64,000 nt of DNA from Nitrososphaeria archaeon. Lineage in GTDB: Archaea; Thermoproteota; Nitrososphaeria; Nitrososphaerales; JANXEG01. A program made the position numbers and the translations under genes. A model generated the notes under the pieces. That model did no database searches and was not told where the DNA came from. It was given only the letters and a program-made list of their open reading frames with translations. The stretch is taken from contig JARVKA010000002.1 of NCBI GenBank assembly GCA_029775915.1, forward strand, positions 124,001-188,000. The letters are read 5' to 3'. This document shows positions 1-64,000 of the stretch, one piece after another. Numbering within the stretch: the stretch's first letter is position 1; the number at the start of each line of letters is the position of its first letter.

Positions 1-645
1 AATGCGCTTTACCAATTCTTTAAAATTATTTTGATGAGAGAATGAAATCATTACAGCTGGATGGCATTTAACATTCATATCAATTAAATTTTTCAAAGCT
101 CTTAATTGTAATTGAAAACCTTCTGGCTTAGCACCAGTTAAAGTTGTAAATTCCTCCTCATTACAACCCTTTAATGATACCCGCACATGAATAAATCTAT
201 ACTTTGATAACTCTTTTGCATAATTTGGATCATTACCAATCAATATCCCATTAGTCTCTAAAATGAATGTATAGCCTTCAAATCCTTCCAAAATATTCAA
301 AAGATTAAGTAAATGGTCTTTACCTATCGTTGGCTCACCACCACTAATGCGAATTTGAGAAAAATTTTTAATTTCAGCAATTTTAATCAATCGAAGAGCT
401 ACATCTTTTGGTTCATAAAAATCACCTACATCATTTGGTCTATACAATACTTTATCAGATGTCCAACAAAATTTACATAAGAGTCCACAACCTACTGCAT
501 CAGCAGTTGCTATACCTCCATACCATCGATCAGCACGAAATCGATAATATTTCCTTAATTTTTTAGAAAAGTTTTCCTTTGTAACCAACTTCTCTATAGC
601 TAAATGCCTCTTAATAGGATCGTATAATTTGCTCACATCGTTCAC
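1..645 (-). CDS. Radical SAM protein, C-terminus cut by window edge
   Basis: About 215 N-terminal residues are visible; the gene runs off the left edge. A CxxxCxxC cluster-binding motif (GCGLLCKFC, Cys about 53, 57 and 60) and the GGEPT segment near residue 102 mark a radical SAM enzyme that binds a 4Fe-4S cluster and cleaves S-adenosylmethionine. The stretch before the cysteines (RWYGGIATADAVG) is typical of uncharacterised archaeal radical SAM proteins often labelled MoaA-like. I cannot assign a substrate. There is no ATG at the 5' end: GTG at 645 or GTG at 636 are the candidates, with an in-frame TAA just upstream. A TATA-like CTTTTAAATC lies about 45 nt upstream. It is divergent from the surface protein gene. 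The family is certain, the reaction unknown. Confidence 0.85.
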   Translation of the reverse strand, partial: MNDVSKLYDPIKRHLAIEKLVTKENFSKKLRKYYRFRADRWYGGIATADAVGCGLLCKFCWTSDKVLYRPNDVGDFYEPKDVALRLIKIAEIKNFSQIRISGGEPTIGKDHLLNLLNILEGFEGYTFILETNGILIGNDPNYAKELSKYRFIHVRVSLKGCNEEEFTTLTGAKPEGFQLQLRALKNLIDMNVKCHPAVMISFSHQNNFKELVKRI

Positions 646-833
646 ATTAATAATGATTATAGGCTGATATTAGACTTTTCTTTAAGAGATTTAAAAGAAG
701 GTAAGAAACTTATTCATTAATCTATTTGGTTAAAAGGCTTTTGCTTTAAAAGCCTTAAGAAATACTTAAGAACTGAGCTCAAGAGAGAGTTAAGAATATA
801 TGGTAAAAATTAACTAAATCTTAATGATGATTA

Positions 834-2596
834 ATGTCGTTTAAACTCGCATCATTTCTACTCATAGCAATAATAAGTATTGGATTTTTGCTAACTATGT
901 GGACAAACACCCCACTTATCGCCACACCATTGAGTGTGCAAGTGAGCTTTACCAAAACTCAAGAGAAGGTTTACCCTTTGCAACCACTTCTCATATCCCC
1001 ATATGTTGTTACAATCGAAATTCAACGGCTGAGGTCGTTACTGTCGATATTTCAACCCCGCCGTCCCCTCAGAAGATAGAAGCTACCAAGGTTGAAGTTT
1101 TAACTCCACAAAAGGTAGAAGTTGCTAAAGTTGAAGTTTTAACTCCTCAGAAGATAGAAATCGCTATAAACGTAACGAAGGTTTTCGAGGCTAAGGTTGG
1201 CGAGGTTGAGGTCAAGCTCCCATTAGCTACAGCGCCAAGGCTACCCGAGGTTAAAGTGGTAGTCGATAAAGCGTTGCCTGAGAAAGTACCAATAAAGTTC
1301 AACTTAACCCGAGCCTTGGAGGCTGGTAAGGTTGCTAACGATTTGATACTTTCAATCCACGATAAATCCTCAGATGTAAAGGTAAGCTTACAACTACCTA
1401 AAAATGTTGAGATTCTAGCCCCCCAACCGGTGAAATGCTTAAACGTTAAACAATTGTTAAAGTTCCCGGAAACGCCTAAAGGATGGATTAATGTAACCTC
1501 TCCAATCGATATCGGCCCGAGTGGTATTAAGTTTGATAAGGCTATCATTGTAAACTTCACGTACACCGATGAAGCCGTTAAAAAGCTAAATATTGATGAA
1601 AAACGCTTAACGATAGCCTATTACGATGAAAAGGCGGCTAAATGGGTGCCACTAAAAAGCGTGGTTAATGCTGAAGAGAATTACGTGTATGCTAAGGTGG
1701 ATCATTTCACCACTTTCATACTCGTTCAGAAACCCCTACCAGCTGAGTGCAAGGTTTCTAACCTAATCATTAACCCAGTAAGGGTTTTAACCGGCCAAAT
1801 CATTGAAATTAACGTTGATATCGCAAACGTGGGTGAGGAGGTTGGTGAATACAACTTAACTCTCAAGGTGAATGGTAAGGTTGAAGCCTCGAAAGTTGTT
1901 AGCCTTTTAGGAGGGGCTAAGGAGACCATTAAGTTCAATTTGGTGAAGGAGCAACCGGGCGTATATAACGTTGAGATTGATGGTTTAAAATCAACATTTA
2001 CAGTTGAGGCTCCACCATCTTCAAAGTGCATAATTGCGACCGCTACTTACGGATCCGAGTTAACACCTGAAGTACAATTCTTGAGAGAGTTTAGAGATAA
2101 TGTGGTGCTTTCAACCTTCGCTGGAAGTATGTTCATAAAGACCTTTAACGCTTGGTATTACTCTTGGAGCCCTATAGTAGCTGAAGCTATAATTCAAAAT
2201 CAAGTGCTTAAAGAAGCCGTTAAGGTATTACTATACCCGCTTATGGGGATACTTAAAGGATCGGTAGCTTTCATTTATCCAGCTTTAAGCTTCAATCCTG
2301 AGCTAGGTATAATAGTAACTGGGATAGTTATCAGCTCCCTAATAGGCGTAACATACCTTACATTACCTTTAACACTCCTACTCATCATCTTGAAGTATAA
2401 AAAGGGGAAGATCATTAAAACCGTAAGGGTTAAAGCTTTAACAATGTCGTGGCTCAGTAGTTTAATCCTAACAGCTTTAAGTGTAGCATTCTCTTCATCA
2501 TTGGCTACCATGCTAGCTACGGCTACGCTAGTACTGACCACATTATGCATATCCGCTTGGATCTTAGCAGTTAAACTAATACAACGATTACCTTAA
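834..2596 (+). CDS. Surface protein with CARDB-like and CFI-box C-terminal region, one N-terminal frameshift
   Basis: The protein is read in two frames. The first (from ATG 834) gives a signal peptide or anchor (MSFKLASFLLIAIISIGFLL); the second (to 2596) gives the rest. In order: a Lys/Val/Glu-rich repeat zone; a PGF-pre-PGF-like domain ending KVDHFTTFILVQ; a CARDB-like beta domain (about residues 290-370 of the second frame); a CFI-box type sequence starting CIIATATYGSEL; and several hydrophobic C-terminal segments. The frames join if one T is restored at about 1020-1022: the local repeat VVTIEIST/VVTVDIST is encoded with ATTCAAC in the first copy and ATTTCAAC in the second. It is likely a secreted, membrane-anchored surface or adhesion protein. 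The DNA looks richer in GC than its neighbours. Whether the shift is real, programmed or an error is open. Confidence 0.7.
1073..1150 (+). repeat. Two tandem 39-nt (13-residue) repeats in the surface protein gene
   Basis: Two head-to-tail copies (1073-1111, 1112-1150) encode KIEATKVEVLTPQ and KVEVAKVEVLTPQ. A third, diverged partial copy begins KIEIA. They form a short stalk-like region between the signal sequence and the folded domains. Confidence 0.75.
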
Positions 2597-3030
2597 CCCC
2601 TCACTTTTTATACGACTCGTTAAATTTGGACTTATCGATTACACACGCTCACCCAAGAAGATTCAGGCATTGATGTTTAAAGCTAACATTGTAACTATCA
2701 AGAGTGGAATCAACCTTAAATCCTTAAGTTGCCTTGAATGCTTATTGGGCGCTGCTTATCAAAGTTTTATCTCTCTAAAGGGTTTATTCTTCATTAACGG
2801 AGGTAGAAGAGTGAGATTCTAATAAGCTTGTAATTTTTTTACAAGAGCTAAAAGACTATTTTAAATTTAAATTTGAAAAATTTACGCTATGCAAACGTGA
2901 AAGGCTAAAAAAATCCTTAAAGTTATTAAAAGAAGTGGTTATCAGTATTAAATGCTAACCACCACTTAATCATTTGGAGTTTTAGTTTGGTCAGAGCACC
3001 ATTTGGAAATGAAGTAGAAATAATTGATAT
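2597..3030. other. Gene-poor stretch between surface protein and tRNA
   Basis: No convincing gene. On the plus strand a 49-codon open frame (ATG 2673 to TAA 2822) contains LSCLECLLGAAYQSF and matches nothing I recognise. It shares the slightly GC-richer composition of the preceding gene, so it may be a remnant carried in with it. A T-run at about 2835-2841 could act as a transcript end. The rest is AT-rich. Confidence 0.4.
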
Positions 3031-3139
3031 TGGCGCCGCCGGACGGACTTGAACCGTCGACCAACTGGTTAACAGCCAGTTGAGCTCTTATTGATCTGCT
3101 CTACCATTTCAGGGCCTAGCCTCGCTGAGCTACGGCGGC
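3031..3139 (-). tRNA. tRNA-Asn(GUU), probably with two small introns in the D-arm region
   Basis: Acceptor arms GCCGCCG and CGGCGGC pair fully. The anticodon stem-loop is ACTGG-CTGTTAA-CCAGT with anticodon GTT (Asn). The T arm is GACGG-TTCAAGT-CCGTC, the discriminator base is G, and CCA is encoded (3031-3033). The gene is 109 nt. A standard fold with D arm GCTC-AGCGAGGCTA-GAGC and one base at position 26 accounts for 78 nt. The remaining 31 nt fall in two places: about 15 nt after the D loop (near GGCCCTGAAATGGTA) and about 16 nt between the D arm and the anticodon stem (near AGATCAATAAGAGCTC). Two noncanonical introns are the simplest reading. I could not draw a clean bulge-helix-bulge, so exact junctions are unresolved. 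Confidence 0.85.
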
Positions 3140-3383
3140 TCATACTTAAATAATCAATGGTAGTTTTAAAGCTTAACTGTTTTTATAATAAGAAGTTTCT
3201 CTTATATGTTGAAGAAATTAAGGTAAAGTAATATAAATTACAAATAAAATTATTTTTATGAGATTGGTTGTAAAGCTTTTATATAAGTGGCATAACATAT
3301 TGAATTAAAGTTAGGTGTATTGATGATTTTAAATCCCTATAGTTTTATTAATATATGCTTAACTATTAGTATGGTGGCTTAAA

Positions 3384-4037
3384 TTGTATGTAATAATCGT
3401 TGGATTAAGCGGTGCCGGGGAAAGTATATCAAAAACCCTTTTAGAGCATGGCCATACAGTAGTTGTAATAGATAAAGATGAGGAAAGATGTAAGAAATTT
3501 TCATCTCAATACGATACATTGGTAATTCATGGTGATGCTGCTGAAAATGATACACTTAAAGATGCTGGTATAGAGGATGCGGATGCGGTTATAGCTGCAA
3601 CTGGTGATGATGCTACAAATCTAATGGTAATATCCTTAGCTAAAGGTCATGGCATTAAAAATTTAGTAGCCTTGGTTAGAGAGCCAGAGCATACTCCACT
3701 CTTTAAGGAAGTTGGGGCAAAGATTATAGTTCCAGATGATGTTGTATCGGAGTATTTATTTCAAAAAATGCAAGGTGTTAAAGATTTTATTTATCTTGGG
3801 GATAAAGATGCTGAAATTTTTACAGTAAAGATAGAGAAAAACTCGAAAATTCAAATTGGAAAAATTAAGATTCCAAATGATTGCACTTTTTTAAGTGTTT
3901 ATAGGAATGGAAAATTATATACGAATTTAACTAAAGAGTTTATTCTTGAGAGTGGTGATGAGGTTATGATATACGCAAGTGATCCAAAGCAGGTTCGAAA
4001 AATCATTGAAGTATTGATTGAAAATGATTTAATTTAG
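3384..4037 (+). CDS. trkA: TrkA-type K+ uptake regulatory subunit (RCK domain)
   Basis: This 217-residue cytosolic regulator gates a Trk/Ktr potassium channel in response to bound nucleotide. The N-terminal RCK/TrkA-N Rossmann fold (about 1-120) has the dinucleotide loop GLSGAGESI (7-15) and an acidic residue ending strand 2 (VVVIDKDEERC). The TrkA-C domain occupies about 130-217. The length fits single-RCK archaeal TrkA. The start is TTG 3384: the only nearby ATG upstream runs into TAA, and GGTGG lies about 7 nt before the TTG. The trkH pore gene lies next to it but in the opposite orientation, tail to tail with a 47-nt gap, so the two cannot share one transcript. Confidence 0.92.
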   Translation: MYVIIVGLSGAGESISKTLLEHGHTVVVIDKDEERCKKFSSQYDTLVIHGDAAENDTLKDAGIEDADAVIAATGDDATNLMVISLAKGHGIKNLVALVREPEHTPLFKEVGAKIIVPDDVVSEYLFQKMQGVKDFIYLGDKDAEIFTVKIEKNSKIQIGKIKIPNDCTFLSVYRNGKLYTNLTKEFILESGDEVMIYASDPKQVRKIIEVLIENDLI

Positions 4038-4084
4038 TTAATTTAGAATTTATCAACTAAAGAATCTAAGAGATTAAAAATTCT

Positions 4085-5515
4085 TTACCTTAAGATCTTT
4101 TTTAAAATATATGGAATAAAAGTTATTACTGGAAAGACTTCAAGCCTTCCAGCCCACATACCAAATATTAAAACAGCTTTGATTGAGTTTGGTAAATTTG
4201 AAGAAATTTGAAGGAATGATGGGCCTACATTCCCTTGAGATGAGAGAGCGGCAGATAATGCGTTAAATGGATGAATATTACCAGATAATGTTATAAGCAT
4301 ACCTTCAATAAAGATTAAAATAAAGTATGCGGTGAAGAAACTCGTTATTTTGAATATATCATCAAGATTCATTTCATGCCCTTTAATTTTAAATGGTTTT
4401 ATAATTCTTTCAGGTAAAGCCAATATAGATATTGAATGAGTTAAAGCTTTGATAACTATTATTATCCTCATGATCTTTATACCACCAGCTGTAGAGCCCA
4501 AGCTCCCACCAATCATCATCAAAATGGTTAATACCCACGCAGTTAAGTTTGGGAATTCAGCTATATTGCTTAATGTATAACCTGTTGTGGTGAGAATAGA
4601 TATAACATGAAAGATTGCATAATGAAAAGCATTAAAAAAGTTATCACTTTTCCAATTAAATAAAAGATCGAGGGCTATGATAAATGATGCTATCATTATT
4701 ATGGATAAGCAAAATTTAAGCTCAATACTTTCTATAATGATTCTTAAGCTTCTAAATCTCATAGCTCTAATAAGTACTATAAAGTTTGTAGCACCGATTA
4801 TCATAAAGATCATTAATATAATATTCACTCGAATATTTTCAAATGATGCTATGCTCATATTCCTCGTTGAAAAACCTCCGGTTGAAATAGCTGTAAGAGC
4901 ATGTGCAATAGCTTCAAATGGTTCTAAACCTACAAAGATTAAAGCTGAAGCGCATATCACAGTAAGGATTGAGTAAAGTAACCATATCGCAATTACAGTT
5001 CCTTTTGTAGTAGTTAAAGCCTTTTCTTCTCTCGCTTCAGCTATGTAAAGCCTCCACACACCTAAACCTTTAGGTGATACAAAGAGAATGAAAAATAATA
5101 TTATCCCTATCCCGCCAATCCATTGAGTTAAAGCTCTCCAAAGTAATAAACTCCTTGGTAAAGCTTCGATGTTAGCTATAACAGTCATACCCGTTGTAGT
5201 AAAGCCTGACATAGACTCAAAGTAAGCGTCTAACGGATCCATCTTCGCAATGGAAATATATGGTATAGCACCTATTAATGAAGCTAAAAGCCAACTACTC
5301 GCAGAGATTATGAATGCATCAACTAAAGTTATTTCACCAATACTCGCTTTAGGGCACATGAGTAAACCTAATAAAGAAACTATAAAAGCGCAAATTGAGA
5401 AGATTGTAAATTCGAAGCTTTCACTATAAATCAAGGCTACAATAGCTGGAATTATAAGAGTTAAGCCTATAGCTTTAACTACATTAGCTAAAGCTATTCT
5501 GATATTACTAACCAT
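4085..5515 (-). CDS. trkH: TrkH/KtrB-family K+ transporter pore subunit
   Basis: This 476-residue polytopic membrane protein forms the ion path of a Trk potassium uptake system. Pore-loop motifs are visible: ESMSGFTTTGMTV, TAISTGGFSTRN, ILTTTGYTLS and SSQGNVGPSF, i.e. the four repeated P-loops with their selectivity glycines. About ten hydrophobic helices separate them. ATG 5515 is preceded by GGTG about 8 nt upstream. Its natural partner TrkA is encoded convergently just downstream. All four pore loops are present, so it should be functional. Confidence 0.92.
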   Translation of the reverse strand: MVSNIRIALANVVKAIGLTLIIPAIVALIYSESFEFTIFSICAFIVSLLGLLMCPKASIGEITLVDAFIISASSWLLASLIGAIPYISIAKMDPLDAYFESMSGFTTTGMTVIANIEALPRSLLLWRALTQWIGGIGIILFFILFVSPKGLGVWRLYIAEAREEKALTTTKGTVIAIWLLYSILTVICASALIFVGLEPFEAIAHALTAISTGGFSTRNMSIASFENIRVNIILMIFMIIGATNFIVLIRAMRFRSLRIIIESIELKFCLSIIMIASFIIALDLLFNWKSDNFFNAFHYAIFHVISILTTTGYTLSNIAEFPNLTAWVLTILMMIGGSLGSTAGGIKIMRIIIVIKALTHSISILALPERIIKPFKIKGHEMNLDDIFKITSFFTAYFILIFIEGMLITLSGNIHPFNALSAALSSQGNVGPSFLQISSNLPNSIKAVLIFGMWAGRLEVFPVITFIPYILKKILR

Positions 5516-5586
5516 TAAATTGCACCATTACAAAGGTATGTAATAAATAAGAGTTATTTTAGTATTGTTAATCTTAATGGCAAATA

Positions 5587-6525
5587 TTAAGTTAAATTAA
5601 TTATTTTCGCTCCAGTAGTTGCATGGCACACATAACTTTTGCACATAATCCCTTCAGACTCGTAAGCTTCCTTCATAGCTTTAGACACTTCTTGAGCTGA
5701 AGTTTTAAATGGATTAACCACAGCGATTATCGTTGGACCAGCTCCACTAAGGGTTGCGCCTAAAGCACCACTATTAATTGCAGCAGCTTTAACCTTCATA
5801 AAACCGGGATAAAGAGAGCTTCTCACAGGCTCAATTATGCAATCATTATTCATTCCAAGGCCTATAAGTTCCGGATTTGAGAGTATCATACCAGCGGTAA
5901 CTAATGAGCATGCTCCAAGATTATTAATAACATTTGAAAGTGCCACCTTTTTTGGTAGTATAGCTCTAGCTTGCTTAGTAGTCTTCTCAATATTTTGAGG
6001 TACAACTAAAGCAAATTCAACATTCCTTGGTGGTGGGAATGCAATTACACTTAAAGGTTTGTAAGAATACACAATAATAAAGCCACCGTATATGGATGCT
6101 GCAACTTGATCAGCATGAGCAACACCAGCTGAAGCGACTTCTCCTTTACTCGCAATCTCTGTTAAATCGAGATTATTAAGCTTAGCTTGAAATAAAGCAT
6201 TTAAGCCAACACTCGTTGCTGCTGCACTCGCAGCACTACTACCCAAACCTGAGCCTGGTGGTATGCCTTTAATAATCTTTATTTTCAATCCGTATTTACC
6301 ATATCGCTTTAAAAATTCTAACGCGACTCTACCCGCAGTATTATACTTTGGTATTGTAGAGATTCGATTTGCGCCCACACCTTCTACTTCAATTTGAATG
6401 CCCTTCCCATTAGTTTTAACAATTTCAACAATATCATACATCAAATCAAGAGCTAAGCCATGTATATCAAACCCAGGTCCAAGATTGCTAGTTGTTGCTG
6501 GTGCTTGAACGATAACCTTTTCCAT
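5587..6525 (-). CDS. thrB: Homoserine kinase (GHMP family)
   Basis: Phosphorylates L-homoserine with ATP to O-phosphohomoserine, the step before threonine synthase. The 312-residue protein has the GHMP signature PPGSGLGSSAASAAA (about residues 90-104), the N-terminal PATTSNLGPGFD segment typical of ThrB, and the C-terminal glycine-rich motif GALGATLSGAGPT. The length is normal. No other threonine gene lies beside it; the neighbours are trkH and a glycosyltransferase on the same strand. Confidence 0.93.
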   Translation of the reverse strand: MEKVIVQAPATTSNLGPGFDIHGLALDLMYDIVEIVKTNGKGIQIEVEGVGANRISTIPKYNTAGRVALEFLKRYGKYGLKIKIIKGIPPGSGLGSSAASAAATSVGLNALFQAKLNNLDLTEIASKGEVASAGVAHADQVAASIYGGFIIVYSYKPLSVIAFPPPRNVEFALVVPQNIEKTTKQARAILPKKVALSNVINNLGACSLVTAGMILSNPELIGLGMNNDCIIEPVRSSLYPGFMKVKAAAINSGALGATLSGAGPTIIAVVNPFKTSAQEVSKAMKEAYESEGIMCKSYVCHATTGAKIINLT

Positions 6526-6576
6526 AATAATCCTTAATACCTTTTCTTAATCAAAGCCTTTAAATTTTATATTAGC

Positions 6577-7776
6577 TTAAAGAGCGGAGATGCGAGGATA
6601 AAATATAATGAATATTACTATCACCATAGTTAGACATGAAATGGTGATAAGGCGATAAATACCTTTCTCACCCCAAATGATTTCCAATAACCATGAAGCA
6701 GCTAATATTAAAAATGGGTCAGCTGGCAATAAGTAGTATAGAAAGGTCATTCTCGGTGATAAAAACCAAGGAAGGTATAAAAAGAGAAAACCAAAGGGAA
6801 CGGTTAATTGTATCATATCACGCTTAAATGAGTTAATAAGTAATACAATAACTGATGGTAAGCCTATCCATACGATCATTGGGTTGAGTAGTGTAGTAAT
6901 CTCAGCTCCAGTATATGGATCTAAATAGTATGGAAGTCTATGCAAAGGGAGAAGCCATTGCCATGGTGGGCTTGCATATGGATGGGTATCCTTTAATGTT
7001 AAATGAAATATTAAAGTTTCTTTATGAATAAAGTACCAATAATCTAATGATTTGCCAATTATAAAGTGTGGTATGTATGTGAGCATATAAATAACTGTGG
7101 GAATTACAATAAGCATAATTATACCCAAGGGTTTGTTAATTAATGGCTTACTTATGGTAATTTTTCCTTCTTCACTTTTAATTAATCTCCCAAAATGTGG
7201 AATTAATATAATAGCGATAATAACAAATAAAGCGGGCCATTTTGTAGCAAGAGCGCATCCAAATGCAATGCTAGATAATATTAGCCATAATAAACTCTTA
7301 ATCTTTACAATTTGTTTAAGATGCTTAATGTATGTGTAAAATCCCAATAAAATGAAGAAAGTGAGGAAAATGTCGAGTAAAGCGACACGAGAATGGATGA
7401 AGTGAAATGGATCGAATGTAAGTATAAGAGCGGATGAGAATGAAATGAAGGGTTTATGGAAGACCTCATTAGCGATGAGGTAAATAAGAGTAATGGTGAG
7501 GGTTCCAAAAATAACACTCATAATTCTCCAACCAAAGGGATTATAACCGAATATGAAAATGCCAATTGAGATAATCTCTTTACCTAAAGGTGGTTGAACC
7601 CAATTTGGATCGGTAAGGTTTTTTACATAACAATACGCAGCTTGAGCATAATAATACTCATCAAATACTAAAGCGTTTGGCTCTTCTATACGCCAAATAC
7701 GTATGAGAAATGCAAGAAGTGTGAGAATTAGAGGTAAAATGGGAACTTTACCCACATTTAGTTTTGATATATTCAT
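6577..7776 (-). CDS. Dolichyl-phosphate-mannose-protein mannosyltransferase-like (GT39/PMT) membrane protein
   Basis: An integral membrane glycosyltransferase of about 400 residues. The N-terminal loop after the first helix has LVFDEYYYAQAAYC, the conserved acidic pair of PMT-type GT-C enzymes, which transfer sugars from lipid-linked donors to extracytoplasmic proteins. The segment LDPFHFIHSRVALLDI is also typical of PMTs. Roughly nine to ten membrane helices follow. The frame stays open to a TTG at 7794, but I prefer ATG 7776: a TATA box (minus-strand CTTATAAATG, 7804-7814) would place transcription start near 7780, giving a nearly leaderless message. Acceptor and sugar are unknown. A role in S-layer or surface protein glycosylation is inferred. 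Confidence 0.85.
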   Translation of the reverse strand: MNISKLNVGKVPILPLILTLLAFLIRIWRIEEPNALVFDEYYYAQAAYCYVKNLTDPNWVQPPLGKEIISIGIFIFGYNPFGWRIMSVIFGTLTITLIYLIANEVFHKPFISFSSALILTFDPFHFIHSRVALLDIFLTFFILLGFYTYIKHLKQIVKIKSLLWLILSSIAFGCALATKWPALFVIIAIILIPHFGRLIKSEEGKITISKPLINKPLGIIMLIVIPTVIYMLTYIPHFIIGKSLDYWYFIHKETLIFHLTLKDTHPYASPPWQWLLPLHRLPYYLDPYTGAEITTLLNPMIVWIGLPSVIVLLINSFKRDMIQLTVPFGFLFLYLPWFLSPRMTFLYYLLPADPFLILAASWLLEIIWGEKGIYRLITISCLTMVIVIFIIFYPRISAL

Positions 7777-7803
7777 AATTAATTTCGCTATCAATTACAT
7801 AAT

Positions 7804-7814
7804 CATTTATAAGC
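7804..7814 (-). promoter_or_regulatory. TATA box for the PMT-like gene
   Basis: Minus-strand GCTTATAAATG lies about 30 nt before ATG 7776, the spacing expected for an archaeal TATA box and a leaderless start. Confidence 0.45.
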
Positions 7815-8003
7815 AGTATTAACACCGCTATAAATCTTACATTTTTAATTTTAGAAATATTCTCAAGAATCAACTTCTTTAATTATTAAAGAAAGAATTA
7901 AAAATATTGAAATTTAGAAAAAAACTTATAGCTAATCACAATCCTAATTTTATGAGGATTAAACTAAATATTAATTGATTGATGAGTGGAGGGAGTTGTA
8001 ATT

Positions 8004-9098
8004 ATGAGTAAGCCGAAGCGCGATTACTACGAAATACTGGGCGTACCTAGAAATGCAACTAAAGAGGAGATTAAGCAAGCTTATCGAAAACTAGCTTTAC
8101 AATACCATCCAGATCGAAATAAATCGCCAGATGCTGAAGAGAAGTTTAAAGAAATTTCTGAAGCTTACGCAGTACTATCAGATGATGAAAAGAGAAGGCA
8201 ATATGATATGTATGGTCATGCTGGTATAGATGGTAGATACACACCTGAGGATATCTTTCGAGGGGTTGATTTTGATGAAATATTCAGAGATTTAGGTTTT
8301 GGTTTTGGTGGCTTTGAAAGCATATTTGATATGTTCTTTGGTAGAGGTAAGAGTTATAGCCCTCCACCTGGACGAGATTTAAGATACGATTTGGAAATAA
8401 CTCTTGAAGATGTTGTGAATGGTACTATTAAAGAGATTCAAGTTCCACGTACAGAAGTTTGTAAAGTTTGCAATGGTAGTGGTGCTGAGCCTGGTACGGG
8501 TTTAAAATTTTGTTCAAAATGTAATGGTACTGGGCAAGTTCAACAAGTAAGAACTTCAGGCTTCGCAAGATTCGTAACTATTACAACATGCCATGTTTGT
8601 AAGGGAAGGGGTCAAATTATTGAGCATCGATGCAAAGTATGTAAAGGTTCAGGTGTAGTAGAAGTTAATAGAAAGATTCAAGTAAGAATCCCAGCTGGTG
8701 TGGATGAAGGTTATACATTAAGATTAAAGGGCGAAGGCGATGTGAGTCGTGAAGGTGGACCAGCGGGTGATCTTTACATTGTTATTCACATCAAGCCTCA
8801 TCCATTATTCAAGCGGAGTGATAGTGACATAATTTACGAGGCACGAATTAGTTTCCCACAAGCAGCATTAGGTACAGAGATTCGCGTACCAACATTAAAT
8901 GGAGGTGCAGTATTAAAGATACCTCCGGGAACTCAAAGTGGAACGATCTTCAGATTAAAAGGTAAAGGTATTCCTAAGTTAAATGGTTTCGGAAGGGGTG
9001 ATGAGTTAGTTAAAGTGATTGTAGAAACACCTACAAAGCTTACTGAGAGGCAAAAACAACTTTTGAGAGAGTTTATGAAAGAGATGGGCAACCATTAA
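8004..9098 (+). CDS. dnaJ: DnaJ (Hsp40) co-chaperone, type A
   Basis: A type A J-protein of 364 residues that stimulates DnaK ATPase and holds unfolded clients. The J domain (about 5-68) carries HPD at 35-37, followed by a Gly/Phe-rich linker. Four zinc motifs follow: [24 protein letters not shown] and CKVCKGSG. Two beta-sandwich client domains and a C-terminal helix complete it. I chose ATG 8004 over the in-frame GTG 7986 because a strong GGAGGGAG (7988-7995) sits 8 nt before the ATG and would lie inside the longer frame. No dnaK or grpE is in the window. In Archaea this system was acquired from Bacteria and is usually absent from hyperthermophilic crenarchaea. Confidence 0.95.
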
Positions 9099-9154
9099 TT
9101 ATATTTCTTCATAAAAATTAATTAATTTTAAAATCTTTTGAAGAAATATCAGAA

Positions 9155-10347
9155 TTATATCCATCCACGAACATTCATAGTGTCAACAATCCTTCTTGCA
9201 GCTAAAGCGTAAGCCGCATTTCTAAGAGAAGTTTTATGGGAATTTGAGAATGATAAAACATCCTCAAAAGCTTTCATTAATGTTTTCTCAACATCATTAA
9301 GTGTTTCTTTCTCTGTAATTAATAAACCAGCCTTACCCACTCTCCATTCTTCATAACTTGCAACAACACCGCCAGCATTTGCAAGTATATCGGGAACAAC
9401 ATACACCCCTTTATTGTAGAGAATGCTATGGGCTTCTTTAGAGAGTGGTGCATTAGCACCTTCAACGATCAACTTAGCTTTTACTGAAGCCACATTACTT
9501 TCAGTTATAACATTTTCCACCGCAGCTGGTATTAAAATATCAACATTTAAAGAGAGAAGTTCTTCATTGCTTATTGATGAACCATTAAACCCTTTAACCG
9601 TTTTTTCTGGGAGTAATATTTTGAGAGTGAGTTTAAGTCCAATCCATTTGGAGCAAATGTACCACCATGTATATCAGAAACTGCTATGATTTTTGCACCA
9701 ACTTCATAGAGATTTTTAAAAGCCCAAAAGCCAACATTACCAAAGCCTTGAATCGCTATAGTTGTATCTTTTATATCCTTATTCAAAATCTCCTTCGTCG
9801 CTTTTCAGTAATCTTCGCCACACCATAACCAGTTGCTTGCAATCTTCCGGGTATTCCACCTATACCAATTGGCTTTCCAGTTACAGACTCTCTTATATGA
9901 GTTTCGCCAAATATAGTTGCCATCTCTCTAGGACTTGTGCCTAAATCCGGATCTGCAACATAAGCACCTGAAATGAACTCATTTCTAACTTTATGAACAA
10001 ACTCACGTACAATTATGCTTTTCTCCAATTGAGAAAGATCATAACTCGCTTTAATCCCAGCTTTAGCACCTCCAAAAGGCAAGTCCATAAGAGCACACTT
10101 ATAACTCATAATTTCTGCAAGTTGAATTACATCATTGAGATTAACATCGGAGCTGATTCTTAACCCACCTTTTGAGGGCGACCCTCTTACAGTGCAATGA
10201 TAAACGAGAAAAGCATCAATACCTTGGACCTTTGCTTGGCAAGTTTACATGGAATTTGACTTTAATTACAACTTCAGGCTCCTTTAAGAGCTCAAGGGCT
10301 GCAGGCTCTAAAGATGCAAGATTAGCTATATTTGAGTCAATTATCAT
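9155..10347 (-). pseudogene. gdhA: Glutamate dehydrogenase, broken by three single-base indels
   Basis: Together the fragments read as an NAD(P)-dependent glutamate dehydrogenase that interconverts glutamate with 2-oxoglutarate and ammonia. Recognisable parts are SPSKGGLRISSDVNL, the catalytic-lysine segment MDLPFGGAKAGIK, the dinucleotide motif IQGFGNVG, LIPAAVENVI and VEGANAP. The reading frame changes three times, each time in an A-run on the coding strand: an extra A at 10231-10233, a missing A at 9802-9805 (TEKA is disrupted) and a missing A at 9601-9606. The longest uninterrupted piece is about 150 codons. The full reading would be about 397 residues, close to the family length. Other genes in this window with similar A-runs stay in frame, which favours true decay. 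Confidence 0.88.
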
Positions 10348-10746
10348 TTACACTAATTATTAAATCAAATCCTCTATTTGTGTATTTTAAGCAAAAAAAG
10401 GATGATTAAATTCTAATTTTTACGAGGGTATTCCATCTTAATAGGCTTAAGCATCTTCAAAACTACAATTATGGTTTAATGTGTTAATATTTATCCCATT
10501 TATGGATGTTACAGAGCTAATAAATTTTAAAAAATTTAAAGTAAATGCAATTTTAGCTTCACATAAAATAAACTTTTAAACACTGTAGCTTTAAGATTAT
10601 TTCTTTTATAAACTCACACCATACAATTAAAGAAGTTCAAAGAGATAAGGCGAATTTGAGATTTTTAAAATTCCATATTATAGAGTAAAAATTAGATGTA
10701 ATTGGAAGTAGCTAAATACTCCATATGTTGTTAAATTATACTTGGT
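10348..10746. other. AT-rich intergenic stretch, nothing recognised
   Basis: About 400 nt between the start of the decayed gdhA and the next gene. Only very short open frames occur and I see no tRNA-like fold or strong repeat. It must hold the gdhA-side promoter and the promoter of the YjbQ gene. Confidence 0.4.
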
Positions 10747-11166
10747 ATGGCAGTAATTACAAAATATTTGAATTTGAATACGAGTGGAGAAGAGGATATA
10801 ATTGATATTACAAATGATGTATCAAAATGTGTGAGTGATAGTGGTATTAAGAATGGCATAGTAACGGTATTTGTTCCAGGCTCCACAGGAGCTTTAACCA
10901 CTATTGAGTATGAATCGGGCCTTCTTCAAGACTTTCCACACATGTTAAATCGTATCGCTCCTAAAGATATACCTTATGAACATGATAAAAAATGGGGGGA
11001 TAAAAATGGCCATTCGCATGTAAGAGCATCACTCATAGGTCCAAGTTTAACCATACCCTTTATTAATGGCCAATTATTATTAGGAACATGGCAACAAATA
11101 GTCTTCATCGAATTGGATATTCGACCAAGATTTAGGAAGATAGTGGTACAAATTATAGGAGAATAA
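10747..11166 (+). CDS. yjbQ: YjbQ/UPF0047 family protein
   Basis: A 139-residue single-domain protein of the UPF0047 (YjbQ) family, for which weak thiamine-phosphate synthase activity has been reported in bacteria; the physiological role is unsettled. Family marks are FVPGSTGALTTIEYE, the histidine-rich stretch NGHSHVRASLIGPS and the end motif LLGTWQQIVFIELDIRPR. The conserved histidines of the HSH segment and the glutamate of TTIEYE are intact. It stands alone with flanking AT-rich spacers. Confidence 0.9.
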   Translation: MAVITKYLNLNTSGEEDIIDITNDVSKCVSDSGIKNGIVTVFVPGSTGALTTIEYESGLLQDFPHMLNRIAPKDIPYEHDKKWGDKNGHSHVRASLIGPSLTIPFINGQLLLGTWQQIVFIELDIRPRFRKIVVQIIGE

Positions 11167-11352
11167 ATTGAAGATTTAATTATTACAAAATACTAAAATC
11201 TTGAATTCTTAAGCAATCCATAAGTAAAAATACGTTAATGTGATTTATGAATATTCACAAATGTGATTATTTTAAAGCTTTCAATAAGGTGGAAAATAAA
11301 TGCACATATTTTATTAATATTCTTAAATTAGTGATTTGCCGAATCTCTGAAT

Positions 11353-12108
11353 CTAACCCTCTACTCTCGGAGCTAAGTAAAAGTGTATTCTTCCACCGTA
11401 TTCAGTCAATTTAAATTCTAATCTTAAAGGCATTTTGCTTGAATATTCACATTGTAATGTTTCTGAGATTGAGCTTAAAGCTTTAGTAATATTCAACAAG
11501 TAATCTATACTATATGTAGCTTTACTCTCCTCCTTCACCTCCAATTCCAAAATATCCTTACTACCTTTCTCTAAAGTTATTTGAGCAGTTCCTTTATCAC
11601 TTTTACCAGAGAATACAATTCCTTTCTCAGATGTTTCAAGCGTTACATGATCAGCTATAATTGAGATATCATTAAGAATCTTCTCAAAAACCCCTTCATT
11701 CATTATAATTCTTGTATTAAATGAGAGTTTTGGTAAAGGTGTTGGGCCATAAGAACTTTCAATCAAATGAATTTTAAACTCTCTTTTATAACCGTTGGAG
11801 AGCTTTAAAATTAAAGCTTCACTATCCATTGCATTTATTTCTACGCTATCTTTTGAATCAGCCCTTTTAATCAATTTGGCAAAATCATCAACCCTTACTG
11901 CAAATCTGAATTCTTTATCACAATTATACTTCTCGAAAGCTGAATTTGGCCAAGTTAAATCAATGAGAGCTACATGTGAAGGATCCATAGCTCTAAAAGT
12001 GATACCATCTGGAGTAGCTTCAAAGCAAGCCTCATCCACAAGTGTAGAGATTGCTACTATAACAGCTTTCCATTCAGTTGGTGTGGATGTTTTAGCTATA
12101 AAGACCAT
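11353..12108 (-). CDS. pcn: PCNA, DNA polymerase sliding clamp
   Basis: A toroidal clamp that encircles DNA and tethers polymerase, FEN1, ligase and other PIP-box partners. The 251-residue protein has the duplicated PCNA fold: N-terminal domain with RAMDPSHVALIDLTW, an interdomain connector near residues 115-130, and a C-terminal domain ending FYLAPRVEG. The frame is open to a TTG at 12120, but ATG 12108 has GGTGAT 5-6 nt upstream and is the better start. It begins the run pcn-tfs-rpoL on the minus strand, and only 32 nt separate it from tfs, so cotranscription is likely. Confidence 0.95.
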   Translation of the reverse strand: MVFIAKTSTPTEWKAVIVAISTLVDEACFEATPDGITFRAMDPSHVALIDLTWPNSAFEKYNCDKEFRFAVRVDDFAKLIKRADSKDSVEINAMDSEALILKLSNGYKREFKIHLIESSYGPTPLPKLSFNTRIIMNEGVFEKILNDISIIADHVTLETSEKGIVFSGKSDKGTAQITLEKGSKDILELEVKEESKATYSIDYLLNITKALSSISETLQCEYSSKMPLRLEFKLTEYGGRIHFYLAPRVEG

Positions 12109-12140
12109 TTTAATCACCAATTAATTGATAATAGAGAATA

Positions 12141-12479
12141 TTAAGAGTATTGCCTCCATGTGTATCCACACCGCGTACAACGAAAGAATTGAGTCGGAGG
12201 TTCATCAGCACTTCTCGTTTGAAACATCCACCAATAAGCGGTAGTATTTTTACATTGAGGGCACTCAATGGTCGTTGTGGGCATAGTTTGTAATTTAGCT
12301 TCATGATCATCTACAATCTTTATCAAATTGGTTACAGTAGTTACTGAACTACGTTTTTCCGTAACCTTTTGCTTCGGGAGATAAAATCCACATTTTTCAC
12401 ATACCGAAGCGATTACCGAGCCCCCTTCAAATTTCACTTGTTTAAGCTTGAGTTTAGTACCACATTTAGGACAAAACAT
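12141..12479 (-). CDS. tfs: Transcription factor S (TFIIS-like cleavage factor)
   Basis: Rescues arrested RNA polymerase by stimulating transcript cleavage. The N-terminal zinc ribbon uses CPKC and CEKC (residues 3-6 and 27-30). The C-terminal ribbon has CPQC and CTRC around a loop with the catalytic acidic pair (SADEPP). ATG 12479 is preferred to GTG 12485 because GGTGAG lies 5 nt upstream. The start overlaps the end of rpoL by 14 nt, so the pair is translationally coupled and TFS is made together with a polymerase subunit. Confidence 0.94.
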   Translation of the reverse strand: MFCPKCGTKLKLKQVKFEGGSVIASVCEKCGFYLPKQKVTEKRSSVTTVTNLIKIVDDHEAKLQTMPTTTIECPQCKNTTAYWWMFQTRSADEPPTQFFRCTRCGYTWRQYS

Positions 12480-12768
12480 CTTCACTCACCTTTTCTTTTA
12501 AAGCTTTCTTTATACTATTCAAAAGATCTTCAACATTTTTAATAGCATTTTTCCCACTACTCACAATCACTTCTAAAGGCGGGGTATCTTTTGTTCTTAT
12601 TTTTATTAAAAATTTTCTTGATAAAGGATGAATTTGTGTAAGACCTGCAAAAATTACATCCCTATTTTTAAGAATTTCATAACGGATAATATCAGCTACA
12701 CTATAATCTTCTTCATCAATGTAAAGTTCTAACATATCTTCACTAATAGGTTTAATTTCGATCTTCAT
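12466..12768 (-). CDS. rpoL: RNA polymerase subunit L (Rpo11)
   Basis: A small subunit homologous to eukaryotic Rpb11 that heterodimerises with RpoD to nucleate polymerase assembly. The 100-residue protein shows the family core ADIIRYEILKNRDVIFAGL followed by HPLSRKFLIKIRT, where the histidine-proline turn is conserved. It is first of the rpoL-tfs-pcn run. The upstream gap to pheA is about 100 nt. Confidence 0.93.
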   Translation of the reverse strand: MKIEIKPISEDMLELYIDEEDYSVADIIRYEILKNRDVIFAGLTQIHPLSRKFLIKIRTKDTPPLEVIVSSGKNAIKNVEDLLNSIKKALKEKVSEDVLS

Positions 12769-12871
12769 TCAAAATGAAGATTGAAGATTGATATTAATAA
12801 GACTTTCCTTAATGATCTTTAATATTTGGTTTAAAGATTGAGATTTTATTAATTTCTCCATAACGCATTAT

Positions 12872-13705
12872 TTAATTTGGTTTGGCTTTTGGATACGAAC
12901 CCAAAACCTTAATGAATAGAGTTTGCTCTTTTAATCCCTCAAGACACTCTTTAACTCTTTTCTCACTAAGATGGCCCTCAAAATCTACAAAGAAATTATA
13001 TTCCCATGGCGTTTTTTTAGTTGGCCTAGAAAAGATCATCGTTAAATTTATACCCCTAATTGCAAACTCTCTAAGAGCGTTGTAAAGCGCTCCGGGAATA
13101 TGCTTCGTTGAGAAGATGATGGAAGTTTTATCATTACCTGTAAAAGGAGAATCGTTATGTGAGAGGATTAAAAATCTGGTATAGTTATCTGGACTATCTT
13201 CAATCCCCTTTTTAAGAATACTCATTCCATAAATTTCTGAACTTCTTTCACTCGCTATAGCTGCTGCATTAATTAATCCTTTCTCTTTAATCATCTTCAC
13301 ACTACCCGCTGTATCATATGTGGGAATAACATCACAACTCAAACCGTTAAGGAATTTTTTGCATTGAGCTAAAGCTTGAGGGTGTGAATAAACAACTTTT
13401 ATATCACGAATATCAACATTAGGATGAGCGATTAAGCAATGAATTATTCTTAAATTCAACTCACCAGCTATTTTTAATTTTGTGTCTACCAATAAATCAT
13501 AAGTCTCATTAACGCTACCCTCTATAGAATTCTCTATGGGAACTATTCCATAATCAACCTCATTATTCTCCACTTTTGTAAAAACTTCAGCCATCGTTTT
13601 ACACGCAATCACATTTATCTCATTTCCAAAGAATTTAATAGCAGCTTCCTCACTATAAGCTCCTCTCTCACCTTGAAAAGCGATTAATAACCCCTTATGC
13701 TTCAA
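12872..13705 (-). CDS. pheA: Prephenate dehydratase with ACT domain
   Basis: Converts prephenate to phenylpyruvate in phenylalanine synthesis. The 277-residue monofunctional enzyme has the N-terminal GERGAYSEEAA, the substrate-loop VPIENSIEGSV and the catalytic NYTRF motif near residue 177. The C-terminal ACT domain (about 190-270) has GALYNALREFAIRGINLT; the usual phenylalanine-sensing ESRP is FSRP here, a mild change that might affect feedback inhibition. No other aromatic-pathway gene is nearby. Confidence 0.94.
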   Translation of the reverse strand: MKHKGLLIAFQGERGAYSEEAAIKFFGNEINVIACKTMAEVFTKVENNEVDYGIVPIENSIEGSVNETYDLLVDTKLKIAGELNLRIIHCLIAHPNVDIRDIKVVYSHPQALAQCKKFLNGLSCDVIPTYDTAGSVKMIKEKGLINAAAIASERSSEIYGMSILKKGIEDSPDNYTRFLILSHNDSPFTGNDKTSIIFSTKHIPGALYNALREFAIRGINLTMIFSRPTKKTPWEYNFFVDFEGHLSEKRVKECLEGLKEQTLFIKVLGSYPKAKPN

Positions 13706-13750
13706 AACCCATCCTTTTTAAGCGAATAAAAAAGAAACATATAACACTTA

Positions 13751-14323
13751 CTATAATGAGAATTTAGAAAAATCTATTGCTAACTTTCTTCTTTCAATAA
13801 TTCCACATTCAACACATTTTATATTATTACCAATTTTAACCATTTTACCACCACATACACTACATGTAGCGAATATCACACCATCCTCAGCCCTATCTAT
13901 AGATAAATAAATTATACCATTGTTATTATTCACCACTCTTGCTCTTATTAAATCACCTAATTTACATGGCATAGGTAAATTCTGCTTATCTTTACCAGCT
14001 TTAATAGTCTTAATTATTAACAAACCGGTAAAACCACCATCATTAATCTCGTTATTCAAATAATGGATTCTTACATTAATTATATTGTTTTGAATCGATT
14101 CGACTTGACCTATTATCGTATCACCTGAATTTGGTATTCTCGCTCGTTGCTTGGACTTCACCTCCACCTTTCTACTTCGAAGATTATAAGATGGTATACC
14201 AATAGTTATTGAGCGAATACTACCATTATGAATATATGTCCCTTCACCACCCTCAAATTCTTCTATAACTGCTAACTTTTCACCAGGTAGCGCAAGTTTA
14301 ATGAATTTTTTACTTGATTTCAA
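13751..14323 (-). CDS. csl4: Exosome RNA-binding subunit Csl4
   Basis: A cap subunit of the archaeal RNA exosome that recruits substrates and DnaG. The 190-residue protein has an N-terminal domain (PGEKLAVIEEFEGGEGTY), a central S1 fold (about 60-135) and a C-terminal zinc ribbon with CSVCGGK and CVECG. It starts with TTG 14323, strongly supported by GAGGTGAT just upstream. That site overlaps the stop of dph2, so the two genes are coupled. Gene order L10e-dph2-csl4 links ribosome synthesis, EF2 modification and RNA turnover. Confidence 0.93.
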   Translation of the reverse strand: MKSSKKFIKLALPGEKLAVIEEFEGGEGTYIHNGSIRSITIGIPSYNLRSRKVEVKSKQRARIPNSGDTIIGQVESIQNNIINVRIHYLNNEINDGGFTGLLIIKTIKAGKDKQNLPMPCKLGDLIRARVVNNNNGIIYLSIDRAEDGVIFATCSVCGGKMVKIGNNIKCVECGIIERRKLAIDFSKFSL

Positions 14324-14332
14324 AATATCACC

Positions 14333-15334
14333 TCAAAGCCATGATGGTTTTTTAAGAAAGTCTTGAAACTCACCACCCATGAGAATTTGAATTAAAGATT
14401 CAGCTTGTGGTATAGATAATACAGGTTTATTAAATGTATAACCATCAATGGAGATGCGTGGACAAGCTGTTTGAATAAATGCATCCACCTTTTGTAATTC
14501 AGCTAATCGCTCATTAATTATTTCACGTAAAGCTATTAATTGAACCTTTTTACCCAAATTTTCCAATCTTTTTTTTAAATCAATAGCTTTATTTAATAAC
14601 ATTTGTCCCTCGCGCAAGCCTATTATTATACCTAAGCAATTCGCATCACGTGCTTTATAAATAGCAAGTATTGCTTTTTTCATCTTCTCTGAAATTATTT
14701 GTTGAAGATTTATCACTTCTTGAAAGTAGGGATCGAGCATAAAGATTGGTTTATTGGTTGAAAGCCCTACCCCTATAGCATGAAATGAACTTTGCCCTAA
14801 AAATAAGAATACATCTACCAAATCTTTAATATCATATACCGTGTGAAATTCACAACCTAAAACTTGACCGTCTCTCAATCTACCTTTTCCTTTACCTATT
14901 AAAACTTTAAATCCCGAATCTTCCAAAAAATGCTTAACTTCATTAAGTTTATGCAAATGTTGACTAATAGTGCATAAACCTATTGCAGAATAACCTTTTA
15001 AATAGGGTATGGCTTTTTGCAATACCTCATTAAAAGATATATCATCGTAAGCATCTATGATAATCGTTTTATCACCAATTTTATCCATAGATGAAGTATG
15101 ACCTATATGAAAAATTATATCTGCATTTAACCTTTGAGCATCATGATTAAAAGTATCACAAATACCATAGCAAGGATCGGCTATAAGATAAGCATCTATA
15201 TTATACTTCTCTTGAACCCTCATTAAAATATCTTGAGTTTTAGATAATAATCCACTAGGTGCATTAAAAACCACAACTTTAGGCCTTCTCCTTTCAATTT
15301 CTATAAATATTTTCTCTTCATCAATCCTTAACAT
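14333..15334 (-). CDS. dph2: Diphthamide synthase subunit Dph2
   Basis: A noncanonical radical SAM 4Fe-4S enzyme that transfers the 3-amino-3-carboxypropyl group from SAM to the EF2 histidine, the first step of diphthamide synthesis. The 333-residue protein has three widely spaced cysteines in the expected contexts: ADPCYGICD, VLGCEFHTV and IQTACPRISID. The companion diphthine-ammonia ligase Dph6 is encoded about 9 kb away on the same strand. It lies 17 nt from L10e and 9 nt from csl4, suggesting one operon. Confidence 0.94.
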   Translation of the reverse strand: MLRIDEEKIFIEIERRRPKVVVFNAPSGLLSKTQDILMRVQEKYNIDAYLIADPCYGICDTFNHDAQRLNADIIFHIGHTSSMDKIGDKTIIIDAYDDISFNEVLQKAIPYLKGYSAIGLCTISQHLHKLNEVKHFLEDSGFKVLIGKGKGRLRDGQVLGCEFHTVYDIKDLVDVFLFLGQSSFHAIGVGLSTNKPIFMLDPYFQEVINLQQIISEKMKKAILAIYKARDANCLGIIIGLREGQMLLNKAIDLKKRLENLGKKVQLIALREIINERLAELQKVDAFIQTACPRISIDGYTFNKPVLSIPQAESLIQILMGGEFQDFLKKPSWL

Positions 15335-15351
15335 AAAAAACTCCTTAAAAA

Positions 15352-15870
15352 TTAAGCCGCTTCAACTGTTGGTGCTGTTTTTAAAGGAACCTCCTTTATC
15401 GTAGTTGTTACTGGGAGTTTTGTTGAGGCTGCTTTTAAAGCTTCCTTCGCTCGATTTAAATTCTCTTTCTTTACACTTATTTCAAAGAGAATAGTACCTC
15501 TTGAAACTCGTGCAGCTAAGCCTATAGGCTTACCAAACGCTCTTCTCATCCCTTCTTGCAATCGATCTGCACCCGCTGTTGCTATCATTTTATTCTCTCG
15601 GAGCACTACATGAGGATAAACCTTTACTTGTAAAAAGTAATCCTTCTCGCTTAAATCACTTAACTTTTTATTAATTGCGATTCTTGCAGCTTCTAAAGCG
15701 TTATGCCTTATTTGAACTCTACCATTTGATATTAATTGAAGCTTCACATCGTAATCTTCATTGGGTGAGCCTGAAGAGAATTTTGCTATCTTACTTTGTG
15801 GCGCACCTGCAATAAACTCCTTTCTCGTATAGGGCATTCCACTAGGTATGCGATAATTCCTCCCCTTCAT
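15352..15870 (-). CDS. rpl10e: Ribosomal protein L10e (uL16)
   Basis: A large-subunit protein near the peptidyl transferase centre and tRNA contacts. The 172-residue sequence begins MKGRNYRIPSGMPYTRKEF and includes IRHNALEAARIAINKKL and AGADRLQEGMRRAFGKP, diagnostic for the family. The C-terminal tail rich in Ala, Pro and Thr is slightly longer than the core. It is the likely first gene of the L10e-dph2-csl4 operon, with 270 nt of AT-rich spacer upstream. Confidence 0.96.
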   Translation of the reverse strand: MKGRNYRIPSGMPYTRKEFIAGAPQSKIAKFSSGSPNEDYDVKLQLISNGRVQIRHNALEAARIAINKKLSDLSEKDYFLQVKVYPHVVLRENKMIATAGADRLQEGMRRAFGKPIGLAARVSRGTILFEISVKKENLNRAKEALKAASTKLPVTTTIKEVPLKTAPTVEAA

Positions 15871-16141
15871 GTTTTACCCCTTTTAACAGCAAATTTATAA
15901 ACAAAGCACCCTTAATTAAGGCTTTATACATCGTTTTTTAAATATTTAAAAATCTATACTATAAGTTGAGACAAACAAAAACTTCACATTTATTACAAGA
16001 TATAAATTGATAAAGACTTTTTGCTAAAATAACCCTTAGAATTTTTTACCTAATAAATCACATAAACTTGCAAAACTTCGAAATATTATCGCTAAATTTT
16101 TCACCTATTAGAGTTTCATGTTCTGCATATTTCAAAATAGG

Positions 16142-17094
16142 CTAAAGTTTTCGCATATAATATTTATTTCCTCCATATTCAAGCTCTATGAGTTTATTTT
16201 CCTTTAGAAGTTTCTCAATAACTTTCCAGTCTGCACGTGCCTTCTTTAAAAATTCCACCACCGCTTCTTCTCGCATAGGGTGAACTGCGGTTATGCTTAG
16301 CAAATCTTCTTCAACATCGCCAGTATAAGCAAAAGCATTCCCTTCATATCCAATTAAATATTCTACTTTTTTGCTTCCAAGCTTTTCAGCAAAGATTTGA
16401 AAAGCTGCATTTACAATTGCTTCCTTAGCTGGTTTAACCCATTTTTCAGTAGGCGGTCTTGTTGGTATAGCAACATAAGCCTTATTCAATTTACTCAAAC
16501 TTCCAAGAAAGTTTGATATTTCCATTAATTCGCTTTCATAGTTTATACTATCAATAAGCATTGTCTCACTTACAAGAGTTTTGCTAAAAATTTTTGCAAA
16601 CTTTTTTATACCATCTAAAATTGTATCTAATTTCAAGTCTTTATGCGGCTTGTTTATACGCTTCCATAATTCTTGGCTGATTACATCTACTTTTAATGAA
16701 ACAAAATCTGCAATTAGTAAATCTTCCCTCACCTTATCTTGCCAAAGCAAAGAGGCGTTTGTTATAACCGCTATGGGAAATCCTAAAGGCTTTAAGAGCG
16801 ATATTTCCTTGCCTATGTTAACATCTAAGTAGGCTCTCCATCAGGTACGAAAGTGATATAATCTATTCTTTCACCTCTTAATTTTGCCTCGTTAATTTTT
16901 CTTTTAACTTGCATTAAAATATGTTCTGGTTTATAGAAGGCTTTCCTATTAACGAGCATATGGTTAGTTTTTCCCAATTGGCAGTAAACACATGAGTAAG
17001 AACACGTCTTTGGCAGAACATTATTTATCCCCAAACTCTTTCCTAAACGCCTTGATGGGACAGGTCCAAAAACTAGCGTTTTAATCTTTTGCAA
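16142..17094 (-). pseudogene. Radical SAM protein of the COG0731 type, single frameshift
   Basis: Two frames join into a 317-residue protein. The first 89 codons (from 17094) give VFGPVPSRRLGKSLGIN and the cluster motif CSYSCVYC. They end DGEPT at a TAG. Restoring one T in the short T-run at 16827-16828 turns this into DGEPTLDVNIGKEISLL and continues in frame to a normal end at 16142. The family contains SAM-dependent iron-sulfur enzymes of unsettled function, related to wyosine-type radical SAM proteins. The C-terminal part has an extra helical domain. It may be a recent pseudogene or a sequencing error; the MinD-like remnant next to it favours local decay. Confidence 0.8.
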
Positions 17095-17120
17095 ACAAAA
17101 TCATTCCAAAAATTAATTCT

Positions 17121-17363
17121 TCACAAATTCAACATATTGACTATCTCTTTTATAACATCACATTTTAGAGAGTATTCTATTATTGCTTTTCCATTAATGA
17201 AAGCTTCTGTAATTATTGAATTGAAAAGTATTCTGCCAACAACTTCAATACCATTTTCCTTTATTTCAAAATTTTATTAATATTATCTGCATTTACATCA
17301 TGCGTGTTCACACATACAAAGGGCTTATGTCTCAAAAGTTGTATCACCCTCTTTAAGGCGGAA
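17121..17363 (-). pseudogene. C-terminal remnant of a MinD-superfamily P-loop ATPase
   Basis: About 80 residues can be read with one frameshift near 17243: LKRVIQLLRHKPFVCVNTHD in one frame, then KENGIEVVGRILFNS and ITEAFINGKAIIEY in the other, ending at TGA 17121. This matches the end of COG1149-type MinD ATPases, which are usually fused to ferredoxin domains: the NKxD-like base-recognition region, then IPFD..I.EA...G. The Walker A half is missing, because the sequence abuts the stop of the trmJ-like gene. It is a deletion relic, not a working gene. The neighbouring radical SAM gene is also frameshifted. Confidence 0.65.
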
Positions 17364-18101
17364 TTAATTTAATAGTGTTGAATGAGTGCGATAAGATTTA
17401 ATCGCCAATAATGCTTTGCGTAATAAGCCCATAATGAGATAAACTTCTTTTGGTGTAGGTTGAGCTATACCTAAGATGCGAGTTAAAGATTCTCTTAATA
17501 AGTGCAATTTGTGGTAAGGATAACCTGAAGATTCAGCCAATTTTATTGCATACTCAATCAATCTCATCCTATCTTGTTGAGAAGCAACTTCTCTTCCCAC
17601 ACTACCTATTTTAATCTTAGAAATCTCATATAAGAGTATAGCTAGAGCATGTGCGATATTTAATGTATTGTAATCAGTCCCAGTATTTATACTTACTACC
17701 ATATCACATAACGCTAATTCATCATTCTTTAATCCTGTAGTATCACGGCCCAATAAAACACAAGCTTTGCCATTATAACTTTTTAATCGTTCAGCTAACT
17801 CCTCAGGGGATATTACAATTCTTAAAATATTCAAGTGGCTCTTACCACTTACCGCAGTTGTACCAATTAGTAAATCATACTCTTTCCTCACCTCATCTAA
17901 ACTCTTAACTTGAGCATTTTTGAGAATATTTAAACCATAAGATGCGAATTTTATCGCTTCATTTAACCCAACCTTCGGATTGATTAAAATCAAATTATTT
18001 ACACCAAAGTTTTTCATTACTCTAGCTATATGGCCCAAATTCACTTCATAAATAGGCTCAACTATAGCTACAGCTAAGTTTTCCATCAATAATCTTAACA
18101 T
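17364..18101 (-). CDS. trmJ: TrmJ-like SPOUT RNA 2'-O-methyltransferase
   Basis: A SAM-dependent methyltransferase of the SpoU/TrmH class. Archaeal TrmJ methylates the ribose of tRNA nucleotide 32. Motif 1 is NLGHIARVMKNFGV, motif 2 is CVLLGRDTTGL (usually GxExxGL) and motif 3 is NTGTDYNTLNIAHALAILLY. The 245-residue length fits TrmJ, including the C-terminal helical extension. ATG 18101 has GAGGT 8 nt upstream; ATG 18086 is an alternative. It is divergent from the TGS protein gene. Confidence 0.85.
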   Translation of the reverse strand: MLRLLMENLAVAIVEPIYEVNLGHIARVMKNFGVNNLILINPKVGLNEAIKFASYGLNILKNAQVKSLDEVRKEYDLLIGTTAVSGKSHLNILRIVISPEELAERLKSYNGKACVLLGRDTTGLKNDELALCDMVVSINTGTDYNTLNIAHALAILLYEISKIKIGSVGREVASQQDRMRLIEYAIKLAESSGYPYHKLHLLRESLTRILGIAQPTPKEVYLIMGLLRKALLAIKSYRTHSTLLN

Positions 18102-18131
18102 TTTTACGACCTCATAAGATTATCTATATTG

Positions 18132-19229
18132 ATGGTAATCAATCTGCCTGAAAGAGCTAAAGCGAAGTGGGCTGAAGCGATAGCTACTAAAGATCCAGCT
18201 ACCAAATTAAAATTACTTAAAGAGTTTTACTCAAGCTTTCCTAAGCATAAAGGGACTGAAAAGTTAGAAGTATCGATTAAAAGGCAGATTAAATCATTAG
18301 AAGAAGAAATAGAACGGGCTAAATCTAGACGCACAGGCTCAACAAAGTTAGAGTGGGTAGTTAAGAAAGAGGGCATGATTCAATTGGCTATTTTAAGCTC
18401 TCTTCAAACATCGATACAATTCTTCAAATTTATTACCGATCTCGATGTAAACATATATGAGGTTTTACATGCTCCAGTAGTTGGTGTGTTAAAAGGTGAG
18501 GATATTCAATTTCAAGTAGTTCTCACACCCTTTGATGAGTTTATTGGTATGGAGAAGCAAGAGCGTATTATGAATTTAATTCGTAATGCAGATATCATTA
18601 TTGTAGCATTGGAATTTGAAAATGAGAATTATCTTCAAAAAATGTTTACATGGCTTGAAGAGCATAATATTGATATACGTTTATCAACAACATTTGTAGA
18701 GATAATTCATACATCAAGTGGTGGATTGAGAATTGTGAATTATTCAAAAAGTCTTAGCGATTTAGAGGTTATTAATTTTCTCTCTAGCTACAAGATTAAA
18801 AATGCAATTATTAAGATTTATGGTGAAGCAACTTTGGATGATTTAGAATCGGCATTATTTGGTAGAATTTCAAAGAGAGCTTTATTTATAGTGTTAAATG
18901 AGCAAAAAAAGATTGAGTTGTTAAATTTCATTAATGAAGATCGAATTATTCCATTCACTCAAGATAGAATCTCATTAGTCAATTCTATACTTCAAAAGTC
19001 TGGTTTCATTCGCATATATACAAGGAGTTTAAGTGGAGTTATAGCTGAGAAGCCATTATTAATGAAAAAAGGTGCACGTGTGATTGATGTAGCAGAAAAG
19101 ATTCATAAAGATTTAGTTAAATTCTTTAAGTATGCAAAGGTTTGGAGAGAGGGTTTTACACAAGGGATTAGAGTGGGTGGGAATTTTTTATTGGAGGATA
19201 AGGATATAGTTGAGATTCATAGCTCATAG
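18132..19229 (+). CDS. TGS-domain protein resembling a DRG/Obg GTPase with degenerate G domain
   Basis: The 365-residue protein has the layout of DRG-type GTPases: an N-terminal charged helical region (INLPERAKAKWAEAIATKDP, then KLKLLKEFYSSFPKHKGTEK), a Ras-like region introduced by KLEWVVKKEG, and a C-terminal TGS domain (about 300-365) with KKGARVIDVAEKIHKDL and REGFTQGIRVGGNFLLEDKD. However, the P-loop is gone: where DRGs have GxPNxGKS this protein has AILSSLQTSIQFF. I see no DxxG or NKxD either. It is probably a non-hydrolysing paralogue that keeps the ribosome- or RNA-binding surface. The start may also be TTG 18129. Function is unknown. Confidence 0.75.
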   Translation: MVINLPERAKAKWAEAIATKDPATKLKLLKEFYSSFPKHKGTEKLEVSIKRQIKSLEEEIERAKSRRTGSTKLEWVVKKEGMIQLAILSSLQTSIQFFKFITDLDVNIYEVLHAPVVGVLKGEDIQFQVVLTPFDEFIGMEKQERIMNLIRNADIIIVALEFENENYLQKMFTWLEEHNIDIRLSTTFVEIIHTSSGGLRIVNYSKSLSDLEVINFLSSYKIKNAIIKIYGEATLDDLESALFGRISKRALFIVLNEQKKIELLNFINEDRIIPFTQDRISLVNSILQKSGFIRIYTRSLSGVIAEKPLLMKKGARVIDVAEKIHKDLVKFFKYAKVWREGFTQGIRVGGNFLLEDKDIVEIHSS

Positions 19230-19234
19230 CTTAT

Positions 19235-19783
19235 TTAATAAAGCTTCTTAAACTCAACTACAAATAATTCTTCAAAAAATAACTTTTTACTGCCAATAAT
19301 CTTAACTTCAAAGCCTTTTTTCTTCCACTCATTTAATAAGCGTTTATAAGATGAAAGGCTTGATAGTGTGAATAATATTCTCCCATTTTTTTGAAGTACA
19401 TTAACAGCTTGTAGCAAGATATGTTGAGTCACTTCTATACCACCTTTACCACCATTTATCGCTAAATCCTCAATAACCTTTGATGGTAAATAAGGAGGAT
19501 TGAAAACGATTAATGGAAATGATGAATCTCTAAGTGCTGAAGCTCCGTCACAACAAATAAGATCGATTTTGCTCCATACACCTTTCTCTATTAGGCGTTT
19601 ACGCGCTTGAATCAAAGCTTTTTTATTAATATCTGAGCCTACAACTTTATCACAAACTTTAGCCAATTCCTCGGTAATGAATCCTAAACCAACACCTATT
19701 TCTAAAGCTAATGATGAATTTAACATTCTTATTTTATCACAAAGAAGTAAAGTATCTTCACCAAGCTGATATACTTCATCCAT
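19235..19783 (-). CDS. HemK2/Mtq2-type class I methyltransferase
   Basis: The 182-residue SAM-dependent N-glutamine methyltransferase family protein probably methylates the GGQ motif of release factor aRF1, by analogy with eukaryotic Mtq2 and archaeal HemK2. SAM motif I is ALEIGVGLGFITEEL; motif IV is the diagnostic FNPPYLP (residues about 95-101). It lacks the N-terminal helical domain of bacterial PrmC, as expected for archaeal forms. The ksgA stop is 7 nt upstream, so it is an operon member behind ksgA. The obligate partner Trm112 is not in the window. Confidence 0.88.
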   Translation of the reverse strand: MDEVYQLGEDTLLLCDKIRMLNSSLALEIGVGLGFITEELAKVCDKVVGSDINKKALIQARKRLIEKGVWSKIDLICCDGASALRDSSFPLIVFNPPYLPSKVIEDLAINGGKGGIEVTQHILLQAVNVLQKNGRILFTLSSLSSYKRLLNEWKKKGFEVKIIGSKKLFFEELFVVEFKKLY

Positions 19784-19790
19784 ACCAAAA

Positions 19791-20558
19791 TTACCTTTCT
19801 AGGTTTGATAATTTATTAACCACTTGGATAATTTCATCAACGCTTAAATCCTCAATCCTCTTTTGGAAAAGGGTTTTATCAAAATTGGATAATTTGGACA
19901 ATAATTCATTTAAATCAATACCCGCTCTTTTCGTAATGATTTTTAATGCGGTCGATAATCTTTTACCTCTAAATGAGAATAGTTTTTCCAATGTAATAAA
20001 ATCGATTCTCTCAACTTTCTTCTTAGGCTCTATGAGAATAATCGTGGATAAGACTTTAGGTTTTGGATAAAAAGCATTTGGAGTTACATCCTCTAAAGGT
20101 TTTATGGAAAATAAAGCTTGCGCGAAAACACTAATTGCTCGATAATTTTTTGATTGAGGCTTTGCTAAAAGTTTTTCAGCAAATTCTTTTTGAACCATTA
20201 CTATAGCTTTTTTAAATACTTTAGTAGAGAGCCATACAATAAACCTTTTCGATTGTGAGTAAGGAAGATTTGCTACCAATTTATCGAATTGATAATTCAA
20301 CTTAAATCCATTTGTACAAATGAGTTTAAGATTCTTAAAATGTCTCAATCTAACCTTAGCCTTTTCATATAAACTTCGATCCAATTCACAAGAAATGACC
20401 TTTTTAGCCAACATACAAAGCCTTTCAGTTAATTGACCTTCACCAGTACCAATCTCAAATACTATTTGATCTTTAGAGATATCAGCAAAACTTAATATTT
20501 TTTCAATAATATTTTTATCAATTAATTGATGTTGCCCTAATCTTCTTCTTTTATTCAT
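19791..20558 (-). CDS. ksgA: 16S rRNA dimethyladenosine methyltransferase KsgA/Dim1
   Basis: Dimethylates two adjacent adenosines in the 3' hairpin of 16S rRNA late in small-subunit assembly. The 255-residue protein has RRRLGQHQLIDKNII at the start, SAM motif I VFEIGTGEGQLTERL, and the catalytic NLPYS (in KLVANLPYSQSK). The C-terminal domain is shorter than in bacteria, as in archaeal forms. ATG 20558 is preferred to GTG 20567 (GTGAT lies 5 nt upstream). It sits in the archaeal gene run with DUF655, rpoF and L21e. Confidence 0.94.
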   Translation of the reverse strand: MNKRRRLGQHQLIDKNIIEKILSFADISKDQIVFEIGTGEGQLTERLCMLAKKVISCELDRSLYEKAKVRLRHFKNLKLICTNGFKLNYQFDKLVANLPYSQSKRFIVWLSTKVFKKAIVMVQKEFAEKLLAKPQSKNYRAISVFAQALFSIKPLEDVTPNAFYPKPKVLSTIILIEPKKKVERIDFITLEKLFSFRGKRLSTALKIITKRAGIDLNELLSKLSNFDKTLFQKRIEDLSVDEIIQVVNKLSNLER

Positions 20559-20660
20559 TAAGATCACAAATTACAATTAGTAAATTGTGAATTTTCAAAA
20601 TCAATTATGTGTATAGTATATCTCCAGAATAAACCTTTTGAGACAAAACCACTAGAATAA

Positions 20661-21230
20661 TCAAATTCTTCGACCTATAAAGATACTTATTCGTGGCGAA
20701 CCACTTATCTCTTCCACAATCCTTTTAGCTAAAAGTTTTGCTGGATCTTTCAAACCAACTCTTTTTTCTATATCTTCAAAACTTTCGAATGGTTTTTTCT
20801 CCCTTTCAGCAAGGATTTCTCTCATAGTAGTCTTGCCTACGCCAGGAATTAACTCCAATGCATGCAATCGAGGGGTTAAAGGTTGTAATTCATTAAAGTA
20901 TGCAACATATTTAGATTCATGATCCCTAATGATTTTCTCAATAACATTTGGAAGTTCTTGTTTAGCTTCTATAGTTAAATCATTATAAGTAAGTTTGCCT
21001 AACACACTAATTACTTTAGTTCTCCCTTCTCTACCAATATACACTCGCTCACCTACTTCAAAGCTTACATTTCTCATAGCAAGAATCTCCAATAGAGTTA
21101 ACCATTCACTACCTATGGCTTGGATTAATGGCCCTTCTCTACCCTTAATTACAACAGATTTACCTCTTGGAATAAAATCAAGCACATATGCGTATTCTTC
21201 ATACTTTTTTTGGGTTTTTTTGTTACTCAA
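20661..21230 (-). CDS. DUF655 putative RNA-binding protein
   Basis: A 189-residue protein of the archaeal DUF655 family. It starts KYEEYAYVLDFIPRGK, has an OB-like middle part with VGERVYIGREGRTKVI, and two helix-hairpin-helix motifs toward the end (ALELIPGVGKTTMREIL and FESFEDIEKRVGL), which suggest nucleic acid binding. The function is not established. It is consistently found with ksgA and rpoF, which points to rRNA or transcription-linked work. It starts with TTG 21230 behind a GGAAGGA site. Confidence 0.9.
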   Translation of the reverse strand: MSNKKTQKKYEEYAYVLDFIPRGKSVVIKGREGPLIQAIGSEWLTLLEILAMRNVSFEVGERVYIGREGRTKVISVLGKLTYNDLTIEAKQELPNVIEKIIRDHESKYVAYFNELQPLTPRLHALELIPGVGKTTMREILAEREKKPFESFEDIEKRVGLKDPAKLLAKRIVEEISGSPRISIFIGRRI

Positions 21231-21299
21231 AATCCTTCCTCACAAAGATCAATAAGATGAGTATGATGAATAGTAAATATTAACGCAAAATAAGATAAG

Positions 21300-21333
21300 G
21301 GCTCGCCTCACCGTATTTGTGAGCATCATAGCC
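21300..21333. other. Small GC-rich stem-loop between rpoF and DUF655 genes
   Basis: In this otherwise AT-rich spacer, 21307-21311 (CTCAC) pairs with 21319-21323 (GTGAG) around a 7-nt loop, and GGCT (21300-21303) pairs with AGCC (21330-21333) outside an asymmetric internal loop. It could be an mRNA leader structure of the minus-strand DUF655 transcript or a small RNA. No C/D boxes are complete. Confidence 0.25.
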
Positions 21334-21403
21334 ATCCATTTAGCTTTAATATTACAAACTTAGTTTTAAAACTTTTGATTATTATTAATGTAATTTTTAA
21401 CAA

Positions 21404-21727
21404 TTAACTTTTATGTAATATCTTCAAAATCTTCTCCACCGTCTCAGTAGGTAAAAGCTTCTTCCATCCCGCTGCGAATACTCTAATCTCTTCAATAGTA
21501 GTAGGCATAATATTCACCAATTCGGCAGCCTCCTCATCCGTTAATTGGCATTCTTTCACAAGAGATTCTCGAATTATTCTTGCTTTATCACTTGTAAGTT
21601 TAGAGAATTTTCTAACGTATTCAATAGTTCTTTTTTGAATTTGATCAGCCATTTCAGGATTTATACTATCGAGAATTTCTTTAACTTCAGGAATTGTAAG
21701 AACCTTTCTCCCTTTTATCTCAGACAT
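21404..21727 (-). CDS. rpoF: RNA polymerase subunit F (Rpo4/Rpb4)
   Basis: Forms the stalk of RNA polymerase with RpoE and helps initiation and RNA binding. The 107-residue protein has the family N-terminus KVLTIPEVKEILDSI and the HRDC-like C-terminal helices (LTDEEAAELVNIMPTTIEE). ATG 21727 is preferred over GTG 21736, with GGTG about 6 nt upstream. The ATG overlaps the stop of L21e (8 nt), so the two are coupled, the usual archaeal arrangement. Confidence 0.93.
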   Translation of the reverse strand: MSEIKGRKVLTIPEVKEILDSINPEMADQIQKRTIEYVRKFSKLTSDKARIIRESLVKECQLTDEEAAELVNIMPTTIEEIRVFAAGWKKLLPTETVEKILKILHKS

Positions 21728-22019
21728 TTGCCACACCTACTAAATGGGGTTTAATATGCTCAAATCTCGCTATAACCTTTTTAATTTTTTCTCCAATTTT
21801 AACTTTAACTACAACAGATCTTCTTCTCACTTCCTCTATCTCACCTACACGACCATGAAATCTTCTATGGGGCATACCCTTAACTTGGGAAGGATCTATG
21901 GAAATCACGACTTTATCACCAACTTTATACTCTCTAAGTAAGGGAGTAACTGGGTTTTTTATACCCTTACTACTGAGTAAATGCCTCGTTTTCCTTCTAA
22001 AACCTTTACTATGAGCCAT
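21720..22019 (-). CDS. rpl21e: Ribosomal protein L21e
   Basis: A 99-residue large-subunit protein specific to archaea and eukaryotes. Typical segments are SKGFRRKTRHLLS, VISIDPSQVKGMPHRRFHGR and VGEIEEVRRRSVVVKVKIG, an SH3-like barrel. Strongly basic. It precedes rpoF with an 8-nt overlap and follows pus10 after about 80 nt of spacer. Confidence 0.96.
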   Translation of the reverse strand: MAHSKGFRRKTRHLLSSKGIKNPVTPLLREYKVGDKVVISIDPSQVKGMPHRRFHGRVGEIEEVRRRSVVVKVKIGEKIKKVIARFEHIKPHLVGVANV

Positions 22020-22099
22020 GAATTTGCACCTAATCTTTGTTAATAATTAAAATGAAACGATAGGTTTATAAGCATATCTTTTATAAGCGCGATTCTTAA

Positions 22100-23302
22100 T
22101 TATGATTGAATGTGAACATTTAAAATATCGAATGTTACACACTCTAAATTAATATTCAAAATGGATGATAAGTTTGGACAAACCTCTGGAACTTCTTTAC
22201 CACCAATTTTAATTAAAGAGCTTTTTACAAACTTTTTTATATTTAAACCTCCATCACAACTCATCTCCACTTGAGCCTCATCCTCGCTTATAGACTTAAT
22301 TCTAAAGTTATACACTCTTTTTTCCAAAACCTTCCGCTTTTTTGTGGAAATTTGATGAATTACAGCATTATTTAAAGAATTTAAGTTTTTTAAAGCCTCA
22401 TTATTAACTGATTCATTAAACTTGATATAAAGAAGAATATCTGTTGTGAATTTTGGTATAACTTTTGGCTTATCAATTATTTGAAGATCTTTTAAAATTA
22501 TTTTATTATCAATATCGATTGGAAAGTTTAAACCTATTAATCTTCTTACTTTTGGATTAATAACCTCGCAAAAAAAGGGTCTCCCATTACCAAGAACCAA
22601 GCTAGTAGAATCTTCACCACCAATCCATGTATACTTTACCTTACTTCCCTTGAAGTGATTGAGAATAATTTTATTTAAATAATCCTCAATACTTTCTTGC
22701 TTAGCACTACCTAAGTAATCACATTCAACGCATCCTAAGCCTTTACATTTCTTGCATCTAACTTTTTTCTGCCTTATCCCGCGCTTTTTCTTTAAATAAT
22801 GGCCAAATAAATAAATCGGTTTTGATTGTATTGTAACGAGTGGTTTAGAAAAAGGCGCTACAATAATGGTTACATCAGCACCTTTAAACTTAACTTGTTT
22901 ACCAGTTTTTAATGCAATACCCAATCCTATTTCACGATTTAACTCACTCTTTAAAGTCTCTCCTCCCTTTAATTTGAAACGGGATCTAATTATATCCTCC
23001 CGCTCCACTATATCAGAAGGTAAACTTGTACCGATTAGAAAGTTATCATATTCGTATTCACTAAGAATATTCAAAACATCATCTATCAATTTTTGTAAAG
23101 AAGGCATTAAGCCATGACAAATAAAACATTCTTCTTGCAAAGGGATTTTAACCATTTTTCTAAGCATATTACCCCTTTGCTCATTATCCAATTCTCTCAT
23201 ATATTGAGGGAATTGCCTACCTAAACACTTATCACATAATGGATACTCATTCAAGAGTTTTTTAACTATGGTAAGAAGTTTCTCCTTACTTTCTAAACTC
23301 AT
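22100..23302 (-). CDS. pus10: tRNA pseudouridine synthase Pus10
   Basis: Makes pseudouridine at tRNA positions 54 and 55 in the T loop, replacing TruB for that task in Archaea. The 400-residue protein has an N-terminal THUMP-like zinc module (CDKCLGRQF, CFIC, then CKKCKGLGCVEC) and a C-terminal catalytic domain. The catalytic aspartate is in WIGGEDSTSLVLGNGRPFF. ATG 23302 is preferred to the in-frame TTG 23311. The start overlaps the 3' end of srp54 by 17 nt, implying coupling. Confidence 0.93.
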   Translation of the reverse strand: MSLESKEKLLTIVKKLLNEYPLCDKCLGRQFPQYMRELDNEQRGNMLRKMVKIPLQEECFICHGLMPSLQKLIDDVLNILSEYEYDNFLIGTSLPSDIVEREDIIRSRFKLKGGETLKSELNREIGLGIALKTGKQVKFKGADVTIIVAPFSKPLVTIQSKPIYLFGHYLKKKRGIRQKKVRCKKCKGLGCVECDYLGSAKQESIEDYLNKIILNHFKGSKVKYTWIGGEDSTSLVLGNGRPFFCEVINPKVRRLIGLNFPIDIDNKIILKDLQIIDKPKVIPKFTTDILLYIKFNESVNNEALKNLNSLNNAVIHQISTKKRKVLEKRVYNFRIKSISEDEAQVEMSCDGGLNIKKFVKSSLIKIGGKEVPEVCPNLSSILNINLECVTFDILNVHIQS

Positions 23303-24629
23303 GTGAAGCAAACCTTTTCATAAATTGTCTGAGTGCATGACCTTTACTCGCTTTTATTAATGCTTTAGTCTGTTTATACTTCATTAATAATTCTTTTACA
23401 TCCTTCTCTTGAGTACCAGAGCCTCTAGCTATTCTTCTCACTCTTGAGCCAGTAATAATTTCTGGATTCTCCCTTTCCTCTTTTGTCATAGATTGTATAA
23501 TTGCTTTCCAACGATCCATCTTCTTTTCAATTTCATCCAAATCTAAATCCTTATTACTAACAATTGATGAGAATCCGGGTATTAAATCTAAAATCTTTCT
23601 TAATGAGCCCAATTTTTTTACTTGCTCCAATTGATAATATAAATCGTTAATCGTCATTTTCCCAGATGCTATTCTTTTAAGCTTTTCTTCATCAGCCTCA
23701 GCCTCAAGTTCCTTAGCTCTTTCTAAAAGGGCTTTTAAATCACCTAAGCCGAGCAATCTACCTACAAATCTAGTTGGTGAAAATGCCTCTAAATCATCAA
23801 TCCTCTCACCTGTACTAATGAATAATATTTTAGCACCTGTAGCTGCGGCTGCAGCTAATGCACCACCACCTTTTGCAGCACCATCCAACTTTGTAACTAC
23901 AATTCCACCTACGGGTGTAGCTTCGTGAAAAGCTTTTGATTGAGCGTAACATTGTTGCCCTATAGTAGCATCAACAACCAATAATGTAAGGGTTGGTTGA
24001 ATTTTATCAGCTATAGCTTTCATCTCCTCCAATAAACCCTTCTCCTCTTTATGCCTACCCGCTGTGTCTATAATCACTAAATTTCGCTCACGATTTTTAA
24101 AATATTCAATACCATCCATAGCGAGTTTAATCGAATCTTTAATACTCTCATCACCAAAAACCTCTATACCAATACTACTACAAAGCATTTTTAATTGAGT
24201 TAAAGCACCAGGTCTAAAAGTATCAGCACAAATTACTCCAACCTTATAACCCTTCTTTTGCATAAATCTCGCTAACTTAGCGGTAGCGCTCGTTTTACCC
24301 GAGCCTTGAATACCAACCATTAGAATTACATTCAATCGATCAATTGGTAACTCAACCTTTCCTTCACTACCCATAATATTTGATAACTCTTCATAAAGAA
24401 TCTTCACTATATGATCCTTCCTTGGTAAACCTGGTGGTGGTGCTTCGTGAAGCGCTCTTTTCTCTATCCTTGATGTTAAATCGAATACGAGCTTTACATT
24501 TACATCAGCTTGTAAAAGCGCTCTTTGCAAATCCTTTATAAACTCTTTTACTACTTGCTCATCTATACTCACAGCTCCAAAAATCTTTTTAATAGCGATT
24601 TGCAAACCTTCTTTAAGTTTATCCAGCAT
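23286..24629 (-). CDS. srp54: Signal recognition particle GTPase SRP54
   Basis: Binds 7S RNA and signal sequences and docks ribosomes at the membrane through FtsY. The 447-residue protein has a four-helix N domain (1-90), a GTPase G domain with GIQGSGKT at 106-113, DTAGRH and TKLDGAAKGG, and a C-terminal M domain with the SGSRV-like helix (TGSRVRRIARGSGT) that contacts SRP RNA. It lies in the srp54-pus10-L21e-rpoF run and follows dph6 by 21 nt. Confidence 0.96.
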   Translation of the reverse strand: MLDKLKEGLQIAIKKIFGAVSIDEQVVKEFIKDLQRALLQADVNVKLVFDLTSRIEKRALHEAPPPGLPRKDHIVKILYEELSNIMGSEGKVELPIDRLNVILMVGIQGSGKTSATAKLARFMQKKGYKVGVICADTFRPGALTQLKMLCSSIGIEVFGDESIKDSIKLAMDGIEYFKNRERNLVIIDTAGRHKEEKGLLEEMKAIADKIQPTLTLLVVDATIGQQCYAQSKAFHEATPVGGIVVTKLDGAAKGGGALAAAAATGAKILFISTGERIDDLEAFSPTRFVGRLLGLGDLKALLERAKELEAEADEEKLKRIASGKMTINDLYYQLEQVKKLGSLRKILDLIPGFSSIVSNKDLDLDEIEKKMDRWKAIIQSMTKEERENPEIITGSRVRRIARGSGTQEKDVKELLMKYKQTKALIKASKGHALRQFMKRFASHEFRK

Positions 24630-24650
24630 TTTAATCTCCTATCATTATTC

Positions 24651-25319
24651 TTAAAATTTATCCATTAATTTAAGCTCCTCAATCTTTAAATCACCATGAT
24701 CATAATGCCAATTCTTTACAGCCTTTAATACTATTAATCTCTTTTTATAAAGTGGAGCGTCCAATACAAATGTATCTAAATCACCACCCTCTCCAATGGG
24801 GTTAAAATGATATTTCTCAGATAATTGTAAAAGCCTCTTTACACTTTCATTATCCAAATGAGTGCCTAACCATTCCTCACCCAAACCATATGCAGCTACC
24901 GCTACTATTAATACATCCATTTTTAAATCAAGGAGTGTATACAAAATACTTTGAGGATCTAAACCCCAAAGTGGAGTGAAGTGTTGAATACCAATTTTAT
25001 TGCATATTTTATCAAAGCGATCTTTTTGATACTTAGATGAAACACTACCGCTAACAAGAATATCTGTATCAACCTTTTTCAAAATAAATTCTAAAGCTTT
25101 TTCCTCCTCATTTTTTTTCGCATGAGTATAAAACCAAGGAGTACCGATACTTTCAGCGATTTTATCCACATATCTCACATTATATGTATGATAAAGCATA
25201 CTCTCTGGATCTTCAGGTATAATGGTAATTATTCCATCCAACTTCCAACCTTTTTCATATGCAAGATGAAGTGCTAAGATGGAATCCTTACCACCAGAAG
25301 AGAGAACTAGCATTCTCAA
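24651..25319 (-). CDS. dph6: Diphthine-ammonia ligase Dph6 (PP-loop ATPase)
   Basis: Catalyses the ATP-dependent amidation of diphthine on EF2 to diphthamide. The PP-loop SSGGKDS lies near the N-terminus, and GEGGDLDTFVLDAPLY near the C-terminus matches the family's GEGGE-FET-VLDAP signature. The length (about 222 residues) is that of archaeal single-domain forms. The frame is open to TTG 25340, but GGGAG sits just before TTG 25319 (and ATG 25313), the likelier starts. With dph2 in this window, two of the three archaeal diphthamide genes are present. Confidence 0.92.
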   Translation of the reverse strand: MRMLVLSSGGKDSILALHLAYEKGWKLDGIITIIPEDPESMLYHTYNVRYVDKIAESIGTPWFYTHAKKNEEEKALEFILKKVDTDILVSGSVSSKYQKDRFDKICNKIGIQHFTPLWGLDPQSILYTLLDLKMDVLIVAVAAYGLGEEWLGTHLDNESVKRLLQLSEKYHFNPIGEGGDLDTFVLDAPLYKKRLIVLKAVKNWHYDHGDLKIEELKLMDKF

Positions 25320-25366
25320 TTTTACTCTCCCATTTTTCAAATTTTGTGAACCTTATTTACATATAA

Positions 25367-25441
25367 ATGCCTCATCTGCACTCATAATCTACTTCATCGC
25401 TTATCAGCTCAGACGGCTCTTCCAACACATCATCGAGGCAT
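25367..25441 (-). ncRNA. Candidate structured small RNA, box C/D-like
   Basis: A perfect inverted repeat (ATGCCTC at both transcript ends, extendable to 8 bp) encloses 61 nt that are GC-richer than the surroundings. Read on the minus strand, the 5' stem is followed at once by GATGATG (C-box-like), then a 15-nt stretch, CTGA (D'-like), CGATGAA (C'-like), 13 nt, and CAGA where a D box would be CTGA. This layout resembles an archaeal C/D guide RNA, but two boxes are imperfect and the length is above typical. A TATA-like ATTAAAATATT lies about 25 nt upstream of its 5' end. Treat as a candidate. Confidence 0.3.
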
Positions 25442-25513
25442 TATAAAATTCCCTAAAGTAATATTTTAATTTATCCTCATTAAAGGGAAAAAATATTTTT
25501 ATTTGAATTAATT

Positions 25514-25909
25514 TTAACTTTTAATCCTCATTATTTTGGTTCTACCAAGAACTCTCCAATACTCAACCTCTACACCTTGTAATAATTTATTCTTTAACTC
25601 TTCTTCTTTTGGCATATCTGTCTCGAAAACTTCGAATGTTTCTAAATCCATAAGTTGGACACTATTTGGCATAATAGCTATTACTTGACCACTCCTCTTT
25701 TCAATAATTGGAACATCAACTTGAGAATCGGCTGGTGATACATAACTCTTTTTTGAGTCGGTAAAGATGCCTATGCCAACAACTCTTACTTTAGCTGAGC
25801 CGTGCTTACCGGGCTTACTTTTTTCAAACTCTACAATTCTGCACGGTTCACCATCCAATACAATGTAAGAGCCAACTCTTAAACTACCCAATTCAACAGG
25901 TTTACTCAT
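25514..25909 (-). CDS. eif5a: Translation factor aIF5A
   Basis: Hypusine-containing factor that helps ribosomes through difficult peptide bonds. The 131-residue protein has the modification loop KSKPGKHGSAKVRV, whose central lysine (GKHG) is the hypusination site, and a C-terminal OB fold with VQLMDLETFEVFETDMP. ATG 25909 follows a strong GGAGGATGG. Deoxyhypusine synthase is not in the window. Confidence 0.96.
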   Translation of the reverse strand: MSKPVELGSLRVGSYIVLDGEPCRIVEFEKSKPGKHGSAKVRVVGIGIFTDSKKSYVSPADSQVDVPIIEKRSGQVIAIMPNSVQLMDLETFEVFETDMPKEEELKNKLLQGVEVEYWRVLGRTKIMRIKS

Positions 25910-26048
25910 CCATCCTCCTCCATCAATATATATTATCGAGGGGGTAAAAATAGCCTTCTATAACTTTTGATTCAATCTTTATTTATTTTTTGCCCATTTA
26001 TTGCAATAAATTCTTTAATTAGATTAACAAATAGTTTAATAGATTTAA

Positions 26049-26567
26049 TTGAAGGGATCAAAAAAGATTTTAATTCTCGATTCTACAGCCTTTTATGCAG
26101 GAATACCCTTTACAAGTTCATCCATTTATTACACTACACCATCAGTTATAAAAGAAGTTAAACATACAAGAACATCTAAAATAGCAATGGATAGCTTGAT
26201 TGAAGCTGGTCGCATAATTGTTGAGATGCCTTCTATAAAGAGTTTAGAAAAGATAAGAAATTTAGCAAGTGTGAGTGGTGATATAGAGAAACTCTCTCAA
26301 ACAGATTTGGAGGTTATTGCATTAGCGTATGAGAAAAAGGATAAAGGCTTTAATGTCACGATAGTCTCTGATGATTATTCTATAGAGAATTTGGCAAAGA
26401 TTCTTCAAATTAACTCAATACCAATTATTACTAAGGGGATTTCAAATATCGTTCAATGGTTAGTTTATTGCACTGGTTGTGGAAAGGTCTTTAAGGATAA
26501 AAAAATGGTGATTTGTGATGTTTGTGGAACAAAGCTTAAGCGAAAGTTTAATTTAATAAAGGGTTAA
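26049..26567 (+). CDS. nob1: Endoribonuclease Nob1 (PIN domain plus zinc ribbon)
   Basis: Cleaves the 3' end of pre-16S rRNA in small-subunit maturation. The N-terminal PIN domain (about 1-125) starts with KKILILDSTAFYAG, where Asp11 is a metal ligand. Further acidic residues lie in LSQTDLEVIALAYE and VTIVSDDYS. The zinc ribbon has CTGCGK and CDVCG (about residues 137-158). The start is TTG 26049. It is divergent from aIF5A. Confidence 0.92.
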   Translation: MKGSKKILILDSTAFYAGIPFTSSSIYYTTPSVIKEVKHTRTSKIAMDSLIEAGRIIVEMPSIKSLEKIRNLASVSGDIEKLSQTDLEVIALAYEKKDKGFNVTIVSDDYSIENLAKILQINSIPIITKGISNIVQWLVYCTGCGKVFKDKKMVICDVCGTKLKRKFNLIKG

Positions 26568-26641
26568 AAATTATACATTGATAATTTAAGAATGTATCGC
26601 ACTCCATTTTAATGCCTTACGATTAGCTAATGATTTAGTTT

Positions 26642-27325
26642 TTAGCAAACTTTAATGGATGGGTCTTTAATCTTATTGTATATGGACAAATTGAGTAGGA
26701 AGGGAGTTATTGATTCTAGCAAATTTGATACAGATAAAGGGCCAGCGTAAAGAGGTTTTAAATTGGGGATTTGCCTTATCAAATCTGATACTACTTGTAT
26801 TGCATCTTTATCATCACCAGCCAAAGGTATATCATAATCTAATGTTAACTCCAATTGAGCCAATTTACGGGCTGGGACAGTATGAAAAGCCGATACTACT
26901 CGATTCGTCCTTAGGATCGTTGATACCGCCTCACCAGCTGAAAGGGATCGAGGAGGTTCACCAATTGAATATGGTGTGTATACAAAATGCTTATTCACCT
27001 TTTGCATCGGCACAACTGGTGAAATTAAGATTTTATTTTGATCGATAACTGGTTTTAACGTAGGTAAAAATCCTAATAGGTATTCTTGAGGAATCGTGAG
27101 GACTATAACATCCGAAACTTTTGCCGCTTGAGTATTCTCAGCGCCTTGAATAGAACCCTTTAATTCACTACCAAAATGCTTCTCTGCAATCTGTCTATAT
27201 TCATCAGCCAACGCCTTACCTTTCTCTTCACTTCTTGAACCCACAATTACATCATGAAATTTAGCCCAGCGTGTTACCAAACCTCTACCTAAATCACCAG
27301 TTCCGCCCAAAATTGCTATCTTCAT
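26642..27325 (-). CDS. npdG: F420-dependent NADP reductase
   Basis: Transfers hydride between reduced coenzyme F420 and NADP+. The 227-residue protein begins MKIAILGGTGDLGRGL, a Rossmann GGTGxxG loop, followed by GSRSEEKG, which sets preference for the NADP 2'-phosphate. Later segments SPVVPMQK and GEAVSTILR are typical of the family. The frame is open upstream to 27352, but ATG 27325 starts right at the Rossmann strand as in homologues. It implies the cell makes F420. No F420 biosynthesis gene is in view. Confidence 0.9.
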   Translation of the reverse strand: MKIAILGGTGDLGRGLVTRWAKFHDVIVGSRSEEKGKALADEYRQIAEKHFGSELKGSIQGAENTQAAKVSDVIVLTIPQEYLLGFLPTLKPVIDQNKILISPVVPMQKVNKHFVYTPYSIGEPPRSLSAGEAVSTILRTNRVVSAFHTVPARKLAQLELTLDYDIPLAGDDKDAIQVVSDLIRQIPNLKPLYAGPLSVSNLLESITPFLLNLSIYNKIKDPSIKVC

Positions 27326-27442
27326 AAGCATCAAGATTATTTTTAACCACAACTCAATAAATTTTACTATAAGCTTATTTGAAGTGTTTATAGTTATGGA
27401 AAATAGAAGGCGAGAAGTTTAATTCTATGTAAGGTTTAAGAT

Positions 27443-27883
27443 TTGAAGATGTTAAAGCCTGGCGTATATAATAAAGAAGAGATAAATTTGCTATCAATTA
27501 TAGCAGAGTTAAACTCAAGTAATCTTCCAGAGGATGTAGGTGCGATAATGATATTTATTGGTGTAGTAAAAGCGATTGGTAAAGATGATAAAAGAGTAGT
27601 AAAGTTAGAGATAGAATCTTATAAGGAGCATGCAGATGTAGTTATACAAAAAATTTGTAAGGAAGTTAAAGAAAAATATAATGTAAGCTTTGTGAAGATT
27701 TATCACCTTATGGGGAGCTTCAATATAGGTGAGCCACTCGTTTTTGTTATTGTAGCTTCACGTAGTAGAAAAGAGGCAATATTAGCATTGCAAGAAGCGA
27801 TAGAAAGGTATAAAAAAGAGCCAGCTTTATGGAAAAAAGAAATTTATGTAAATGGTACGTATAGTTGGATATCACATGAGTAA
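27443..27883 (+). CDS. moaE: Molybdopterin synthase catalytic subunit MoaE
   Basis: Large subunit of molybdopterin synthase, which inserts sulfur into precursor Z using MoaD thiocarboxylate. The 146-residue protein has MIFIGVVKAIG, LMGSFNIGEPLVFVIVASRSR and the end motif KKEPALWKKE with the conserved lysines. The start is TTG 27443 or ATG 27449. MoaD is not adjacent. It is diverged compared with bacterial MoaE but all core motifs are in order. Confidence 0.87.
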   Translation: MKMLKPGVYNKEEINLLSIIAELNSSNLPEDVGAIMIFIGVVKAIGKDDKRVVKLEIESYKEHADVVIQKICKEVKEKYNVSFVKIYHLMGSFNIGEPLVFVIVASRSRKEAILALQEAIERYKKEPALWKKEIYVNGTYSWISHE

Positions 27884-27947
27884 TTTTAATTTATTATATT
27901 TGTAAAGCGGAATAAAGATGTAATCGCGCATAGTCCACTCCTTATAG

Positions 27948-29276
27948 CTATTTGAGTAACTCTGCAGCTTTTTGTGATGCTTCTATAAGTTGATTAATAT
28001 CATTCTCACTATGTGCTGAACTGATTAAGCCTATATGCTTTGGTAAAAAGAAGATACCTAAATTTATTAACTCAAAGTGATAATCAAATCGCTTATTAAT
28101 ATCAGTTTTCTCAATCAAATCTTCTATACATTTTAACTCACACTTATCCCAGCTCTTTAAAAAGTGCGTCATAAACATCGAGCCAACACCCGTTGTGCAT
28201 GTTGGTATACCAGCATCATGAAATACTCGATCAACCTCTTTTCTCACTTTATCTCCTAACTTATTTATGTAAGTGTAAATATTCGGATTTTCATTCAAAA
28301 ACTTCAATGTAACATAGCCTGCAACCATTGTCATAGGATTTCCACAAAATGTGCCACCTTGTTGAGCAACTTCAGAAGGCTCTTTACCTTTACTTGGATC
28401 ACAAACACTCATTATCTCTTTCTTACCAGCTATCGCACCAGCTGGGCAACCACCACCAATAATTTTCCCATATGTTAATAAATCTGGTATAATACCATAA
28501 ATTTCAGTAGCTCCTCCTTTCGCTAATCTAAATCCTGTTACAACTTCATCGAAGATTAAAATAACTCCAAATTTATTACACTCTTCTCTAAGAGATTTGA
28601 GAAAATCACGATCAGCTGGTAATGCGCCACTAGTCATAGTTACTGGCTCCACAATTATACAAGCCAAATCATTAGCATTTTTATCAATTGTACGTAAAGT
28701 CCCTTCAATATCATTAAAGCGGCATGTGATAGTATATTCTGTAGTTTCCTTTAAAGAGCCAGCGGTTGATGGTTTATCAATAGGTGGTGTAACAGCCACA
28801 TTTAAAATATCATGACCCCCATGCCAATGACCAATAAATTTTATAATCTTTCGTTTTCTCGTATATGCTCTTGCAAATCTAATAGCATACATCGTTGCTT
28901 CAGTACCAGTATTCGCAAATCTAATCCTTTCAGCCCAAGGTGCCATTTTTTGAACCAATTCACCTAACTCTAATTGAATTTCACTTGGCATTCCATAATG
29001 TGTTGATTTAGCGCATTGCTTTTGAAGTGCTTCAACCACAATGTCGGGCGCATGTCCAAGAATTAATGAACCATGACCCATCCAAAAATCAATATATTCA
29101 TTCCCATCAACATCCCACATTCTACTACCTTTAGCCCTCTCAAAGAATAATGGATAAGGAGGGTAGTATCTAATATTGTGATGCACGCCAGCTGGAGCGA
29201 TTTTAATAGCCCTTTCAAAAAGCATTTTGGAGCGTGGTGTTCGCTTTTGATACTTTTCTACAGATTGGGGTATCAA
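27948..29276 (-). CDS. Class III PLP aminotransferase, glutamate-1-semialdehyde aminomutase-like
   Basis: A 442-residue fold-type I PLP enzyme. Family marks are GNEYIDFWMGHGSLILGH, ANTGTEATMYAIRFARAYT, the PLP-phosphate and ring contacts in LIFDEVVTGFR, and the Schiff-base lysine in LLTYGKIIGGG. The closest well-known relative is HemL, which makes 5-aminolevulinate, but many archaeal homologues act on other semialdehydes, and no tetrapyrrole genes lie nearby. The start is TTG 29276 with GGTGAT upstream. The enzyme class is certain and the substrate is not. Confidence 0.85.
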   Translation of the reverse strand: MIPQSVEKYQKRTPRSKMLFERAIKIAPAGVHHNIRYYPPYPLFFERAKGSRMWDVDGNEYIDFWMGHGSLILGHAPDIVVEALQKQCAKSTHYGMPSEIQLELGELVQKMAPWAERIRFANTGTEATMYAIRFARAYTRKRKIIKFIGHWHGGHDILNVAVTPPIDKPSTAGSLKETTEYTITCRFNDIEGTLRTIDKNANDLACIIVEPVTMTSGALPADRDFLKSLREECNKFGVILIFDEVVTGFRLAKGGATEIYGIIPDLLTYGKIIGGGCPAGAIAGKKEIMSVCDPSKGKEPSEVAQQGGTFCGNPMTMVAGYVTLKFLNENPNIYTYINKLGDKVRKEVDRVFHDAGIPTCTTGVGSMFMTHFLKSWDKCELKCIEDLIEKTDINKRFDYHFELINLGIFFLPKHIGLISSAHSENDINQLIEASQKAAELLK

Positions 29277-29358
29277 AACCTTTTTATCACCTTTGACGCA
29301 TTTTTTAAACTAAGATATAGGATTTAAATGTTAGCCTTATTACACCCAAATATTTTTA

Positions 29359-30864
29359 TTATACTTTACTGTGATTATTCAAGCCTCTCCAATTTAACTT
29401 CATAGTTAATGGATGAGAAGCTTTTACTTCATCAAGTCTTTTGATCGATGTGTTAATAGGTGCATTAAGAATCTTTTGTGGATCTTCCTTTACTTGAAGA
29501 GCGATTTCATTTAAAACTTTTGCATATTCATCCAAATTTTCCATAGGCTCTGTTTCTGTAGGTTCAATCATTAAGGCTTCATCCACTATTAATGGAAAGT
29601 ATATCGTAGGCGCATGGAAGGATGAATCGAGAATAGATTTGGCTATATCTATAGTGCGCACACCAGTCTTCATTTGGATAGGCTTAGCACTAACAACAAA
29701 TTCATGCTTTCTTGGAATATTTTTACTATAAGGTAACTCATATATTGAGTTTAATTTGCTTAAAAGATAATTTGATGCAAGAACTGCTTGATTTGAGATC
29801 TCTCTCAATCCATTAACACCCATCATTAAAATATATACATAAGCTTTTATCAACACACTTATATTACCATAAAAGCTCTTTATTCTTCCAATAGTTTTTG
29901 GAACATTGTAATTTAAAAAATACTTTTTACCATCGTAATCAACCAATGGTATTGGGAGAAATTCTATTAGCTCTTTACTAACACCAACCGGACCTGAACC
30001 TGGCCCGCCACCACCATGTGGTGTTGCAAAGGTTTTATGCAAATTTATATGCACAATATCAAAGCCCATATCTCCAGGTCGAACCCTACCAAGCAAAGCA
30101 TTCATATTCGCACCATCGTAATACATTAATCCTCCAGCTTCATGTACAATCTTTGAAATCTCCTCAATATTACGCTCGAATAAGCCTAGTGTATTTGGAA
30201 CTGTTAACATCATACCTGCAGTACGATTCGAAACTACAGCTTTTACAGCATTCACATCAACTAAACCTTCTTTATCAGTAGGAATCTTTACTACTTTGAA
30301 TCCAGCCATCACAGCACTAGCGGGATTCGTCCCATGTGCAGATTCTGGAATTAATACTTCATTCCTAATTTTTAACTCTCCTTTATCTTTAATATAAGCC
30401 CTCATAATTAAGCAACCCACAAACTCACCATGAGCACCAGCAGCTGGGATTAAGGTTACTTTAGCTGTACCAGTAATTTCTGCTAACATTTTTGAAAGAT
30501 TATACAAAATCTCTAAAATACCTTGCACAGTCTCTATAGGTTGGTATGGATGAAGTCGAGTTAAGTTTGGATTTGAAGCTATACGCTCTGAGATTTTTGG
30601 ATTATACTTCATAGTGCAACTGCCTAAAGGATACATTCCTAAATCTACGCCATAATTCATTTGTGATAAGCGTGTAAAGTGCCTTATCACTTGAGGTTCT
30701 GATAATGATGGTAAAGGAATATTTGATCTGCGTAACTTTTCAGGTATAAGTTCTACCACACTTTCCACATCATCATGAATCTTTGGTAAAGAGTAGCCAC
30801 ATCTACCTTCCTTTCCTAACTCTATAAGTAATGGTTCATTCCATATAGCTTGTTTAAATTCCAT
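29359..30864 (-). CDS. gcvPB: Glycine dehydrogenase (decarboxylating) subunit 2
   Basis: The PLP-bearing half of the split P-protein of the glycine cleavage system. It decarboxylates glycine and passes the aminomethyl group to lipoylated H-protein. The 501-residue protein shows INLHKTFATPHGGGGPGSGP with the PLP lysine (HKT), preceded by MYYDGANMNALLG. ATG 30864 directly follows the gcvPA stop, with GGTGAG as ribosome-binding site inside the end of gcvPA. GcvT, GcvH and lipoamide dehydrogenase are not in the window. Confidence 0.95.
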   Translation of the reverse strand: MEFKQAIWNEPLLIELGKEGRCGYSLPKIHDDVESVVELIPEKLRRSNIPLPSLSEPQVIRHFTRLSQMNYGVDLGMYPLGSCTMKYNPKISERIASNPNLTRLHPYQPIETVQGILEILYNLSKMLAEITGTAKVTLIPAAGAHGEFVGCLIMRAYIKDKGELKIRNEVLIPESAHGTNPASAVMAGFKVVKIPTDKEGLVDVNAVKAVVSNRTAGMMLTVPNTLGLFERNIEEISKIVHEAGGLMYYDGANMNALLGRVRPGDMGFDIVHINLHKTFATPHGGGGPGSGPVGVSKELIEFLPIPLVDYDGKKYFLNYNVPKTIGRIKSFYGNISVLIKAYVYILMMGVNGLREISNQAVLASNYLLSKLNSIYELPYSKNIPRKHEFVVSAKPIQMKTGVRTIDIAKSILDSSFHAPTIYFPLIVDEALMIEPTETEPMENLDEYAKVLNEIALQVKEDPQKILNAPINTSIKRLDEVKASHPLTMKLNWRGLNNHSKV

Positions 30865-32250
30865 TTAACTCACCACTTTGCTCACAGCATCGGCAAGATG
30901 CTCAATATCCTCTTTAGTATGGATTTCCGTTACTGAAAATAGTGCAACATTCGGAAGCTCCTTATAATAAAGATTCAATGGAAATCCTCCAAGAATTCCA
31001 TATTCAATTAATCCTTTATACAAACTCTCCACACTCACTTTCTCATTTGTAATTCCTATTGTGAAGTCTTTAAAGAATGTGGATGTGAAATATGGACTTT
31101 TAACCCCATGAATTTGTGAGAGAAGTTTTGAAGCGTAGTGAGAATTATACATAATGATTTTTGAAAGTTCTCTCAAACCTTCCGATCCTAAGAGTGATAA
31201 ATATACCGCTGATGCAAGAGCACAAAGAGCTTCATTGGTACAAATGTTAGATGTAGCACGCTCCCTTCTAATATGTTGCTCTCTAGTTTGAAGAACCATA
31301 CAAAAGCCTCTCTTACCATCTTTTGATGTAGTCATACCGATGATTCTCCCAGGCATTTGTCTAATCAATTCTTGATTTCCTTTACAAGCAAATATACCAA
31401 GTAAAGGCCCACCAAAATTCATATGTAAACCAAGAGGCTGCCCTTCTCCAACAACGATATCAGCCCCATACTCACCAGGTGGTTTTAATAAACCTAAAGA
31501 TAGTGGATCAACACCTACAATGAATAAACCCCCTTTTGAGTGGATAGCGTCTGCAATCTCAACCACTTTACTCTCTATAACACCAAAGAAATTTGGATTC
31601 TCTAAATAAACTGCTGCTACACTATCATTTATAGCTGATAACAATTGGGAAAAATCAGTTTCACCACTCTTTAAATCAAAATTCACAACAACCAAATCTA
31701 TTCCCGCAGGTTCGCAAAAAGTTTTCATCACCTCAAGCCTATCAGGACCTATACTTCTTGATGTGACAATTTTATTTCTCTTTTTAAATCTGACAGCCAT
31801 CCTACATGCCTCTCCTACAGCGGTAGACCAATCATACATAGAGCTATTTGCCACATCCATAGATGTGAGATCACAAATGAGGCTTTGATATTCAAATAAA
31901 GCTTGTAATATACCTTGACTAATCTCTGGTTGATAAGGTGTATAAGAGGTATAAAACTCCGATCGCGAAATAATCTCATCAACTACTGCTGGTACATAAT
32001 GTGGCCATACCCCACCACCTAAAAAGCATAAGTATTGTGGATAAGTTTTATTTTTTGCTAAAGTTTCTTCAATATGTCTCTCAACCTCAAATTCACTCTT
32101 ACCTTCAGGTAGATTTAAGCGCCTCTTTAAAATTAAGGATTCAGGAATATCTTTAAACAAATCCTCAATTGAATCGATACCGAGTTGCTCAAGCATTTTT
32201 CGAGTGATTCTTTCATCAAGATTGGGAAGATATGGATGGCTTTTGCTCAA
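30865..32250 (-). CDS. gcvPA: Glycine dehydrogenase (decarboxylating) subunit 1
   Basis: The first half of the split glycine decarboxylase, forming a tetramer with GcvPB. The 461-residue protein has FLGGGVWPHYVPAVVDEI and SYTPYQPEISQGILQALFEYQ, diagnostic of GcvPA, plus the degenerate PLP fold region with FGGPLLGIFACKGN, which lacks the lysine as expected. It starts with TTG 32250 behind GGTGTGAG. The two genes abut without a gap and are cotranscribed. Confidence 0.95.
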   Translation of the reverse strand: MSKSHPYLPNLDERITRKMLEQLGIDSIEDLFKDIPESLILKRRLNLPEGKSEFEVERHIEETLAKNKTYPQYLCFLGGGVWPHYVPAVVDEIISRSEFYTSYTPYQPEISQGILQALFEYQSLICDLTSMDVANSSMYDWSTAVGEACRMAVRFKKRNKIVTSRSIGPDRLEVMKTFCEPAGIDLVVVNFDLKSGETDFSQLLSAINDSVAAVYLENPNFFGVIESKVVEIADAIHSKGGLFIVGVDPLSLGLLKPPGEYGADIVVGEGQPLGLHMNFGGPLLGIFACKGNQELIRQMPGRIIGMTTSKDGKRGFCMVLQTREQHIRRERATSNICTNEALCALASAVYLSLLGSEGLRELSKIIMYNSHYASKLLSQIHGVKSPYFTSTFFKDFTIGITNEKVSVESLYKGLIEYGILGGFPLNLYYKELPNVALFSVTEIHTKEDIEHLADAVSKVVS

Positions 32251-32558
32251 TATCTCACACCAAATCTGGTAAAGAATGTTAAATAAAACTTTTATTGATT
32301 TAATTTGTAATCTTTATTAAAATTAAAAAAATCGAATTATAAGTGCATCAATCATAATCAAACGATTATTTAAATTTCATTAACATTTAGATACTTTCGA
32401 TTAAATTGCTAATCAAGAAATTATCCAAATTTTTAAGCGGTATATTTAAAGATTAAATGAAACCTTTCATACTGTAAAAATTTACAGCTTTTAGAGTCAC
32501 ATCAAACCCGAATTAAAGTATAAATATTTTAGAATGATACGTGGCTTTTCAAATTTAA
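32251..32558. other. AT-rich intergenic stretch, nothing recognised
   Basis: About 300 nt between the gcvPA start and the DUF72 gene end. No open frame of interest, RNA fold or repeat stood out. It should contain the gcvPA promoter. Confidence 0.4.
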
Positions 32559-33305
32559 TTAACTAATCTTTGATTTGAATAGTTTTTTGAAACGAATAGC
32601 ATCATCTTTTGCATATAAATTATTAAACATTACATAACACTCTGAACAACTCATATTTTGAATTATTTCTATCAAGCGTTTAAAATCATCATCTGTATAT
32701 TTGTAATTGTAAAGTTTTTTGCCCAAACCATGTAAGCGAAAATAAGCCACTTTACTCTCTAAAACCGATCTTCTTACCAATGGATCAACGATATGAATAC
32801 CATTAATCTCTTCCAATGCACTTCTCAAAATTGATGGTTTCTCAAACCAAGACTCATCCCTCACCTCAATAGCCAGTATTTCAGGCCTTTCAACCGATTT
32901 AAAGAATTGAGTTATACGCTTTGCATTCTCTTCATTACATTTAAATGAAGAAGGTAATTGAATTACACATACTCTTGACTTTAATACTTTATAAATTGCC
33001 ATAATCTCTTCCCAACAATGAAAATTTTGTGGTGTAGGATTTAAATGGCCATATTTATCAATATCTTTAATTGGCTTTTGATTACCAGCTCTTTTCCACG
33101 TAGGGCTGGTTATTGGGTGTGTTATACCTTGAAAAGCTTTAATGGAGAATTCAAATTCATCATTAACCTCCATTCTCCACTTTTGAGCAGTTTTTAATTG
33201 AGGGAGTCGATAAAAAGTGGTTTGAAGTTCAATTACTTTAAAATTTTGGGCATACTTCTTTAAAGTTAAACCAGCTAAACCACAACACCCTATATAAATC
33301 TTCAC
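32559..33305 (-). CDS. DUF72 family TIM-barrel protein
   Basis: A protein of about 248 residues in the DUF72 (YecE-like) family, with a TIM-barrel fold related to endonuclease IV and xylose isomerase. Marks are IYIGCCG at the start, VIELQTTFYRLP, FEFSIKAFQGITHP, LAIEVRDESWF and AYFRLHGLG. The biochemical role is unknown; nuclease or isomerase activity has been suggested for the fold only. GTG 33305 has GGTGA 5 nt upstream and is a better start than GTG 33317. Confidence 0.88.
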   Translation of the reverse strand: MKIYIGCCGLAGLTLKKYAQNFKVIELQTTFYRLPQLKTAQKWRMEVNDEFEFSIKAFQGITHPITSPTWKRAGNQKPIKDIDKYGHLNPTPQNFHCWEEIMAIYKVLKSRVCVIQLPSSFKCNEENAKRITQFFKSVERPEILAIEVRDESWFEKPSILRSALEEINGIHIVDPLVRRSVLESKVAYFRLHGLGKKLYNYKYTDDDFKRLIEIIQNMSCSECYVMFNNLYAKDDAIRFKKLFKSKIS

Positions 33306-33362
33306 ATCACTCACCACTATACCATAGGGTTTATTTCCTATTTTAATTCTATAATAATAGAT

Positions 33363-34070
33363 ATGGCAAGATATGGAAAGAGGTTAAGAATGGTGCCACC
33401 ATACTTTATTGAATTAGCAAGTTTAAATGATTTAGGAAGGTTAGCATGTGCTTTCGAGAAAATTCCTTTACCAATTTTCGTTATGAATTTAGAAGGTAAG
33501 CAAATCTTAGCCACACAAATGGATGTATTTATGGGAGCTCCAATATTTTACTACAAGCAAACAAATACTTTTAACCATTTTCTCGGATACAAAAACTCAA
33601 ATGGATTGGAAGAGGTTATTTTAACAAACTCTACCATTAATCCTACTTACATTTATGCACCTATTATAGTAGTAAAAGAAATACCTTCAATTTTTAAGCA
33701 AGGTTGGCGAAGAAGGAGAGGGAGATTGGGAAAATTTATTCCTATGCAAGTTTCAGACTTAATTAACTTGGCAAAGGTTTGTTCATATAAAATGTTATAT
33801 GATGAGCCACCCATACCTCTATTTCTCTTTCAAAATGATAAATATTGGAATCTTGGCGCACTCACACGAATGGATGAGTATGATGAATGTTCATTTTATT
33901 TTTATATTAAACAAGAGAGTCAACCAATTGGTAACTTTCTTAAATATTCACCATCAAAAGTTTCAGATACTCAATTTACCAATCATGTAGATGAGCATGG
34001 ATATATATACATTAAAATTATTCAACTTGCAAAATCACACCCATTGGTGAAATTGAAAAATGAGATATGA
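33363..34070 (+). CDS. Hypothetical protein, possibly lineage-specific, coupled to pyrF
   Basis: A 235-residue protein that I do not recognise. It has no signal peptide and no membrane helix. It begins MARYGKRLRMVPPYF, contains a strongly basic stretch FKQGWRRRRGRLGKF near residue 118, and looks like a mixed alpha/beta cytosolic protein. The basic patch could bind nucleic acid or a phosphorylated ligand. Codon use is like that of its neighbours. The last 11 nt overlap the start of pyrF, so the two are translated from one message, which hints at a link with nucleotide metabolism. No function is claimed. Confidence 0.75.
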   Translation: MARYGKRLRMVPPYFIELASLNDLGRLACAFEKIPLPIFVMNLEGKQILATQMDVFMGAPIFYYKQTNTFNHFLGYKNSNGLEEVILTNSTINPTYIYAPIIVVKEIPSIFKQGWRRRRGRLGKFIPMQVSDLINLAKVCSYKMLYDEPPIPLFLFQNDKYWNLGALTRMDEYDECSFYFYIKQESQPIGNFLKYSPSKVSDTQFTNHVDEHGYIYIKIIQLAKSHPLVKLKNEI

Positions 34071-34836
34071 TGAGTTTAAAAAAAGGATTATCGAATCATC
34101 AAAAAAGCACTCAAGTAGATTGGTAATCGCTTTAGATATCGTATCTAATGATCGTGCAACACTACTTAAAAGAGCGTTAAATATACTTAATGAGGTTTCA
34201 CCATATATAGCTGCTGTAAAATTGAATTATCATATTCTATTGCCATTAAGCCTCTTTGAAGATGTGAAGATAATTGTTGATAAAGCTCACAATGAGAACC
34301 TTCAAGTGATTGCCGATCTTAAATTAAATGATATTGAATCTACGAATCTTGTTGCAACAAATTATTTATGGGATGTTGGTTTCGATGCGGTTATTGCAAA
34401 TCCATTTGTAGGTTATGAAGGTGGTTTACAACAAGTTATTAATGAGGCCCATAAAAATGGGCGCGGTATTCTTCTTCTCACATATATGAGCCATCTAGGT
34501 GCTCGAGAAGGTTATGGGTTAAATGTAATCGACCCAGTCAAATCTAAAAAAGTATTCATTTATGAGTTATTCCTTGATCGGGCTTTAAATTGGGGGGTTG
34601 ATGGTATTATAGTTGGTGCAACATTACCTAAATTAATATCTGAGATATCGATAAAGGTTCAAAAGAGGCTTTTAATCTTTTGTCCGGGAGTGGGTGTGCA
34701 AGGTGGCGATGCTTATGAGGCAATAAAAGCTGGCGCAGATTTTATTATTGTAGGTAGATCGATTGTAAATTCCTCTAATCCTCAAAAGATTGCTGAAGAA
34801 ATTTGTCGAGCGACTTTTCCCCCTTGGAGCGTTTAA
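34060..34836 (+). CDS. pyrF: Orotidine 5'-phosphate decarboxylase
   Basis: Decarboxylates OMP to UMP in the last step of de novo UMP synthesis. The 258-residue TIM barrel has the catalytic array IADLKLNDIEST (about residues 85-96; the K and two D residues of DxKxxD are intact), LVIALDI at strand 1 and the phosphate-binding end FCPGVGVQGGDA with IVGRSIV. It overlaps the upstream hypothetical gene by 11 nt, with GGTGA 9 nt before its ATG. Its 3' end overlaps the converging Nudix gene by 62 nt. Confidence 0.93.
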   Translation: MRYDEFKKRIIESSKKHSSRLVIALDIVSNDRATLLKRALNILNEVSPYIAAVKLNYHILLPLSLFEDVKIIVDKAHNENLQVIADLKLNDIESTNLVATNYLWDVGFDAVIANPFVGYEGGLQQVINEAHKNGRGILLLTYMSHLGAREGYGLNVIDPVKSKKVFIYELFLDRALNWGVDGIIVGATLPKLISEISIKVQKRLLIFCPGVGVQGGDAYEAIKAGADFIIVGRSIVNSSNPQKIAEEICRATFPPWSV

Positions 34837-35239
34837 GAAATTCATGTGCTTCTCTCAATATTCTTTTTGTATTCTCAAATGTTGCTCTTTTTAATGCATC
34901 ATCATAATTGAGCCAAGAATAATTTAAATGCTCATATGAGAGTTTTACATTTTTACAATAGGCTTGAACAAGATAAAATATAACCACTTTATGAACAAGT
35001 TCACCATCCTTTTTATAATAATACTCAATCTTCTTTTTAAAGCCTGGTATAAATGTGATATCCTCTATACCAGTCTCTTCTCTAATCTCCCTTCTTGCAG
35101 TCATAATATCCTTTTCATTCTTCTCAATATTTCCTTTGGGAAAGTCCCAATGGCCAGCTGTATAATTCAATAGTAAATATTCAAAACCATTTTTACCATC
35201 GTAAAAAACTACAGCACCTGCAGACCTTTCTTCAATCAC
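34775..35239 (-). CDS. Nudix hydrolase, diadenosine tetraphosphatase-like
   Basis: A 154-residue Nudix protein. The Nudix box is complete: GNIEKNEKD then ARREIREETGI (Gx5Ex7REUxEExGU), preceded by HWDFPKG as in asymmetric Ap4A hydrolases. The N-terminus RSAGAVVFYDG is typical. It probably removes nucleotide alarmones or capped nucleotides. The last 62 nt overlap pyrF on the other strand, so the C-terminus (LDKFLQQSFED) lies entirely over pyrF coding sequence. The start is GTG 35239. Confidence 0.88.
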   Translation of the reverse strand: MIEERSAGAVVFYDGKNGFEYLLLNYTAGHWDFPKGNIEKNEKDIMTARREIREETGIEDITFIPGFKKKIEYYYKKDGELVHKVVIFYLVQAYCKNVKLSYEHLNYSWLNYDDALKRATFENTKRILREAHEFLKRSKGEKSLDKFLQQSFED

Positions 35240-35280
35240 GATACCACCCTTTTAAAATTGAAGGTCAACCCTCAATAAAA

Positions 35281-36114
35281 CTATTTCCTAAGCTTTTTAT
35301 TAATTGCTCTCCATAAAGTTTTAAGAATAGCAAAGCCCAAAGTCTCATTACAAGCAGCAACGTAAGAAAATCTATCATTATTTAATAAATCGATAAATTC
35401 TAAATCCTTAAATAAAAATTTAACAAAACCTCCAGCTTTTTTTACTAAAAAGAGTGATGGAAGACAATCGAATGGTCTTAAAATGGGTTGAGGTTCAATA
35501 AATGCATCAATTCTACCAGTTGCTACATGAGCAGTTTCCAATGCAGCAGTTCCAAAGGCTCTAATATGTTTAACTTTATAAAAGAGACTCTCATAGTTGC
35601 ATTTATACTTTTTCAATCTTTTTCTAATCTTCACATCGATAGAGATGTATGCTTGTGTTAAATCGGTTAAGTTTGATGGTTTAACGACTTTTCCATCCAT
35701 CGTAATCGATCCATCTTTTGACCCAATAATCATAGACCCATGGTATAAATCAATAACTCCTGCGGCGATTATATCATCAAATCTTCTACCCCTAGCGATT
35801 GCTATAGCCATACTTGAGAATGGCATGCTATGTATGGCATTTGTACTACCATCTACGGGGTCTAGTAATATTAAAGGTTGACCATTCTTTTTACCAATAA
35901 TACCCGACTCTTCACTAATAATTAATGCATTTGGATACCTATTTTTTAAAATCTTTAAGATAGCTTCTTCTGTAAGAGAGTCTATTTTATAAGTTACATC
36001 ACCATAAGCACCTATTCCTTGCTTTAAACTTCTCTCTTCATTATCCTTTATCTTTTGAAAGGTTCTTTTTGCTACTTCTAAAGCCTCTATTACCGTATCA
36101 AGATAATCATCCAT
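35281..36114 (-). CDS. Inositol monophosphatase / fructose-1,6-bisphosphatase family
   Basis: A 277-residue Mg2+-dependent lithium-sensitive-type phosphatase. Metal ligands are visible in ISEESG, LLDPVDGSTNAI (DPxDGTxN motif) and FGTAALETAHVATG with FDCLPS near the end. Archaeal members hydrolyse both inositol phosphate and fructose bisphosphate. It is divergent from the inositol-phosphate synthase gene, which makes an inositol role attractive. The usual Asp in the GxAxxD motif is Glu here (ALET), a conservative change. Confidence 0.9.
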   Translation of the reverse strand: MDDYLDTVIEALEVAKRTFQKIKDNEERSLKQGIGAYGDVTYKIDSLTEEAILKILKNRYPNALIISEESGIIGKKNGQPLILLDPVDGSTNAIHSMPFSSMAIAIARGRRFDDIIAAGVIDLYHGSMIIGSKDGSITMDGKVVKPSNLTDLTQAYISIDVKIRKRLKKYKCNYESLFYKVKHIRAFGTAALETAHVATGRIDAFIEPQPILRPFDCLPSLFLVKKAGGFVKFLFKDLEFIDLLNNDRFSYVAACNETLGFAILKTLWRAINKKLRK

Positions 36115-36226
36115 TTTGCTCCTATAATTGAAGATTCATGGTTTTAAATAAACCATTATGTAAAATATTACTAATTATTCTAAGTTTGGTGAAAAAGAAT
36201 TGAAACGCTCATATTAAGAGTATTTA

Positions 36227-36236
36227 GGTATAAAAA
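36227..36236 (+). promoter_or_regulatory. TATA box for inositol-phosphate synthase
   Basis: GGTATAAAAA lies about 27-36 nt before the GTG start at 36263, the right distance for a leaderless or very short-leader transcript. Confidence 0.45.
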
Positions 36237-36262
36237 TAAATAAATGTGAAAACTTTCGTTAA

Positions 36263-37339
36263 GTGATTAGCTTGACGAGGGTAAAAGTTGCGATTGTTGG
36301 TGTTGGGAATTGCGCCTCAGCCCTTTTGCAAGGCGTATATTTGTATAGAAATCGAAAAATGAATGAAGCTATAGGCCTTACTCAATATAATTTAGGTGGA
36401 ATAACCCCTAAGGATATAGAATTTGTTGCAGCATTTGATATTGATGAGAGAAAGGTTGGAAAGGATTTATCACAAGCGATTTTTGAGAAGCCTAACAATA
36501 CTATAAAGGTTTGTGATGTACCAAATCTTGGTGTGAAGGTAAAGAAAGGTCCAGTATTGGATGGCTTAGGAAAATACTTAAAGGACGTAATAAAAATTTC
36601 ACCAAATGAGCCTGTAGATGTTGTTAAAGAGATTAAAGATTCTGGTGCAGAGATTTTAATTAATTATCTTCCAGTAGGTAGTACAAAAGCTACCGCATTT
36701 TATGCAGAAGCGGCTTTAAAAGCTGGTGCAGCATTTATTAATGCAATGCCTGTATTCATAGCATCAAATGAGGGTTGGCAAGCGAGATTTATTGAAGCTA
36801 ATTTGCCTGTTGCTGGTGATGATGTAATGAGTCAACTTGGTGCCACAGTTCTTCATAAAACATTGATAAAACTTTGTGTGGATAGAGGTGTGAAGGTTGA
36901 TGAAACTTATCAATTGAATATTGGTGGCGATACTGACTTTTTAAATATGCTTGAGGAATCACGATTAGCAGATAAGAGAGAGAGTAAGACTAGTGCAGTT
37001 CGAGCTATGTCGCCTTATCCAATCCCAACTAGAATAGGTCCAAGTGATTACGTAGAATTTTTGAATAATGAGAAGGTATGTTATATTTGGATAAAAGGTA
37101 AATATTTTGGTGGCGCTCCTATCACAATAGAGGTAAAATTACATGTTATTGATGCATTCAATAGCGCTGGTATTATTATTGATGCGATACGAGGGGTTAA
37201 GATCGCTTTAATGAGAAGAATAACTGGGCCATTAATTAGCCTTTCAGCTTATTGTTTTAAGCATCCACCAATCCAAATGCCTTATGAGGAAGCAAAAAAG
37301 GCTTTCTTAGAATTTATCGAAGGGAAAAGAGAGAGGTAA
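36263..37339 (+). CDS. ino1: Myo-inositol-1-phosphate synthase
   Basis: Converts glucose 6-phosphate to inositol 1-phosphate with bound NAD+. The 358-residue protein starts RVKVAIVGVGNCAS, a Rossmann loop. Other conserved parts are INYLPVGSTKATAFYAEAAL, GDDVMSQLGATVLHKTL, and the active-site region NIGGDTDFLNMLE. Inositol phosphate is the head-group precursor of archaeal phosphatidylinositol lipids and of di-myo-inositol phosphate in thermophiles. GTG 36263 or TTG 36272 is the start. It is divergent from the IMPase-like gene. Confidence 0.94.
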   Translation: MISLTRVKVAIVGVGNCASALLQGVYLYRNRKMNEAIGLTQYNLGGITPKDIEFVAAFDIDERKVGKDLSQAIFEKPNNTIKVCDVPNLGVKVKKGPVLDGLGKYLKDVIKISPNEPVDVVKEIKDSGAEILINYLPVGSTKATAFYAEAALKAGAAFINAMPVFIASNEGWQARFIEANLPVAGDDVMSQLGATVLHKTLIKLCVDRGVKVDETYQLNIGGDTDFLNMLEESRLADKRESKTSAVRAMSPYPIPTRIGPSDYVEFLNNEKVCYIWIKGKYFGGAPITIEVKLHVIDAFNSAGIIIDAIRGVKIALMRRITGPLISLSAYCFKHPPIQMPYEEAKKAFLEFIEGKRER

Positions 37340-37355
37340 TTGTATTAATAAATGA

Positions 37356-38360
37356 TTAATGGGAGCGCCTATCAATAATATCCAAAATATCGGGCCCTGT
37401 ACCTATTAAACTTACTTTCAAACCACATTCAGCCTCTATACTCTCAATAAATCTTTTCGCTTCAATAGATAGCTTATTGTAATCTCTAACGCCTTTACAT
37501 TCAGGATAAACTGCATCAATCTTTGTTAGCGCTATTTGTGTTGCACTATTAAGCATAATTGCTCTTTTTGCTAATTCCATATTGAATGGCGCAACTCTTC
37601 TAACCCTACCCGTAACTGTACCTACCTCTTTCCACCCTCTTCGCTCAATCTCCTCCATGCTAAGTTCATTATCTAAAGGTCCTGAACCTACTCTAGTTAC
37701 ATAAGATTTGAAAACTACAATCACCTCATCTACCCTCTTTGGACCTAAGCCTATATCTGAACATATACCAGATGCACACACATCTTTTGATGTAACGTAT
37801 GGATACGTTCCATGAATAAGTGAGAGAAACGTTCCCTGAGTCCCTTCAATAAGTAATAATCCACCTTTATCCAATATTCTATTCGCCTCTAAAGCCACAT
37901 CACCTAAGTATGGTTTTAAAATCTCAATATCTTTAGCTAACTTACCTATACGTAAAACACGATCCGCATTCGCAGGTCCAGTCCCAGTACCAGTTGTTGA
38001 GATTTTTTCTTTTAAATGACCCCCTTTATCACGTAATATATGCTCAGGTTCAATTATCCCGCATTGCTTATCCACAATTAATCTAGATCCTGCATGGAAA
38101 GTTTCAATCTCATTAATCAAGACGGTTGGATCGATAAAAACTCCTGGACCGATCATTAACTTCACCTTCTCATTTATGACTGCGCTGGGGAGTAATCGAA
38201 GTCTATAAGTTGCGCCTTGATAAACTACCGTATGTCCAGCATTAGGACCAACACCACCCCTAACCGCAGCCTCAGGATTATCCTTTAAAGCTAAATATGA
38301 TACTATTTTCCCTTTACCTTCATCACCAAACATTCCACCAACGATAACTATTGAAGGCAT
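37356..38360 (-). CDS. purA: Adenylosuccinate synthetase
   Basis: Links IMP and aspartate using GTP on the way to AMP. The 334-residue protein is the short archaeal type. The GTP/IMP P-loop GGMFGDEGKGK is at 8-18. Further motifs are NAGHTV, STTGTGTGPANADR and GTQGTFLSLIHGTYPYVTS. The neighbouring uppS and purA are on the same strand, with a 50-nt gap. Confidence 0.95.
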   Translation of the reverse strand: MPSIVIVGGMFGDEGKGKIVSYLALKDNPEAAVRGGVGPNAGHTVVYQGATYRLRLLPSAVINEKVKLMIGPGVFIDPTVLINEIETFHAGSRLIVDKQCGIIEPEHILRDKGGHLKEKISTTGTGTGPANADRVLRIGKLAKDIEILKPYLGDVALEANRILDKGGLLLIEGTQGTFLSLIHGTYPYVTSKDVCASGICSDIGLGPKRVDEVIVVFKSYVTRVGSGPLDNELSMEEIERRGWKEVGTVTGRVRRVAPFNMELAKRAIMLNSATQIALTKIDAVYPECKGVRDYNKLSIEAKRFIESIEAECGLKVSLIGTGPDILDIIDRRSH

Positions 38361-38412
38361 ACTATCACAACATTTCTATATTATACCATTTTTATTTAAC
38401 ATTAATGCTAAT

Positions 38413-39195
38413 TTATTTACCAAATCTTCTCACCCTCTTTTGATATGTTCTTATCGCTCTCATTAAATCGATTTTACGGAAATCTGGCCAAAATACATCA
38501 AGAAAAACGAGCTCACTATATGCACTTTGCCATAATAAAAAGCCACTCAATCGTTCTTCACCAGATGTTCTTATAATGAGATCTGGTTCTGGATTTGGTA
38601 AGTGAGCAGTATAGAGATTTTCCTCAATAGTCTTTTGAGTGATTTGATTAGGATCTATCTCACCTCGCTTTACTTTCTCCGCAATACTTTTAACAACCTC
38701 AAGAATCTCAAGCCTTCCACCATAAGCTATCGCTATATTGAGAAAATAATCTGAGTAATTTTCTGTTCTTTTCTCAATTTCATTTAAAATCTTTCTAATT
38801 CTTTCAGGTAAAAGCTCTTTCTTTCCTAAAGTCTTCACTCTTATTTTATATTTATGAATTCTCTCATCATTTATTAATTTTTGTAATTTTTCCTCAATAA
38901 TTTTATATAATTCATTAAGCTCTTCCTCTTCTCTATTTAAATTCTCTGTAGATAAAACATAAAGTGTAAGTGTTTTAATCTTAAGATCTTGACACCATTC
39001 TAACAATTTTTCAGCAATTTCAGCACCAATTTTATGACCAACATACTTTGGATAAGAGTGATTCTCTGCCCAACGCCTATTACCATCTAAAATCAAACCG
39101 ATATGCTTTGGACATTCTTCATTTTCAATTTGGGAACGAAGATACTTTTCATATATTTTATATACTCCTATGTAACGCAGAATTTTATTCAACAA
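38413..39195 (-). CDS. uppS: cis-Prenyltransferase (UPP synthase family)
   Basis: Makes long-chain (Z)-polyprenyl diphosphate, the precursor of the dolichol-type lipid carrier for glycosylation. The 260-residue protein has HIGLILDGNRRWAEN with catalytic Asp37, TLYVLSTENLNRE, and the C-terminal DLIIRTSGEERLSGFLLWQ and SELVFLDVFWPDF. The product would feed enzymes such as the PMT-like transferase at 6.6 kb. The start is TTG 39195, 3 nt from the DUF373 stop. Confidence 0.93.
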   Translation of the reverse strand: MLNKILRYIGVYKIYEKYLRSQIENEECPKHIGLILDGNRRWAENHSYPKYVGHKIGAEIAEKLLEWCQDLKIKTLTLYVLSTENLNREEEELNELYKIIEEKLQKLINDERIHKYKIRVKTLGKKELLPERIRKILNEIEKRTENYSDYFLNIAIAYGGRLEILEVVKSIAEKVKRGEIDPNQITQKTIEENLYTAHLPNPEPDLIIRTSGEERLSGFLLWQSAYSELVFLDVFWPDFRKIDLMRAIRTYQKRVRRFGK

Positions 39196-39197
39196 AG

Positions 39198-40331
39198 TTA
39201 AGCTTGCCCCTCTGAAACCTTCTTACCTCGAATATGCTCGTAAATTATAATCGCTATGAAGAATATGCCTGCTAATCCAATTAATAAGAAAGTTACCAAT
39301 GTGATAGGCGTTGTTTTACCTATAAGGATTAAAGAGAATTGATGGAGAGGGAGGTAAAGTAAGCTTAAAATCACCAAACTGAGAATATCTCTAAAAACTT
39401 TAATACTTTTTATCAAGATATGTGAAAGAAGTATACCACTAAAAAAGATTCCTAAAGCGATCCATAAGTAAATAAGGGATGCTTGAATAAAAAATCCTAT
39501 TAAAGCTGGACCATACTCTAATATTAAATTTGGATTCGTTACTATCATTGAGTATTCAATAGTTTCACCAATCTTTACGAATCCTTGATGAAAAGCAACT
39601 ACTCCCATTAAAAGACTCGCTAATGTTGAGAATAATTTAACATATCCTGATGGCTTAAGCTTAGTTAAATGGGAAAGAATTCTATCTATATTAAAACCTC
39701 TAGTGATTAAAGCTATTCCTATAATGCTCAATATCACAGTTAATGCTTTTTCAATTAAGCCCAAATATATCATTAAACCAGCGATTAAAAGAAGTAATCC
39801 TGGCACACCAAGGAAGAATTTTGAATATCTTGGATCGAATATCACCATTCGTAAATAACGTCCCAATATCATGTAAGATACCTCAATACCTCTACTATGC
39901 TTAACTGCTACCCTTTTTACTGAGACGATTGGGAGTATTCCTTGTAAAATAGGTATTACCGCTTCATCCTCAAGCCCATCTGAAACTAAAGCGATACCAT
40001 CTGCTGGAAAGGTTTTCGCTATACTTCGAACCTCTTGGCTGATCTTTTCATCAGCCTCTATCCCCCTTCCAAACTCACCAGCTACTATTGCTATCTCAGC
40101 CCCATACGCTTTCTCAAGAAGCTCATCGTAAAGTTTGATCGCTGCAAAAATTGTATTAGCATCAGCTTCTTCAGGATCGGCGAGAGCTAACCTTACTGCA
40201 GCATCAAGACAATTTTTCCTACCAATTACAGGAGTCTTCACACCAGCTTTATACTCTAAATCATTATCTCGATCTACACATAATACAATGAGCTTTTTAG
40301 TAGGAGTCTTGCTACTCGCATTAGATACCAT
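39198..40331 (-). CDS. DUF373 membrane protein
   Basis: A 377-residue archaeal DUF373 protein. The N-terminal soluble half (about 1-150) begins TKKLIVLCVDRDNDLEYK and contains GLEDEAVIPILQGILPIVSVKR; the C-terminal half has about six membrane helices. The function is unknown. It sits directly upstream of uppS (3 nt apart) on the same strand, an arrangement that suggests involvement in lipid or envelope metabolism. Confidence 0.88.
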   Translation of the reverse strand: MVSNASSKTPTKKLIVLCVDRDNDLEYKAGVKTPVIGRKNCLDAAVRLALADPEEADANTIFAAIKLYDELLEKAYGAEIAIVAGEFGRGIEADEKISQEVRSIAKTFPADGIALVSDGLEDEAVIPILQGILPIVSVKRVAVKHSRGIEVSYMILGRYLRMVIFDPRYSKFFLGVPGLLLLIAGLMIYLGLIEKALTVILSIIGIALITRGFNIDRILSHLTKLKPSGYVKLFSTLASLLMGVVAFHQGFVKIGETIEYSMIVTNPNLILEYGPALIGFFIQASLIYLWIALGIFFSGILLSHILIKSIKVFRDILSLVILSLLYLPLHQFSLILIGKTTPITLVTFLLIGLAGIFFIAIIIYEHIRGKKVSEGQA

Positions 40332-40423
40332 TCAATTCCCCCTTATATTCATAAACCCCAATTATGGATACGCTTTTTACACTATTACATTAAATGAAGT
40401 TTTAGATAAGCTTGTCGTATAAA

Positions 40424-41323
40424 TTAATCTAAAGAGTCGCTCTTCATCTCTTCACTTAAAGCGAGTTTTAATTCATAAAATGTTAATTTCTTTCCTTGAA
40501 TTAGCTTTTCTTTAGCAGCTTTTTGAGCCTTTTCAAATAATTGTTGCTCTTTTATTTTAATCACTTCAGTCTGCTTTTTTCTCATCTCTTCAACCAAATC
40601 CCTCCTCTTTTTTAAAAGTTCTTTCAAATTTTGATCAATATTATTGATATTATTACTTAATTCAGCAATCTTCTCATTAATCGCTTTAACTTCATTCAAT
40701 AACCTTTTTTTAGCTTCATACGCCTCTCTTAACTTTTCCCTTAACTCAACAAGCACTCCATGAATATTCGACTTTTTCTCATCGATTTCTTTCACTTGAG
40801 TTGAAAGTACTTTTACATTATTAACCCATTCCATTACCTCTTGCCTTGCTTTATTCATCTTTCTAAAAGTTTGTAACTTTAACTCTAATTCTTTAATTTG
40901 CTCAATTATCATCTTTTCTTCATCTCTGGAAAGCCTTTGAGTTTGAATTCTCCATTCTAACTCATTTAATTTATTAGTTAAAGCTTCACATCGCTCAATA
41001 CCATACCATACGCCTTTTGGCAAGGTTTGTTTTGCAACTTTAATCCTTTGTTTCAAATCTTTTATTCTTTCTATTAATTCTTTACGTGGTGATGATAAAG
41101 TGTGAAGTTGATCACGGTAAAGTTTTAATTCATCTCTCATTTTTCTAATCTTCTCTGAAGATTCCTTTATGCTTAGTAAGAGTTCATGTCGCTTTGCCTT
41201 TAACTGCCTAATTTTATTAACAAGTTCTATTCGATATGCAAATTTAGATGCGCATTCTTGCTCGATGGAATCGATTTGTTCACTCAAACAAGCCTCAATT
41301 ACATATCGATTTAAAATGGGCAA
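40424..41323 (-). CDS. Archaeal coiled-coil protein (COG1340 type)
   Basis: A 299-residue protein that is almost entirely charged coiled coil, with heptad-like Leu/Ile spacing and repeated Lys/Glu runs (for example EKIRKMRDELKLYRDQL). The middle segment LPKGVWYGIERCEALTNKL with ELEWRIQTQ is characteristic of the archaeal COG1340 family. The function is unknown. It starts with TTG 41323. It is divergent from the THEP1 NTPase. Confidence 0.8.
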   Translation of the reverse strand: MPILNRYVIEACLSEQIDSIEQECASKFAYRIELVNKIRQLKAKRHELLLSIKESSEKIRKMRDELKLYRDQLHTLSSPRKELIERIKDLKQRIKVAKQTLPKGVWYGIERCEALTNKLNELEWRIQTQRLSRDEEKMIIEQIKELELKLQTFRKMNKARQEVMEWVNNVKVLSTQVKEIDEKKSNIHGVLVELREKLREAYEAKKRLLNEVKAINEKIAELSNNINNIDQNLKELLKKRRDLVEEMRKKQTEVIKIKEQQLFEKAQKAAKEKLIQGKKLTFYELKLALSEEMKSDSLD

Positions 41324-41454
41324 AAAAGTATTTCGCTATTATATTAATGAAATTAATAATAATTATAAAACCTGCTAAATGAATCATAATTATTTGGATA
41401 CATGTTTATAGCTATGTTAACATAGTGTGTAATTGGGTGTAACCTCTGAGCGAT

Positions 41455-42006
41455 TTGATAAGGGTTTGGTTAATTACAGGCGAGCCCGGGGTGGGTAAAA
41501 CTACAACTTTGTTAAAAGTAATAAGCTTAATCAAATCCCAAGGCTTTACGATAGGTGGGGTTATTTCTAAAGAGTTAAGAAGTAAGGGTGTTAGATTCGG
41601 ATTTGAGTTAATAGATGTAAATTCAGGCCGTAAAGGGATTTTAGCATCAACTTCGCAAAATGTAGGCCCTAGATTTGGGCGTTATCGAGTAAATTTAAAG
41701 GATTTGGCTGAAATAGGTGCTAATGCTCTTAAATGGGCTATGAAAAACTCCGATGTGATTGTGTGTGATGAAATTGGACCTATGGAGTTATTCAGCCCTG
41801 AGTTTAAGAGAGCGGTAAGTGAGGTAGTAAAGTGTGGCAAGCCTGTAATTGGTGTTATACATAAGCGAATGAAGAATGACTTACTCAACGAGTTAAGATC
41901 TGCACCTTATTGTGAATTGATAGAAGTTACTTATGAGAATAGGGATAAGTTATCAGAAATTATTGCAAACAAAGTTCTTACTCAATTAAAGGGGGCTAAA
42001 TATTGA
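41455..42006 (+). CDS. THEP1-type nucleoside triphosphatase
   Basis: A 183-residue P-loop NTPase of the THEP1/NTPase-1 family that hydrolyses several NTPs. Walker A is TGEPGVGKTT (8-17); Walker B is VIVCDEIGPMEL; GVISKELRSKGVRFGFEL is the family motif. The physiological role is unclear. It starts with TTG 41455 and overlaps the rnhB start by 4 nt (42003-42006), so the two are translationally coupled. Confidence 0.92.
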   Translation: MIRVWLITGEPGVGKTTTLLKVISLIKSQGFTIGGVISKELRSKGVRFGFELIDVNSGRKGILASTSQNVGPRFGRYRVNLKDLAEIGANALKWAMKNSDVIVCDEIGPMELFSPEFKRAVSEVVKCGKPVIGVIHKRMKNDLLNELRSAPYCELIEVTYENRDKLSEIIANKVLTQLKGAKY

Positions 42007-42683
42007 TTATAGCTGGGGTTGATGATGCTGGTAGAGGCTCAATAATGGGACCATTAGTTATAGCTGGTGTTAGCATTGAGGAAGATAAATTGAATGAGCT
42101 TGTGAATATAAGGGTTAAGGATTCAAAACTTTTATCTCCACGTAGAAGAATGAAGCTATACCAACTTATTCATAACTTAGCTTATAAAGTCTTTTGCTTA
42201 AAAATACCACCCGATGAAATAGATAGATACGTAATTTTAGGTAAGAAATTTAAGAGACTCAATTATTTGGAGGCGATTTATATGGCAAAGGTAATTAATG
42301 AGTTGGATTGTGATGTAGTTTATGTTGATGCTTCAGATGTAGATTCGAATCGATTTAAAGAGCAAATATCATCTATGCTAAAAAAGGATGTGGAGATTTT
42401 TTCATTGCATCATGCAGATAGAATTTATCCAATTGTATCAGCTGCATCTATTATAGCCAAAGTTGAGAGGGATTTAGAGATTGAGAAATTAAAGGTAGAG
42501 TATGGAGAATTTGGTAGTGGTTACCCATCAGATCCACGCACTAGAGAATTTCTTATAAAATGGGTTGAAAAGTATAATAGCTTACCAAAGGATAGTAGAA
42601 AGTCTTGGAAGATTTGGAAGAAACTTACAAATAAGACTCTTGATTTATACATGAGTTTTAAGAAGAGCTTTACTCAATGTTAA
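42003..42683 (+). CDS. rnhB: Ribonuclease HII
   Basis: Removes RNA from RNA:DNA hybrids and misincorporated ribonucleotides. The 226-residue protein begins IIAGVDDAGRGSIMGPLVIAG. The usual DE of the DEDD active site is DD here (Asp7-Asp8), a variant that is chemically plausible. The other acidic ligands are in VVYVDASDVDS and HHADRIYPIVSAASI. It starts at TTG 42003 behind GGGGG inside the THEP1 gene. Confidence 0.93.
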   Translation: MIIAGVDDAGRGSIMGPLVIAGVSIEEDKLNELVNIRVKDSKLLSPRRRMKLYQLIHNLAYKVFCLKIPPDEIDRYVILGKKFKRLNYLEAIYMAKVINELDCDVVYVDASDVDSNRFKEQISSMLKKDVEIFSLHHADRIYPIVSAASIIAKVERDLEIEKLKVEYGEFGSGYPSDPRTREFLIKWVEKYNSLPKDSRKSWKIWKKLTNKTLDLYMSFKKSFTQC

Positions 42684-43066
42684 GAGCTTTTATTTAATCT
42701 TATTTTAAAACTTTGAATCACCTCTCAAATTCAAGAAATAAGCTGAAATTATATAATGAAGTTCTACTTTCAGCTCTATTAGGATTCTAAACCTTTTTAT
42801 AATTTTTATTAAAACAGGTTAAAATAGCTTTTTCTAAAAGGTTGTCTTTACGCATAGGTTTAGGTAAAATTATTAAATGAAATACTTTCTCATTCTTCCA
42901 TTATTTATTTCTAAGGTGGGAGTGTGTAAAATCTTTAATTCTCATATCCAACTCTTATTTCACCTATGAGTTTAATATTATACATTTGTAAGTTAACTGT
43001 GATAAAAGTAACGGTTAATCAAATTTGACTGAGGTAAATTAATAAGTGGGGATGTAGTAAATTAAA
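42684..43066. other. Intergenic stretch with an 8-bp inverted repeat
   Basis: About 380 nt after rnhB. The clearest structure is AGCTGAAA (42741-42748) pairing with TTTCAGCT (42768-42775), with a 19-nt AT-rich loop. It might be an RNA hairpin at the end of the rnhB transcript or a protein site. No open frame of interest. The sepF promoter must lie in its right part. Confidence 0.35.
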
Positions 43067-43372
43067 GTGGGTTTGAGCTCAAGTTTAGCAAAGCAAAATA
43101 ATAAGAATGAAGAGAGTTCAAAAATTTATCTTAAAGCATTCCCGCTTAAAGATATAAGTGAATTGCAAAAGATTAAAGATGATATTTCTAAAAGGATGAT
43201 TGTAATTTTAAGGGTAACACCTTTAGCTCAAAAGGATGTAGATGAATTAAAACGCGCTATTGAAGAGCTTTATGAGTTCACAGTCTCAATTGGCGGTGAT
43301 ATTGCTCGACTTGGAGAAGAAAGAATAATAATCACACCACCAGGGGTTAAAATTTGGAGAGGTTTGGTATAA
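43067..43372 (+). CDS. sepF: SepF-like cell division protein
   Basis: A 101-residue protein with an archaeal SepF (DUF552) fold, the membrane anchor that recruits FtsZ in archaea that divide with FtsZ. Marks are IYLKAFPLKDISELQKIKDD, MIVILRVTPLAQKD and FTVSIGGDIARLGEERIIITP. The N-terminus is short, with Leu and Ser that could form part of the membrane-binding helix. It starts with GTG 43067; TTG 43073 is possible. It indicates an FtsZ/SepF component, although ftsZ is not in the window. Confidence 0.85.
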   Translation: MGLSSSLAKQNNKNEESSKIYLKAFPLKDISELQKIKDDISKRMIVILRVTPLAQKDVDELKRAIEELYEFTVSIGGDIARLGEERIIITPPGVKIWRGLV

Positions 43373-43399
43373 TATTAATTAAGGTTAAGAAGATTTTAT

Positions 43400-45316
43400 T
43401 CAACGTAGTTTTATAGCTTCTTGGATATCAGGTTGAAAAGTTGGAATTTTAAACATCCTTGATAATACTCGAGCCATATTCTCAATTTTTTTCTTCTCTC
43501 CATGAGCTACAATTATACGGCGCAATTTTGGTCGAAGTTTAGCTACAAACCTCATAATTTGATTGTAATCGCTATGACCACTGAATCCTTCAACTTTCTC
43601 AACTTTACAATTGATATTAACAACTTTAATCTTACCATCCTCATTTATCAAATTAACCTCCCTCGCACCATCCAATATCCTTCTACCTAAAGTTCCATTA
43701 ATTTGATAAGATACAAATAATATCTTATTTTTATCTGATGTTGCAAGCTCTTTGAAATACTCTAAAACTGGCCCTCCTTCTAACATTCCAGATGTAGCCA
43801 TAATTAATGCTGGACCTTCACGTAAAGCTTCATCACGATTACTTGGATGTTCAATTATTGTAAAGTATTCTGAAACAAATGGATTAGTGTCTTCTTCTAA
43901 AATCTTACTTCTTAAATCTCTTGCTAAATACTCAGGGTAAGCGACATGGATAGCGGTAGCTTCAGATATCATACCTTCAATAAATATTGGTACTTCAATC
44001 AACTTACCCATTCTCATATACCTATCTAATACAAGCATAATCTCTTGAGCTCTTCCTACAGCTGGGACTGGTATGAGTACCTTACCTCCTTCTTTTAAAG
44101 TCTCATTAATTTTATTCACAAAATCATTCTCAGCCTCTTCACGATTAGGCATAATATCTTCTTTCGATCCATAAGTAGATTCTGTGATTAAAGTCTCTGC
44201 TCGAGGATAATTCCAAACAGCGCTCTCAAATAATAGAGTCCTTTCAAATTTATAATCGCCAGTATATATAACATTATGAGCACCCTCGCCAATATGCAAG
44301 TGAATGATTGATGATCCAAGAATATGTCCCGCATTATTCAAAACCAATTTAATATCTGGTGAGATATCAGTTACCAAACTGTATGGTAAGGTGATGCAAT
44401 GCTTAATCATCTCTCTAATATCTCTCATATCATATGGTGCATAATCACCTTGCATAGATGCTACTTTTATAAAGTCTGTAAGAAGTAAAACCATTAATGG
44501 CAAGGTTGGTTCTGAGCAATAAACCGGTCCATCGTAACCATATTTATATAAAACGGGTAAAAAGCCAGAATGGTCTAAATGAGCGTGGCTTATAATAACC
44601 GCATCTAATTCATCAAGATCTATATCTACCCAATCAAGTCTTGGATAACTCTCTAATGGATTACGGGAACCTGGATGTATGCCACAATCTATTAACACTT
44701 TGCTCTCTGATGTTTCCAATAGCATGCAGGATCTACCAACTTGGCCAAAACCACCAAGGGTTAAGAGAGTAATTTCTGAATCTGATAAGATTCTTGGTCG
44801 GAATATTCTCTCACCAATCGTTTTATAAATTCTTTCTCTATCCTCTGCGCTTGACTTTAATGTATAGTAAATATTACTCATACTGGTTGAAGGTATATGG
44901 GGAGCTTTCCGTATCTTTATCTTCCATCCAATTTCATTAACTAGCTCTATCGAATTGAAGTTATTATTAATAATCGAATTTGGACGTTTTGCTTCTATAA
45001 TCACTTCACCTAATGCGTCATCAAAGAATACATTGGTAACACCAGCCTCTTTTGGAATTACATTCATTAAAATCTTCCTTGCCTCATCCTCAGATTTTCT
45101 CACAACCTTCTCTATTCTTAAAATAACTCTTTTCTTCACTGTATTTACTATATCAGATATAATGTAATTATTCTCCATTAAAAATTTTGGATTTTTTGTA
45201 TAAAGTGCTATTCGTGGGCCTTCATATTCAACTCTACTTATACCAGCTTCCGAAGGAATATCTTTTAATATTAAATTCATCAAATTGGTTGATGAGTTAA
45301 AACTCTGCCCTTGCAA
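43400..45316 (-). CDS. fttA: Transcription termination factor FttA (aCPSF1)
   Basis: Ribonuclease that ends transcription in Archaea, homologous to CPSF73. The 638-residue protein has tandem KH domains (about 1-150), a metallo-beta-lactamase domain with HAHLDHSGF near residue 243, and an inserted beta-CASP domain. The C-terminal motifs GHILGSSIIHL, STYGSK, MATSGMLEGGPVLEYF and GFSGHSD are in the usual order. All visible metal-binding histidines and aspartates are intact. It starts with TTG 45316, 4 nt after the proteasome gene stop, so both are in one operon. Confidence 0.96.
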   Translation of the reverse strand: MQGQSFNSSTNLMNLILKDIPSEAGISRVEYEGPRIALYTKNPKFLMENNYIISDIVNTVKKRVILRIEKVVRKSEDEARKILMNVIPKEAGVTNVFFDDALGEVIIEAKRPNSIINNNFNSIELVNEIGWKIKIRKAPHIPSTSMSNIYYTLKSSAEDRERIYKTIGERIFRPRILSDSEITLLTLGGFGQVGRSCMLLETSESKVLIDCGIHPGSRNPLESYPRLDWVDIDLDELDAVIISHAHLDHSGFLPVLYKYGYDGPVYCSEPTLPLMVLLLTDFIKVASMQGDYAPYDMRDIREMIKHCITLPYSLVTDISPDIKLVLNNAGHILGSSIIHLHIGEGAHNVIYTGDYKFERTLLFESAVWNYPRAETLITESTYGSKEDIMPNREEAENDFVNKINETLKEGGKVLIPVPAVGRAQEIMLVLDRYMRMGKLIEVPIFIEGMISEATAIHVAYPEYLARDLRSKILEEDTNPFVSEYFTIIEHPSNRDEALREGPALIMATSGMLEGGPVLEYFKELATSDKNKILFVSYQINGTLGRRILDGAREVNLINEDGKIKVVNINCKVEKVEGFSGHSDYNQIMRFVAKLRPKLRRIIVAHGEKKKIENMARVLSRMFKIPTFQPDIQEAIKLR

Positions 45317-45320
45317 ATGG

Positions 45321-45977
45321 TCAGCTTCTCCCGATTATTCGATTGATAATTTTAATTTTTTCCTCATCTGACAATTCTTTAAATCCATCCTTCGATATTA
45401 TTGCAACATCAATATCATCACCTGTACCCGCATTTCTCTTTATTGCAGCAATGATCGCTTTAATCGCAAGTGGTATACCATCAGCAATAGAGATGCCTTC
45501 TTTATAATCACTTTCAAGAATACCGTAAGCTACTGGAGAACCACTACCAGTTGATACAAATTTCTCCTCTGTGAGTGAACCGAATAAATCAATGTTAAAT
45601 ACACTACCACCATACGCATCAACACCTCCAACTAAAACATCAGCTATGTATGGAAATAAGCGTGAAGAGAAGAATACATTTGCAGCTAAGCGTGCTGCAG
45701 ATCTTATCGGTATTGGTGTTTTTCTTTCGAGTTTGTAAAGATTGGCATAATATCTTAATGTATCTACAATATTTTGAGCATCAGCTAGATTGCCAGCTAT
45801 AGTCATACCTAAATGATCATCAATTTTATGAATCTTCTTTCCTTTTTTATGGGCGATAAAGAGATAACCTGAAGTCACACGCGTATCGGTAGCGAAAACT
45901 ACTCCGTCAGAGCATACTAGCCCTACTGTAGTCGTCCCACGATACTTATTAAACTCATTTGATGAGGAGTTAAACAA
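45321..45977 (-). CDS. psmB: Proteasome beta subunit
   Basis: Proteolytic subunit of the 20S proteasome. The short propeptide of about 14 residues ends KYRG before the catalytic threonine of TTTVGLVCSDGVVFATDTR. The supporting Asp (ATDTR) and Lys (KKIHKIDDHLG) are present. The C-terminal GSGSPVAYG motif is present. The unfoldase partner candidate Cdc48 is encoded later in the window. It is the first gene of the psmB-fttA pair. Confidence 0.95.
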   Translation of the reverse strand: MFNSSSNEFNKYRGTTTVGLVCSDGVVFATDTRVTSGYLFIAHKKGKKIHKIDDHLGMTIAGNLADAQNIVDTLRYYANLYKLERKTPIPIRSAARLAANVFFSSRLFPYIADVLVGGVDAYGGSVFNIDLFGSLTEEKFVSTGSGSPVAYGILESDYKEGISIADGIPLAIKAIIAAIKRNAGTGDDIDVAIISKDGFKELSDEEKIKIINRIIGRS

Positions 45978-46071
45978 TTAAATTCTCATCCTCTATTGAG
46001 TTTTGTAAATAGTAGGCGATTAGCCCAACATTATAGTGTAATGCGCTCTTAAATAAATCTTCCCATTAATA

Positions 46072-46163
46072 ATTTGGAATTGTCAAGATAATACGCTCCA
46101 TTCTTTTATAAATCCTTATTTCATTCCTCCTTTCCATTAGTTAATTATTTTGACAATCTCATT
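46072..46163. repeat. 92-bp inverted-repeat element with ends like the nearby IS6-type relic
   Basis: Left end ATTTGGAATTGTC (46072-46084) and right end GACAATCTCATT (46152-46163) are imperfect inverted copies of the IS terminal repeat ATTGGGATTGTC. The similarity continues inward: AAGATAATACG against GAGATAACG of the IS right end. The interior has no coding capacity, so it looks like a MITE or an internally deleted IS copy. Confidence 0.5.
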
Positions 46164-46225
46164 GTTAATTGAGATTAAATGTTATTGATAAAAAAGGGTT
46201 ATTAAGATAAAATTATTCAAATCAT

Positions 46226-46290
46226 TAATGTTAGATTTAGTGTAAGTGAGTAAGGAAAAAATTATTTTTCTAAAAAAAATCTAACACTAA
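46226..46290. repeat. 14-bp inverted repeat (hairpin)
   Basis: TTAATGTTAGATTT (46226-46239) pairs with AAATCTAACACTAA (46277-46290) with one mismatch, leaving a 37-nt AT-rich loop. It might be a transcript-end structure or the remnant of another element. It lies between the 92-bp repeat and the IS relic. Confidence 0.45.
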
Positions 46291-46433
46291 AAATGTTCAA
46301 AAATCTTGAGAAATTTTTAATATTTACACAATATTTTATTTTTATTTTGAATGAATTCAAATTTAAATAAAAAAGATTTTATCAATTTTAACCTTGATAT
46401 TTTAAAAATTATTTTTCACTAATTGAATTAGCA

Positions 46434-47147
46434 ATTGGGATTGTCAAGCCAGCCTGATCTCCAAGTTGTAAAGCTTGATGAATACATCTATGAAGTTTGT
46501 TATTGACGATATGGATGCTCTAAGGAGGGCAGTTGTAAAATGCCTTGAGCCTCCCCTTCACCTTGGCGAAACCAAGATTCTATGCTATTCCTCTTCCCTC
46601 TCGCCACTTGCTCATACTTCAATCCCAGCCTCTTCAATGCATCCACATACCATGGTCCACGAGTATAAGGGGCTTGTTCTCACAGTATCGGAGAACCTGC
46701 TTGATAAAAAGCTCTGCATCCAATGCACCTCTTGTGTAGGATAACCTCACTCCTAAGACCTCTCTTGTATCCACATCTCTTGCCATCCATACATAAACTT
46801 GATCTCCGGAAGCTTGGTCTTAGTTTCATTTATAGCGATAGCTCCCCCTCGGCTTCCTCTCAAGCTCCTTCAAAACTCTCCTTAAGGCATGATACCATTG
46901 TCTAACAGATTCGTATGTGAATTCCCTCCACTTGGCTACACTCCTCAATGATGAGCTTGAATAATGCATGAGGCTGAAATGACTTTATCCTTTAACTCCA
47001 CCTTATTCCTCTTAAAGACCTTCACCTCCTTCACCATCTTCACAAGGTGATCCAGTCCACTCATAGGAGAGAGAAGAAACGAATAGAAAAAGCTCCTATG
47101 TTAAACACATTAAACAAGATTAAGAACGTTATCTCGACAATCCCAAT
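46434..47147 (-). mobile_element. Decayed IS6-type insertion sequence
   Basis: A 714-bp element bounded by perfect 12-bp terminal inverted repeats ATTGGGATTGTC (46434-46445) and GACAATCCCAAT (47136-47147). The interior holds one broken DDE transposase on the minus strand. Size, terminal repeats and transposase type fit the archaeal IS6 group. I see no clear 8-bp target duplication in the flanks. It cannot move by itself. Confidence 0.8.
46444..47064 (-). pseudogene. IS6-like DDE transposase pseudogene
   Basis: Reading across at least five indels recovers a typical short transposase: SVAKWREFTYESVRQWYHAL, then AIAINETKTKLPGDQVYVWM, ARDVDTREVLGVRLSYTRGA, KPLILVD, PWYVDALKRLGLKYEQV, RNSIESWFRQVKGRLKAFYN and a last piece ending LEIRLA at TGA 46444. 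Frame changes lie near 46965, 46838, 46805, 46650 and 46560. The first catalytic aspartate of the DDE triad is Asn (INETK instead of IDETK); the second Asp and the Glu remain. So it is dead by both frame and active site. Confidence 0.8.
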
Positions 47148-47505
47148 AATTTAACGATTCTTTTATAAAAATTTGAAAATTCGCATTAGGACTTTAAATT
47201 CCTTTACTTTCAATCCTTTTAATATGCAAGTTTTTGAGTAATTCGTAAATTTGCACATTCGTAACACCTGCATAAATGTGAATTTAAATTTGTTTTGTGC
47301 ATTGAGAAATGAATACTAAACTATTTAAAACTAATAATTTTATATTATCAAAAAATTTTAAAATTTAATAATTTGGCAAAATTACAAAATATGTAGTTTT
47401 TAGTTTCAATTAATTTTAATTCACATTAATAGGCAGTTTGCGTTTATCGTAATAAACATAACATATTAATACCCCATTAGGCCAAATTCTTGCTGTGTGT
47501 AAATA
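47148..47505. other. AT-rich intergenic stretch right of the IS relic
   Basis: About 360 nt of very AT-rich DNA. No gene, RNA fold or strong repeat is seen. It must hold the promoter of the leuC-type gene. Confidence 0.4.
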
Positions 47506-48783
47506 ATGGGAATGACTATTACTGAAAAGATTCTTGCTCGCGCAGCTGGAAAACAAAAAGTTACACCTGGCGATGTGATCTTTGCGAATGTTGATAAAAT
47601 AATGATTCATGATGTTAGTGGCCCTGGAGCAAAATTTGTTTTAGATGAGTTAGAAAAGAAGTTAGGGCCTATTCGTAAGCTTTGGGATCCCAATAGAGTA
47701 TTGGTGGTTGAAGATCATTATGTACCATGCCCAGATTTGCAAGCTGCAAAGAATATTCAAATATTGGAAGAGTTTGTAAAAAAATATAATATACCTAATT
47801 ACTTCAAACACGGTATTGGTAATTATGGTATATGCCACGCTTTAATACCTGAGAATGGTTATGTATTACCTGGGGAGGTTTATGTAGGTGGGGATTCCCA
47901 TACAAATACTGCTGGCGCTTTAGGCGCATTCGCTACTGGTCTTGGTCATACCGATATAGCTTATGTATTACTTTATGGTCGAATTTGGTTTAAAGTGCCT
48001 GAAACGATTTTGTTTAAAATTGAAGGTAATTTACGTGAAGGTGTAATGGCTAAGGATGTAATTTTAACCATTATTAAAGATATAGGTGTGGATGGTGCTA
48101 ATTATAAAGCGGTACAATTCTCAGGCTCAACCATTAAAGGTATGGTTATGGATGAACGTTTTACACTTACCAATATGTCTACTGAATGTGGTGCGAAAAA
48201 TGGTATTATCGAACCAGATCAAATAACGTTAAATTATATTGCTAATCGAGCCACTCAAAAATTCACACCAATTTATAGTGATTCTGATGCTGAATATTCT
48301 GAGGTGATAAATTATGAGGCTGAAAAATTTGAGCCAGTGGTAGCTAAACCATTTTCACCTGCGAATGTTTCAACAGCGAGAGAGTTGAGTAGTATTGAAA
48401 TTGATAGAGCATTTATTGGCTCATGTACCGGTGGTAAATTACATGATTTAAGAGAAGCTGCAAAAATAATGAAAGGTAGGAAGGTAAAAGTAAGAACGGA
48501 AATTATACCTGCTACTCAAAGTATTTATATTAAAGCTTTGGATGAGGGTTTAATCAAGATTTTCTTAGAAGCGGGTGCTATTATCGGTCCACCAACTTGT
48601 GGACCATGCATTGGGGGCCATATGGGTGTTTTAAGGGAAGGTGAACGTTGTATAAGTGCGACAAATAGGAACTTTCCAGGTAGAATGGGGCATAAGGATT
48701 CTAAAACATACTTAGCCTCCCCAAAAACTGTTGCTGCATCAGCAATTAAAGGCCATATTTGTGATCCTATGGATTTAACTTAA
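47506..48783 (+). CDS. leuC: 3-Isopropylmalate/homoaconitate dehydratase large subunit
   Basis: A 425-residue aconitase-family protein that isomerises a hydroxy-acid substrate through a 4Fe-4S cluster. Cluster ligands are the cysteines of FIGSCTGGK and of PPTCGPCIGGHMG; GDSHTNTAGALGAFATG is the substrate loop. Archaeal large subunits of this type pair with a small LeuD swivel subunit and act in leucine or lysine-type 2-oxoacid elongation. No leuD is adjacent or elsewhere in the window, which is unusual, so pathway assignment is open. The start is ATG 47506. Confidence 0.88.
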   Translation: MGMTITEKILARAAGKQKVTPGDVIFANVDKIMIHDVSGPGAKFVLDELEKKLGPIRKLWDPNRVLVVEDHYVPCPDLQAAKNIQILEEFVKKYNIPNYFKHGIGNYGICHALIPENGYVLPGEVYVGGDSHTNTAGALGAFATGLGHTDIAYVLLYGRIWFKVPETILFKIEGNLREGVMAKDVILTIIKDIGVDGANYKAVQFSGSTIKGMVMDERFTLTNMSTECGAKNGIIEPDQITLNYIANRATQKFTPIYSDSDAEYSEVINYEAEKFEPVVAKPFSPANVSTARELSSIEIDRAFIGSCTGGKLHDLREAAKIMKGRKVKVRTEIIPATQSIYIKALDEGLIKIFLEAGAIIGPPTCGPCIGGHMGVLREGERCISATNRNFPGRMGHKDSKTYLASPKTVAASAIKGHICDPMDLT

Positions 48784-48862
48784 TAACACTCGTAAATGAA
48801 AGATAGAAGTATGATTATTGAAGAATAGGTTAAATATTAATGATAATGATGTTAAAGATTGA

Positions 48863-50269
48863 ATGGCACTCAAATTATACAACACACTCACTCGTAGTAA
48901 GGAGGAATTTAAACCACTCAACCCTCCACTGGTTAGAATTTATACTTGTGGCCCCACTGTTTATCAAAGACCGCATATAGGAAATTTAAGATCATTTATC
49001 GCGTGGGACATATTAAGAAGATATTTAAAGTATAAGGGTTATCAAGTGTATTTATGCCAAAATATTACAGATGTGGATGATAAAACGATTAAAGGTGCGC
49101 GTGAAGAGGGAGTAAGCTTAAGAGAGTATACGGAACGTTACATTAAAGCTTTTTTTGAAGATTTGGATAAATTGAGAATAGAACGTGCTGAAGTATACCC
49201 TAGAGCTACTGAACATATTAATGATATGGTTCAATTGGTAAAAAAATTGATTGAAAAGGGTTATGCTTATAAGAGTGAAGGCTCAATTTATTACGATGTA
49301 TCAAAATTCAAAGATTATGGAAAGCTTTCAGGGATAAAGTTTGATGAATCAAAAACTGTAAGTAGAATGAAGAAAGATGAGTATTCAAAGGATGAAGTAA
49401 GAGACTTTGCTTTATGGAAAGGTTGGGATGAGGAAGATGGTAATGTTTATTGGGATACTGAGTTAGGTAGAGGTAGACCGGGATGGCATATTGAGTGCTC
49501 AGCGATGTCAATGAAGTATCTTGGGGAGAGTTTTGATATCCATGCTGGTGGTGTTGATTTAATCTTCCCACATCATGAGAATGAAATAGCTCAATCAGAA
49601 GCTGTAACTGGTAAGCAACTCGCAAGATTTTGGCTTCATTGCGAGCATCTTATAGTTAGAGGGCAGAAAATGTCAAAATCTTTGGGCAATTATTATACTC
49701 TTCAAGACCTTTTAGATAAAGGTTATAATCCTTTGGGAGTTAGATACTTACTCTTCTCAACTCATTATAGAGCTCAATTAAACTTTACTGAAGAGAGTTT
49801 AAAGCAAGCTGAGAAGAGTGTTGAAAGAATTAATGAGTTTATGAGGAGAATTAAAACTATTTATCCAAATGGTGAGCATAATGATGAGCTTCATAAAGTG
49901 GTATTAGAAGCTGAAAAAAAATTTGAGGAAGCTATGGATGATGATTTAAATATGCCCTTAGCACTATCGGTAATCTTTGATTTAATAAGAAGGGTAAATC
50001 GCGCTATAGATGAAGGAAAAATCTCTCAAAGTAATCTTAATGAAGTTAAGGAATTGATGATGAAGTTTAATACTATTTTAGATATAATGGAAGAAAAGGA
50101 GGAAGAAGAGTTACCACAAGAACTTTTAAGATTGATAGAATTAAGAGAGGAGGCTAGGCGTAAAAAAGATTGGGAGACTGCTGATAGATTAAGAAATCAA
50201 CTTTTAGAAAAGGGCATAATACTTGAAGATACACCTCAAGGTGTTAGGTGGAAGAGGAAAATTAAATAA
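48863..50269 (+). CDS. cysS: Cysteinyl-tRNA synthetase
   Basis: Charges tRNA-Cys. The 468-residue class I enzyme has CGPTVYQRPHIGNLR (zinc Cys29; HIGH-type motif at 38-41), WHIECSAM and HHENE as further zinc and active-site parts, and KMSKSLGN around residue 270. The C-terminal helical domain is complete. It means the organism does not rely only on the SepRS/SepCysS route. The last 34 nt overlap the converging VIT-type gene. Confidence 0.96.
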   Translation: MALKLYNTLTRSKEEFKPLNPPLVRIYTCGPTVYQRPHIGNLRSFIAWDILRRYLKYKGYQVYLCQNITDVDDKTIKGAREEGVSLREYTERYIKAFFEDLDKLRIERAEVYPRATEHINDMVQLVKKLIEKGYAYKSEGSIYYDVSKFKDYGKLSGIKFDESKTVSRMKKDEYSKDEVRDFALWKGWDEEDGNVYWDTELGRGRPGWHIECSAMSMKYLGESFDIHAGGVDLIFPHHENEIAQSEAVTGKQLARFWLHCEHLIVRGQKMSKSLGNYYTLQDLLDKGYNPLGVRYLLFSTHYRAQLNFTEESLKQAEKSVERINEFMRRIKTIYPNGEHNDELHKVVLEAEKKFEEAMDDDLNMPLALSVIFDLIRRVNRAIDEGKISQSNLNEVKELMMKFNTILDIMEEKEEEELPQELLRLIELREEARRKKDWETADRLRNQLLEKGIILEDTPQGVRWKRKIK

Positions 50270-50874
50270 ACTCTCATAAAAGTACCTATAAAGATAAAGA
50301 TAAGAATAATTATAAATCCTGAAAGAACCATAAGGCTTCCATATAACCATACATTTGATTTAGATACTCTTCCTAAGAATACTCCAAGTATAAAAAGTGT
50401 TGTTATATTAAGAATGGTTGCAAAAATGATTGTAAGATTCGCAGGTAAAATATTAAGTAATGAGAGAATGAATGGTGAAAGTGATATTAATGTAGTGCAT
50501 ATAGGAGATAAAGCATCTATAAAAGCTACAAATATAGTAGCTGTTTGTGAAGCTCTATTGATAATTGAATTAGTTAATGAGGTGAAGAGAGCTTTCTCCA
50601 ATTCTTTAATATAACGTGTTCTCTCAGCTTTCTCTGTTATATACGCACCAAAAGCTCCCGAAATCCCCATTGCTATACTTGCACCTAAACCTGCTGATAA
50701 AATAACTCTAGCTTCAATTACACCAGCTAAGTAAGCACCCATAATAATGCCTAGTGTAGTTAATGCTCCATCAAAACCATTCATCACAAAGTATCTCCTA
50801 GCGATCTCATCAGCACCTATGATCCTAAGATGTTTTTTAACCCTTTTAATAAACTTTCTCAATCTATTTAACAA
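50236..50874 (-). CDS. VIT1/CCC1-family iron/manganese transporter-like protein
   Basis: A 212-residue membrane protein with about five helices. The first loop RRYFVMNGFDGALTTLGIIMGAYLAG is the conserved VIT/CCC1 segment, and AMGISGAFGAYITEKAE is the second family motif. These proteins move Fe2+ or Mn2+, or are related without transport data. It starts with TTG 50874. It converges on cysS with a 34-nt overlap. Confidence 0.85.
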   Translation of the reverse strand: MLNRLRKFIKRVKKHLRIIGADEIARRYFVMNGFDGALTTLGIIMGAYLAGVIEARVILSAGLGASIAMGISGAFGAYITEKAERTRYIKELEKALFTSLTNSIINRASQTATIFVAFIDALSPICTTLISLSPFILSLLNILPANLTIIFATILNITTLFILGVFLGRVSKSNVWLYGSLMVLSGFIIILIFIFIGTFMRVYLIFLFHLTP

Positions 50875-50925
50875 AATAATAGTTGAACTTATTTATCACT
50901 TTATCCCTATAAATTACGATAAGAA

Positions 50926-51216
50926 TTGGCAGTTTCAATTAAAAGGTTAATAATCGATTCACTTAAACCCCGTGAGACTTCAATCCTTGATTTATCAAAA
51001 GCTTTAGCCACTATAGAAGGTGTGGATGAAGTTGATATAGTAGTAACTGAGGTTGATGTAAAGACTGAGACGATAAAGCTTACAATAAGGGGTTCAAATA
51101 TTGATTATGATGCTGTATGTAAAAAAATGAGTGAACTTGGTGCAACGATAAGAAGTGTGGATGAGATTAATGTTAGTAAAGTAAAGCCTACAGCTATTAA
51201 AGTTCCGATAAGTTAA
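50926..51216 (+). CDS. DUF211 family protein
   Basis: A 96-residue archaeal protein with a ferredoxin-like ACT-type fold (DUF211). Marks are IKRLIIDSLKPRETSILDLS, GVDEVDIVVTEVD and LGATIRSVDEIN. Structures of homologues show ligand-bound oligomers, but the role is unknown. It should not be confused with aEF1B, which has a similar size. The start is TTG 50926. It converges on the YchF-like gene with no gap. Confidence 0.85.
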   Translation: MAVSIKRLIIDSLKPRETSILDLSKALATIEGVDEVDIVVTEVDVKTETIKLTIRGSNIDYDAVCKKMSELGATIRSVDEINVSKVKPTAIKVPIS

Positions 51217-52455
51217 TTATGCTTTCTTTCTAGATGTTGATACAATGGATAAAACATCCCGATCCTTCAATTGATAATCTATTGGTAACCTCAATCCAGT
51301 TCTCGCATCTATTGCATATAATAAACCTTTTACGAGATCTGTATGAATAGCTTTAGCGAGATCAACAACTGTTGAACCAGATGGGAGTAATAGTACATCC
51401 GGTAATACATTACCATGCTTATCGGAGAGCTTATTAGGATCATATACTGGATATACAGTATTCATTCTCAAAAGTTTGAATATTGCAACATTAATAGCGA
51501 ATTGAACACCTGTTCTCATATACTCTCCAAGAACCATCTTTCGAATATATGAGAGAGCCCATTTTTGCTTTTCATTAAGCTTATTTTGATCGATAATCTC
51601 AAACCTTTCCTCACCTGGTATGTATTTAATGAATCCGAGTTGGGCAGCCCTCCTTAAAGTAAGCTCAGCTTCAGCACTAGCTGGAACAACGATTAAATCT
51701 CTATATGCCTCTTGAATTCTTTTATAATTTTCAGCAGCATAAGGTAAATCCATTTTATTTGCTACGATTAATGTGGGTTTTGATATATCTCTTAAAATCC
51801 ATGAGAATCTCTTTGCATCATCAATAGACCAATTCTCAATATCTTTATTTTGCAAATTCGCCTCATTAAGAGCTAATGAAATATGCTCTTCTTTTACAGA
51901 TATTCCTTTATATATCTCTGTAATCGCTTTTACCACTTTCTCTCCAGATCTTATTGAGCGTACTATTTTATCTCTATTCGATTCAAATAACTTCAAATAC
52001 CACATTACTAACTCCTCTTCTATATCACCTATATCTGCAACTGGATCTCCAGTCCCAGGCTCAGTAATTCTACCTCCAGCATCTACACTACCAGACGCAT
52101 CAACGATGTGAAGTAAAGCATCAGATTGTGCTGCTACTGAGAGGAATTGATTTCCTAAACCCTTTCCTTTCCATGCTCCTTTTATTAATCCCGGTAAATC
52201 TATAAGCTCAATTGGTATGAATCTCCATCCATCTACACACTTCGAGTTTTTCGGTTGATCCTCTACTTTAAATTCTTTATGAACACAAAGCGTGATCGCA
52301 TGCGCTATGCCTACATTCGGTGTTTTTGTAGTGAATGGATAAGTTGATACTTCAGCAGATTGAAGAGTAGCTGAATTGAAGAATGTGGTCTTACCAGTGT
52401 TAGTCTTTCCTATTAAACCAATTTTGATAACCAAGCCATTTGAATAAACGAACAC
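51217..52455 (-). CDS. YchF/Obg-family GTPase with TGS domain
   Basis: A 412-residue archaeal YchF-related nucleotide-binding protein that probably interacts with ribosomes. The P-loop is GKTNTGKT (16-23), the switch II region is LIDLPGLIKGAWKGKGLGNQ, the base-recognition motif is VANKMD, and the C-terminal TGS domain has GSTVVDLAKAIHTDLVKGL. Unlike the degenerate TGS protein at 18 kb, all G motifs are present. The start may be GTG 52455 or TTG 52434 (MVIKIGLIG). Confidence 0.9.
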   Translation of the reverse strand: MFVYSNGLVIKIGLIGKTNTGKTTFFNSATLQSAEVSTYPFTTKTPNVGIAHAITLCVHKEFKVEDQPKNSKCVDGWRFIPIELIDLPGLIKGAWKGKGLGNQFLSVAAQSDALLHIVDASGSVDAGGRITEPGTGDPVADIGDIEEELVMWYLKLFESNRDKIVRSIRSGEKVVKAITEIYKGISVKEEHISLALNEANLQNKDIENWSIDDAKRFSWILRDISKPTLIVANKMDLPYAAENYKRIQEAYRDLIVVPASAEAELTLRRAAQLGFIKYIPGEERFEIIDQNKLNEKQKWALSYIRKMVLGEYMRTGVQFAINVAIFKLLRMNTVYPVYDPNKLSDKHGNVLPDVLLLPSGSTVVDLAKAIHTDLVKGLLYAIDARTGLRLPIDYQLKDRDVLSIVSTSRKKA

Positions 52456-52576
52456 TTTGGATTTAAATTTTAAAAAACTTAATGAGTTGATATCAATAAT
52501 ATTAAAAGCTTGGTAATTATGGATATTAAGATAGGGTTAAATTTTAGTTGTTCAAAAAAGATGAAGGTCGCTCATT

Positions 52577-53581
52577 TTGGCAAGAATTAACATAAAATGT
52601 GAAAATGGTATCGTTATTGAGTATAAAGCTTATAAAGTTGCATTAGATTCGATTATAGTGCCTCGTAATAGTATAATCTTTATTTCACATGCTCACATGG
52701 ATCATATTCCCAATTCCATAAATGAAGCACGTGTTATAACTTCAAATGAAACAGCTTTTTTAACGAAAATGAAGGGTATAAATCTTGGTAATACACGAGA
52801 AGTGCTTGATGGCTTTGAATTAATCGATTCTGGTCATATATTAGGTGCTAAAGGTTTATTGATCAATGGAGATATATTTTACACTGGTGATATCGTTGGT
52901 AGAGCTAGAGGCTTTTTGCCTAAGGGTAAAGGTGTAAAGTGTAAGGTTTTGATAATAGAGTCTACTTATGGTAAAGAATGCTTCACATTCCCTCCTTTGG
53001 TAAAGATTTTGGATGAAGTTAATCAACTTATCGCTAACTTATTTTCTAAAGGTGTGCCTGTAGTACTTATGGGCTATCCTCTCGGAAAGGCTCAAATTTT
53101 ATCCTATTTATTCTCAAATTGGGATCCTTTATACATTCATGGAGCTGTAGAAAGGATGAATAAAGCATATATGGAATTGGGTATAGATTTACCTAATAAA
53201 TTCAAATCTTATTCAGAAGCTATGGAAAAAGGTTGTTTAAATCGAAAACCTTGGGTATTAATATCACCATTGTATAATGGTAGAAGTAAGTTTATACAAA
53301 GTTTAAAGAAGAATTATGGTGCAGTTACTATAGCTTTTACTGGATGGGCGATAAAACCTCATTATCGTTATGCAATGTCGGTTGATTATGCATTTCCACT
53401 TAGTGATCATTGCGATTTTGAAGATTTAATTCGTATTGTACGTGAATGTGATCCAGAAAAGATTTATACAATACATGGATATGCATCAGAGTTTGCTTTA
53501 TATCTTAAAAAATTGGGTTTTGATGCTGAACCACTTCTTAATTTTCAAGATTCAATACTTAATTATGTAAAAGATGAGTAG
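52577..53581 (+). CDS. Metallo-beta-lactamase-fold exonuclease
   Basis: A 334-residue protein with a beta-lactamase/beta-CASP-type nuclease fold. The metal site has FISHAHMDHIPNS, DSGHILGAKG, YTGDIVG, ESTYGK and SDHCDFEDL. It resembles the SNM1-like exonucleases encoded with Lhr helicases and metallophosphoesterases, and lacks the KH domains of FttA. It starts with TTG 52577 and is followed by lhr after 2 nt. A DNA repair role is inferred from context. Confidence 0.88.
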   Translation: MARINIKCENGIVIEYKAYKVALDSIIVPRNSIIFISHAHMDHIPNSINEARVITSNETAFLTKMKGINLGNTREVLDGFELIDSGHILGAKGLLINGDIFYTGDIVGRARGFLPKGKGVKCKVLIIESTYGKECFTFPPLVKILDEVNQLIANLFSKGVPVVLMGYPLGKAQILSYLFSNWDPLYIHGAVERMNKAYMELGIDLPNKFKSYSEAMEKGCLNRKPWVLISPLYNGRSKFIQSLKKNYGAVTIAFTGWAIKPHYRYAMSVDYAFPLSDHCDFEDLIRIVRECDPEKIYTIHGYASEFALYLKKLGFDAEPLLNFQDSILNYVKDE

Positions 53582-53583
53582 AT

Positions 53584-56214
53584 ATGGCGATTTGTATAGC
53601 GACTCGGAGTTACAGTAAAGATGAAGTATTATCTTTATTAGACCCTTTAGTAGCTGAATGGTTTTCTATATTCCCAGATTTAACCCCTCCTCAAAAATAT
53701 GCAATAATTAATATTCACGAAGGTAAGAATACTTTAATCGCAAGTCCAACAGGTAGTGGTAAAACTTTAAGCGCTTTTCTTAGCATAATTAATGAATTAG
53801 TGAAGTTAGCACGAGAAGGTAATTTAGAGGATCGAGTTTATTGTGTATATATAAGCCCTTTACGCTCTTTGAATAATGATATTTACAAAAACTTAATGAA
53901 GCCTTTGAATGAGATTAAAGAGATTGCTGAAAAGCGAGGTGTAAAATTACAAGAGATTCGTGTAGGTGTAAGAACTGGAGATACTACCAGTAGTGAGAGA
54001 GCGAAGATGCTTCATAAACCCCCTCATATCTTAATCACAACACCTGAGAGTATAGCGATTATACTTTGTGCACCAAAGTTTAGAGAAAATTTAAAATATG
54101 TGAGATGGGTAATTGTAGATGAAATTCATGAGATTTGTAGCTCAAAAAGAGGAGCACATTTAACCTTAAGTTTAGAGAGGTTAGAAGAGTTATGTGATAA
54201 GCCTTTTACTCGAATCGGTTTATCAGCTACAATACATCCTTTAGAAGAAGTGGCTAAATTTCTTGTTGGATTTAAAGATGGTAAAGAGAGAGATTGTATA
54301 ATAGCTGATACGAGATTTGTAAAACCAACTTTACTTAAAGTTAGTAGTCCAGTTAAAGACCTCATACATGCCTCTGCATCATATATTACAAGTAGTATGT
54401 ATCGAAGAATTAAAGATTTGATAAAGAAACATAAAACTACTTTAATCTTCACTAATACGAGATCGGGTACTGAGAGAGTTGTATATCATTTATCTAAGTT
54501 AAATGTTGTGGATGGTGATGAGTTAGCAGCTCATCATAGCTCACTCTCACGTGAAATTAGAAAGGGTGTGGAGGATCGATTAAAAGAAGGGAAGATGAAA
54601 GCGGTTGTTACGAGTACGAGTTTAGAATTGGGGATTGATATTGGTAGTATAGATTTGGTTATACAAATTGGCTCACCAAAATCGATCTCACGATGCTTGC
54701 AAAGAATTGGAAGATCTGGTCACGCTTTAAATCGTGTATCTAAAGGTTATCTTATCGCTATGGAGCGTGATGATTTAGTAGAGAATGCGGTTATCGTTTC
54801 TGAAGCTATGAAGGGAAAATTGGATCGTGTGTATATACCTTGTGAAGCTTTGGATGTTTTGGCTCAACATATTGTAGGCATGACGATTGAGAGGAAGTGG
54901 CATGTTGAAGATGCATATAAATTAATTACAAGAAGTTATTGCTATCGTAATTTAACTTTAGATAAATTTAAAAGAGTTTTAAAGTATTTAAGTGGAGGCT
55001 ATCAAAGTTTAGAGAGTTTTAAAGTTTATGGAAAGATATGGTATGATGAGAATGAAGGGGTTTTTGGTAGAAGAGGAGCATTACTTCGTGTAATTTATAC
55101 TACTAATGTTGGTACAATACCTGATGAAGTAGCTGTAAAAGTTTATACTACTAATGGTAGATGGGTTGGATCAATTGAAGAAGAGTTTTTGGAGAGGTTA
55201 AGTAAAGGCGATATCTTTATTTTAGGTGGTAAAACGTATCAATTCCAATACGCTAAAGGGATTAATGCTTATGTAGAGCCTATAGAGGGTGAGAAGCCTA
55301 CCGTTCCAACGTGGTTTAGTGAAATGCTCCCCCTCAGCTTCGATTTAGGCGAAGCGATAGGTAGATTTAGAGATAAAATCTTTCAAATGTTGAAGAATAA
55401 AGTATCTATGAGTAAAATTATAGAGTTTATAGCCAATGAGACGAATTCTGATGAATATGCCTCAAAAGCTATTGCAAGTTATATGAAGGCTGAATATGAA
55501 TTTCTCCGCTTTCTTGGTGTTGATGCCTTTCCAAACAATAAGAATATAGTAATTGAAGATTACATCGACTCTATGGGTAAGCAGAATATCATCTTTAATT
55601 GTGTATTTGGGAGAAGAGTTAATGATGCTTTATCGAGAGCTTATGGACATGTGATAATGATGGAGAAGAAAAGAAGTGTTATGGTTACGGTAAGTGATAG
55701 TGGGTTTATGATTACCTTACCTTTAGGTGTTAAAGTAGATATTAAATGGCTTACTAAAACTATATCATCAAAAAATTTGAGGAATACTTTGATAGATGCT
55801 GTAAAGAGAACTGAGATGGTAAAGAGAAGGTTTCGCCATTGTGCTACAAGAGCTTTAATGATTCTCAAAAATTATAAGGGGCATGAAATTACTGTTTCTA
55901 AACAACAAACTAATGCACAAATCTTAATGAATATTTGTGAGGAATTGGATCGATTTCCAGTTTTGGAGGAAACTTATAGAGAGGTGATTGAAGACTTGAT
56001 GGATGTGAATACTGCTGAGCAAATTCTTCATGATATTGAACTTGGTAATAGAAGATTTGTAATATGCCCCACATCAGACTTACCATCACCATTCACTCAC
56101 GATCTTATTCTCCTTGGGTATAGTGATGTAGTACTTATGGCAGATAAGAAAGTTTTATTAGAGCAACTTTATGAAAGTGTGATGAAAAGAATTCGACAAA
56201 GAAAAGCTTCGTAA
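53584..56214 (+). CDS. lhr: Lhr-type superfamily 2 helicase
   Basis: An 876-residue ATP-dependent DNA helicase of the Lhr family. Motif I is ASPTGSGKT (53-61), motif II is VDEIHE, motif III is LSATIHPLEE, motif IV-VI include HHSSLSREIRKGVEDRL, TSTSLELGIDIG and RIGRSGHAL. The winged-helix and Lhr-core C-terminal domains follow. The length is that of archaeal Lhr cores. It is the middle gene of a tight three-gene set (gaps of 2 and 1 nt). Confidence 0.95.
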   Translation: MAICIATRSYSKDEVLSLLDPLVAEWFSIFPDLTPPQKYAIINIHEGKNTLIASPTGSGKTLSAFLSIINELVKLAREGNLEDRVYCVYISPLRSLNNDIYKNLMKPLNEIKEIAEKRGVKLQEIRVGVRTGDTTSSERAKMLHKPPHILITTPESIAIILCAPKFRENLKYVRWVIVDEIHEICSSKRGAHLTLSLERLEELCDKPFTRIGLSATIHPLEEVAKFLVGFKDGKERDCIIADTRFVKPTLLKVSSPVKDLIHASASYITSSMYRRIKDLIKKHKTTLIFTNTRSGTERVVYHLSKLNVVDGDELAAHHSSLSREIRKGVEDRLKEGKMKAVVTSTSLELGIDIGSIDLVIQIGSPKSISRCLQRIGRSGHALNRVSKGYLIAMERDDLVENAVIVSEAMKGKLDRVYIPCEALDVLAQHIVGMTIERKWHVEDAYKLITRSYCYRNLTLDKFKRVLKYLSGGYQSLESFKVYGKIWYDENEGVFGRRGALLRVIYTTNVGTIPDEVAVKVYTTNGRWVGSIEEEFLERLSKGDIFILGGKTYQFQYAKGINAYVEPIEGEKPTVPTWFSEMLPLSFDLGEAIGRFRDKIFQMLKNKVSMSKIIEFIANETNSDEYASKAIASYMKAEYEFLRFLGVDAFPNNKNIVIEDYIDSMGKQNIIFNCVFGRRVNDALSRAYGHVIMMEKKRSVMVTVSDSGFMITLPLGVKVDIKWLTKTISSKNLRNTLIDAVKRTEMVKRRFRHCATRALMILKNYKGHEITVSKQQTNAQILMNICEELDRFPVLEETYREVIEDLMDVNTAEQILHDIELGNRRFVICPTSDLPSPFTHDLILLGYSDVVLMADKKVLLEQLYESVMKRIRQRKAS

Positions 56215-56215
56215 C

Positions 56216-56968
56216 ATGAGTATAAAAATGATAAAGTTAGTTAAGGGTTTAAGTATCGTTCCACCATGGCCAGCATTATTAATAGAGCGAGCTAATACAT
56301 TAGTGGTAGCTGATCTTCATTTAGGTTTAGAGCATGAAAGAGAGAGTAAAGGAATACACATTCCAACACCACTCTTCCCAAAAATTCTTAATGCTATAAT
56401 CAACCCAATAAAAGAAATAGGTTGCTCTCAATTAATAATTGCAGGTGATGTAAAGCATGAATTTGGAAAGCCTAATAGGGCTGAGTGGTGGAGTGTAAAA
56501 AAATTATTTAAAGCATTGAAAGAAGTAGGGTGCAATGTTGAAGTAGTAAGAGGAAATCATGACAATTACATCATTTACATATTGAAAGAGTTAGATGTAA
56601 AACTTCATCAATCAAGTATTCTCATAGATCGTTTTCTCATAAAGCATGGCCATGAACCATTATTAAATGATGAAATTGAAGTAAAGAATATTATTATTGG
56701 TCACGAGCATCCAGTTATCGCAATAAAGAATGATCTTGGAGTGAAACATAGATTCAAAGCATTCCTCCATGGAAAGTTAGGAGAAAAAGCTATTACAGTT
56801 TTACCATCAATCTCACCTTTAGCTTATGGTACGGATGTAAATGAAACTCCTAATCAAAACCTTCTCTCACCAATACTTCAACAAGCAGAATTGGGTGAGT
56901 TAAAACCATACGTTATTGAAATAGGTGTGGCTGTGAGAGACTTCCCTAAGTTAAAATATATACAATAG
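56216..56968 (+). CDS. Calcineurin-like metallophosphoesterase (COG1407 type)
   Basis: A 250-residue protein with the complete metallophosphoesterase motif set: VADLHLGLEHE, AGDVKHEF, VRGNHDNY, GHEHP, plus KHGHEPL. Related proteins in bacteria (MPE) have DNA-cleaving activity and are encoded with Lhr, an MBL exonuclease and a DNA ligase. Here it follows lhr by 1 nt. It probably works in the same repair process. The start is ATG 56216; a later ATG 56228 is possible. Confidence 0.9.
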   Translation: MSIKMIKLVKGLSIVPPWPALLIERANTLVVADLHLGLEHERESKGIHIPTPLFPKILNAIINPIKEIGCSQLIIAGDVKHEFGKPNRAEWWSVKKLFKALKEVGCNVEVVRGNHDNYIIYILKELDVKLHQSSILIDRFLIKHGHEPLLNDEIEVKNIIIGHEHPVIAIKNDLGVKHRFKAFLHGKLGEKAITVLPSISPLAYGTDVNETPNQNLLSPILQQAELGELKPYVIEIGVAVRDFPKLKYIQ

Positions 56969-56998
56969 CATGTGATGAATAATGATAAAAATGATTTT

Positions 56999-57631
56999 TC
57001 AGAAATTTGCACCAAATCTTTTAAGTATCTTTGAAACCACAGATTGATCGATACCAAGATATGAGATTAATGATTGTAACTCCTTATCGAAATCTGGTTT
57101 AAGATAAGCCTTAAGAACCATCTCTTCTATAACGCTACATTTCATTTGTTGCATAATCTTTTTCTCCGTAACTTCCAACTCAATCAATTCATTAAATAGC
57201 CTACGCGCCCTATCTCTAAGAGTGTGAAGTTTTCTTTTAATAGAAATCTTTTCGTAATCGATTTCTTGAATGGTTTTTAAAAAATCTTTTTCAATTTTAA
57301 GAGGTAGCTCTTTTTTCAACTTTTCTAAGTATTTATCTGTGATTATATAAGCAGTTACGCTCAATATGCCTTCTTCAGAGCTAATATCAACATTCATTGG
57401 AAGTTTCAAGCGATATATTTTTTTCACGATACTCCCCTCTTCTTTTTTTACTGGTAATGTTAATAATATATCAAATCTTTGCAATATCCTAAGATGTTTT
57501 TGAATCGCTTGAGGAGTTACATTTAAGCGGTGTGAGAGTTCACTAACCGATCTAGGCCTTTCAGCTAAAAGCTCTAATATTTTCAATCTTAAAGGCGATC
57601 CTATAATTTCAATAAGATCTTCTGGTGACAT
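56999..57631 (-). CDS. ArsR-type transcriptional regulator, Phr-like
   Basis: A DNA-binding protein of about 210 residues with an N-terminal winged helix (IIGSPLRLKILELLAERPRS, then LSHRLNVTPQAIQKHLRIL) and a long C-terminal helical region. Size and layout resemble Phr, the Pyrococcus heat-shock repressor that controls hsp20, an AAA+ ATPase and itself. Here it is divergent from hsp20, which is followed by cdc48. The frame is open up to 57682, but ATG 57631 (MSPEDLIEI) is the better start: the divergent TATA box sits about 30 nt upstream, and the longer frame would run through that promoter. Confidence 0.8.
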   Translation of the reverse strand: MSPEDLIEIIGSPLRLKILELLAERPRSVSELSHRLNVTPQAIQKHLRILQRFDILLTLPVKKEEGSIVKKIYRLKLPMNVDISSEEGILSVTAYIITDKYLEKLKKELPLKIEKDFLKTIQEIDYEKISIKRKLHTLRDRARRLFNELIELEVTEKKIMQQMKCSVIEEMVLKAYLKPDFDKELQSLISYLGIDQSVVSKILKRFGANF

Positions 57632-57656
57632 AACTACAAATAATATTGCAGAAAAG

Positions 57657-57666
57657 CTTATAAATA
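57657..57666. promoter_or_regulatory. Shared TATA box for Phr-like regulator and hsp20
   Basis: CTTATAAATA reads as a TATA element on both strands. On the plus strand it is about 35-45 nt before hsp20 ATG 57701. On the minus strand it is about 26-35 nt before regulator ATG 57631. One box may serve both directions. Confidence 0.5.
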
Positions 57667-57672
57667 TGCCTT

Positions 57673-57699
57673 TGGTTATCAACTATTGGTTGATAACCA
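57673..57699. promoter_or_regulatory. Perfect 11-bp palindromic operator upstream of hsp20
   Basis: Half-sites TGGTTATCAAC (57673-57683) and GTTGATAACCA (57689-57699) are exact inverted copies with a 5-bp spacer. The site lies just downstream of the TATA box, over the expected hsp20 transcription start and up to 1 nt before ATG 57701. A protein bound here would block initiation. The divergent Phr-like regulator is the natural candidate. Confidence 0.65.
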
Positions 57700-57700
57700 T

Positions 57701-58204
57701 ATGTTTAATAATCATAAAAGGTTAAGAAAACTTATGGATGAGCTCGATCGATTCATTGATAGTATAGAGCGAGAATTAGAGCAAACTATAAAGAATATAT
57801 TTGAGTCGAGGAGTGAGTTATTAAATAAACCTATGGTGTATGGATTCTCAGTGAAGATTGGACCTGAAGGTGAGCCTATGATACAAACATTCGGGGATAA
57901 AATTCTCCGTAAAGAGGGATTTAGAGAGCCTATATACGATCAAATCGTTGATGAAGTTAAGCGGGAGTTGAAACTTATAATTGAATTACCAGGTGTTGAG
58001 AAAGAGGATATTAAATTAGAGAGTTTTGATAATGAAGTTACAGTTTCAGCTGAACGAGGAGAGCGTCGATATGCAGCGAATATTAAGTTAAAAGCTCCCG
58101 TAGATTCTAAAAGTGCTTTTGCAGTTTATCGAAATGGCATATTGGAAGTAACCTTTAAGCTCAAGAGCAATACTAATAAGGGATATACTATAAAAATAGA
58201 ATAG
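57701..58204 (+). CDS. hsp20: Small heat shock protein Hsp20
   Basis: A holdase of the alpha-crystallin family, 167 residues from ATG 57701. The N-terminal arm has MVYGFSVKIGPEGEPMI, seen in many archaeal small heat shock proteins. The alpha-crystallin domain (about 85-160) has ELIIELPGVEKEDIKLE and YRNGILEVTFKLK. The C-terminal IxI anchor is IKI. An in-frame TTG 57686 lies inside the palindromic operator and is unlikely as the start. cdc48 follows 16 nt later, so heat control may extend to it. Confidence 0.92.
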   Translation: MFNNHKRLRKLMDELDRFIDSIERELEQTIKNIFESRSELLNKPMVYGFSVKIGPEGEPMIQTFGDKILRKEGFREPIYDQIVDEVKRELKLIIELPGVEKEDIKLESFDNEVTVSAERGERRYAANIKLKAPVDSKSAFAVYRNGILEVTFKLKSNTNKGYTIKIE

Positions 58205-58220
58205 TGGTAGTGAATAGATT

Positions 58221-60389
58221 ATGAATCAAAAAACTATAACCTTGAAGGTAATGGAAGCGTATACAAAAGATGTAGGTAGGGGTATAGCGAGAATAGATTA
58301 TGATGCGATGGATGCTATAGATGCTTCCACTGGTGATGTTATTGAGTTAAAAGGAAGGCGGCGAACTGTAGCTAAATGCCTTCCTTTATATCCATCTGAT
58401 GAAGGTAAGGGTGTAATTAGAATTGACGGTCTTATTCGAAGCAATTCTGGTGTAGCCATTGGAGATACAGTTACGATTCGAAAGATTAAAGCACTTCCAG
58501 CTGAGAAAGTTGTTGTAGCTCCTTTAGAAGCGATTCCTCCCATTGATGAACGATATTTGGCTGATGCATTAGAAAGCGTACCAGTAACAAAAGGAGATAA
58601 TATTATGATACCCTATTTTGGTGGTAGATTAACTTTCCAAGTTATAGGTGTTAGTCCAGCGGTTGATGCGGTATTAATTACCCAAAGAACGATCTTTACA
58701 ATATCTGAGCGTGGTGAGGTTTTAAGAGGGGTGCCCCAAGTCACTTATGAGGATATTGGTGGTTTAAAGGATGAGATACAAAAGGTTCGTGAAATGATTG
58801 AGTTACCTCTAAGACATCCAGAGATTTTCGAAAAGTTGGGCGTAGAAGCTCCAAAGGGCGTTTTATTGTACGGCCCTCCAGGTACGGGAAAGACTTTACT
58901 AGCTAAAGCGGTTGCGAATGAGAGTAATGCTCACTTTATTAGCATTAGTGGTCCAGAGATTATGAGTAAATTCTATGGCGAGTCTGAAGCAAGGCTTAGA
59001 GAGATTTTTAAAGAGGCAAAAGAGAAAGCACCGAGTATTATATTCATTGATGAAATCGATTCAATCGCTCCAAAGAGAGAGGAAGTTACTGGTGAAGTTG
59101 AGAGAAGAGTTGTGAGCCAACTTCTCTCATTAATGGATGGATTAGAAGCTAGAGGAAAAGTAATAGTTATCGCTGCTACAAATAGACCAAATGCTCTCGA
59201 TCCAGCTTTAAGAAGGCCGGGCAGATTTGATCGTGAAATTGAGATTAAAGTTCCAGATCGAAAAGGTAGATTAGAAATTCTTCAAATCCACACAAGGCAT
59301 ATGCCTTTAGCTCCCGATGTAGATTTAGAAAAATTGGCTTCAGTAACTCATGGATTTGTAGGTGCAGATTTAGAATATTTATGCAAAGAGGCTGCGATGA
59401 AGACTTTAAGAAGAATACTCCCGGAGTTGAAGTTGGAGGAGGAAAGAATTCCACCCGAAATATTGAATTCTCTCCAAGTGACTATGAAGGATTTTGAAGA
59501 TGCATTAAAAGAAATTACACCATCAGCTATGAGAGAGGTATATTTAGAAACCCCTGATGTAAAATGGAGTGATATTGGTGGTTTAGAGAATGTAAAGAGA
59601 GAGTTACAAGAGGCTGTAGAGTGGCCCCTTAAGTATCCCGAGCTTTACAAAAAGCTCGGTTATAGCATGCCAAAGGGCATTTTATTATACGGTCCATCTG
59701 GTACAGGAAAGACTTTACTAGCTAAAGCGGTTGCGAATGAAAGTGAAGCTAACTTTATTAGTGTACGTGGTCCTGAATTATTATCAAAATGGGTTGGTGA
59801 ATCTGAACGAGGAGTTCGAGAGATATTTAGAAGAGCAAGGCAAGCTGCTCCTTGTATTATATTCTTTGATGAAATCGATTCATTAGCACCTATTCGTGGT
59901 TTAGGTGGGGATAGTATGGTAACTGAAAGGGTTGTGAGCCAATTACTCACCGAGTTGGATGGAATTCAAGCTTTAAGTGGTGTTGTAGTTCTTGCTGCTA
60001 CTAATCGAATCGATATGATCGACCCAGCTTTACTTAGAGCGGGTAGGTTTGATAAGCTTATTTACGTACCTTTGCCCGATCGACCAGCAAGATTACAAAT
60101 ATTTAATATCCATACTCGTGGTAAACCTTTAAGTAAGGATGTCGATATTGAGAGAATCGTTGATTTAACCGATGGTTTTAGCGGTGCAGAGATCGCTGGT
60201 GTAGTAAATACAGCCGTATCTATAGTATTACAAGAGTTTGTAGCGAAGTATCCAAATCCTGAAGATGCGAGAAAGCATTTAGATGAAGCTGTTGTGACTA
60301 TGAGGCACTTCGAAGAAGCTATCAAAAAGGTTAGAGCTTCTAAAGAAGGCAAACCTGTAGAAAAGGTTGCGGTACCTTACTATAGGTAA
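58221..60389 (+). CDS. cdc48: Cdc48/p97-type AAA+ ATPase
   Basis: A 722-residue hexameric unfoldase with an N domain (about 1-175) and two AAA+ domains. D1 has GPPGTGKT near residue 218 and [10 protein letters not shown]2 has GPSGTGKT near residue 491 and [12 protein letters not shown]. The proline-to-serine change in D2 Walker A is a small deviation. The C-terminal tail is short and ends YYR, an HbYX-like end (VPYYR) close to that used for docking on the 20S proteasome. Behind hsp20 by 16 nt. Confidence 0.95.
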
Positions 60390-60470
60390 GAATCATTGAA
60401 TGTATTAAAATGATAAATTTGAATAGAAAGAGCTAAAAGATTGTATAGAGAAAAATATTGATCGTTCTAA

Positions 60471-61583
60471 ATGCTTAACAACATGAATTTCAACAATTAC
60501 GATCTCATAACTTCCATAGTAAAGGAGTATTTTCAAATTCAAGAAAGCTATTTAAGGGAAGATGGGTCGGTAGAGTTTCGGATTATACCATCAAAAGATA
60601 TGAAGCAAAACTTTGTCAAATTAGTGAATAATTTAAAAAAGAATGGATTTATAGCTTTTTTAACCAAGATGAATGAGGAAGTGGTTTTAATAGCAGGTAA
60701 GATAACTGTTACTCGAACTTTCGGAAATCGTGTACCAGTAATTCTCTTTCTCTTAACCTTACTTACCGTAATTATTGATGGGTATATACGCTCCATTAGT
60801 TTTCCAAAGTATGAAGGTTGGTTAATGACTTGCTTATATACATTGAGTATTATGGGCATTGTTTTAATACATGAGATGGGGCATAAATTAACTTCAGCTA
60901 AGCATGGGGCAAAATCATCACTCCCATACTTCATTCCAGGAATACCAGGTGTGATTCCTACACTCGGTGCAGTGATTTTATCTTCAGAACCTCCAGTAAA
61001 TCGAGATTCTTTATTCGATCTCGGTTTATCAGGTCCATTATCGGGCCTTATAGTATCTATTTTTGTTGCGATAGGTGGTGTATTAACCTCACCAATTATC
61101 ACTATTGAAGAGTTTAAACAATTGGTAGAGTCTGGCGTTATAATAGAAGTTAAAACACTCGATATATTCACAGAGTTTTTACTAAGGTTATTTATAAAAC
61201 CATCTTCAGGTGCCGGACCGATTTTATCACCATTATTATTTGCCTCATCATTAGGTTTTCTCATAACCTTTCTTAACTTAATGCCAGCATGGCAACTCGA
61301 TGGTGGACATATCGCAAGAGCAGCTTTAGGTAAGAGATGGCATAAATTAACAACTTATTTGAGTATTATTGTAATGGGTTTTCTTGGATTTTGGACTATG
61401 GCGATACTCTTACTCCTCCTCTCATCTATGCGTGCCGAAACACGACCGCTCGATGATATCTCCCCACTCTCAAAAATCAGAAAGATTGGTTTTTTCCTCA
61501 CTATTATTTTAGCTGCAGCATTATTTTATTTCACCATATACAATAACCCTATATTCCGCTTACTCATAGCTACTCAAGAGTGA
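60471..61583 (+). CDS. Site-2-type (M50) membrane metalloprotease
   Basis: A 370-residue intramembrane zinc protease. An N-terminal soluble domain (about 1-85) precedes the membrane part. The zinc motif is LIHEMGHKL (HExxH near residues 134-138) and the third ligand is in MPAWQLDGGHI (NPxPxLDG-like). PGIPGVIPTLGAVILSSEPP is typical of archaeal relatives. About six to seven membrane helices. Substrates are unknown. The 3' end overlaps the converging LarA-like gene by 14 nt. Confidence 0.92.
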   Translation: MLNNMNFNNYDLITSIVKEYFQIQESYLREDGSVEFRIIPSKDMKQNFVKLVNNLKKNGFIAFLTKMNEEVVLIAGKITVTRTFGNRVPVILFLLTLLTVIIDGYIRSISFPKYEGWLMTCLYTLSIMGIVLIHEMGHKLTSAKHGAKSSLPYFIPGIPGVIPTLGAVILSSEPPVNRDSLFDLGLSGPLSGLIVSIFVAIGGVLTSPIITIEEFKQLVESGVIIEVKTLDIFTEFLLRLFIKPSSGAGPILSPLLFASSLGFLITFLNLMPAWQLDGGHIARAALGKRWHKLTTYLSIIVMGFLGFWTMAILLLLLSSMRAETRPLDDISPLSKIRKIGFFLTIILAAALFYFTIYNNPIFRLLIATQE

Positions 61584-62709
61584 GTAATGTCCAATAACCC
61601 TTTGGCACAATATATATCTTAACTCTTGAACCATGAGTATTCAAAATATTATCCAAAGCATCATTAGCTTTACGAGCGGTGCGTAATCCTAATTTTTCAA
61701 TATAATAGTGGGGTAAGGTTGAAACGAGTTGAATCTTATATCGTGTTAAAGCCTCTTTTAAATAAATTAAATCCTCTAAACCATCAATATATTCACCTTT
61801 TTTAATCATTTCTTCAATATTTAACCTATTTGAAACATATAATTTGAGTGCTTTAGAACCTAGTCCTTGTGAGCATTCAGCAATTAATGCTATCGATCCT
61901 TGATCTTCCAGTCCACCAATTACATTCCATAAGCATTTTATTGAAGATGTTAATGTAAGATCATTATTCAAACCTCCAGGACTAATTATAATCGCTTTGG
62001 CTGGCTTAGATAAACCCTTTTTTGCAATTTCAAGGAATTTTTGTGAAGCTCGTTTATGAGCATCGTTGATACTCCCGATAAAAATCTCCGCTATCCCTTC
62101 TTGATGAGAGATTAACTCAATAGATAAGAAATTACCAATTCGCTCCGCAATACTATCAGCAAATTTACTCATCTCAGTCTCTAAACCTGGCTTTGGATAG
62201 CTATACAAACTTCTCTTAAAAGCTTCACCAATTAATTGATTATTTAGCATTTTAAGAAGAGTAATTGATCCGCCTTTGAATCCAAAAAGAGGATCAAATC
62301 CAACTTCTGAAATCAAAATCTTTGTGTCAAAATCCATAAAGATTGATGGTGCCTTTACTTCTATACCATTTAATGTACTTTTAATCTCAATCATTTCAGT
62401 TAAAGTTGAAATTTTTATCGGTTTATTTTCACATAACTTTTTCACATTTGATAAACCTACTTTAGTAGTGAGAATATGCACATTATAGCCTAAAATATCC
62501 AATAATGTTGAAAGTATTGTAAGGGATGGGGTATGGTAACCTTCAATAAGTATTAAAGGCTTTCCATGAATCTCTAACTGCTTTAACCTCTCAATTAAAT
62601 CAGTATTATTCATATGAGAATATACTGGTTCTATCACTTCCGCTAAATTCTCTGCTTTCACATTTACAGCGACTTCAACTTGACCGTAGGGTAACCAAAT
62701 TTCGGGCAT
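61570..62709 (-). CDS. LarA/DUF2088-like protein
   Basis: A 379-residue protein related to the lactate racemase (LarA) fold family. The best evidence is the C-terminal part: KAIIISPGGLNNDLTLTSSI followed by SIALIAECSQGLGS, matching the family's glycine-rich and AECxxGxG segments. The N-terminal half begins MPEIWLPYGQVEV, a usual LarA-type opening. I do not see a clear set of the histidines and lysine that hold the nickel-pincer cofactor, so the reaction is uncertain. No larB/larC/larE neighbours are present. Confidence 0.72.
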   Translation of the reverse strand: MPEIWLPYGQVEVAVNVKAENLAEVIEPVYSHMNNTDLIERLKQLEIHGKPLILIEGYHTPSLTILSTLLDILGYNVHILTTKVGLSNVKKLCENKPIKISTLTEMIEIKSTLNGIEVKAPSIFMDFDTKILISEVGFDPLFGFKGGSITLLKMLNNQLIGEAFKRSLYSYPKPGLETEMSKFADSIAERIGNFLSIELISHQEGIAEIFIGSINDAHKRASQKFLEIAKKGLSKPAKAIIISPGGLNNDLTLTSSIKCLWNVIGGLEDQGSIALIAECSQGLGSKALKLYVSNRLNIEEMIKKGEYIDGLEDLIYLKEALTRYKIQLVSTLPHYYIEKLGLRTARKANDALDNILNTHGSRVKIYIVPKGYWTLLTLE

Positions 62710-62817
62710 AATTAAGAATATTAATTGTAAATCATTGTATATTCTTTTTTATTATCAACATGAGTAAAATAAGCAATTAAAAAGAATTATAAAGTTCTAA
62801 TTTTTAATGGTTATTGA

Positions 62818-63429
62818 ATGATTGAACAGAGAGAGATATTGGTTAGAGATTTGGGTAGAATTTTAGCCAAAATTGGTGCCCTTCAATTTGGTGCTTTTAC
62901 CCTTCCCAATGGAGAACTTAGTCCATATTACATTGATTTTAAAGTTGTACCCAGTTTTCCCAGTGCATTTCAAAAGGTGATAGATGCTTATATAGGGTTA
63001 ATTAAAAATTCGATTGGCTTGAGTAATTTAGATGCTTTATGTGGAATCTCTATCACGAGTTTGCCATACGCTTCTACAATCGCTTATTGTGTTAAGAAGC
63101 CTTTAATTTACATAAAAGGGGTTGATGAAGTTAAAAAGAGTATTGAAGGATTTATCACTCCAGGATGGAAGGTTGTAATTTTGGAGAATTTTATTAGAAC
63201 AGGTACTTCATTTATTAGAGCTGCAGAGATTGTAAGAAGTGAAAGTGGTATTGTGGAGAATGCGATTGTTTTAGTGGATGGATTAGAAGGTGGGAAGAAC
63301 CGTCTTGATAAAGCTGGTATTAAATTACATTCTTTAACAAATATTAAAGAAATCGCATTTTTACTTCATGATATGAATGTAATAAACGATCAACAATTGA
63401 AAGTTATTTATAAAAGGATTAAGTGGTAA
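62818..63429 (+). CDS. pyrE: Orotate phosphoribosyltransferase-like protein, altered motifs
   Basis: A 203-residue type I phosphoribosyltransferase fold, 60 nt before pyrB, so OPRTase (orotate plus PRPP to OMP) is the obvious assignment. It has LPNGELSPYYIDFK, as in PyrE. But the PRPP loop reads VVILENFIRTGTSF, where the usual acidic pair (DD or ED) is EN, and the lysine-rich flexible loop (RKxxKxHG) is replaced by IYIKGVDEVKKSIEG. It may be a diverged but active enzyme or a regulatory paralogue. The start is ATG 62818. Confidence 0.8.
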   Translation: MIEQREILVRDLGRILAKIGALQFGAFTLPNGELSPYYIDFKVVPSFPSAFQKVIDAYIGLIKNSIGLSNLDALCGISITSLPYASTIAYCVKKPLIYIKGVDEVKKSIEGFITPGWKVVILENFIRTGTSFIRAAEIVRSESGIVENAIVLVDGLEGGKNRLDKAGIKLHSLTNIKEIAFLLHDMNVINDQQLKVIYKRIKW

Positions 63430-63489
63430 TTCACAAATTCTCACTTAATCCTTTTATATTTTGAAAATTATAAAGATTTTGATTAGATT

Positions 63490-64000
63490 ATGAGCTTAAA
63501 AGGTAGGGATGTAATCTCTATAAAGGATTTTTCGAGAGATGAGTTAGATTTAATCTTTAAAGTGGCTGATGAAATGGAGCAATATACTAATAAAACTCTA
63601 CCTATTTTGAGTGATAAAATTGTTGCAATGCTTTTCTTCGAACCTAGTACGAGAACGAGATTAAGTTTTGAAACGAGTGTGCTTAGACTTGGTGGTAAAT
63701 GTATAGGTTTTTCTGAACCATCTATTTCATCAATAGCAAAGGGTGAAACTCTTGCTGATACAATAAGAATGGTTGATGGATACGCAGATTTAATAGTAAT
63801 AAGGCATCCACTAGATGGTGCAGCCAGATACGCTGCTGAAATTGCTGAATCACCCATTATTAATGGTGGCGATGGCTCTACTCATCATCCAACCCAAGCT
63901 ATGCTCGATTTATACACAATTAGGAAAAAATTTGGAGGAATTGATGGTCTTCATATAGCTATAATGGGCGATCTTGCACATGCTAGAGCTTCGGCATCTT
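63490..64000 (+). CDS. pyrB: Aspartate carbamoyltransferase catalytic subunit, C-terminus cut by window edge
   Basis: The first 170 codons of PyrB, from ATG 63490 to the right edge. It condenses carbamoyl phosphate with aspartate. Carbamoyl-phosphate residues are in [13 protein letters not shown] (STRTR at 53-57) and [16 protein letters not shown] (HPxQ). The loop corresponding to the 80s loop is [16 protein letters not shown] with the conserved Ser and Lys. It lies 60 nt after the pyrE-like gene on the same strand; regulatory pyrI may follow outside the window. Confidence 0.95.

Follow-up and report, generated by a model that had tools for sequence, protein, structure and literature searches.

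A tRNA-Asn gene with two predicted 16-nt bulge-helix-bulge introns in a deep-branching Nitrososphaeria archaeon

The tRNA-Asn gene

A tRNA-Asn(GUU) gene with an encoded CCA occupies positions 3031-3139 of the window (the whole 64,000-nt stretch of DNA that was analysed), on the minus strand and exactly where the earlier note had placed it. The gene is 109 nt long unspliced and 77 nt long spliced. The note had put the surplus over a normal tRNA at about 31 nt, split as about 15 + 16 nt between the D loop and position 25/26. The surplus is real, as are the D-loop site and the existence of a second site, but the total is 32 nt, made up of two 16-nt introns, and the second site is 27/28. Read along the minus strand from 3139 to 3031, the parts are exon 1 (GCCGCCGTAGCTCAGCG, nt 1-17; 3123-3139), intron 1, lying in the D loop after nt 17 (AGGCTAGGCCCTGAAA; 3107-3122), the 11-nt exon 2 (TGGTAGAGCAG; 3096-3106), intron 2 at position 27/28 (ATCAATAAGAGCTCAA; 3080-3095) and the 49-nt exon 3 (CTGGCTGTTAACCAGTTGGTCGACGGTTCAAGTCCGTCCGGCGGCGCCA, that is CTGG CTGTTAA CCAGT ... 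GCCA; 3031-3079), which contributes the anticodon (GUU; 3071-3073), the T arm, the 3' acceptor strand and CCA. The TATA-like box CTTTAAAA lies 25-32 nt upstream of the gene on the same strand (3164-3171) and is also kept in the congener G001 (upstream sequences of L028 and L029); it would be the promoter.

ARAGORN calls nothing on the unspliced sequence, and the Rfam tRNA model matches that sequence at model positions 7-64 only, with a D-arm insertion, at 36.4 bits. When both introns are removed in silico, ARAGORN calls a regular 77-nt tRNA-Asn(gtt). The stems outside the D region fold normally, as had been claimed for them: all are intact, and the spliced form is a normal tRNA. Its identity as tRNA-Asn is established by the GUU anticodon, by the cloverleaf and by orthology. 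No second tRNA-Asn gene was found elsewhere in the genome, which is 99% complete; the gene should therefore be functional.

The 7-bp pairing of CAACTGG with CCAGTTG around the anticodon, to which the earlier note drew attention, exists but signals nothing out of the ordinary. Before splicing, its outer bases belong to the end of the intron, and in the spliced tRNA, as in an intronless relative (L034), the equivalent is CAGCTGG/CCAGTTG, with a G-U pair at position 27.

Splicing signals

The splicing endonuclease cuts each 3-nt bulge of a bulge-helix-bulge (BHB) structure after the bulge's second base. Scanning the 109-nt precursor for every intron of 12-60 nt with a 4-bp helix and two 3-nt bulges yields twelve loose matches, two of which have an all-Watson-Crick 4-bp H helix together with 2 bp or more in the inner helix; these two are introns 1 and 2. 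The remaining BHB-like sites were rejected, since their H helices contain G-U pairs and the tRNA is destroyed when they are cut out.

The BHB of intron 1 reads TCAG-CG↓A-GGC-TAG-GCC-CTGA-AA↓T (arrows mark the cuts), with TCAG/CTGA as H, CG↓A and AA↓T as bulges, GGC/GCC as inner helix and TAG as loop. It has the 4-bp central helix and the two 3-nt bulges at the exon-intron borders, and its inner helix (h') is 3 bp long; its outer (exon-exon) helix (h) is just 1 bp, so that strictly it is of the relaxed HBh' form. Intron 2 reads GAGC-AG↓A-TC-AATAA-GA-GCTC-AA↓C, with GAGC/GCTC as H, AG↓A and AA↓C as bulges, TC/GA as inner helix and AATAA as loop, and it is a BHB by the strict test (h' of 2 bp; h of 2 bp, one of them G-U). 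The earlier note, unable to fit a standard BHB to either junction, had suspected an unusual splicing signal. A 4-bp helix with 3-nt bulges in fact fits both junctions, intron 1 being weak only in its outer helix, and the suspicion loses its support in the face of this textbook geometry. When the letters of an intron are shuffled and reinserted at the same site, a BHB whose 4-bp helix is all Watson-Crick and whose inner helix has 2 bp or more arises in 6e-4 of trials for intron 1 and in 8.5e-5 for intron 2.

Folded without constraints, the precursor reaches its minimum energy in a structure other than the two-BHB fold (-41.4 vs -35.9 kcal/mol, the latter value with the anticodon stem counted as 4 bp only), because intron 2 offers a GAGC that can pair into a false D stem. 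Intron 2 (3080-3095) contains GAGCTC, which is able to pair with either D-stem strand.

Orthologues and the reading of the locus

Orthologous genes were collected from 61 related genomes by a DNA search and from 400 genomes of the order by a pattern search, and the loci were read. They fall into tRNA-Asn genes without introns (for example in G012, G035, G044 and G002), genes with intron 2 alone (G004, G030, G017 and G025) and genes with both introns (this genome, G000, and G001 of the same genus). The DNA pattern for the intron-2-bearing gene matches two Thaumarchaeota MAGs (L060 and L061), which are G017 and G030. The spliced product has the sequence of the intronless genes of G012 and G035 (L034, L035), except for one compensated T-stem pair. 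The proposal that the D-arm region holds two tiny noncanonical introns is thus borne out, with a BHB at both and an excision product that matches the intronless orthologues.

Intron 2 interrupts the identical bond in six genomes of four families (G000, G001, G004, G030, G017 and G025). Its inner helix varies among them in sequence and length and stays paired (TC/GA, TCC/GGG, TCCTA/TAGGA, CCCA/TGGG, CCT/GGG), while its loop is freely variable. Intron 1 is found only in this species and in the congener G001, and the two versions differ in the loop and the last base only. Other D-loop or anticodon-arm introns occur in the tRNA-Asn of G051, G043, G026, G013 and G036. In genus g12, intron 2 is present in G025 and absent from G012 and G035, so its gain or loss there is recent. 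Orthologues with zero, one and two introns within one order offer a clean series for dating the gain and loss of tRNA introns.

We hold it nearly certain that this tRNA-Asn(GUU) gene is intact and carries two 16-nt noncanonical BHB introns, its host being a deep-branching thaumarchaeal (Nitrososphaeria) archaeon. The gene is functional-looking and its splicing is predicted. It is very improbable that a single contiguous intron extends over both insertions, or that one intron is combined with an odd D arm. The insertions are just 11 nt apart, and on the half-spliced form ARAGORN proposes an unrelated tRNA-Leu reading, but intronless relatives contain exon 2 (TGGTAGAGCAG) unchanged, and the D loop is normal in those relatives whose only intron is intron 2. 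These one-intron and no-intron orthologues refute the contiguous intron, which the earlier note had itself named as the finding that would overturn its two-intron proposal. Failure of ARAGORN to recognise the unspliced form might suggest a decaying pseudogene, or insertion into a dispensable copy. That is scarcely credible for the sole tRNA-Asn gene found in the genome, with every stem intact, with the same structure in the congener and with introns that change between species yet keep their pairing, and it was rejected on the orthologues. A mature tRNA that retains the extra bases in an enlarged D arm, a cloverleaf-like shape that the unspliced form can take in minimum-energy folding, has next to no likelihood in view of the exact BHB at both junctions, the match of the spliced form to the orthologues (on which it was rejected) and the predicted introns of the same kind in many other tRNA genes of this genome. 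With the two-intron reading, a locus of a kind that simple tRNA finders miss is now settled.

Splicing endonuclease and a proposed splicing route

The genome encodes two EndA-type proteins, of 187 and 179 aa, both with the EndA N and C domains (PF02778 and PF01974). The 187-aa protein has the Tyr/His/Lys pattern; its best match is 2cv8 and its next the A. pernix chain 3p1z, and it aligns along its length with crenarchaeal catalytic subunits. Its segment ISKPKNADF stands opposite VEKPRGADF of A. pernix, with KP..ADF common to both; we take this segment to be the crenarchaea-specific loop. In alignment to solved EndA chains, the catalytic His is present in one ORF (L058) and absent from the other (L059); the 179-aa protein is the one that lacks it. 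Two such subunits, one apparently catalytic and one without the His, are as expected of the broad-specificity (alpha-beta)2 enzyme. Thaumarchaeota have been reported to have alpha2-beta2 splicing endonucleases (PMC4090602), and (alpha-beta)2 enzymes accept relaxed BHBs (PMC6379350), a tolerance that suits intron 1 with its 1-bp outer helix.

The following route can be proposed. The precursor would form one BHB per intron. At intron 1, nt 12-15 of the D arm (TCAG) would pair with CTGA of the intron; at intron 2, GAGC (nt 22-25, the 3' D-stem strand) would pair with GCTC of the intron, a mimic of the 5' strand of that stem. The heteromeric (alpha-beta)2 endonuclease would then cut between bases 2 and 3 of each 3-nt bulge and the exons would be joined, presumably by an RtcB-type ligase; once intron 2 had left, the D stem (10-13/22-25) could form. 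We infer that both introns would be cut out and the exons ligated in the cell, and any order of their removal is likewise conjectural.

Introns in other tRNA genes of the genome

A combined BHB-plus-cloverleaf test was applied to 44 Rfam-guided places, the tRNA set resting on Rfam-guided stretches, and intron-bearing genes were counted when their spliced product scored at least 25 in our own cloverleaf score. The tRNA genes of the genome (loci L001-L027 and L086-L103) are heavily interrupted: at least 27 BHB introns are predicted in 18 well-resolved intron-bearing genes, a lower bound, since for some tRNAs (for example L006, L010, L017, L089, L093, L095-L099 and L102) the solver failed or gave poor cloverleaves, and the results for these are to be disregarded. 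The tRNA-Tyr(GUA) gene (L101, C2:312820-313240) has three predicted introns in a 156-nt precursor, and the congener G001 has many of the same predicted tRNA introns. tRNAscan-SE 2.0 gives 0.84 introns per tRNA gene in Thermoproteales and 0.21 in archaea overall (PMC8450103); this genome is clearly in the intron-rich class, its own count being a different measure from those averages. Intron-dense tRNA genes are thus not confined to Thermoproteales.

Two predicted introns are stacked in the D loop of tRNA-Val(GAC) (L025 1420-1580, G000:C4), and tRNA-Ala(GGC) (L022, G000:C1:32074-32182) has a 33-nt D-loop insertion that resembles two back-to-back introns. The D-loop introns at the same site in tRNA-Asn, tRNA-Val(GAC) and tRNA-Ala(GGC) are more alike than shuffles, a likeness partly forced by the common BHB geometry. 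It is a hint of spread between genes, weakened by the shared geometry; such spread is reported for Thermoproteales by Fujishima et al. (2010), as cited in PMC4033280. That introns are actively spreading from one tRNA gene to another in this thaumarchaeal lineage, and that the genus-limited D-loop intron of tRNA-Asn is a recent copy of its look-alikes in tRNA-Val(GAC) and tRNA-Ala(GGC), is a speculation that we think rather unlikely to hold.

About 8 kb downstream of the tRNA-Val(GAC) gene, its 3' end recurs, along with the bases that follow it, as an exact copy of 29 bp (G000:C4:144213-144241; L148), the kind of mark expected from an integrated element. Between gene and copy lie a PIN-like ORF and other small ORFs; no integrase was recognised there by eye. 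Identical tRNA-bearing stretches of 99-103 bp (L012/L013 and L086/L087) are found at the ends of contigs C1, C3 and C7 and inside C5 (three of the four copies are at contig ends). They are probably assembly overlaps or repeats, so that such tRNAs may be counted twice.

Comparison with known systems

Crenarchaeota and Thaumarchaeota are known to have tRNA genes with several noncanonical introns (PMC8450103); the hint in the earlier note that such introns come mainly from Thermoproteota was near the mark. In the literature, no report was found of a D-loop intron together with one at 27/28 in this tRNA-Asn. Like the noncanonical and multiple BHB introns described in tRNA genes of Thermoproteales and Thaumarchaeota (Sugahara et al. 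2007, 2008; PMC8450103), those described here are short, lie outside 37/38, come two or three to a gene and have a 4-bp helix with 3-nt bulges. What sets the genome apart is that, on its own measure, it looks far denser in them than archaea on average (0.21 per gene).

The predicted endonuclease resembles the A. pernix (alpha-beta)2 enzyme (PDB 3p1z) in having a catalytic alpha subunit with a similar loop segment and a second subunit; it would assemble as a heterotetramer with a broad substrate range. The tRNA-Thr(GGU) of Caldiarchaeum subterraneum, with introns at 24/25 and 45/46 (PMC3293823), is comparable in that it, too, has two noncanonical introns, one of them near the D stem, and a recent gain, but the tRNA and the positions are different, and intron gain there is tied to an inserted sequence, of which no sign was seen here. 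A gene with two mini-introns and the usual archaeal splicing signal is a well-known structure; it is as an unusually intron-rich gene, in an unusually intron-rich lineage, that this one stands out.
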